A stretch of DNA of 34,873 nucleotides from Burkholderiaceae bacterium (GTDB lineage Bacteria > Pseudomonadota > Gammaproteobacteria > Burkholderiales > Burkholderiaceae_C). The translations under genes and the position numbers were made by a program. Location: positions 1-34,873 of the forward strand of contig JACSRM010000239.1 of assembly GCA_014879745.1 (NCBI GenBank), given 5' to 3'. Each line of letters begins with the position of its first letter. The stretch's first letter is position 1. The notes beneath the pieces were generated by a model. The model saw only the letters and a program-made list of their open reading frames with translations, did not search any database and was not told the origin of the DNA. Positions 1 to 34,873 of the stretch are shown here, piece by piece.

Positions 1-1064
1 TCCTTGTGGATGATCTCGAGCGCCTTCGTGACGCCGGCTTCGCCCATCGCGCCCAGGCCGTAGACCATCGCGCGGCCGATGTAGGTGCCGCGCGCGCCGA
101 GCGCCCAGGCCTTGAGCACGTCCTGCCCGGAGCGGATGCCGCCGTCGAGGTGGACCTCGATGCTGCTGCCGACCGCATCGACGATCGCCGGCAGCGCGCG
201 GATGCTCGAATCGGCGCCGTCGAGCTGCCTGCCGCCGTGGTTGCTGACGACGATCGCATCGGCGCCGCTGGCGACGGCGAGTTTCGCGTCCTCGACGTCC
301 ATGATGCCTTTGAGAATCAGCTTGCCGCCCCATTGCTTCTTGACCCACTCGACGTCCGGCCACGACAAGCGCGGGTCGAACTGCTCGTTGGTCCAGGCGG
401 CGAGCGAGCTCATGTCGCTCACGCCCTTGACGTGGCCGACGAGGTTGCCGAAGCTGCGCCGCTTCGTCGCCGCCATGCCGAGGCACCAGCGCGGCTTTGT
501 CATCAGGTTGACGATGTTCTTCAGCGTCGGCCGCGGCGGCGCGGTCAACCCGTTCTTCAAATCCTTGTGGCGCTGGCCGATCACCTGCAGGTCGAGCGTG
601 AGCACGAGCGCGCTGCAGTGCACCGCCTTGCAGCGTTCGATCATGCGCGCCATCGCGTCGCGGTCGCGCATCATGTAGAGCTGGAACCAGAACGGCGCCT
701 GCGTGTGGGCGGCGACGTCCTCCATCGAGCAGATGCTCATCGTCGACAGCGTGAACGGGATGCCGAACTTGTGCGCCGCGCGCGCGGCGTGCATCTCGCC
801 GTCGGCGTGCTGCATGCCGGTGAGGCCGACGGGGGCGATCGCGACCGGCATCTTGACGTCGATGCCGACCATCTGCGTCGCCGTCGTGCGGCCCTCCATG
901 TTGACGGCGACGCGCTGGCGCAGCTTGATCGGCTGGAAGTCGCTCTCGTTCGCGCGGTAGGTGCCCTCGGTCCATGAGCCGGAGTCGGCGTAGTCGTAGA
1001 ACATGCGCGGCACGCGCTTCTCGGCGAGCACGCGCAGGTCTTCGATATTGGTGATCACGGGCAT
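1..1064 (-). CDS. lldD: FMN-dependent alpha-hydroxy-acid / L-lactate dehydrogenase (3' end beyond window)
   Basis: Reverse-strand translation from ATG at 1064: MPVITNIEDLRVLAEKRVPRMFYDYADSGSWTEGTYRANE...; near the left edge ...ILKGIMDVEDAKLAVASGADAIVVSNHGGRQLDGA... and HLDGGIRSGQDVLKAWALGA, typical FMN-dependent alpha-hydroxy acid dehydrogenase motifs. Confidence 0.88.
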   Translation of the reverse strand, partial: MPVITNIEDLRVLAEKRVPRMFYDYADSGSWTEGTYRANESDFQPIKLRQRVAVNMEGRTTATQMVGIDVKMPVAIAPVGLTGMQHADGEMHAARAAHKFGIPFTLSTMSICSMEDVAAHTQAPFWFQLYMMRDRDAMARMIERCKAVHCSALVLTLDLQVIGQRHKDLKNGLTAPPRPTLKNIVNLMTKPRWCLGMAATKRRSFGNLVGHVKGVSDMSSLAAWTNEQFDPRLSWPDVEWVKKQWGGKLILKGIMDVEDAKLAVASGADAIVVSNHGGRQLDGADSSIRALPAIVDAVGSSIEVHLDGGIRSGQDVLKAWALGARGTYIGRAMVYGLGAMGEAGVTKALEIIHK

Positions 1065-2353
1065 GGCGTCTCCTCGTCGTCGTTGCGGGCACGAGCCGCG
1101 CGCGGCCCGGCCGCCATTGTCGCAAGCTGCGGCGCGGTCTCGGGCGCGTCGAACAGCGGCAGCGCGTAGCTCGCCGAAGGCTCGCGAGCGAACGTCGGTG
1201 CAGGCTCGCGCGGTGCAGCCGACGCGACCGGCTTCACGAGATCGGCGATCTTCGCCAGCGCCCCGGCGCGCACGCCCAGCAGCCGCAGCCGGCGCGTCAG
1301 GTCGACGCGCTTCAGGCATTCGCCGGCCGCGCGGCGGATGCTGCGCGCGTCCATCGTGTGCGCCGGCAGCGTCAGGTCGCGCGTCACGATCCTGAAATCA
1401 TCGAAGCGCAGCTTGATGCCTATCGTCCTGCTCGCATAGCCCTTGCGCGCGAGGTCGCCGGCGAGTTCGACACACAGGCCGGTCAGCAGCGGCGTGAGCG
1501 TCGCGCGGTCGCGCACCGCGTGCAGGTCGCGATCGAAGGTCGTCTCGCGGCTGATGCTCTTCGGCTCGGAGTACGTCACGACCGGCCGTTCGTCACGGCC
1601 GTGCGCCGCCTCATGCAGCCAGGCGCCGTAGTGCGCGCCGAAGTGGCCGACGAGCAGCGCCGCATCGGCCGCGGCCAGCTCGCCGATGCTGCGGATGCCG
1701 AGCGCCTCGAGACGCTGCGCCGCCTTCGGCCCGATGCCGTTGATGCGCCGGGCGGGCAGCGGCCAGATGCGCGCCGGGATTTCGTCGGTGCGCAAGAGGG
1801 TCAAGCCGTCGGGCTTGTCGAATTCGGAGCACAGCTTCGAGAGCAGCTTGTTCGGCGTGATGCCGATCGAGCACGTCAACCCCGTCGCGTCGAGCACCGC
1901 CGCCTTCAGCGCGACGCCGATCGCGCGCCCACCGTCGTCGTGCACGCCGGGTAGATCGCTGAGGTCGATGTAGATCTCGTCGATGCCGCGATCCTCGACG
2001 AGCGGTGCGATCTGACGTACCGCATCCTTGAAGCGGCGCGAATAGCGGCGGTATTCGTCGAAGTCGACCGGCAGCAGCACGGCGTCGGGCGCGAGCGCGG
2101 CGGCCTTCATGAGGCCGAGGCCGGAGTTGACGCCGAACGCGCGCGCCGCATACGTCGCCGTCGTGATGACGCCGCGGCCGGTGTAGTGGCGCAGCCTTGC
2201 GAAGCGGCGCGTGCCGTCGGCCAGCACGCGCGGCGCATGGTCGCGCCCGCCGCCGATCACGACCGGCTCGCCCTTCAACTCGGGGTAGCGCAGCAACTCG
2301 ACCGAGGCATAGAACGCGTCCATGTCGAGATGCGCGATCAGACGCTCGGGCAT
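1055..2353 (-). CDS. dinB: DNA polymerase IV (Y-family)
   Basis: MPERLIAHLDMDAFYASVELLRYPELKGEPVVIGGG..., EDRGIDEIYIDLSDL, LTCSIGITPNKLLSKLCSEFDKPDGLT, INGIGPKAAQRLEALGI: Y-family polymerase motifs. Start chosen at ATG 2353 inside the longer ORF. Confidence 0.93.
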   Translation of the reverse strand: MPERLIAHLDMDAFYASVELLRYPELKGEPVVIGGGRDHAPRVLADGTRRFARLRHYTGRGVITTATYAARAFGVNSGLGLMKAAALAPDAVLLPVDFDEYRRYSRRFKDAVRQIAPLVEDRGIDEIYIDLSDLPGVHDDGGRAIGVALKAAVLDATGLTCSIGITPNKLLSKLCSEFDKPDGLTLLRTDEIPARIWPLPARRINGIGPKAAQRLEALGIRSIGELAAADAALLVGHFGAHYGAWLHEAAHGRDERPVVTYSEPKSISRETTFDRDLHAVRDRATLTPLLTGLCVELAGDLARKGYASRTIGIKLRFDDFRIVTRDLTLPAHTMDARSIRRAAGECLKRVDLTRRLRLLGVRAGALAKIADLVKPVASAAPREPAPTFAREPSASYALPLFDAPETAPQLATMAAGPRAARARNDDEETPCP

Positions 2354-2389
2354 GGTCGGCTTCAACCGCGCTGCGGACGTCGTGCAACC

Positions 2390-2405
2390 CTGTACATAAA
2401 GACAG
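2390..2405. promoter_or_regulatory. Candidate LexA/SOS box
   Basis: CTGTACATAAAGACAG = CTGT-N8-ACAG, 36 bp upstream of the dinB start codon. Confidence 0.75.
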
Positions 2406-2491
2406 TGTAGCGGCCCGGCCGGTGTCTGCCAATCGTGTCCAGGTTCGCGTCCGGGTTCGCGTTTTCTGCGCCAGCAGCGATGATTGGCGCG

Positions 2492-3040
2492 ATGGCCGGA
2501 CACGACACAGCGATTCGCGAAGCGGCATGCACCGCGCGTCTGACGCTCGAGCCGCTGCGCGCCGAACATGCGGCGCAGCTTTTCCCGCTGCTTGCCGATC
2601 CGCGTCTGTATACCTATGTCGACGACGAGGCGCGGGCGAGCGTCGCGCTGCTCGCCGCACGCTTCGCCGAGCTCGCGCGCGGCGCGCCGCCGGAGGACAA
2701 CGAGGTCTGGCTCAACTGGGTGATGCGGCGCCGCGCCGACGGCGCGGCGATCGGCACGCTGCAGGCGACGCTCGAACCCGGCGGCCGCGCCTGGATCGGC
2801 TATCTGCTCACGCCGTCGGCCTGGGGCCAGGGCTTTGCGACCGAAGCCTGCGCGTGGCTCGTGGCCGAGCTCGCGCAGCGGTACGGCAGTTCCGAGATTC
2901 TCGCCAGCGTCGACGCGCGCAACGCGAAATCGATCGCGCTGCTCGAGCGTCTGGGCTTCACCCGCGTCGCGACCGGCGCCGCCGAACTGCATGGCGAGCC
3001 GACGATCGACCATCGCTATCGGCTGTCCGTCGCCGCCTGA
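2492..3040 (+). CDS. GNAT family N-acetyltransferase (RimJ/RimL-like)
   Basis: ARLTLEPLRAEHAAQLFPLLADPRLYTYV...AIGTLQATLEPGGRAWIGYLLTPSAWGQGFATEACAWLVAEL...NAKSIALLERLGFTRV. Start could be earlier (2435 or 2480). Confidence 0.85.
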   Translation: MAGHDTAIREAACTARLTLEPLRAEHAAQLFPLLADPRLYTYVDDEARASVALLAARFAELARGAPPEDNEVWLNWVMRRRADGAAIGTLQATLEPGGRAWIGYLLTPSAWGQGFATEACAWLVAELAQRYGSSEILASVDARNAKSIALLERLGFTRVATGAAELHGEPTIDHRYRLSVAA

Positions 3041-4209
3041 AGCGGGGTGCGCCGCCACAGCAGCACGGCGAGCGCCGCGGCGCTGAAGACGGCGCCGGCC
3101 GCGAATGTCGCGCCGCCGCCGATGCGGTCCCACAGCAGCCCGGCAAGCGTGCTCGCGGCGAGCAGCGCGACGCCGCTGGCGAGGTTGAAAAAGCCGAACG
3201 CCGTGCCGCGCAGCGCGGGCGGCGCGGCGCCCGCCACCATCGTCGCGAGCAGCCCCTGCGTGATGCCCAGATGAAGCCCCCACAGCGCGATGCCCCCGCC
3301 GACGACAAGCGCGTGCGTGCCGAGCGCGAGCAGCAGGTCGGCGGCGATCAGCACCGCCAGCCCGGCGGCGAGCAGGCGGCGGTGGCTCACCCTGTCCGCG
3401 AGCCTGCCGAACGGATACGCGACGAGCGCATAGACGAGATTCATGCCGACGAAGACGAGCGGCGTCCACGCGAGCGCCAGGCCGGCTTGGGCCGCGCGCA
3501 GCACGAGGAAGGCCTCGCTGAAGCGCGCCAGCGTGAACGCCGCGCCGACCGCGACGACCCACCAGTAGGCCGGCCCGAGTTCGCGCAGCCTGTCGCGGCG
3601 GATCGGATTCGCGTGCGGCGCGCCGGGCGGGCGTTCGGGTTCGCGCACGCCGAACGCGAGCAGCGCGACCGACAGCACGGCCGGGATCACGGCGACCCAG
3701 AAAACGGCGCGCAGGTCGTTCGCCCACAGCAGCATCAGCGCGATGGCCAGCAGCGGTCCGAGAAAGGCGCCGGCCGTATCGAGCGCCTGGCGCAGGCCGA
3801 ATGCGGCGCCGCGCACCGCGGGCGGCGCGAGATCGGCGACCAGCGCGTCGCGCGGCGCGCCGCGGATGCCCTTGCCGACGCGATCGATGAGTCGCGCGGC
3901 GAGCACGAATCCGGCCGTCGGCGCGAGCGCGAAGAGCGGCTTGGACAGCGCCCCGAGGCCGTAGCCCAGCACCGCGAGCGGCTTGCGCCGGCCCATGGCA
4001 TCCGACAGCACGCCGGAAAAGACCTTCACGATCAGCGCCGTCGCCTCGGCCGCGCCTTCGATCAACCCGAGCGTGAACGCGCTCGCCCCCAGAGTCGTCA
4101 CGAGGAAGACCGGCAGCAGGCTGTGGATCAGCTCGGACGAGATATCCATCAGCAGGCTGACGAAGCCGAGCGCCCAGATCGCAGGCGGGACGCGGGGGCG
4201 AGGCTGCAT
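3016..4209 (-). CDS. MFS transporter
   Basis: Multi-TM protein: MQPRPRVPPAIWALGFVSLLMDISSELIHSLLPVFLVTTLGASAFTLGLIEGAAEATALIVKVFSGVLSDAMGRRKPLAVLGYGLGAL; MFS loop DAMGRRKPL. Confidence 0.9.
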   Translation of the reverse strand: MQPRPRVPPAIWALGFVSLLMDISSELIHSLLPVFLVTTLGASAFTLGLIEGAAEATALIVKVFSGVLSDAMGRRKPLAVLGYGLGALSKPLFALAPTAGFVLAARLIDRVGKGIRGAPRDALVADLAPPAVRGAAFGLRQALDTAGAFLGPLLAIALMLLWANDLRAVFWVAVIPAVLSVALLAFGVREPERPPGAPHANPIRRDRLRELGPAYWWVVAVGAAFTLARFSEAFLVLRAAQAGLALAWTPLVFVGMNLVYALVAYPFGRLADRVSHRRLLAAGLAVLIAADLLLALGTHALVVGGGIALWGLHLGITQGLLATMVAGAAPPALRGTAFGFFNLASGVALLAASTLAGLLWDRIGGGATFAAGAVFSAAALAVLLWRRTPLQAATDSR

Positions 4210-4291
4210 GGGGCAGGGGCGGGCGCGCGGCGAGGCGAAGCCGGATCGTCGCACGTCCGGTCGTGCTTCGGGCGCGCCGGATAATCGATCC

Positions 4292-5227
4292 ATGCATGTG
4301 ATGGTCCCGTTCGCGTCGACGCTGTCCGAAGCCTGCGTCCATGCGCTGCGCGATCTGCAACTGCCGAACCTGTCGCGCCTGCTGGCGCGGCTCGCGCCGA
4401 CCGTCCGCGAAGGCGGCGACGAGTACGCCTTGTCGATGCCGCACGAGCGCGCGTTTGCGTCCGCGCTCGGCTGGCAGGGCGCCGACGGCTGTCTGCCGTG
4501 GGCCGCACGTCTGGCGCAGACGGACGGCATCGACACCGGCGGCGAGCTTGCATGGGGCCTGCTGACGCCGGTGCACTGGCATCTGGCGGCCGATCATGTC
4601 GCGCTCGTCGATCCGGCCGAGCTCGCGCTTGCCGATGCCGAATCGCGCGCCTTGCTCGAGGCCTTGCAGCCGCTGTTCGAAAGCGAAGGCTGGCGCATCG
4701 AATACGGTGCGCCGCTGCGCTGGTACGCGGCGCACGCATCGCTGCGCGATCTGCCGTGCGCGGCGATCGAGCGCGTGATCGGCCGCAATGTCGATATCTG
4801 GATGCCGGCCGATCCGCGCGTCGCGCTCGTTCGAAGGCTGCAAAGCGAAGTGCAGATGCTGCTCTATACCGACGCGACGAACGAGGCACGCGAGGCGCGC
4901 GGTGCGCTGGCGGTGAACTCGTTCTGGCTCAGCGGCTGCGGCGTGCGTCAGACGCCGTCCGCCGCGCCCGATCTGCACGTCGACGACGCGCTGCGCGCGA
5001 GCGCGCTCGCAGAAGACTGGGCCGACTGGGCCGACGCCTGGCGCGCGCTGGACGCCGGGCCCATCGCCGAGCTGCTGCGCGCTGCCGGCCGCGGCGAACC
5101 GGTTGCCCTGACGCTGTGCGGTGAACGCCACGCGCAGCGCTTCGAGGCGTCGCGGCAGTCGTTCTGGCAGCGTGCCGGCGCGGCCCTGCGCAGTCCGGCC
5201 GTCGCGCCGGTGCTGGAGGCCTTGTGA
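4292..5227 (+). CDS. Conserved protein next to recJ; phosphoglycerate-mutase-like/regulatory protein
   Basis: MHVMVPFASTLSEACVHALRDLQLPNLSRLLARLAP...; intact ORF, stop overlaps recJ start. Family assignment from recalled genomic context only. Confidence 0.6.
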   Translation: MHVMVPFASTLSEACVHALRDLQLPNLSRLLARLAPTVREGGDEYALSMPHERAFASALGWQGADGCLPWAARLAQTDGIDTGGELAWGLLTPVHWHLAADHVALVDPAELALADAESRALLEALQPLFESEGWRIEYGAPLRWYAAHASLRDLPCAAIERVIGRNVDIWMPADPRVALVRRLQSEVQMLLYTDATNEAREARGALAVNSFWLSGCGVRQTPSAAPDLHVDDALRASALAEDWADWADAWRALDAGPIAELLRAAGRGEPVALTLCGERHAQRFEASRQSFWQRAGAALRSPAVAPVLEAL

Positions 5228-6990
5228 CCGCAAGCCCGCAGCGGGACCCTATTGCGCGTGGCGCAGGCGCGCCGACCCTGGTGCAGCGCCAGGCCGAGCC
5301 GCGCGCCGCGTTCGCGCTCGAGGCGGCAGGCGTGCATCCCTTGCTCGCGCGGCTCTTCGCCGCGCGCGGCGTGCGCAGCGCCGACGAACTCGACGACAGC
5401 CTCGCGCGGCTGCTGCCGCCGGCCGGGCTGCGCGGCGCGGACGATGCCGCGCGGCTGCTGGCCGATGCGATCGCGCAGGGCAAGCCGATCTGCGTCGTCG
5501 CCGACTACGACTGCGATGGCGCCACGGCGTGCGCGGTCGCGCTGCGCGGACTGGCGCTGCTCGGCGCGCCGCGCGCGACGCTGCGCTATGTCGTGCCCGA
5601 TCGCGCGCTGCACGGCTACGGGCTGACGCCGGCGATCGTCGATCTGGCCTGCGCGCCGCTGGCGCCCGGGCTGCTGCTGACGGTCGACAACGGCATCGCA
5701 AGCCTGGAAGGCGTGGCCCACGCGCGCGCGCGCGGCATCGACGTGCTCGTCACCGACCATCACCTGCCGGCGCTCGCGGCAGACAGCGTCGTGCTGCCAC
5801 CGGCCAACGTCATCGTCAACCCGAACCAGCCCGGCTGCGGTTTCGCAAGCAAATCGCTGGCCGGCGTCGGCGTGATGTTCTACGTGCTGCTCGCATTGCG
5901 CGGCGAGCTGCGCGCGCGCGGTGCCTTCACGGCGCAGGATCAGCCGCGCCTCGATGCGCTGCTCGACCTCGTCGCGCTCGGCACGGTCGCCGATGTCGTG
6001 CGCCTGGACGCGAACAACCGGCGGCTCGTCGCGCAGGGCTTGCGGCGGGTGCGCGCCGGCCGCCTGCAGCCGGGGCTCGCGGCGCTGTTCGCCGCCGCCG
6101 GGCGCGATCCGGCGCGCGCCACCGCGTTCGACTTCGGCTTCGCGCTCGGCCCGCGCATCAACGCCGCGGGGCGGCTGGCCGATATGACGCTCGGCATCGA
6201 GTGCCTGCTGACCGACGATCACGCGCGCGCCGCCGAACTCGCACAGCAGCTCGACGCGATGAACCGCGAGCGGCGCGAGGTCGAGGCCGGGATGCGCGAG
6301 CAGGCCGAGGCGGCGCTGGAGGCGTCGCTGCCCGTCGACGCCGATCCGCCGCCTGCAGTCGCCGTCTTCGATGCCGCGTTTCACGAGGGCGTCGTCGGCA
6401 TCGTCGCGTCGCGCCTGAAGGATTGCCTGCACCGGCCGGCATTCGTCTTCGCGCCGGGCCGCGACGGCACGCTCAAGGGATCGGGCCGCTCGATCGCCGG
6501 CTTTCACCTGCGCGACGCGCTCGATCTCGTGAGCAAGCGCGAACCGGGGCTGCTGCTGCGCTTCGGCGGGCATGCGATGGCGGCCGGCTGCACGATCGCC
6601 GCGACCGGTTTCGCGGCCTTCGAGCGCGAACTGCAGCGTGTCGCGGCCGAGCAGCTCGGCGCCGCGCTGCTTGCGCGCCGGCTCGCGACCGACGGCCCGC
6701 TGGGCGCCGAGCACTTCGAGCTCGACACCGTGCGCGCGATCGAGGCCCAGGTCTGGGGCCAGGGGTTCGATGCGCCGGTCTGGGTCGACGAGGTCGACGT
6801 GCTCGCGCAGCGTCTGGTCGGCGAGAAGCACCTGAAGCTCACGCTGCGCCACGCCGGCGTCGTGCGCGAGGCGATCTGGTTCGGCAGAGCCGAGCCGCTC
6901 GCGGCCCGCGCGCGCCTCGCCTACCGGCTCGCGATCGATACCTACAACGGCCGCGAGCGGCTGCAGATGGTGGTGCAGGCCGCGGGCTGA
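5224..6990 (+). CDS. recJ: Single-stranded-DNA-specific exonuclease RecJ
   Basis: DHH phosphoesterase motifs: ICVVADYDCDGATACAVAL, VTDHHLP, LALGTVADVVRL, FALGPRINAAGRLADM, GSGRSIAGFHLRDAL. GTG start at 5224 overlapping the upstream TGA (GTGA). Confidence 0.95.
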   Translation: MTASPQRDPIARGAGAPTLVQRQAEPRAAFALEAAGVHPLLARLFAARGVRSADELDDSLARLLPPAGLRGADDAARLLADAIAQGKPICVVADYDCDGATACAVALRGLALLGAPRATLRYVVPDRALHGYGLTPAIVDLACAPLAPGLLLTVDNGIASLEGVAHARARGIDVLVTDHHLPALAADSVVLPPANVIVNPNQPGCGFASKSLAGVGVMFYVLLALRGELRARGAFTAQDQPRLDALLDLVALGTVADVVRLDANNRRLVAQGLRRVRAGRLQPGLAALFAAAGRDPARATAFDFGFALGPRINAAGRLADMTLGIECLLTDDHARAAELAQQLDAMNRERREVEAGMREQAEAALEASLPVDADPPPAVAVFDAAFHEGVVGIVASRLKDCLHRPAFVFAPGRDGTLKGSGRSIAGFHLRDALDLVSKREPGLLLRFGGHAMAAGCTIAATGFAAFERELQRVAAEQLGAALLARRLATDGPLGAEHFELDTVRAIEAQVWGQGFDAPVWVDEVDVLAQRLVGEKHLKLTLRHAGVVREAIWFGRAEPLAARARLAYRLAIDTYNGRERLQMVVQAAG

Positions 6991-6996
6991 CGCCGC

Positions 6997-8328
6997 CTAT
7001 TCGAGGAACAGCAGGCCCGGCGTCTCGAGCCGCGTGCGCAGCGCCTGCACGAAGCGTGCGGCGTCGATGCCGTCGACGACGCGGTGGTCGAACGACGACG
7101 ACAGGTTCATCAGCAGCCGCGGGACGACGGCGCCGCCGCGCATCGTCGGCCGCTCGATCATGCGGTTGACACCGACGATCGCGACCTCGGGGCGGTTGAT
7201 GACCGGCGTCGAGACGATGCCGCCGAGTGCGCCCAGGCTCGTGATCGTGATCGTCGAGCCGGCCAGTTCGTCGCGCGTCGCGCTGCCGTTGCGCGCCGCT
7301 TCGGCCAGGCGCGCGACCTCGGCCGCCGCGGCCCACAGGTCGAGCGACTCGGCGTGGCGCACGACCGGAACGAGCAGGCCGTGCTCGGACTGCGTCGCGA
7401 TGCCGATGTGCACCGCGCCGTGGCGGGTGAGGGTGCCGGCGTCGTCGTCGAACAGTGCGTTGATCTGCGGAAACTCGCGCACCGCGAGCACGATCGCGCG
7501 CATCAGCAGCGGCAGCAGCGTGAGCCGCACGCGCTCGCCCTGCCACTTCGCGTTGAGCGCGACGCGCAGCGCCTCGACCTCGGTCACGTCGACTTCCTCG
7601 ACGTAGCTGAAATGCGGGATGCGCCGCTTGGCCTCCTGCATCCGCATCGCGATGCGCCGGCGCAGGCCGATGACCGGGATCACCTCCTCGTCGGTGCGCG
7701 CCATGTCGCGGCCGGCCGCCGCCGCCGGCGCACGCCCTGCGCCGTGCGCCGCGGCATGGGCGTCGAGGTCGGCCTGCATGATGCGGCCCGCCGGGCCGCT
7801 GGCGGCGACGCCGGCGAGGTCGATGCCAAGCTCCCACGCGCGGCGCCGCACCGATGGCGACGCGATCGGCCGCTCGCCGCTCGGCGCCGGACGCTGCGCC
7901 GCGGGCGCTGGCGCGCGCACCGGCGCCGGCGCCGCGACAGGTGCCGCAACCGGCGCCGGCGTCGCGACCGGAGCGGCAACCGGCGCCGGTGCGGGGACCG
8001 GTGCGGCAACGGGCGCCGCGGCTAACGTCGCCGTCGCAACCGGCGCTGCGGCCGGCGCGGCCGGTGCCGCTGCGCCGGGGCCATCGGCGCGCTCGATGCG
8101 GATCAGCTCGGCGCCGACCGCCAGTACCTGGCCGACTTCGCCGCCGAGCGCGAGCACGCGGCCGGCGACGGCGGACGGAATCTCGATCGTCGCCTTGTCG
8201 GTCAGCACATCGGCCAGCGCCTGGTCTTCGTGCACCTCGTCGCCGACCTTGACGTGCCAGGCGACGAGTTCGACTTCGGCGATACCCTCGCCGAGGTCGG
8301 GAACCTTGATCGTATGTGCGCTCATCAT
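6997..8328 (-). CDS. Dihydrolipoamide acyltransferase (E2) of a branched-chain-type 2-oxoacid dehydrogenase
   Basis: Lipoyl domain with LTDKATIEIPSAVAG; Ala/Pro-rich linker; E3-binding-like segment ASPSVRRRAWELGIDLAGVAASGPAGRIMQADL; catalytic SSSFDHRVVDGIDAARFVQ. Confidence 0.92.
   Translation of the reverse strand: MMSAHTIKVPDLGEGIAEVELVAWHVKVGDEVHEDQALADVLTDKATIEIPSAVAGRVLALGGEVGQVLAVGAELIRIERADGPGAAAPAAPAAAPVATATLAAAPVAAPVPAPAPVAAPVATPAPVAAPVAAPAPVRAPAPAAQRPAPSGERPIASPSVRRRAWELGIDLAGVAASGPAGRIMQADLDAHAAAHGAGRAPAAAAGRDMARTDEEVIPVIGLRRRIAMRMQEAKRRIPHFSYVEEVDVTEVEALRVALNAKWQGERVRLTLLPLLMRAIVLAVREFPQINALFDDDAGTLTRHGAVHIGIATQSEHGLLVPVVRHAESLDLWAAAAEVARLAEAARNGSATRDELAGSTITITSLGALGGIVSTPVINRPEVAIVGVNRMIERPTMRGGAVVPRLLMNLSSSFDHRVVDGIDAARFVQALRTRLETPGLLFLE
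7920..8020 (-). repeat. Imperfect 30-bp (10-aa) tandem repeats in the E2 Ala/Pro linker
   Basis: Encodes AAPVPAPAPV-AAPVATPAPV-AAPVAAPAPV; GCAACCGGCGCCGG recurs at 7946 and 7976. Confidence 0.8.
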
Positions 8329-9338
8329 GCCTCCATCGCGCGTTGGAAGGCGGCCGCGATGCGCGCCGGGCTCGGGAAGTACGACCACTCCTGCGCGTGC
8401 GGGTAGGGCGTGTCCCAGCCGGTCACGCGCTCGATCGGCGCTTCGAGGTGATAGAAGCAGTGCTCCTGCACGAGGGCGACAAGTTCGGCGCCGAAACCGC
8501 TGGTGCGCGTCGCCTCGTGGACGACGACGCAGCGCCCGGTCTTCTTCACCGACGCGACGATCGCCGGCAGATCGAGCGGCCAGATGCTGCGCAGGTCGAT
8601 GATCTCGGCGTCGACGCCGCTTTCCTTGGCCGCTGCCTCGCTGACGAAGACCATCGTGCCGTACGCCAGCACCGTGAGGTCGCTGCCCGGCCGCACGATG
8701 GCCGCCGATTCGAGCGGCACGGTGTAGTGGCCCTCGGGCACCTCGCTCGCCGGATGCTGCGACCACGGTACCGTCGGCCGTTCGTGGTGGCCGTCGAACG
8801 GGCCGTTGTACAGCCGCTTGGGCTCGAGGAAAATGACCGGGTCGTCGCACTCGATCGACGCGATCAGCAGCCCCTTGGCGTCGTAGGGCGTGCTCGGCAT
8901 CACGGTGCGGATGCCGCAGACGTGGGTGAAGAGCGCCTCCGGGCTCTGGCTGTGCGTCTGGCCGCCGAAGATGCCGCCGCCGCACGGCATGCGGATCGTG
9001 ATCGGCGCCGTGAAGTCGCCCGCCGAGCGGTGCCGCAGGCGCGCCGCTTCCGACACGATCTGGTCCGACGCCGGGTAGAAATAGTCGGCGAACTGGACCT
9101 CGACGACCGGGCGCAGCCCGTAGGCCGCCATGCCGATCGCCGAGCCGACGATGCCGCCTTCGGAGATCGGTGCGTCGAATACGCGCGAGCGGCCGTATTT
9201 CGCCTGCAGGCCCTCGGTGCAGCGGAAGACGCCGCCGAAATAGCCGACGTCCTGGCCGTAGATGACGACGTTGGCATCGCGCCCGAGCATCACGTCCATC
9301 GCCGAGCGCAGGGCCTGGATCATGGTCATCGTCGCCAT
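8325..9338 (-). CDS. 2-oxoacid dehydrogenase E1 component, beta subunit
   Basis: MATMTMIQALRSAMDVMLGRDANVVIYGQDVGYFGGVFRCTEGLQAKYGRSRVFDAPISEGGIVGSAIGMAAYGLRPVVEVQFADY...: transketolase-like E1beta. Confidence 0.93.
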   Translation of the reverse strand: MATMTMIQALRSAMDVMLGRDANVVIYGQDVGYFGGVFRCTEGLQAKYGRSRVFDAPISEGGIVGSAIGMAAYGLRPVVEVQFADYFYPASDQIVSEAARLRHRSAGDFTAPITIRMPCGGGIFGGQTHSQSPEALFTHVCGIRTVMPSTPYDAKGLLIASIECDDPVIFLEPKRLYNGPFDGHHERPTVPWSQHPASEVPEGHYTVPLESAAIVRPGSDLTVLAYGTMVFVSEAAAKESGVDAEIIDLRSIWPLDLPAIVASVKKTGRCVVVHEATRTSGFGAELVALVQEHCFYHLEAPIERVTGWDTPYPHAQEWSYFPSPARIAAAFQRAMEA

Positions 9339-9339
9339 C

Positions 9340-10710
<1,371 letters not shown>

Positions 10711-10787
10711 CTAGGGTAGCCGATCGGATCGCCGATTGCATCCGCGACTGCCCGCGTATCGCGCCGCCTCCCGAGCCCGGCGAAGGG

Positions 10788-11444
10788 CTATCCGCCGTGC
10801 GTCAGCGCCGCCTTGTGCCGCGCCCGCCAGGCGCCGAACATCACGATCAGCCCGGGGATCAGGATCGCCGCCCAGATGATCTTGTCCAGATTCTCCTGCA
10901 CCCACGGCAGGTTGCCGAAGAAGTAGCCCGCGGTCGCGATGCCGCCCACCCACAGCACGGCGCCGCCGATGTTGTAGAGCGTGAAGGTGCTGCGCGACAT
11001 CTCGGCGACCCCGGCGACGAACGGGGCGAAGGTGCGCAAGAAGGGCAGGAAGCGCGCGACGACGATCGTGATGCCGCCGTACGTCTCGTAGAACGCGTGC
11101 GCGCGATCGAAGGCGTGCTTGTTGAACCAGCGCGAGTTTTCCCAGCCGAAGACGCGCGGCCCGAAGTAGCGGCCGATCGAATAGTTGCACTGGTCGCCGA
11201 GGATCGCCGCCGCCGTCAGCAGCGCGATCGACAACGGCAGGTTCATCATGCCCAGGCCGCACATCGCGCCGACGACGAACAGCAGCGAATCCCCGGGCAG
11301 AAAGGGCATCACGACGACGCCGGTCTCGACGAAGATGATCAGGAACAGCAGCGCGTAGACCCAGGTGCCGTAGTTCTGCACGAACTCGAACAGGTGGCGG
11401 TCGACGTGCAGGATGAAATCGATCAGGTAGGCAATGAATTCCAT
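10788..11444 (-). CDS. DedA family membrane protein
   Basis: MEFIAYLIDFILHVDRHLFEFVQNYGTWVYALLFLIIFVETGVVVMPFLPGDSLLFVVGAMCG...FLPFLRTFAPFVAGVAEM: DedA/SNARE-associated signature. Confidence 0.95.
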   Translation of the reverse strand: MEFIAYLIDFILHVDRHLFEFVQNYGTWVYALLFLIIFVETGVVVMPFLPGDSLLFVVGAMCGLGMMNLPLSIALLTAAAILGDQCNYSIGRYFGPRVFGWENSRWFNKHAFDRAHAFYETYGGITIVVARFLPFLRTFAPFVAGVAEMSRSTFTLYNIGGAVLWVGGIATAGYFFGNLPWVQENLDKIIWAAILIPGLIVMFGAWRARHKAALTHGG

Positions 11445-11492
11445 GGCGGCGCATTATCGGGGCGCGGCCGCGCCTTCCTACAATGCGCGACG

Positions 11493-13310
11493 ATGCTCTC
11501 GCCAAACAATGCCCAGCGCCGGGCGATCCGCGAACTGCCCGATGAACTCGTGAGCCAGATCGCGGCCGGCGAGGTCGTCGAGCGTCCGGCCTCGGTGGTT
11601 CGCGAGCTGCTCGACAACGCGCTCGATGCCGGCGCGACCGAGGTCACGGTGCGCCTCGCCGGCGGCGGCGTGCGCTCGATCGTCGTCGAGGACAACGGCG
11701 CGGGCATCGCGGCGGACGAACTCGCGCTCGCCTTGCGCCGCCATGCGACGAGCAAGATCGCAAGCCTCGCCGACCTCGAGAGCGTCGCGACGATGGGCTT
11801 TCGCGGCGAGGCGCTGGCGGCGATCGCGTCGGTCGCCGAACTCTCGATCACGAGCCGCGCCGCGGGCGCGCCGCTGGCGATGCGCATCGACGCCCGCAGC
11901 GGCGAACTCGCCCCCGCGGCGCGCGCGACCGGCACGAGCGTCGAGGTGCGCGAACTTTTCTTCGCGACGCCGGCGCGGCGCAAGTTCCTGAAGACCGAGC
12001 ACACCGAACTGGCGCACGCGCTCGAGGCGGTGCGCCGCCACGCGCTCGCGCGGCCCGATGTGAGCTTCGCCGTCTGGCACGACGGCAAGCTGCTGCAGCA
12101 ATGGCGCGCCGTCGCGGGTGATGCGGGGCAGCGCACGCGCGATGTGCTGGGCGAGGATTTCGTCGCCCACAGCCGCACGGTCGATCTCGACCTGGGCCTG
12201 CTGCGCATCAGCGGACGGGCCGGCACGGCCGATGCCGCGCGCGCGCGTGCCGACCATCAATACCTCTACGTCAACGGCCGCTTCGTGCGCGACCGGCTGC
12301 TCGCGCACGGCGTGCGCGCGGCCTACGAGGATGTGCTGCACGGTGCGCGCCAGCCGAGCTATCTGATCCATATCGATATCGCGCCCGACAGCGTCGACGT
12401 GAACGTGCACCCGACGAAGATCGAGGTCAGGTTTCGCAATGCGCGCGAGGTGCACCAGGGTCTGCGCCACGCGGTCGAGACGGCGCTTGCGCCGACCCGC
12501 GCGCTGGACGAGGCACCCGGCGTGCGCGCGGCGGCCCATGGCGGGACACTGGCGGCCGGGGCGGCTGCGGTGCGGCGGCCGGCACCGGTCCAGGCCGGCC
12601 TCGCGCTCGAGCAGCTCGCGGTCCTGCACGCGCAGGAAGCGCCGGCTGCGTGGCGCGTCGATGCGCCGGCGGCTGCCGCAACGCAGGACCCGGCTGCCGC
12701 GGACGATGCGGCGCTGCCGTCCGGCGCGTGGCCGCTCGGACGCGCGCTGGCGCAGCTCGGCGGCGTCTACGTGCTGGCCGAGAACGAGGCCGGACTCGTC
12801 ATCGTCGATATGCACGCCGCGCACGAGCGCGTCGTCTACGAGCGGCTGAAGGCGGGCATCGAGGCGAGCGGCATCGAGACGCAGGCGCTGCTGATCCCGC
12901 TCGTCTTCGCCGCCACCGCGCAGGAGATCGCGACCGCGGAATCGCAGGCCGAGAATCTGCACGCCCTCGGGCTCGACGTGGCGCCGCTTTCTGCCGGCAG
13001 GCTTGCGCTGCGCAGCCTGCCCGGGCTGCTTGCCGGCGGCGACGGCGTCGCGCTCGCGCGCAGCGTGCTCGCCGAACTCGCGCAGTACGACGCGACGAGC
13101 GTGCTGCAGCGGGCGCGCAACGAACTGCTCGCGACGATGGCCTGTCACGCCGCGGTGCGCGCGAACCGCCAGCTCACCCTGGCCGAGATGAATGCGCTGC
13201 TGCGCGACATGGAGCGCACCGAGCGCTCCGACCAGTGCAACCACGGGCGGCCGACGTGGCGCCAGCTGAGCCTGCGCGAACTGGACGCGCTCTTCATGCG
13301 CGGGCGCTGA
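11493..13310 (+). CDS. mutL: DNA mismatch repair protein MutL
   Basis: IRELPDELVSQIAAGEVVERPASVVRELLDNALDAGATEV..., GFRGEALAAIASV, VNVHPTKIEVRF, C-terminal CNHGRPTWRQLSLRELDALF. Confidence 0.96.
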   Translation: MLSPNNAQRRAIRELPDELVSQIAAGEVVERPASVVRELLDNALDAGATEVTVRLAGGGVRSIVVEDNGAGIAADELALALRRHATSKIASLADLESVATMGFRGEALAAIASVAELSITSRAAGAPLAMRIDARSGELAPAARATGTSVEVRELFFATPARRKFLKTEHTELAHALEAVRRHALARPDVSFAVWHDGKLLQQWRAVAGDAGQRTRDVLGEDFVAHSRTVDLDLGLLRISGRAGTADAARARADHQYLYVNGRFVRDRLLAHGVRAAYEDVLHGARQPSYLIHIDIAPDSVDVNVHPTKIEVRFRNAREVHQGLRHAVETALAPTRALDEAPGVRAAAHGGTLAAGAAAVRRPAPVQAGLALEQLAVLHAQEAPAAWRVDAPAAAATQDPAAADDAALPSGAWPLGRALAQLGGVYVLAENEAGLVIVDMHAAHERVVYERLKAGIEASGIETQALLIPLVFAATAQEIATAESQAENLHALGLDVAPLSAGRLALRSLPGLLAGGDGVALARSVLAELAQYDATSVLQRARNELLATMACHAAVRANRQLTLAEMNALLRDMERTERSDQCNHGRPTWRQLSLRELDALFMRGR

Positions 13311-13390
13311 GCGGCGCATCCGGCCTGCGGCGGCCCTGCATTCGCGGTCGCGCAAGAGTAGGATTTCAGCTCCTTCACCTAGGAGCCATC

Positions 13391-14734
13391 ATGAAAGCCT
13401 ACGCAAAGCGATTGTTGCTCGCCGCTGCCGCCTTCATCGCGGTGGGGGCCGGTCCGATTCATCTCGCCAATGCCGACGAGACCTGCAATTCTCCCTACAT
13501 GACGGGCCTGATCAAGGGCCAGGAGCAGTTCCTCCATGTCTGGACGCTCGGCGTCAAGGGCCTGGGCGACGGCTCGGACAAGCTCGTGACGGTCGACGTC
13601 CGCCCCGGCAGCAAGACCTTCGGCACCGTGATCCATTCGGTCTCGGTCGGCGGGCGCGGCGAGGCGCATCACATGGGCTTCACCGACGACCGCAAGTTCC
13701 TCTGGGCCGGGCGGCTGGACGACAACAAGATCTTCGTCTTCGATGTCGGCACCGACCCGAGCAAACCCAAGCTCGTCAACACGATCGCCAACTTCGAGAG
13801 CAAGACCGGCTTCGTCGGACCGCACACCTTCTACGCGCTGCCGGGCCGGATGATGGTGCAGGGGCTGTCGAATTCGAAGGATCACGGCGGTGTGACCGGT
13901 ATCGCGATCTACAACAACAAGGGCGGCTTCGTCTCGGCGCATCCGATGCCGGTCGGCATGAAGGAGATCGGCGGCGGCGACGGCTACGGCTATGACATCG
14001 GCATCAACCCGCAGAAGAACGCGATGCTCACGTCGAGCTTCACCGGCTGGACCAACTACATGATGGACCTCGGCACGCTCGTCAAGGACGCCAACGCGAT
14101 GAAGAATTTCGGCAACACGATGGTGATGTGGGACCTCAAGGCGATGAAGCCGATCAAGGTCTTCGACGTGCCGGGCGCGCCGCTCGAGATCCGCTGGTCG
14201 CTCGCCGAAGGCGACAACTGGGCGATCACGGCATCGGCGCTCACGTCCAAGCTGTGGCTCGTGAAGCAGGACGCGGCGGGCCAGTGGCAGGCGAAGGAGG
14301 TGGCGACGATCGGCGACCCGGCGAAGATCCCGCTGCCGGTGGACATCTCGATCACCGCCGACGGCAAGGGCCTGTGGGTCAACACCTTCATGGACGGCAC
14401 GACGCGCTACTTCGACCTCGCCAACCCCGAGGCGCCGAAGCAGACCTACGCGAAAGTGACCGGCAAGCAGGTCAACATGGTGTCGCAGAGCTGGGACGGC
14501 AAGCGCGTCTACATCACGTCGTCGTTGCTCGCCAACTGGGACAAGAAGGGCGACGACAACGAGCAGGCGCTGAAGGGCTACAGCTGGGACGGCAAGGAGT
14601 TGACGCAGGTCTTCGAGGTCGACTTCGCCAAGCTCGGCCTCGGCCGCGCGCACCACATGAAGTTCACGGCGAAGACGAACGCGCAGGCGGCGGCCGGAGG
14701 CGCGGCGGTGCAAGTCGCGGCGACCGCGCGTTGA
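13391..14734 (+). CDS. mtoX: SBP56-family methanethiol oxidase with Sec-type signal peptide
   Basis: MKAYAKRLLLAAAAFIAVGAGPIHLANADETCNSPYMTGLIKGQEQFLHVWTLGVKG...; SBP56 beta-propeller-type sequence (YDIGINPQKNAMLTSSFTGWTNY); followed by SCO and MauG genes. Confidence 0.88.
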   Translation: MKAYAKRLLLAAAAFIAVGAGPIHLANADETCNSPYMTGLIKGQEQFLHVWTLGVKGLGDGSDKLVTVDVRPGSKTFGTVIHSVSVGGRGEAHHMGFTDDRKFLWAGRLDDNKIFVFDVGTDPSKPKLVNTIANFESKTGFVGPHTFYALPGRMMVQGLSNSKDHGGVTGIAIYNNKGGFVSAHPMPVGMKEIGGGDGYGYDIGINPQKNAMLTSSFTGWTNYMMDLGTLVKDANAMKNFGNTMVMWDLKAMKPIKVFDVPGAPLEIRWSLAEGDNWAITASALTSKLWLVKQDAAGQWQAKEVATIGDPAKIPLPVDISITADGKGLWVNTFMDGTTRYFDLANPEAPKQTYAKVTGKQVNMVSQSWDGKRVYITSSLLANWDKKGDDNEQALKGYSWDGKELTQVFEVDFAKLGLGRAHHMKFTAKTNAQAAAGGAAVQVAATAR

Positions 14735-15432
14735 CGCGGCACTGGCGCCTTGCGCTGCTGCTCGCGGCGTGCGGCGCGGCGCAGGCGGCGCAGGAGCAGC
14801 CGGCGGTGCGGGCGCCGGTGCAGGATTTCGTCGCCCCCGCGCCCGGCAGCTACGCGCTGCCGGTGATCCAGGACGGCGCCGACGGCTGGGTGCTCGAGCG
14901 CAACTGGCTGCCGCGCCGGCTGGCCACCTATACGCACGGCGCGATCACGTTGCTGTCGTTCGTCTACACCTACTGCAGCGACCCGATCGGCTGCCCGCTG
15001 GCGTATGCGACCTTCGATACCGTCAAGCGCCAGGTGCTGGCCGACCCGGCGCTGCGCGGCAAGGTGCGGCTGGTGAGCCTTTCGTTCGACCCGGGCAACG
15101 ATACGCCCGATGCGATGCAGCGCTATGGCGGCGCGAACGCGAACGACCGCCAAGTGCCGTGGCACTTCCTGACGACCTACTCGACCTATTTCCTGGCGCC
15201 CATCCTCGACGCCTTCGGCCAGGATGTCGAGGTCGAGCGCGACTCTAGCGGTGCGCCGACGCGGATGCGAACGCACATGCTCAAGGTCTTCCTGCTCGAT
15301 GCGCGCGGCCGGGTGCGCGAGATCTACAGCGTCGCATTCCTGCAGCCGCAGGTGATCGTCAACGATATCAAGACGCTCGCGCTCGAGACCCGCGGCCCGG
15401 CGCTGTCGACCGCGCAAGCAGGGTCGCGATGA
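14731..15432 (+). CDS. SCO1/SenC family copper-chaperone-like protein
   Basis: TTG start overlaps mtoX TGA (TTGA). Signal peptide MTRHWRLALLLAACGAAQA; thioredoxin-like LLSFVYTYCSDPIGCPLAYATFDTVKRQV...KVRLVSLSFDPGNDTPDAMQRYG; THMLKVFLLD. Confidence 0.85.
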   Translation: MTRHWRLALLLAACGAAQAAQEQPAVRAPVQDFVAPAPGSYALPVIQDGADGWVLERNWLPRRLATYTHGAITLLSFVYTYCSDPIGCPLAYATFDTVKRQVLADPALRGKVRLVSLSFDPGNDTPDAMQRYGGANANDRQVPWHFLTTYSTYFLAPILDAFGQDVEVERDSSGAPTRMRTHMLKVFLLDARGRVREIYSVAFLQPQVIVNDIKTLALETRGPALSTAQAGSR

Positions 15433-16577
15433 CGCTGCGCCGCGGCGCGAGGTGCGGGCTCGCCGCGGTCGCGGCGGCCGCCTTGCAGGCCTGCACACCG
15501 GCCAGCGAGCCGGCCGATGCCGGCGACGCGTTCGGATTGCCGCCGCTCGTGCGGCCGGCAGGCAGCGCCGGCAACGCAGCGCAGATCGAACTCGGCCGCA
15601 AGCTGTTCTTCGATCGCCGGCTGGCGTTCAACGGTGTGATGTCGTGCGCGATGTGCCACGTGCCCGAGGAGGGGTTCACCTCGCATGCGTCGAAGACGGC
15701 GGTCGGCATCGAGGGCAAGAGCCTGCAGCGCAATGCGCCGACGCTGCTGAATGTCGCCTGGCAGACGACGTTCTTCCACGACGGACGCGAGACTTCGCTT
15801 GCGACGCAGGCCTGGATGCCGTTGCTGCATCCGGACGAGATGGCGAACCCGTCGATCGGCTTCGTGTTGCAGCGAATCCGCGCGCTGCCCGACTACGACG
15901 GCCTGTTCGAGCGCGCCTTCGGCGGCGCCGGGCCGGGCATGGAGTCGCTCGGCGCGGCGCTCGCGGCATTCGAGACGACGCTGGTCGCGGCGGATTCGCG
16001 CTTCGATCGCTGGCGCTATCGCGGCGAGGCGGCTGCGCTCAACGCGCAGGAGCAGCAGGGCTTTGCCATCTTCACCGGCAAGGGCCGATGCGCCGCCTGC
16101 CACGAGGTCGGCGCAACGAGCGCGCTATTCACCGACGGCGGCTTTCACGTCACCGGTGCCGGGCAGGCCGCGTCGGGCGAGGATGCCGCGATCATCGTGC
16201 CGCTGGCGCCGGGCGTGCAGACGGTGCTGCGCGGCGCGCACCTGGCCGGGTTTCCCGAGACTGCGGCACCCGACCTCGGCCGCTTCGAAATCACGCTGGA
16301 TCCCGCCGACCGCTTTGCGTTCAAGACGCCTGGCCTGCGCAACGTCGCCCGCACCGCACCCTACATGCACGACGGGTCGCTCGCCACGCTCGAAGCGGTG
16401 GTTGACTTCTACGACCGCGGCGGCGGCGACGTGGGCGACAAGGACGCGCGTATCGTGCCGCTCGGCCTGTCGGCGCACGAGAAGCAGGCGCTCGTCGCCT
16501 TCCTGCGTTCGCTCGACGGCGCGCGCGTCGATGCCTTGGCGGCGCGCAGCCGCCCGCAGGAAAGCGCGGCGCGTTGA
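15429..16577 (+). CDS. MauG/CcpA-type di-heme cytochrome c peroxidase
   Basis: Two CxxCH motifs (CAMCH, CAACH); LGRKLFFDRRLAFNGVMSCAMCHVPEEGFT, FKTPGLRNVARTAPYMHDGSLATLEAVVDFYDRGG; lipobox-like LQAC. ATGA overlap with SCO gene. Confidence 0.92.
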   Translation: MTLRRGARCGLAAVAAAALQACTPASEPADAGDAFGLPPLVRPAGSAGNAAQIELGRKLFFDRRLAFNGVMSCAMCHVPEEGFTSHASKTAVGIEGKSLQRNAPTLLNVAWQTTFFHDGRETSLATQAWMPLLHPDEMANPSIGFVLQRIRALPDYDGLFERAFGGAGPGMESLGAALAAFETTLVAADSRFDRWRYRGEAAALNAQEQQGFAIFTGKGRCAACHEVGATSALFTDGGFHVTGAGQAASGEDAAIIVPLAPGVQTVLRGAHLAGFPETAAPDLGRFEITLDPADRFAFKTPGLRNVARTAPYMHDGSLATLEAVVDFYDRGGGDVGDKDARIVPLGLSAHEKQALVAFLRSLDGARVDALAARSRPQESAAR

Positions 16578-16586
16578 CGTGCGTCG

Positions 16587-17618
16587 TCAGCCTCTTCGTA
16601 CCCGCACGCTGTAGTCGCCGACACCGCTGCTGCGGTTGTAGTGCCGCACCTGCACGTAGTAGGTGCCCGGAATGAGCGCGCCGGCGATGCGGGCGTTGAA
16701 GCCGGTGCCGCTGTCGTCGTCCTCGGCGATCACGTCGGTCTGGCTGTCGGGGCCGAACAGCTTCATCACCAGATCGGTCGGGCCCTTGGTGTCGATCACG
16801 TGCTTGCCACCTTCGGCGACGGTGAAGCGGAACAGATCCTCCTCGCCCGGCTTGCCGATCGCCGCCTTGGTGCGGCGTGCGGCGTTGACCTTCAGTTCGA
16901 CCGCGTCGTCCACCGTCGGCGCGGTCTTCGGGTAGGCCTGGGCGCTCGCGATGAAGCCGCGGTCGAGCGCCGACAGCACGTCGTTCGCCTCGGTGCCGAT
17001 GCCGTTCAGGGTCCAGCTCGCGGGGAAAAAGTACAGCATGATCGACTTCGGGTCGAACTGCGTGCCGCGGATCTGGTCGACGCTGTACTTCTCGAGCACG
17101 TTGTGGCGGATCGTCGCCTCGTCCCAGTTGTTCGGCGGCCCCGACAGGTTCTGGATCACGACCGCTTCGTTCCACTCGATGCCGCCGGCCGGGTTCTGGT
17201 GCTCGTGGCCGAGACCGATCGCGTGGCCGAATTCGTGCGCCGCCGTGCCGCCGTCCATGAAGCCGAGGTTCATCGTCGGCTGGTTGAGCGGGATGTTGCG
17301 GTTGTCGGTGCCGATATACGACCAGGCACCGTCGTCCGGGTCGAAGGCGATGCGGATCTCGGCGTCCGGCGCATCGTTGAAATCGAAGTGGAGGTTGGCG
17401 ACGTCGGACCACCAGCCCGCCTGCTCGCGCGCCTTGGCCTGCTGCGCGGCACTGCCGCCGAGAAAGCGCACGCGCAGCGTGCTGCCGTTCATCCACATCT
17501 TGCTCGCGACCAATATGGCACGCACGCTGCCGCTGCGGCGGATGGTCGATTGGAAACGGTGCGTTTCGGCCGGCAACAGCCGGTCGATGCAGACCTTGGG
17601 TCGGGTTTGGGTAGCCAT
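16587..17618 (-). CDS. Matrixin/metzincin-type zinc metalloprotease with C-terminal PPC-like domain
   Basis: HEFGHAIGLGHEHQNP (HExxHxxGxxH); SIMLYFFP Met-turn-like; C-terminal DLFRFTVAEGGKHVIDTKG...GTYYVQVRHYNRSSGVGDYSVRVRRG. Confidence 0.85.
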   Translation of the reverse strand: MATQTRPKVCIDRLLPAETHRFQSTIRRSGSVRAILVASKMWMNGSTLRVRFLGGSAAQQAKAREQAGWWSDVANLHFDFNDAPDAEIRIAFDPDDGAWSYIGTDNRNIPLNQPTMNLGFMDGGTAAHEFGHAIGLGHEHQNPAGGIEWNEAVVIQNLSGPPNNWDEATIRHNVLEKYSVDQIRGTQFDPKSIMLYFFPASWTLNGIGTEANDVLSALDRGFIASAQAYPKTAPTVDDAVELKVNAARRTKAAIGKPGEEDLFRFTVAEGGKHVIDTKGPTDLVMKLFGPDSQTDVIAEDDDSGTGFNARIAGALIPGTYYVQVRHYNRSSGVGDYSVRVRRG

Positions 17619-17737
17619 CGTCAGCTCCTTCGCTTCGTGTCCGGCACCGGCCGTCCGGTGCGGGCGAAGAAAGCTACGCCGCCAGGGCCGCGGCGTCTAT
17701 CCGACGAACTTGGGGGGTGGCCCGGCCCTGGGGGTGC

Positions 17738-18298
17738 TCAGTGGCTGTCCTGGTACATCGGATAGAGCGTCTTTTCCTCGCGCGCGATGCGGTCACCCAG
17801 GGTGCGGCCGATCTCGGTCCACACCGGCAGGAAGGCGCCTTGCTTGGCCGGCGATCGGCCGAGATCCTTCTGGCCGTCGAGGAAGCTCATCACGACCTTG
17901 CCGATCGAATTCATCTCGGACGAGAAGCTCTTCATCATGTCCATGCTGTCCGGATCGCCCGCGATCTGCTGCTTCAGATACGTATACAGGCGGATGCTTT
18001 CGCTCAGCAGATGGTCGGTGAGCGCGGTCCGGAAGGTCGTCAGCGTCGTTTCGACCTCGGGCCAATGCCCCGCTTCCGCCGCCTGTTTCGCGCGCGCGAA
18101 GAGGCCGAGCAATTGACGGTGGTCTTCGTGATACTGGCGGATCAGATCCGGGTTGTAGCTGATGCCCCGGGTCTCGCGCGGTGCCGGCTCGAGCGGCAGA
18201 TCGGCCGCCGGTGCGGGCGTGGGTGCGATTGGCGCCGCCGGGCGAACCGGCGCCGGCGGCACGGTGCGGGCGGACCTTGTTTTCAGCCAGTCGAACAT
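17738..18298 (-). CDS. Hemerythrin-like (HHE) domain protein with Pro/Ala-rich N-terminus
   Basis: MFDWLKTRSARTVPPAPVRPAAPIAPTPAPAAD...LIRQYHEDHRQLLGLFARAKQAAEAGHW...LTDHLLSESIRLYTYLKQQI...REEKTLYPMYQ. Confidence 0.75.
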   Translation of the reverse strand: MFDWLKTRSARTVPPAPVRPAAPIAPTPAPAADLPLEPAPRETRGISYNPDLIRQYHEDHRQLLGLFARAKQAAEAGHWPEVETTLTTFRTALTDHLLSESIRLYTYLKQQIAGDPDSMDMMKSFSSEMNSIGKVVMSFLDGQKDLGRSPAKQGAFLPVWTEIGRTLGDRIAREEKTLYPMYQDSH

Positions 18299-18492
18299 TT
18301 CAGCTCCTCGAAGCCCTTGCAATCGAAATGCCTGCGGGATCGCGGCGGGGAGTGTATTCAGCGCCAGCCGCGCCGTGATCGAATCGGCGTGCCCGCGCCG
18401 CGCCAGGCTGCGACTTTTGGCCGCTTCGTGCGATCGTCCCGGTTACGCGCCGCAACCGTCTTGTCGCAACGCAAGCTTCGCCGCATTGCGCG

Positions 18493-19284
18493 TCACGACC
18501 GCGGCGCAAGCGAGTCGATCTCGGCGTCGCTGAAGCCGGCGGCGCGGCGGGCGCCGATATTGAAGGGCGGGCGCGGCCGCGGTGCGCCGTGGCGCGCGCT
18601 CAGCAGCGCGTAGTGCGCGCCCGGGTCGAGCCCGGCGCGTTCGCAAAGCCAGCGATACCAGTGGTTGCCGATCGCGACGTGGCCGATCTCGTCGCGCAGG
18701 ATGATGTCCAGAATCTCGACCGCGCGCGTGTCGCCGGCTCGTGCGAACTTCGCCTGCAGCGGCGGCGTCGCATCGAGCCCGCGCGCCTCGAGCGTGCGCG
18801 GCACGAGCGCCATGCGCGCCGTGATATCGGCGCGCGTGCGCTCGACCATCGTCCACAGGCCGTCGTGGGCGTCGAAGTCGCCATAGTCGTGGCCGAGCGA
18901 TTGCAGATGCGTGCGCAGCAGGCGAAAGTGCAGCGCTTCCTCGCTCGCGACGCGCAGCCAGTCGCGATAGAAGCCGGGCGGCATCGCGGGGAACCGCCAG
19001 ACGGCGTCGAGCGCGAGATTGATTGCATTGAACTCGATATGCGCGATCGCGTGCAGCAGCGCGGCGCGCCCTTCGAGCGTCGCCGCGGAGCGCGAAGGGA
19101 CGTCCCTGGGCGCGACCAGGCGCGGCCGCGGCGGCCGCCCGGGCAGGTCGGCGCTGCATGTGATCGGCTCGTGCGGGTCGATCGCCTGGCGCGCGAGCGA
19201 CGCAAAGAGCGCGCCGGCCTGCGCCGCCTTCTCGGTCGGGTCGGCAAGGGACAAGACCTCGAGGGCTCGCCGGCGGGGGTTCAT
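18493..19284 (-). CDS. DUF455 family (ferritin-like) protein
   Basis: AALLHAIAHIEFNAINLALDAVWRFPAMPPGFYRDWLRVASEEALHFRLLRTHLQSLGHDYGDFDAHDGLW...RDEIGHVAIGNHWYRW. Confidence 0.9.
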   Translation of the reverse strand: MNPRRRALEVLSLADPTEKAAQAGALFASLARQAIDPHEPITCSADLPGRPPRPRLVAPRDVPSRSAATLEGRAALLHAIAHIEFNAINLALDAVWRFPAMPPGFYRDWLRVASEEALHFRLLRTHLQSLGHDYGDFDAHDGLWTMVERTRADITARMALVPRTLEARGLDATPPLQAKFARAGDTRAVEILDIILRDEIGHVAIGNHWYRWLCERAGLDPGAHYALLSARHGAPRPRPPFNIGARRAAGFSDAEIDSLAPRS

Positions 19285-19331
19285 TCGTAAAATTGTCCGC
19301 TCACGAATCAGGAAGCCGAACAAGGATACCG

Positions 19332-19856
19332 ATGGCCCTCTATCAGATCGACGACTTCGTGCCGAGGATCGCCGGCAGCGCCTGGGTCGCCGAGACCGCG
19401 CAGGTCATCGGCCGCGTCGAGATGGCGGCCGATTCGAGCGTCTGGTTCGGCGCCGTGCTGCGCGGCGATACCGAGAATATCCGCATCGGTATCGGCTCCA
19501 ATATCCAGGACAACAGCGTCGTCCATGCCGACCCGGGCTTTCCGGCGCTGGTGGGCGACCATGTGACGGTCGGCCATCTGGTGATGCTGCACGGCTGCAT
19601 CGTCGGCGACAACACCCTGATCGGCATGCAGGCGGTGGTGCTCAACGGCGCGAAGATCGGGCGCAACTGCATCGTCGGCGCCGGTGCGTTGATCGCTGCC
19701 GGCAAGGAGTTTGCGGACGGTTCGCTGATCGTCGGCAGTCCGGCGCGCGTTGCGCGCCAGCTCACCCCCGAGCAGATCGCCGGCATCCGCTTCGGCAGCG
19801 AGCACTACATGGCGAATGCGCGTCGCTTCCGCGCCGCCTGCCGGCGCGTCGGATGA
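19332..19856 (+). CDS. Gamma carbonic anhydrase family protein
   Basis: Left-handed beta-helix hexapeptides: SVWFGAVLRGDTENIRIGIGSNIQDNSVVHADPG...VTVGHLVMLHGCIVGDNTLIGMQAVVLNGAKIGRNCIVGAGALI. Confidence 0.95.
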   Translation: MALYQIDDFVPRIAGSAWVAETAQVIGRVEMAADSSVWFGAVLRGDTENIRIGIGSNIQDNSVVHADPGFPALVGDHVTVGHLVMLHGCIVGDNTLIGMQAVVLNGAKIGRNCIVGAGALIAAGKEFADGSLIVGSPARVARQLTPEQIAGIRFGSEHYMANARRFRAACRRVG

Positions 19857-20821
19857 GCGAGCTGCAGCGCTTCCTGTTCGACGGCGTGCCGGTGCGCGGT
19901 GCGCTCGTGCGTCTGACGGACGCCTGGCGCGAGGTGCTCGCCCGCCGCGGCGGCGCGAATGCCTACCCCGCGCCGGTGCGATCGGTGCTCGGCGAGATGG
20001 CGGCGGCGGGCGTGCTGATGCAATCGAGCCTGCGCTTCGAGGGCGCCCTCGTGCTGCAGGTCTTCGGCGACGGGCCGGTCAAGCTCGCGGTCGCCGAAGT
20101 GCAGCACGATCTCGCCTTTCGCGTCACCGCCAACGTCGCCGGCGACGTCGCGGCCGATGCGCAGCTCGAGGCCATGCTCAACGTGCACGGCGGCGGGCGC
20201 TGTGCGATCACGCTCGACCCGCAGCGCCGTCAGCCCGGGCAGCAGCCCTACCAGGGCGTCGTCCCGCTGCACGGCGACCGGCGCGAGCCGCTGCAGCAAC
20301 TCTCGCAGGTGCTCGAACACTACATGCTGCAGTCCGAACAGCTCGACACGAAGCTCGTGCTCGCCGCCGACGACCGGATCGCTGCCGGGCTGCTGATCCA
20401 GCGCATGCCGGCCAGCGGCGCCGGCAACCTGAGCGGGCCGCGCAACGAGGATCGCATCGGCCAGGACGAGGACTACCGGCGCATCGCGATGCTCGCCGCG
20501 ACGCTGACGAGCGACGAACTGCTGACGCTGCCCGCCGACGCGCTGCTGCGCCGCCTGTTCTGGGAGGAATCGTTGCGCCGCTTCGAGCCGCGGGCCGGCG
20601 AGCCGGCGCCGCATTTCGCATGCAGTTGCTCGCGCGAGCGCGTCGGACGCATGCTGCTGGGCCTCGGCGCCCGCGAGGTCGGCGAGATCGTCGCCGAGCA
20701 GGGCCAGGTCGAGATCGGCTGCGAGTTCTGCGGCTTGAAGTACCACTTCGACCGTGTCGATGTCGGCGGCCTCTTCACGCCGGCCGGCGCGCAGTTGCCG
20801 GGGTCGGCGGCGGTTCACTGA
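19853..20821 (+). CDS. hslO: Redox-regulated chaperone Hsp33
   Basis: MSELQRFLFDGVPVRGALVRL...; C-terminal zinc site FACSCSRERVGRMLLGLG...CEFCGLKYHF (CxC/CxxC). ATGA overlap with the upstream gene. Confidence 0.95.
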   Translation: MSELQRFLFDGVPVRGALVRLTDAWREVLARRGGANAYPAPVRSVLGEMAAAGVLMQSSLRFEGALVLQVFGDGPVKLAVAEVQHDLAFRVTANVAGDVAADAQLEAMLNVHGGGRCAITLDPQRRQPGQQPYQGVVPLHGDRREPLQQLSQVLEHYMLQSEQLDTKLVLAADDRIAAGLLIQRMPASGAGNLSGPRNEDRIGQDEDYRRIAMLAATLTSDELLTLPADALLRRLFWEESLRRFEPRAGEPAPHFACSCSRERVGRMLLGLGAREVGEIVAEQGQVEIGCEFCGLKYHFDRVDVGGLFTPAGAQLPGSAAVH

Positions 20822-20830
20822 CGCCGGCCG

Positions 20831-22345
20831 TCAGGCGATCCGGGCCGCGGCGTTCGCGCCGCGCCACATCGCCTCGATCAGGTCGGCCGCACGCAATGGC
20901 GATGCGGCGGCGGCGTCGGCCGCCGCGCCATGCGCATGGGCCGCGGCGGCGGCGACGTCGAACGCCGATTCGCTGCCTCCGTGCTGTGCCCACAGGCCGC
21001 CGAGCCAGCCGGCGAGCACGTCGCCGGTGCCGGCGGTCGCGAGCGACGCGTTGCCGGTCGGATTGATGTGCGGCACGCGGCCCGGCGCGGCGACGATGCT
21101 GCCCGAGCCCTTGAGCAGGATGACGCAACGAAACCGCTCCGCCAGCGTCTGCGCGGCGCGCAGCCGGTCGGCCTGCACCTCGCGCGCGCTGCAGCCCGCC
21201 AGGCGGGCCGCTTCGAGCGGATGCGGCGTGAGCACCGTCGCCTGCGCGCGCGCGGCGCGCGCCGCCAGTTGCGTCTGCAGCGCCTCGTCGGATGCGATCG
21301 CATTCAGCGCGTCGGCATCGAGCACGAGCCGATCGGCCAGGCTCAGCAAGCGGGGCAGGGCTTCGCGCACCGCATCGCCGCCGCCGCAGCCGCAGACGAC
21401 GGTCGCGCCGCCGATCACCGCGCGCTCGCCCTGCCACCATGCGCGGCGAAACATCAGCTCGGGCCGCGCGATATCGAACTGCGGCGCCTCGACATCCAGC
21501 AAGCTGACGTAGACGCGTCCGGCGCCGGCCGCATGCGCGGCGCGCGCCGCAAGCACGGCGGCGCCGGTCATGCCCGCTGCGCCGCCGACGACGGCAAGAT
21601 CGCCGAAGTTCCCCTTGTGCTGCGCATGCCGGCGCGGCGCGTGCATCGCCCGCGCCGCATCGGCGCCGGTCAGCCAGGCGGCGGGTTCCTGCATGCCGCC
21701 TGCGACGCCCAGATCGTCGAACCAGATCGCGCCCGCGAAGTCGCGCCCGAGCCCGGTGAAGAGGCCCGGCTTGAGCGTCAGCAGCGCGAGCGTATGCGCG
21801 GCGCGCACACAGACCTCGCCCAGCGGCTGGCCGGTTTCGCAGTGCAGCCCGGAGGGCACGTCGACCGCGAGCACCGTGCACGCCAGCGCATCGAGTTCGC
21901 CGATCGTCGCCGCGAGGCGATCCTGCGGCGCGCGGCTTGCGCCCAGGCCGAGCAGGGCGTCGATCGCCAGATCGTGCCGCGCCAACGGTGGCGAGCCTGT
22001 AGCGCCGATCCGGACGCCCGCGGCCTGCGCGCGGTGCAGTGCGTCGGCGGCGTCGGGCGGGAAAGCCGCCGCATCGCCGAGCAGCGTGACGCGCACCTCG
22101 CGCCCGGCCGCAATCAGGCCGATTGCGGCCTCCAGCCCGTCGCCGCCGTTGTTGCCGGGGCCGGCGGCGATCCAGACCCGCTGTGCGTGCGGTGCGACGG
22201 CCAGCGCGAGGCGCGCCACCGCCGCACCGGCGCGCCGCATCAGCGTATGGGCCGGCAGCGCCGCCTGCGCCTGCTGCTCGATCGCGCGGCTGGCGGCGAT
22301 GCCATGCAGCGGCAACGGCGATCTGGGGCGGGAAGCGTCGAGCAT
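20831..22345 (-). CDS. nnrD: Bifunctional NAD(P)H-hydrate epimerase / ADP-dependent NAD(P)H-hydrate dehydratase
   Basis: VWIAAGPGNNGGDGLEAAIGLIAAGREVRV; dehydratase part AVVGGAAGMTGAAVLAARAA...VLTPHPLEAARL...ILLKGSGSIVA...NPTGNASLATAGTGDVLAGWLGGL. Alternative start at 22408. Confidence 0.94.
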   Translation of the reverse strand: MLDASRPRSPLPLHGIAASRAIEQQAQAALPAHTLMRRAGAAVARLALAVAPHAQRVWIAAGPGNNGGDGLEAAIGLIAAGREVRVTLLGDAAAFPPDAADALHRAQAAGVRIGATGSPPLARHDLAIDALLGLGASRAPQDRLAATIGELDALACTVLAVDVPSGLHCETGQPLGEVCVRAAHTLALLTLKPGLFTGLGRDFAGAIWFDDLGVAGGMQEPAAWLTGADAARAMHAPRRHAQHKGNFGDLAVVGGAAGMTGAAVLAARAAHAAGAGRVYVSLLDVEAPQFDIARPELMFRRAWWQGERAVIGGATVVCGCGGGDAVREALPRLLSLADRLVLDADALNAIASDEALQTQLAARAARAQATVLTPHPLEAARLAGCSAREVQADRLRAAQTLAERFRCVILLKGSGSIVAAPGRVPHINPTGNASLATAGTGDVLAGWLGGLWAQHGGSESAFDVAAAAAHAHGAAADAAAASPLRAADLIEAMWRGANAAARIA

Positions 22346-22522
22346 CGCGATCGGGTTCGTCGGTGAAGGGGCGGGCCGGTGCAGGCCGGCTTCGATTGCG
22401 GCTGCCATTGTGTTTCAGTTCGGGCCCGCCGGCGTGCCGTCGGCGGGGTTCGTCGTCGCATCTCGGGTGCGCGCCGGCAGGGCCATTGCGCGCCGCACGC
22501 CCTGCGCGGAGAATGCCGCGCC

Positions 22523-23116
22523 ATGGAGCCCGCCGATCCCCCACCCGCGCCGGCGAGCGAGCCCGATGCAGGCTCCGCGCCGGGCGGCAGCCCATTCGTG
22601 GCCACACCGGTGATCGTGGCGTTGCTCAGCCTGAGCGGCGTGCTTGGCGCCGCGCTGTTCGCCAACTGGGACAAGGTATTCGGCAGTGCGCCGGCCAAAT
22701 CCGCGGCCTCCGCTGCGGCGGGCGGATCGACCGCGGGCCCGGCTTCGGCCACCCTGCAGCGCTTGGACGGCGCGTGGTTGAGCCCGATCGCGGTGCATCC
22801 CTATCAGCCGGACCAGCAGTTCCGTCTGCGGCTCGTCCTGAATGTCCATGGCAGCGAAGTGAGCGGCAGGGTCAGCGACGAGCCCGAAGGCGGCGGCCGC
22901 GGCGGATGGGCGTTCGAGATCCTGTCGCCGAAGGCGGTCGCCGACGGTCTTGACTTCCAGGTTTCGAGCACGTGGTGCTGCGAGGACGGCAAGAACGTTC
23001 CCTACGAGGTCTTCTACCAGGTGCGGCCGACCTCGCAGGGGTTGGCGGTCACGCGCCGCAACAACGTACCTGGCGGCGGCAAGGTCGAGCGCTTTCTGCT
23101 CGAACGCAGCCATTGA
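22523..23116 (+). CDS. Hypothetical protein with one N-terminal TM segment
   Basis: MEPADPPPAPASEPDAGSAPGGSPFVATPVIVALLSLSGVLGAALFANWDKVF... followed by a soluble domain; intact ORF, no family recognised. Confidence 0.65.
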   Translation: MEPADPPPAPASEPDAGSAPGGSPFVATPVIVALLSLSGVLGAALFANWDKVFGSAPAKSAASAAAGGSTAGPASATLQRLDGAWLSPIAVHPYQPDQQFRLRLVLNVHGSEVSGRVSDEPEGGGRGGWAFEILSPKAVADGLDFQVSSTWCCEDGKNVPYEVFYQVRPTSQGLAVTRRNNVPGGGKVERFLLERSH

Positions 23117-23221
23117 AGCCGGCGTCGCCGGTGGGTTCGAGATTCCGAATCCCCGCCCTCTCAGCACGGCCGGCCTGACGCGGCCCGTCGTTGTGCGGGC
23201 TTCTGCGCCGTGCCCGCGCCG

Positions 23222-23512
23222 TCAGTCGCTGCGCAGAACCAGCATCACCTCGGCAAGCTCGCGCCCGGGTTCACCTTCGATCTCGTAGGTCCTGGCGAGC
23301 GTTCCCGAGAGATTGCCCGCTTGCCAGGCCTCGAGTGCCTGGGGCGATTCCCAGACGTAGATCCCGCCGTACTCGCCGGTTGCGGCAAACTTGACGTAGT
23401 ACTTCTGAACCAGGCCGGGGACGTTGCGATAGCGGTCCGAGCGCTCGGCGAAACGCCGCTCGACTTCGCGATGCTCGAGACCCGAACGGTAGCGAATGAT
23501 TTGGATGATCAT
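23222..23512 (-). CDS. YdhR-like / antibiotic-biosynthesis-type monooxygenase
   Basis: MIIQIIRYRSGLEHREVERRFAERSDRYRNVPGLVQKYYVKFAATGEYGGIYVWESPQALEAWQAG...: ferredoxin-fold monooxygenase pattern. Confidence 0.7.
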   Translation of the reverse strand: MIIQIIRYRSGLEHREVERRFAERSDRYRNVPGLVQKYYVKFAATGEYGGIYVWESPQALEAWQAGNLSGTLARTYEIEGEPGRELAEVMLVLRSD

Positions 23513-23698
23513 TCTGCCTCCTTTCATCGGAAGATCCGGCGCCGCATCGATCCGGGCGACGTTCTGCAAGCGTCGACGTCCTCGCTTCCGCGCGGCGCCC
23601 ACGAGCTCGAACGGCGCTTCGATCATGCATCGGTCGTTGCGGTCCCGCCGGGCAAGGGTTCGATGAGGCCACGGCCGGTGTCTGCCGATGCGGGCGTC

Positions 23699-23718
23699 GA
23701 GCCTCTCTGCAGAGGCTC
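23699..23718. promoter_or_regulatory. Perfect inverted repeat / hairpin, function unknown
   Basis: GAGCCTCT-CTGC-AGAGGCTC: 8-bp perfect arms, 4-nt loop. Confidence 0.5.
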
Positions 23719-23765
23719 ATTAGAATCACCATAGCGCGGTCGGGACGGAATGCAAACGGCGGCGG

Positions 23766-23990
23766 TCAGCCCGCCGGTCTGCTTCGCCACTGCGCCGGCG
23801 TGCTGCCCGTCCAGCGCTCGAAGGCGCGCCAGAAGATGCGCGGTTCGGCGTAGCCCAGCGACTGGCCGGTCTCGGCCTATTCGGCGGGTGCGTCGTGGAG
23901 CGCAAGATCGCGCGTCAGCAGCGCCTTCGCCGCGTCGACGTCACTGCGGTCGATCGCCTTTTCGCGCCGGCCGGCTTCGTCGAGCGCCGT
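23766..23990 (-). pseudogene. Remnant of an AraC-family C-terminal HTH domain interrupted by an in-frame TAG
   Basis: Reverse strand, one frame: ALDEAGRREKAIDRSDVDAAKALLTRDLALHDAPAE*AETGQSLGYAEPRIFWRAFERWTGSTPAQWRSRPAG*. Second half matches the AraC C-terminal helix pattern and resembles LAEIGQALGYAEPSVFNRAVRRWTGSAPGAWR of the AraC gene at 26345-27451. Confidence 0.7.
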
Positions 23991-24215
23991 CACGGCCGCG
24001 CCTGGCGGTACCCGCGGAGCATGATCACGACGCCAACCCGGTTCAGCGGGAGTGGGGGCAGGAGCGCGAGCCGGCCGAAGGTGGTCGGATGGGGGACGGA
24101 CAAGATGTACGAGATGTCCGTGAACAGGCCCGAGAAGCGCTCGCCGGCGACGATCGCGGCAATGGTGCATCGTGCACCCGCTGCTGCGTCGATCTGGGCG
24201 ACACGAGATGCCCAT

Positions 24216-25046
24216 CTAGTGCTCGTCGCGCGCGCGATCGTCACCGGCGGCGATGATCAGCGCGGGCATCGAGAATACGGCCGCGCCGCCGGCATCGACG
24301 AACGGCGCGAGTGTGTCTTGCGCCGCGCTGCGCAGGCGCTCGAACTGCGCGTCGTCGAGCAGGCCGCCGAGTGTCCAGACGCAGGCGCGCTCGGTCGCGA
24401 CGAGCGCGTCGATCGACGCGAATCGTACGCTGCCGTCGCGGCTTGCGACGTGCGCGTCGGCGAGCCCGGCGTCGCGGCACAGTGCGCGCAGGGCCGCCGC
24501 GTCGCCGAGGGCGAACGGCGCGCGAAACGCGTCGCCGACGCTCTTGCCGAACAGCCGGTCGAGCAGCGCCGCGAGCGCCGCGTAGCCGGGCGAACGCTCG
24601 ACCGCGTCGCATACCGCGACCGCGAGCCGGCCGCCGGGCTTCAGCACGCGGCGCATCTCGCGCAACGCGGCGACCTTGTCGTCGAAGAACATCAGGCCGA
24701 ACTGGCTGACGACGGCGTCGAAACTCGCATCGGCGAACGGCAGCGCTTCGGCGCGGCCATCGCACCACTCGATCGTCGTCGGCTTGCGCCGCGCCACGGC
24801 AAGCATCGCCGGATTCGCGTCGAGCCCGACGACGCTGCCGCCAGGTGCGACACGTTCGGCGGCGACGCAGGTCAGCGCGCCGGTGCCGCAGGCGACGTCA
24901 AGCACGCGTTGGCCGCTGCGCAGGCCTGCGATGTCGCACAGCGTCGCGGCCCACGGGCGGAACAGCGCCGGCACGAAGTACTCGTCGTAGATCGCGGCCG
25001 GGTCGCGTTCGGCCGGCGGTGCGTGCGGGTGCAGCGTTGTGTCCAT
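24216..25046 (-). CDS. Class I SAM-dependent methyltransferase
   Basis: GQRVLDVACGTGALTCVAAERVAPGGSVVGLDANPAMLAVARRK...ALPFADASFDAVVSQFGLMFFDDKVAALREMRRVLKPGGRLAVAV. Confidence 0.92.
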   Translation of the reverse strand: MDTTLHPHAPPAERDPAAIYDEYFVPALFRPWAATLCDIAGLRSGQRVLDVACGTGALTCVAAERVAPGGSVVGLDANPAMLAVARRKPTTIEWCDGRAEALPFADASFDAVVSQFGLMFFDDKVAALREMRRVLKPGGRLAVAVCDAVERSPGYAALAALLDRLFGKSVGDAFRAPFALGDAAALRALCRDAGLADAHVASRDGSVRFASIDALVATERACVWTLGGLLDDAQFERLRSAAQDTLAPFVDAGGAAVFSMPALIIAAGDDRARDEH

Positions 25047-25078
25047 GCGAGCCTCCTTCGATCGACGGTGCGCGTAGC

Positions 25079-26110
25079 ATGGGCCGCACGATGAGCGCCG
25101 GCCATGACTTGCCGTCCGCGTCGCATGACGGCGCGTCCGCGTTCGACGTGCTGTCCGACGTCCTGCGCGCGGTTCGGCTGACCGGCGCGCTGCTCTTTCT
25201 CGTCGACGCAGCGACACCCTGGCACAGCTGGGCGCCGCGCAGCGACGCGTTCCGGCGCCTCGTGCTGCCGGGCTGCGCGCACATGGTCTCGTACCACGTG
25301 CTGACCGAAGGCCGCTGCTGGGCGGGCCTGAGCGATGGCGAGCCGTGCGCCGTCGAGGCCGGCGACGTGCTGATCGTGGCGCATGGCGAGGCCTACTACC
25401 TCGCCGCTCCGGTCGACGCGCCGCCGAGCTACGGGCCGCGGGAAGCGCTCGACTTCTTTCGCGACATGGCCGCCGGCGTCATGCCGTCGGCAGTCGCCGA
25501 AGGTGGCAGCGGCGCGAAGACGCGCTTCATCTGTGGCTTTCTCGGCTGCGACCGCGAGCCGTTCAACCCGGTGCTGTCGGCACTGCCACCGCTGACGGTC
25601 GTTCGCGGCTCGCGCGCCGGCGACCGCATGGCCCCTCTGGTCGAGTTCGCGGTGCGCGCGCTGCGCGAACCGCGCGGCGCCGGGCAAGACGGCGTGCTGC
25701 TGCGCCTGGCCGAGTTGATGTTCGTCGAGGTGCTGCGCCGCCATCTCGACGCGCTGCCCGCGGCCCGGACCGGCTGGCTCGCCGGTTTGCGCGACCCGCT
25801 GGTCGCGCGCGCGCTGCAGCGTCTGCATGGTGCTCCCGCGCAGGCGTGGACGCTCGAGTCGCTCGCCGACGCGACCGGCGCGTCGCGCACGGTGCTTGCC
25901 GAGCGCTTCGCGCACGTCGTCGGCCTGCCGGCGATGACCTACCTCACGCGGTGGCGCATGCAGCTCGCTTCGCGCTTGCTCGCCGACGGTGACGCGAAGG
26001 TGCTCGCGGTCGCGACCGCCGTCGGCTACGAGTCGGAGGCGGCGTTCAGCCGTGCGTTCAAGAAGGCGGCGGGTGTGGCGCCGGCACTGTGGCGGCGGCG
26101 CGGTGCTTGA
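25079..26110 (+). CDS. AraC-family transcriptional regulator (cupin-type sensor)
   Basis: Cupin-like N-terminus (LPGCAHMVSYHVLTEGRCWAGLSDGEPCAVEAGDVLIVAHGEAYYL); AraC HTH WTLESLADATGASRTVLAERFAHVVGLPAMTYLTRWRMQLASRLLADGDAKVLAVATAVGYESEAAFSRAFKKAAGVAPALWRR. Divergent from the methyltransferase. Confidence 0.92.
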   Translation: MGRTMSAGHDLPSASHDGASAFDVLSDVLRAVRLTGALLFLVDAATPWHSWAPRSDAFRRLVLPGCAHMVSYHVLTEGRCWAGLSDGEPCAVEAGDVLIVAHGEAYYLAAPVDAPPSYGPREALDFFRDMAAGVMPSAVAEGGSGAKTRFICGFLGCDREPFNPVLSALPPLTVVRGSRAGDRMAPLVEFAVRALREPRGAGQDGVLLRLAELMFVEVLRRHLDALPAARTGWLAGLRDPLVARALQRLHGAPAQAWTLESLADATGASRTVLAERFAHVVGLPAMTYLTRWRMQLASRLLADGDAKVLAVATAVGYESEAAFSRAFKKAAGVAPALWRRRGA

Positions 26111-26344
26111 ACGCTCGCGACCAGCGGTGTGCGCTTGGACGTCCTCGGCCTCGCTTTCGGTGACTGCGGCCGCTTCGATCTCCTCGTGCGGTGCCGGCCG
26201 GCGCGGCACCACCCGCGGCGCAGCCTGGCATTCGGCGCCCGCATGCCGCGGCAGCGACGCTGCACGGACACCCGGTGCTTCGGGTGCCAGCGTCCGCAGG
26301 GATCCGCGCCGCCAGCCGCTGCATGAATGCCGGCGAGGACACCG

Positions 26345-27451
26345 TCAGCCGCGTGCTGCCGATGGCATCGCGCGCCTGGTGTTCTGCGCCGCCCGATCCC
26401 CCTGCTGCGCCAGCCGCCACGCTCCCGGCGCGCTGCCGGTCCAGCGCCGCACCGCGCGGTTGAACACGCTCGGCTCGGCATAGCCGAGCGCCTGGCCGAT
26501 CTCGGCCAGCGGGCGGCGCGTGTGCGCGAGCGCGTGCAGCGCCGCGTCGCGCCGCGCCTCGTCGAGCAGGCCCGAAAAGCTCAGGCCCTGCGCCTGCATG
26601 CGCCGCGCCAGCGTGCGCTCGGTGAGGCCGAGTGCGCGCGCCGCCTGCGCGCGCGTCGGTAGCTGGCCCTGCAGCTGGGCGGCGATCCAGACGCGCAGCG
26701 CCTGCGCCAGTTCGCCGCGCTGCGACAGCGCCGCGAGCCGCGCGCGCGCCTGCGCCAGTTCGCCGCGCTGCGACAGCGCCGCGAGCCGCGCGCGCGCCTG
26801 CGCGTGATGCGCCCGCGCGAGCTGCGCGTCGGCCTGCGGCAGCCTCGCGTCGAGCTGCGCGTTGGCGATCAGCACGCCGCTGAACGCCTGCTCGAATGCG
26901 ACCGCGCACTGGAAGACCTCGCGATATCCGGCGAGCGGCCCGAGGCGCGGCTGGCTGAACTGCACCGCCTGCGGCCGCAGCGCGCTGCCTGTCACCCAGC
27001 GCGCGAAGACCACCACCGCCGCCAGCACGGCCTCGATCTGGTGCGGGCTGAACGCAAGCGTGCCCTGGCGCGGGTGGTAGACGACCCAGCAGGCGTCGCG
27101 CCCGGCGATCATCTGGAAGCGCCCGCCGTCGCTGATCAGGCGCTGGTACTGCTGCACCAGCGCAAACGCCTCGCGCAGCGTAGGCGCCGACTGCAGCAGG
27201 TAGCTCACGACGTTGAAGTTCGCCGGCCCCACGCCCGCGCCGGCCTTCAGCCCGAAGCCCGCGTCCTGCGTGCAGTGCACGGCGGCGCGCCACAGGCGGG
27301 TGATGTGGTCGATCGGCCAGCGCTCGGCGTCGAGTTCGTCGGCGCCGATGCCGGCGCTGGCGAGCAGCGTCTCGCGCGTCACGCCCTGCTGCTGCGCGGC
27401 GGCGAGCACGGTGCCCACCCAGCTCATCGAGACCGTGGCCTGCAAGGTCAA
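26345..27451 (-). CDS. AraC-family transcriptional regulator (arabinose-binding-domain/OruR-like type)
   Basis: HTH: LPTRAQAARALGLTERTLARRMQAQGLSFSGLLDEARRDAALHALAHTRRPLAEIGQALGYAEPSVFNRAVRRWTGSAPGAWR; N-terminal VGPANFNVVSYLLQSAPTLREAFALVQQYQRLISDGG. Confidence 0.92.
   Translation of the reverse strand: MTLQATVSMSWVGTVLAAAQQQGVTRETLLASAGIGADELDAERWPIDHITRLWRAAVHCTQDAGFGLKAGAGVGPANFNVVSYLLQSAPTLREAFALVQQYQRLISDGGRFQMIAGRDACWVVYHPRQGTLAFSPHQIEAVLAAVVVFARWVTGSALRPQAVQFSQPRLGPLAGYREVFQCAVAFEQAFSGVLIANAQLDARLPQADAQLARAHHAQARARLAALSQRGELAQARARLAALSQRGELAQALRVWIAAQLQGQLPTRAQAARALGLTERTLARRMQAQGLSFSGLLDEARRDAALHALAHTRRPLAEIGQALGYAEPSVFNRAVRRWTGSAPGAWRLAQQGDRAAQNTRRAMPSAARG
26701..26796 (-). repeat. 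Perfect 48-bp x2 in-frame tandem repeat within the AraC gene
   Basis: CCTGCGCCAGTTCGCCGCGCTGCGACAGCGCCGCGAGCCGCGCGCGCG occurs twice, 26701-26748 and 26749-26796; encodes QARARLAALSQRGELA twice. Confidence 0.97.
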
Positions 27452-27484
27452 GCGCTCTGTCCTGCAAAGTCAATCGATGCCGAT

Positions 27485-27513
27485 CCTAACAGCCTATCGT
27501 TACGGCCCAACAG
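27485..27513. promoter_or_regulatory. Candidate AraC-type direct-repeat operator
   Basis: CCTAACAG (27485) and CCCAACAG (27506), 7/8 identical, 21 bp apart, between the divergent AraC gene and FAD dehydrogenase. Confidence 0.35.
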
Positions 27514-27558
27514 GGCGATGCGCCGGGCACGGCCTCGCCCACACCGGAGACGAACGAT

Positions 27559-29169
27559 ATGGCGGCTGTACAGCAAAGCGATGCGGTGGTGGTGGGCGGC
27601 GGACTGGCCGGAATCGTCACGGCGCTCGAACTGCTGCGCGCGGGCAAGCGCGTGACGCTGGTCGACCGCGATACGCCCGAGCGCTTCGGCGGCCTCGCGC
27701 TGTGGGCCTTCGGCGGCATGGCGCTGGTGGGCACGCCGCTGCAGGCGAAGATGAAGATCCCCGACACGCCAGAGCGCGCGCTCGCCGACTGGCTGCGCTT
27801 CGGCGAACTCGACCCCGCCGACCACTGGCCGCTGCAATGGGCGCGCCACTACGTCGAACATTCGCGCGCCGGCGTCTACGACTGGCTGAGCGCCGAGGGC
27901 ATCAAGTTCATGCCCGCCGTCAACTGGGTCGAGCGCGGGCTGAACGGCGACGGCAACAGCCTGCCGCGCTACCACATCGTCTGGGGCACCTCGCGCCACA
28001 TGACGCTGCGCCTGATCGCCGCGCTGCGCGCCGCCGGCACCGATGGGCGACTGACGCTGCTGCACCGCCACCGCGTCGAAGCGCTCGACTGGCAAGGCGG
28101 CCGGCTGCACGGCGCGCTGGCGGTCGACGAGGCCAGCGGCGCTGAAACGCTGCTGCAGGCCCCGGTGGTGGTGCTCGCGATGGGCGGCCTCAACGGCGGC
28201 CACGACGAAGCGCGGCGCAACTGGCCGCGCGGCCGGCCGCTGCCGGCCGCAATGCTCAACGGCGCCCACCCCTATGCCGACGGCCGCCTGCACCACCACG
28301 CCGCCGAGCGCTGCGGCGCGCAGATCACCCACGCCGGGGAGATGTGGAACTACGCCGCAGGCTTCCCGCACCCCTACCCGCACTTCGCCGGCCACGGGCT
28401 GTCGACCATCCCCTGCAAGTCGGCGCTGTGGCTCGACCACACGGGCCGGCGCATCGGCCCCGAGCCGCTCGTGACCGGCTTCGACACGCACTGGCTGTGC
28501 CAGCGCGTCGCGGCGCAGAAGAAGCCCTGGACCTGGCATTTGCTCAACTGGCGCATCGCCGCCAAGGAATTCGCGATCTCCGGCGCCGAGCACAACCAGC
28601 GCATCCGGGATCTGCAGTTCCCGGCCTTCGTGAAGGAGACGCTGTTCGGCAACCACCGCCTGGTCAAGCAGATGCAGGCCGAAAGCCCGCACTTCCTGGT
28701 GGCCGACACCCTGGCCGAACTGGCGGCGAAGATGAACGCGCTGACCGCCTCGCTCGACGTCGACCCCGCCGTGCTGCAGGCCACCGCCGACGCCTTCGAC
28801 GCCAACTTCGCCAACGGCAGCAAGCTCGAGAACGACGACCAGATCCGCCGCATCCTGCACGCCCGCCAATGGGGGCCGGACAAGTTGCGCACCTGCAAGC
28901 CGGCGCCGCTGCAGCTGAAGGGTGCCGGGCCGTTCATCGCCATCCACATGCAGCTGATCACGCGCAAGAGCCTCGGCGGGCTGCAGACCGACCTGCAAAG
29001 CCGCGTGCTCGACGCCGCCGGCCTGCCCGTCGATGGCCTGTACTGCGTCGGCGAGGCAGCAGGCTTCGGCGGCGGCGGCGCCAGCGGCAAGCGCTCGCTG
29101 GAGGGCACCTTCCTGCCTGGCTGCATCCTCACGGCGCGCGCCGCGGCACGGCACATCGTCGCGGGATAA
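27559..29169 (+). CDS. FAD-binding dehydrogenase (KSTD-like / FAD_binding_2, predicted oxidoreductase)
   Basis: DAVVVGGGLAGIVTALELLRAGKRVTLVDRD... (GxGxxG); C-terminal GLPVDGLYCVGEAAGFGGGGASGKRSLEGTFLPGCILTARAAARHI. Confidence 0.88.
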   Translation: MAAVQQSDAVVVGGGLAGIVTALELLRAGKRVTLVDRDTPERFGGLALWAFGGMALVGTPLQAKMKIPDTPERALADWLRFGELDPADHWPLQWARHYVEHSRAGVYDWLSAEGIKFMPAVNWVERGLNGDGNSLPRYHIVWGTSRHMTLRLIAALRAAGTDGRLTLLHRHRVEALDWQGGRLHGALAVDEASGAETLLQAPVVVLAMGGLNGGHDEARRNWPRGRPLPAAMLNGAHPYADGRLHHHAAERCGAQITHAGEMWNYAAGFPHPYPHFAGHGLSTIPCKSALWLDHTGRRIGPEPLVTGFDTHWLCQRVAAQKKPWTWHLLNWRIAAKEFAISGAEHNQRIRDLQFPAFVKETLFGNHRLVKQMQAESPHFLVADTLAELAAKMNALTASLDVDPAVLQATADAFDANFANGSKLENDDQIRRILHARQWGPDKLRTCKPAPLQLKGAGPFIAIHMQLITRKSLGGLQTDLQSRVLDAAGLPVDGLYCVGEAAGFGGGGASGKRSLEGTFLPGCILTARAAARHIVAG

Positions 29170-29186
29170 CGAGAAAGCGCAGCCCC

Positions 29187-30803
29187 ATGGACCCCGACTT
29201 CATCGTCGTCGGCACCGGCCCCGCGGGCTGCGCCGTCGCCTCGCGCCTGTCCGAAGACGCGCGCCACCAGGTGCTGCTGCTCGAAGCCGGGCCGGGGCAG
29301 CGCAAGGGCATCCTCGGCAGCAACGCCGCGCTCGGCTCGCTCGTCTATGGCCTCAGGCGCAGCGCCTACAACTGGGGCTTCGACACCCAGCCCGACGCGG
29401 GGCTGAACGGTCGGCGCGCCTACCACCCGCTGGGCCGCGGCCTGGGCGGCGGCACGTCGCTGAACATGCTGATGTACATGCGCGGCAACCCGCTCGACTA
29501 CGACGGCTGGGCGCGCGCCGGCAACCCCGGCTGGAGCTGGGCCGAGGTGCTGCCGTATTTCAAGAAGAGCGAGGACAACCAGACTTTCAGCGACCCGCAG
29601 GACCCGTGGCACGGCCAGGGCGGGCCGGTGTGGGTGGAAGAGCTGCGCACCGACAACCCCTGGCACGCCACGCTGCGCCAGGCCTGCGAAGAAGCCGGCT
29701 GGCCCTACAACCCCGATCTGAACGGCGCCACGCAGGAGGGCTTCCGCCCGACGCAGGTGATGATGAAAGGCGGCGAGCGCCACCACGCCGGCCAAGCCTA
29801 CATCCTGCCGCACCTGGGCCAGCGCCCCAATCTGCAGCTGCAATGCGACAGCCCGGTGACGCGCATCCTGTTCGAGGGCCGGCGCGCGGTGGGCGTGGAA
29901 GTGATGCAGGGCGGCCAGCTGCGACAGCTGCGCGCGCGCAAGGAGGTCATCGTCTGCTGCGGTGGCCTGCTCTCGGCCAAGCTCTTGCAGCTCTCCGGCG
30001 TTGGCGACGGCGCGGCGCTGCAGCGGCTGGGCATCACGAGCGTCGCGCACCTGCCGGCCGTCGGCCAGCACCTGCAAGACCATCTGGACGTGATCCTCGG
30101 CCACCACATCCCGGGCGACCCGCATCTGGTCGGCCTCTCGCCCACCGGCGCGCGCAGCCTGTGGCAGGCGATGCGGCGCTGGCGCCAGGAACGGCGCGGC
30201 ATGTGCACCACCAACTTCGCCGAGGTCACCGGCTTCATGCGTCTGGCGCCCGACGCGCCGATGCCCGAGATCCAGTACGAGTTCGTCGTCGCGCTGGCCA
30301 TGGAGCACGGGCGCAAGGTCTACGCGAAGCACGGCCTATCGACCCACGTGCTGCTGCTGCACCCGAAGAGCCGCGGCAGCGTCCAGCTCGCCAGCCCGCG
30401 CTGGCAGGACGACCCTGCCATCGACTTCCGCTACTTCTCGCACCCCGACGACCTGGCGGCCATGGTGCAGGGCGTGCGCCGCGTGCTGCAGGTGTTCGAC
30501 ACGCCGACGCTGCGCGGCCGCGTGAAGAGCGACCTGCGCACCGCCGCCTGCCGCAGCGACGACGACTATGCGCAGTGGTGCCGCAGCGTGGCCGGCACCA
30601 ACTACCACCCCACCGGCAGCTGCCGCATGGGGCCGAGCGCCGACGACAGCGTGGTCGATGCGCGGTTGCGCGTGCACGGCGTGCAGGGCCTGCGCGTCAT
30701 CGACAGCTCGATCTTCCCCGCCATCCCCGGCGGCAACACCACCGCGCCCAGCTACATGGTGGGCGAGAAAGGCGCGGCGATGCTGCGCGAGGATTGGCGA
30801 TGA
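29187..30803 (+). CDS. GMC family oxidoreductase (choline-dehydrogenase-like)
   Basis: DFIVVGTGPAGCAVASRLSEDARHQVLLLEAGP...YHPLGRGLGGGTSLNMLMYMRGNPLDYDGWARAGNPGWSWAEVLPYFKKSEDNQ...NYHPTGSCRMG...FPAIPGGNTTAPSYMVGEKGA. Confidence 0.95.
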   Translation: MDPDFIVVGTGPAGCAVASRLSEDARHQVLLLEAGPGQRKGILGSNAALGSLVYGLRRSAYNWGFDTQPDAGLNGRRAYHPLGRGLGGGTSLNMLMYMRGNPLDYDGWARAGNPGWSWAEVLPYFKKSEDNQTFSDPQDPWHGQGGPVWVEELRTDNPWHATLRQACEEAGWPYNPDLNGATQEGFRPTQVMMKGGERHHAGQAYILPHLGQRPNLQLQCDSPVTRILFEGRRAVGVEVMQGGQLRQLRARKEVIVCCGGLLSAKLLQLSGVGDGAALQRLGITSVAHLPAVGQHLQDHLDVILGHHIPGDPHLVGLSPTGARSLWQAMRRWRQERRGMCTTNFAEVTGFMRLAPDAPMPEIQYEFVVALAMEHGRKVYAKHGLSTHVLLLHPKSRGSVQLASPRWQDDPAIDFRYFSHPDDLAAMVQGVRRVLQVFDTPTLRGRVKSDLRTAACRSDDDYAQWCRSVAGTNYHPTGSCRMGPSADDSVVDARLRVHGVQGLRVIDSSIFPAIPGGNTTAPSYMVGEKGAAMLREDWR

Positions 30804-31636
30804 CGCTGCGTTGGAAGTACGGCGCGCCGCGCACCGTGTTCATCAGCGGCAGCAGCAGCGGCATCGGCCGCGATATGGCGCGGCGGCTGGCGGCCGAAGG
30901 CGCACACATTGCCCTCTTCAACCGCTCGGCCGCCGAAGCCGTGCTGGCCGAACTGCGCGCCGCCGCGCGCAGCCCGCAGCAGCGCTTCCACGCCTACCGC
31001 GCCGACGTGGCGCAGCCCGCCAGCATCGACGCCGCGGTGCGCCAGGCGGTGGCCGATCTCGGCGCGCCCGAGCTGGCGATCAACAGCGCCGGCGTGCTCA
31101 ACGCACAGCCCTTCGACGAAGCCACCGCGCAGGACTTCGAGCGCGTGATCGACGTCAACCTGAAGGGCTCGCGCCACTTCGCCGCCGCCGTGCTGCCGCA
31201 CATGCAAGCGCGCAGCCACCTGGTGTTCATCGCCTCGCTCGCGGCCTACACGGGCAACTTTGCCTACACCGCATATTGCGCGTCGAAGTTCGGCGTGCGC
31301 GGCCTGGCCGAGGCGCTGCGCTACGAGCTGAAGTTCAAGGACATCGACGTGAGCCTGTGCTGCCCCGGCGAAATCATGACGCCGATGGTCGAGCAGGAAA
31401 AGCGCCACCAGCACCCTGTCTCCGCCGCGCTGAAGGCCTTTGCCGGCAGCGCGCGGCTGGAAGACGCCGTGCCCGCGCTGCTGCGCGGCATCGCGCGGCG
31501 CGAGTTCGACATCGTCGACGGCCCGCGCCCGGCGCTGACCGCCTTCCTGTCGCGCCACGCGCCGCGCCTGTCGCGCCGCGTCGGCGACCTGATCGCCGCG
31601 CGTGCCATGCGCGCCATCCCCGAGACCCGCCGATGA
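30800..31636 (+). CDS. SDR family oxidoreductase
   Basis: TVFISGSSSGIGRDMARRLAAEGAHIALFNRS...; NSAGVLN; YTAYCASKFGVRGLAEALRYEL (YxxxK). ATGA overlap with the GMC gene. Confidence 0.95.
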   Translation: MTLRWKYGAPRTVFISGSSSGIGRDMARRLAAEGAHIALFNRSAAEAVLAELRAAARSPQQRFHAYRADVAQPASIDAAVRQAVADLGAPELAINSAGVLNAQPFDEATAQDFERVIDVNLKGSRHFAAAVLPHMQARSHLVFIASLAAYTGNFAYTAYCASKFGVRGLAEALRYELKFKDIDVSLCCPGEIMTPMVEQEKRHQHPVSAALKAFAGSARLEDAVPALLRGIARREFDIVDGPRPALTAFLSRHAPRLSRRVGDLIAARAMRAIPETRR

Positions 31637-33132
31637 CGACCAACCCAACGCCCCACGCCGCCGCGCTGGTGGCCCCCATCACCACCCACATCACGCCGCT
31701 GGCCCCGCACATCCCGCAGCCGCTGCGCGACTGTTTCGCCGCGCAGCGCGCCGCCTTCGACAAGCAGCGCTGCCCCAGCCTGGACCAGCGCCGCGCCGAC
31801 CTGCGCGCGCTGCACCGCCTGCTGCTGGACAACCGCGAGGCGCTAGTCGATGCGGTGAACCGCGACTTCGGCTGCCGCAGCCGCTTCGAGACGCTGATGA
31901 CCGAGCTGCTGCAAGGCCAGGAGGCTCTGCTGGCCGCCATCAAGCAACTGCCGCGCTGGATGAAGCGGCAGCGCCGGCTGCTCGACATCACGCAGTACCC
32001 GCTGGCGCGCGCCTTCGTGCAGCCGCAGCCGCTGGGCGTGGTGGGCATCGTCGTGCCGTGGAACTTCCCCATCGGCATGGCCTTCCAGCCGATGATCGGC
32101 GCGCTGGCGGCGGGCAACCGCGTGATGGTGAAGATGTCGGAGAACTCCGCCCACCTGGCGCGGCTGCTGCAGCAGCTGCTGCCGCGCTACTTTGCCGCCG
32201 ACAAGGTGAGCCTGTTCGCCGACGCGGGCGAGAGCGGCCAGAGCATCGGCCCGCTGTTCACGCAGCTGCCCTTCGACCACCTGTTCTTCACCGGATCGCC
32301 GCAGACCGGCAAGGCGGTGATGGCCAACTGCGCCGCCAACCTGACGCCGGTGACGCTGGAGCTGGGCGGCAAGTCGCCGGCCATCGTCGCACCCGACTAC
32401 CCGCTGGACAAGGCGGCCGAGCGCATCCTGTGGGTGAAGATGCTCAACGCCGGGCAGATCTGCACCAACGTCGACTACCTGTTCCTGCCAGCCGGCCAGG
32501 AGCAGGCCTTCATCGCGCACGCCCAGCGCATCGTCGCGCAGCGCTACCCCGACCTGTGCAACGGCGACTACACCGCCATCATCGACCCACGCCAGTACGA
32601 GCGGCTGCAGGCCATGCTGGCCGACGCCGTGGCGCAGGGCGCGCAGGTGGTGCCGCTGCTGCCGGGCCAGAGCGGCGACGCGGCGCGGCGCATCATGCCA
32701 CCCGTGGCGCTGCTGAACGTGCACGCCGGCATGCAGGTGATGCAGCGCGAGATCTTCGGCCCGCTGCTGCCGATCCTGACGTACCGCAACCACGACGAGG
32801 TCGTGCGCTACATCAACGCGCGGCCGCACCCGCTGGCGCTGTACCTGTTCAGCCACGAGCGCGCGCTGCAGGAGCGGTATCTCGAGCAGACGCTGTCGGG
32901 CGGCGTCACGCTCAACGACACGCTGCTGCACGCCGGCCAACACCACCTGCCCTTCGGTGGCGTGGGCGCCAGCGGCATGGGCCACTACCACGGGCGCGAG
33001 GGTTTCCTGACCTTCTCCAAGCTGCGGCCGGTGTTCAAGCAGGGGCCGCTGCGCACCGTCTCCTTCCTGCAACCGCCGTACCGCGGGCTGGCGAGCAGGA
33101 TGCTGGGGTTGATGCTGTGGAGGAATCGGTGA
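31633..33132 (+). CDS. Coniferyl-aldehyde-dehydrogenase-like aldehyde dehydrogenase
   Basis: LGVVGIVVPWNFPIGMAFQPMIGALAAGNRVMVKMSE...FTGSPQTGKAVMANCAANLTPVTLELGGKSPAIV...KMLNAGQICTNVDYLFLP; ATGA overlap with the SDR gene. Confidence 0.92.
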   Translation: MTTNPTPHAAALVAPITTHITPLAPHIPQPLRDCFAAQRAAFDKQRCPSLDQRRADLRALHRLLLDNREALVDAVNRDFGCRSRFETLMTELLQGQEALLAAIKQLPRWMKRQRRLLDITQYPLARAFVQPQPLGVVGIVVPWNFPIGMAFQPMIGALAAGNRVMVKMSENSAHLARLLQQLLPRYFAADKVSLFADAGESGQSIGPLFTQLPFDHLFFTGSPQTGKAVMANCAANLTPVTLELGGKSPAIVAPDYPLDKAAERILWVKMLNAGQICTNVDYLFLPAGQEQAFIAHAQRIVAQRYPDLCNGDYTAIIDPRQYERLQAMLADAVAQGAQVVPLLPGQSGDAARRIMPPVALLNVHAGMQVMQREIFGPLLPILTYRNHDEVVRYINARPHPLALYLFSHERALQERYLEQTLSGGVTLNDTLLHAGQHHLPFGGVGASGMGHYHGREGFLTFSKLRPVFKQGPLRTVSFLQPPYRGLASRMLGLMLWRNR

Positions 33133-33153
33133 GGCCGAGGCTCCGAGGTCGGG

Positions 33154-33174
33154 CGGGCACCGCCTTCGTGCCCG
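33154..33174 (+). terminator. Candidate hairpin downstream of the aldehyde dehydrogenase gene
   Basis: CGGGCAC-CGCCTTC-GTGCCCG, 7-bp perfect arms; no clear T-tract follows. Confidence 0.35.
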
Positions 33175-33230
33175 GCCGCGCTGGGCGGCGGCGCAGTGCT
33201 GTGCCTTGGGTCTCCACCTTCTCGACCGGC

Positions 33231-33250
33231 TGGTAACATATGTGATACCA
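33231..33250. promoter_or_regulatory. Candidate operator dyad upstream of the RelE/HigB-like toxin
   Basis: TGGTAACATATGTGATACCA, imperfect dyad with 8 of 10 symmetric pairs, just 5' of the ATG at 33257. Confidence 0.5.
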
Positions 33251-33256
33251 ATAGCC

Positions 33257-33586
33257 ATGCTGGATGTACGCGAGTACTTGGAAGAAGACGGCACCAGTCC
33301 CTTCGCGGAGTGGTTCACGGCCCTGGACGCCATTGCGGCGGCCAAGATCACGGTCGTCCTCGCGCGCATCGAGCAAGGTAACCTGTCCAACGTCAAAGGC
33401 GTCGGGGAAGGCGTGCTGGAGTACCGGCTCGATTTCGGGCCGGGCTACCGGGTGTACTTCGGCCGCGACGGCGACGTGCTGGTCATCTTGCTGGCCGGCG
33501 GGACAAAGAAGCGGCAGCAGCGCGATATCGAGGCCGCGCAGGCCCGTTGGGCGGCCTACAAGCGGCGCAAGCGATCGGCGAGGTGA
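33257..33586 (+). CDS. Type II toxin of the RelE/HigB (phage Gp49-like) family
   Basis: MLDVREYLEEDGTSPFAEWFTALDAIAAAKITVVLARIEQGNLSNVKGVGEGVLEYRLDFGPGYRVYFGRDGDVLVILLAGGTKKRQQRDIEAAQARW: addiction-module-killer pattern. Confidence 0.9.
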   Translation: MLDVREYLEEDGTSPFAEWFTALDAIAAAKITVVLARIEQGNLSNVKGVGEGVLEYRLDFGPGYRVYFGRDGDVLVILLAGGTKKRQQRDIEAAQARWAAYKRRKRSAR

Positions 33587-33589
33587 ATC

Positions 33590-33910
33590 ATGGCTCTGAC
33601 ACGAGACTTCAAGGAAACGGTGCTGGCGCGCGTCCAGGCCGACCCGAAATTCCGCGATGCCCTGCTCGAGGAAGGCATCCAGACCCTGCTGGCCGGCGAC
33701 GTGGACAGCGGCAAGGCGATCCTGCGCGACTACATCAAAGCGACGGTCGGCTTCGAGCAACTGGGCGCCGAGACCGGCTCATCGCCTAAAAGCCTGATCC
33801 GCATGTTCGGCCCGACCGGCAACCCGCAGGCGCGCAACCTGTTCAGCGTCATCAGCCACCTGCAGCGCCATGCGGGGCTGACCCTGCACGTGACGGCCCA
33901 GCCACAGTAG
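33590..33910 (+). CDS. Cognate antitoxin (HTH addiction-module antidote family)
   Basis: MALTRDFKETVLARVQADPKFRDALLEEGIQTLLAGDVDSGKAILRDYIKATVGFEQLGAETGSSPKSLIRMFGPTGNPQARNLFSVISHLQRHAGLTLHV; 3-nt gap from the toxin gene. Confidence 0.88.
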   Translation: MALTRDFKETVLARVQADPKFRDALLEEGIQTLLAGDVDSGKAILRDYIKATVGFEQLGAETGSSPKSLIRMFGPTGNPQARNLFSVISHLQRHAGLTLHVTAQPQ

Positions 33911-33923
33911 AAGGACGCGCTCC

Positions 33924-34214
33924 ATGAAAACTGCCAGCACCACCCAATCGCCTCGGGACACGTTGAAGCTGCGGATGCCCTCGGCTGAGCGGAGCCTGAT
34001 CGACCGCGCAGCGGAAACGGCAGGCAAGACGCGCACGGCCTTTATCCTCGAAGCGGCGCGCCGCGCGGCCGAGGAAGCGCTGCTCGACCGCGCCTTGATG
34101 GAGGTCAGCCCCGGGGACTGTGGCGAGTTCCTGAAGCGGCTCGACCGTCCGGCGCAACCCAATGGCAGGTTGCAGCGCACGATGCGCAGCAAGGCACCCT
34201 GGCAAGGGGCCTGA
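33924..34214 (+). CDS. DUF1778 / TacA-like RHH antitoxin
   Basis: DTLKLRMPSAERSLIDRAAETAGKTRTAFILEAARRAAEEALLDRALMEVSPGDCGEFLKRLDRPAQPNGRLQRTMRSKAPW. Confidence 0.88.
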   Translation: MKTASTTQSPRDTLKLRMPSAERSLIDRAAETAGKTRTAFILEAARRAAEEALLDRALMEVSPGDCGEFLKRLDRPAQPNGRLQRTMRSKAPWQGA

Positions 34215-34219
34215 ACCGG

Positions 34220-34300
34220 ATGCTGCGCGCCCCGCAACCGCTCGATCCCAAGCACGAGATCGCCGCTTCGACTGCGGCGTGGCGACTGTGGTCCCTTCAG
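34220..34300 (+). pseudogene. Decayed start of a GNAT toxin (TacT-like)
   Basis: ATG at 34220: MLRAPQPLDPKHEIAA, then a +1/-1 shift into FDCGVAT. This matches the N-terminus usual for TacT-type toxins (M-L-x-x-P-x-x-L-x-x-x-H-x-x-x-x-FDCG) but no GNAT body follows. Confidence 0.7.
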
Positions 34301-34353
34301 CCCGAGCCGGACCGCGTTTGATCGAACGATGGGACGCAACGGCAAGCTAACAT

Positions 34354-34373
34354 ATTGGTGTCAAAGCACCAAT
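34354..34373. promoter_or_regulatory. Perfect inverted repeat upstream of the RHH antitoxin (candidate operator)
   Basis: ATTGGTG-TCAAAG-CACCAAT, 7-bp perfect arms, 11 bp upstream of the ATG at 34385. Confidence 0.6.
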
Positions 34374-34384
34374 GCGAGGTCGAC

Positions 34385-34624
34385 ATGAGCCGCCTGACCA
34401 TCACCCTGTCGGAGGCCCGCTACAAGGCGCTGAAGGAAGCCGCCGTGCAGCGCGACAAGACGATCGGGCAACTGATCGACGAGAGCCTGGACTTCTACGG
34501 CATCAAGTCGCGCGCCGACGCGCGTGACCTCGTGCGCCGCGCCCGTGCTCGCAGCAAGCTGCCCGACGACCAGGCCCTTGCGGTGGCGCAGGAGCATGTG
34601 CGGGCGGTGCGGCGCAAGTCGTGA
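34385..34624 (+). CDS. RHH (CopG-like) antitoxin
   Basis: MSRLTITLSEARYKALKEAAVQRDKTIGQLIDESLDFYGIKSRADARDLVRRARARSKLPDDQALAVAQEHVRAVRRKS; overlaps the downstream PIN gene. Confidence 0.82.
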   Translation: MSRLTITLSEARYKALKEAAVQRDKTIGQLIDESLDFYGIKSRADARDLVRRARARSKLPDDQALAVAQEHVRAVRRKS

Positions 34625-34873
34625 TCCGTCAGCCCGTCATCGTCGACACCCACATGGTGGTGGCCGGGCTGCTGACCGGCAATGCCGCGTCTCCCGTAGC
34701 GCGCATCCTCGACGGCATGCTGGCAGCCGCCTTCCCGTTCGTCGTGTCCGAAGCGCTGCTGGCCGAGTACGCAGCCGTGCTGGCGCGTCCTGCGCTGCGC
34801 AAGCTGCACGGGCTGACGCTGGCGGAGGTCGAAACGCTGCTGACCGACATCGCCCAGCACGCCATCGTCTTGG
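34621..34873 (+). CDS. PIN-domain toxin (3' end beyond window)
   Basis: GTG start (GTGA overlap): VIRQPVIVDTHMVVAGLLTGNAASPVARILDGMLAAAFPFVVSEALLAEYAAVLARPALRKLHGLTLAEVETLLTDI: putative-toxin PIN pattern. Confidence 0.85.
   Translation, partial: MIRQPVIVDTHMVVAGLLTGNAASPVARILDGMLAAAFPFVVSEALLAEYAAVLARPALRKLHGLTLAEVETLLTDIAQHAIVL

Follow-up and report, generated by a model that had tools for sequence, protein, structure and literature searches.

What does a MauG-like di-haem protein do beside a methanethiol oxidase? The part that MauG plays in methanethiol oxidation has been a question since 2017, when Eyice et al. purified methanethiol oxidase (MTO) from Hyphomicrobium sp. VS, established its need for copper, identified its gene, mtoX, reported that many bacteria have the order mtoX-SCO1/senC-mauG, and proposed that MauG makes a tryptophan tryptophylquinone (TTQ) in the enzyme (PMC5739008). 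We examined an operon of this kind in a 34,873-nucleotide stretch of DNA from a Burkholderiaceae bacterium (the whole stretch is called the window below) and compared it with related loci. Because the gene order and the idea of a MauG-made tryptophylquinone were both published in 2017 (PMC5739008), the operon itself is not new in kind; it is an ordinary representative of an already published operon type. What is new here is that mauG is tied to three residues of MtoX, those at positions 165, 220 and 225. No published link of mauG with these residues was found in the literature searched, and nothing later than 2019 on MtoX with mauG came up in full-text searches.

The three genes lie head to tail on the + strand and are joined by two 4-nt overlaps, TTGA being common to the mtoX stop and the SCO start and ATGA to the SCO stop and the MauG-like start (Table 1). 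By direct reading an AGGAG lies ahead of the mtoX ATG, at 13381-13385. An earlier, sequence-only reading had given the span of the operon, 13391-16577, exactly, had described both overlaps and had assigned the families that our profile searches matched (SBP56, SCO1-SenC and CCP_MauG); its identification of the SCO and MauG-like genes as published neighbours of mtoX also agrees with the literature (PMC5739008). The order mtoX-SCO-mauG was present in 42 of 81 loci compared, namely the 80 nearest loci and the window, which is counted among the 42. In many relatives, too, start codons that would give such a 4-nt overlap are available at both junctions, so tight packing is a family trait, and the overlaps make translational coupling of the three genes plausible. 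Neither a sigma-70-type promoter nor an intrinsic terminator was recognised between 13200 and 16800. Upstream, 80 nt separate mtoX from the end of a mutL-like gene (10611-13310, also on the + strand). Downstream follow genes for an astacin-like metalloprotease with a C-terminal PPC domain (16587-17618, - strand; 148 bits against NCBIfam AbsR1, far below the cut-off), a hemerythrin-domain protein (17738-18322, -), a DUF455 protein (18493-19323, -) and a gamma carbonic anhydrase-like hexapeptide protein (19293-19856, +), the last three with no evident link to methanethiol.

Table 1. Genes, motifs and residues of the mtoX operon, in window coordinates (RpMTO, Ruegeria MTO).
Feature	Coordinates	Strand	Remark
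mtoX, methanethiol oxidase (SBP56 family)	13391..14734	+	ATG to TGA, 447 aa
MtoX predicted signal peptide, residues 1-28 (...ANA/DETC)	13391..13474	+	direct reading
MtoX Cys32, sole cysteine, = RpMTO Cys28	13484..13486	+	alignment
MtoX His93-His94, proposed copper ligands, = RpMTO His88/89	13667..13672	+	invariant with and without mauG
MtoX His145, proposed copper ligand, = RpMTO His141	13823..13825	+	invariant with and without mauG
MtoX His165, MauG-linked, loop after second strand of blade 2, = RpMTO His161	13883..13885	+	H/N/F in 89/89 loci with mauG
MtoX Trp220, MauG-linked, candidate MauG target, = RpMTO Trp223	14048..14050	+	W in 89/89 loci with mauG
MtoX Met225, MauG-linked, = RpMTO Met228	14063..14065	+	M in 89/89 loci with mauG
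MtoX Trp383, second published TTQ candidate, = RpMTO Trp386	14537..14539	+	W in 31/31 mauG-less loci; not MauG-linked
MtoX His421, proposed copper ligand, = RpMTO His424	14651..14653	+	invariant with and without mauG
SCO1/SenC-family gene	14731..15432	+	TTG to TGA, 233 aa
SCO CX5C motif, Cys82...Cys88 (C-S-D-P-I-G-C)	14974..14994	+	usual form CX3C
MauG-like di-haem gene	15429..16577	+	ATG to TGA, 382 aa
First haem motif, C73-x-x-C76-H77	15645..15659	+	invariant
His117, against Trp of FWDGR in bacterial cytochrome c peroxidase 1iqc	15777..15779	+	alignment to 1iqc
Second haem motif, C221-x-x-C224-H225	16089..16103	+	invariant
Tyr328, at axial Met position of peroxidases, MauG/BthA-type ligand	16410..16412	+	Met in 1iqc, Tyr in 6e1c

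The product of the first gene matched the SBP56 family (E 9.9e-37) and passed the NCBIfam equivalog model for methanethiol oxidase, NF052453, with 758.4 bits against a cut-off of 650, which upholds the earlier identification of this SBP56 protein as MtoX. It had also been taken for an exported protein, and its predicted mature N-terminus, DETCNSPYMTGLIKG, is indeed similar to DETXNSPFTTALITG, which Edman sequencing gave for the Hyphomicrobium enzyme (PMC5739008). An AlphaFold2 model (pLDDT 91.3) had 2ece as its closest solved fold (TM 0.73). Alignment with RpMTO showed that the copper-type histidine set and the single cysteine are conserved, and this cysteine, Cys28, is catalytic in the Ruegeria enzyme (PMC10936201). 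Copper- and O2-dependent oxidation of methanethiol has been shown for the homologues in Hyphomicrobium and Ruegeria, and by homology we infer the same activity for the window MtoX. In the strand order of the model, residue 165 falls in a loop of blade 2, and blade 3 bears residues 220 and 225 in its corresponding loop; His93, His94 and His145 stand at the starts of inner strands. Such loops of a beta-propeller share a face with the inner-strand starts; from this topology, all three of residues 165, 220 and 225 would lie on the copper side of the propeller.

The SCO-family protein is predicted to be exported and matched PF02630 (SCO1-SenC) with 38 bits against a cut-off of 22.8 (E 2e-09). It departs from the CX3C pattern in the spacing of its cysteines and retains the distal histidine, His182. 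The five-residue spacing was found in 127 of 128 aligned SCO domains, and CX3C exceptions came from a Skermanella plasmid (CGDVCP) and from distant SBP56 loci. As the CX5C form occurs with and without mauG, we rejected it as a MauG-linked trait. An SCO gene was found beside nearly all close MtoX relatives, and copper is probably handed over by its product.

The third protein matched PF03150 (CCP_MauG; E 3.4e-49), and its closest solved relative was 6e1c (E 9.6e-43), which we take to be MbnH, the PDB naming it only 'Di-heme enzyme'. By the curated NCBIfam cut-offs the operon protein is neither MauG (TIGR03791, 230.4 bits, cut-off 443.85) nor MbnH (TIGR04039, 213.4 bits, cut-off 362.85). It has a tyrosine at the axial position of the second haem, as MauG does: Tyr328 was conserved in all 42 operon MauGs, and BthA and MauG require such a tyrosine for the bis-Fe(IV) state (PMC6405878). 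Histidine occupied position 117 in 51 of the 65 rows with a letter there; BthA, too, is without the canonical inter-haem tryptophan (PMC6405878). An LQAC sequence makes it possible that the MauG-like protein is a lipoprotein.

We then asked how regularly mauG accompanies mtoX. The first set, the 80 nearest loci and the window, held 42 loci with mauG, 31 with SCO and no mauG, all with ample downstream sequence, and 8 that end too early to tell; the mauG-less loci of this set shared no replacement gene after SCO. With later loci from the window's class and phylum, the Oxalobacteraceae, the Methylocapsa order and the Rokubacteria class, the final set came to 164 MtoX-type loci, 89 with mauG and 75 without, the latter including L245, which was scored mauG-less on a sequence that ends about 0.7 kb after mtoX. 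Sixty-five of the 75 mauG-less genomes were searched whole by profile, and operon-class MauG was absent from them: where an intact operon copy was present, the operon MauG profile mostly scored 502-560 bits (481 in G350), and in the mauG-less genomes it scored 348 bits at best. Di-haem matches at 322-348 bits were rejected as the missing MauG, being of a different class; three of these genes were inspected and had no mtoX nearby, one of them adjoining a metallophosphoesterase gene. Not every MtoX requires MauG. The sequence-only reading had called the three genes a complete module, and this has to be given up in general terms, since 75 of 164 loci lack mauG and 65 of these genomes were searched whole. 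The same reading had named activity of the purified enzyme without SCO and MauG as a result that would speak against it, and published work bears this out in part: Ruegeria MTO, produced in E. coli from a plasmid with mtoX as its only operon gene, broke down methanethiol (PMC10936201).

Some loci showed other arrangements. A SCO-MauG fusion lies beside mtoX in L152, L163, L168 and L172, followed by a second MauG-like gene, and in L161 mauG comes after mtoX, no SCO gene having been recognised in that stretch. Both mtoX and mauG of L204 (G1008, Oxalobacteraceae) are in pieces in different frames, apparently a decaying operon, and G887 holds mtoX remnants only.

Positions 165, 220 and 225 were picked on the first 80 loci by searching all columns, and the later loci served as the test. 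In the first set all 42 loci with mauG combined His165, Trp220 and Met225, and none of the 31 without it did. In a further comparison of all columns of the window MtoX, 225, 165 and 220 took the first three ranks, well ahead of the next column. Across the 164 loci, which are not independent of one another, the triad (Trp220, Met225 and His, Asn or Phe at 165) was found in every locus with mauG and in no mauG-less one (89/89 and 0/75), or in 78/78 and 0/69 after dereplication at 95% identity. Residue 165 was Asn or Phe in 7 loci with mauG, so His165 is not a strict metal ligand.

The later loci bore out the association group by group. From the window's class and phylum, all 35 loci with mauG had the triad and both loci without mauG lacked it. 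The new Oxalobacteraceae loci, where both states are present, agreed in 16 of 16 cases (triad in 6/6 with mauG, 0/10 without), and the Rhizobiales and Rokubacteria loci gave 6/6 with mauG and 0/31 without; L216, in an otherwise mauG-less Rokubacteria sample, had both motif and mauG. G350 carries two mtoX copies, and only the one beside mauG has the triad. In a plasmid collection, Ruegeria, which has mauG, showed H/W/M at 165/220/225; Skermanella (G/K/M) and Microvirga (H/F/R) had SCO and no mauG within 4 kb. Three loci carried the motif with no mauG in the expected place: a genome search found mauG divergently upstream for L167 (502 bits), and for L215 and L063, which end at contig edges, a different contig of the genome carried an operon-class gene (437 and 521 bits). 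Four further loci with the triad, L002, L009, L016 and L028, also end at contig edges; no operon-class mauG was found elsewhere in these draft genomes, and the loci, which reflect either missing contigs or true exceptions, were left out of the counts.

On the tree, mauG and the triad each change 7 times, and the independent pairs were concordant in 7 of 7 cases; branch support extends to only 4 of these pairs, and by a sign test the tree does not reach significance on its own. With a distant SBP56 outgroup, MtoX with SCO and without mauG probably came first, followed by one gain of mauG together with the triad and then by several losses. Loss of mauG appears to be followed by stepwise decay of the residues: the variants HWK, RWM, HWR and KWR, as well as fully drifted forms, were seen in mauG-less MtoX, and Trp220 and Met225 persist together without mauG in three loci (L060, L066 and L080).

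The three residues that track MauG probably mark the place on MtoX where it works. Our preferred reading, which we hold with moderate confidence, is that of a periplasmic MtoX operon in which the SCO protein gives copper, the MauG-like protein oxidises MtoX at Trp220, and MauG is an add-on. The action on Trp220 is suggested by the perfect co-inheritance. With two haems and an axial tyrosine as in the group of MauG, BthA and 6e1c, the protein would oxidise MtoX at Trp220, in a pocket that would also need Met225 and His, Asn or Phe at 165; a local modification of Trp220, for example to kynurenine, could then join Met225 and His165 in forming an additional copper site. In CorA/MopE a tryptophan is oxidised to kynurenine beside copper, and a di-haem protein is co-transcribed (PMC3912023). 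A counterpoint to any need for MauG is that Ruegeria MTO made in E. coli without it degraded methanethiol (PMC10936201).

A kynurenine/Met/His copper site would fit these observations, and so would a quinone linking Trp220 and Trp383. True MauG makes TTQ, and Trp220, the one of the two tryptophans that tracks MauG, is exactly the partner proposed for such a cofactor. Eyice et al. 2017, who put the cofactor forward, also reported mass and structure to be compatible with it (PMC5739008), and the proposal was repeated for Trp223 and Trp386 of the Ruegeria enzyme. However, Trp383 is invariant in 31 of 31 mauG-less loci, which points to another role for this residue, and TTQ leaves unexplained why Met225 and residue 165 track MauG as strongly as Trp220 does; for both reasons we favour a modification local to Trp220 and consider it rather unlikely that MauG builds TTQ here. 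The published conservation of these tryptophans across three domains, moreover, fails at Trp220 in mauG-less MtoX and in the Sulfolobus protein. Since most mauG-less MtoX are without Trp220, we rejected the view that TTQ is common to all MtoX.

MauG might instead be a peroxidase that clears the H2O2 formed by MtoX, with the three residues as its docking site and not a site of modification. The native Hyphomicrobium enzyme does yield H2O2 (PMC5739008), di-haem peroxidases are the parent family, and a docking patch would co-vary too. Yet the axial methionine of peroxidases is replaced by the invariant Tyr328, and this tyrosine is tied to bis-Fe(IV) chemistry (PMC6405878); docking should tolerate substitutions, and a set of Trp, Met and His suits chemistry better, all of which makes this account improbable. 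We think it very improbable that the pattern is an effect of lineage, in which mauG-less MtoX are divergent proteins with drifted loops and mauG has no functional link to the residues. The small number of independent pairs on supported branches and the variability, in mauG-less rows, of the loops that hold the three positions would fit such an effect, but the mixed states in the Oxalobacteraceae, L216 and the two mtoX copies of one genome speak against it, as do the predictions that held at L167, L215 and L063.

If MauG acts at Trp220 as we prefer, MtoX might exist in two forms: a plain copper form and a MauG-matured form in which Trp220 becomes a kynurenine, Trp-Met or Trp-His cofactor at a second copper or redox site. 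We offer this only tentatively and judge it rather more apt to be wrong than right. The native Hyphomicrobium enzyme, with a Km of 0.2-0.3 uM and a Vmax of about 16 umol/mg/min, gives H2S and H2O2 (PMC5739008), and the products of Ruegeria MTO made in E. coli from mtoX alone included sulfane sulfur but not H2O2 (PMC10936201). Because the Ruegeria protein carries the MauG-linked triad, this recombinant enzyme may have been unmatured; were the two-form reading true, the E. coli work would have seen the unmatured enzyme, which could explain its products. The matter is relevant to the dispute over which sulfur product is formed and to models of how methanethiol and DMSP are turned over, and it counsels caution, in that MtoX produced without MauG may differ from the native enzyme. 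Co-inheritance with named residues makes MauG's part directly testable, and the mauG-less MtoX of Massilia and its relatives provide natural controls.

Among known systems, the operons of Hyphomicrobium sp. VS and Ruegeria pomeroyi DSS-3 (L253) have the same three genes in the same order as the window, and Ruegeria MtoX has the same Cys, His, Trp and Met positions by alignment; the mauG gene of R. pomeroyi is SPOA0271. The Ruegeria operon has an IclR regulator upstream and an S-(hydroxymethyl)glutathione dehydrogenase downstream; neither is in the window, where the operon is instead flanked by mutL upstream and unrelated genes downstream. In Methylophaga, SCO-MauG fusions are induced during growth on DMS (PMC6548844). 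SBP56 proteins that come without SCO or MauG, SELENBP1 among them, share the fold and the copper-type histidines of MtoX, and human SELENBP1 is active as a recombinant protein given copper (PMC10362175); the SBP56 loci of this kind in our set (L180-L183) have no linked mauG and, unlike the window, no Trp220/Met225 motif. With MauG of the methylamine dehydrogenase (MADH) system the window protein has in common two haem c motifs and a tyrosine at the six-coordinate haem position, but it has His117 in place of the FWDGR tryptophan (1iqc), and its presumed target is a beta-propeller and not MADH. The MbnH/CorB-type partners likewise adjoin a copper protein with a conserved tryptophan near possible metal ligands; the target in the window is unrelated in fold to theirs, among which the kynurenine-bearing protein is CorA/MopE (PMC3912023).
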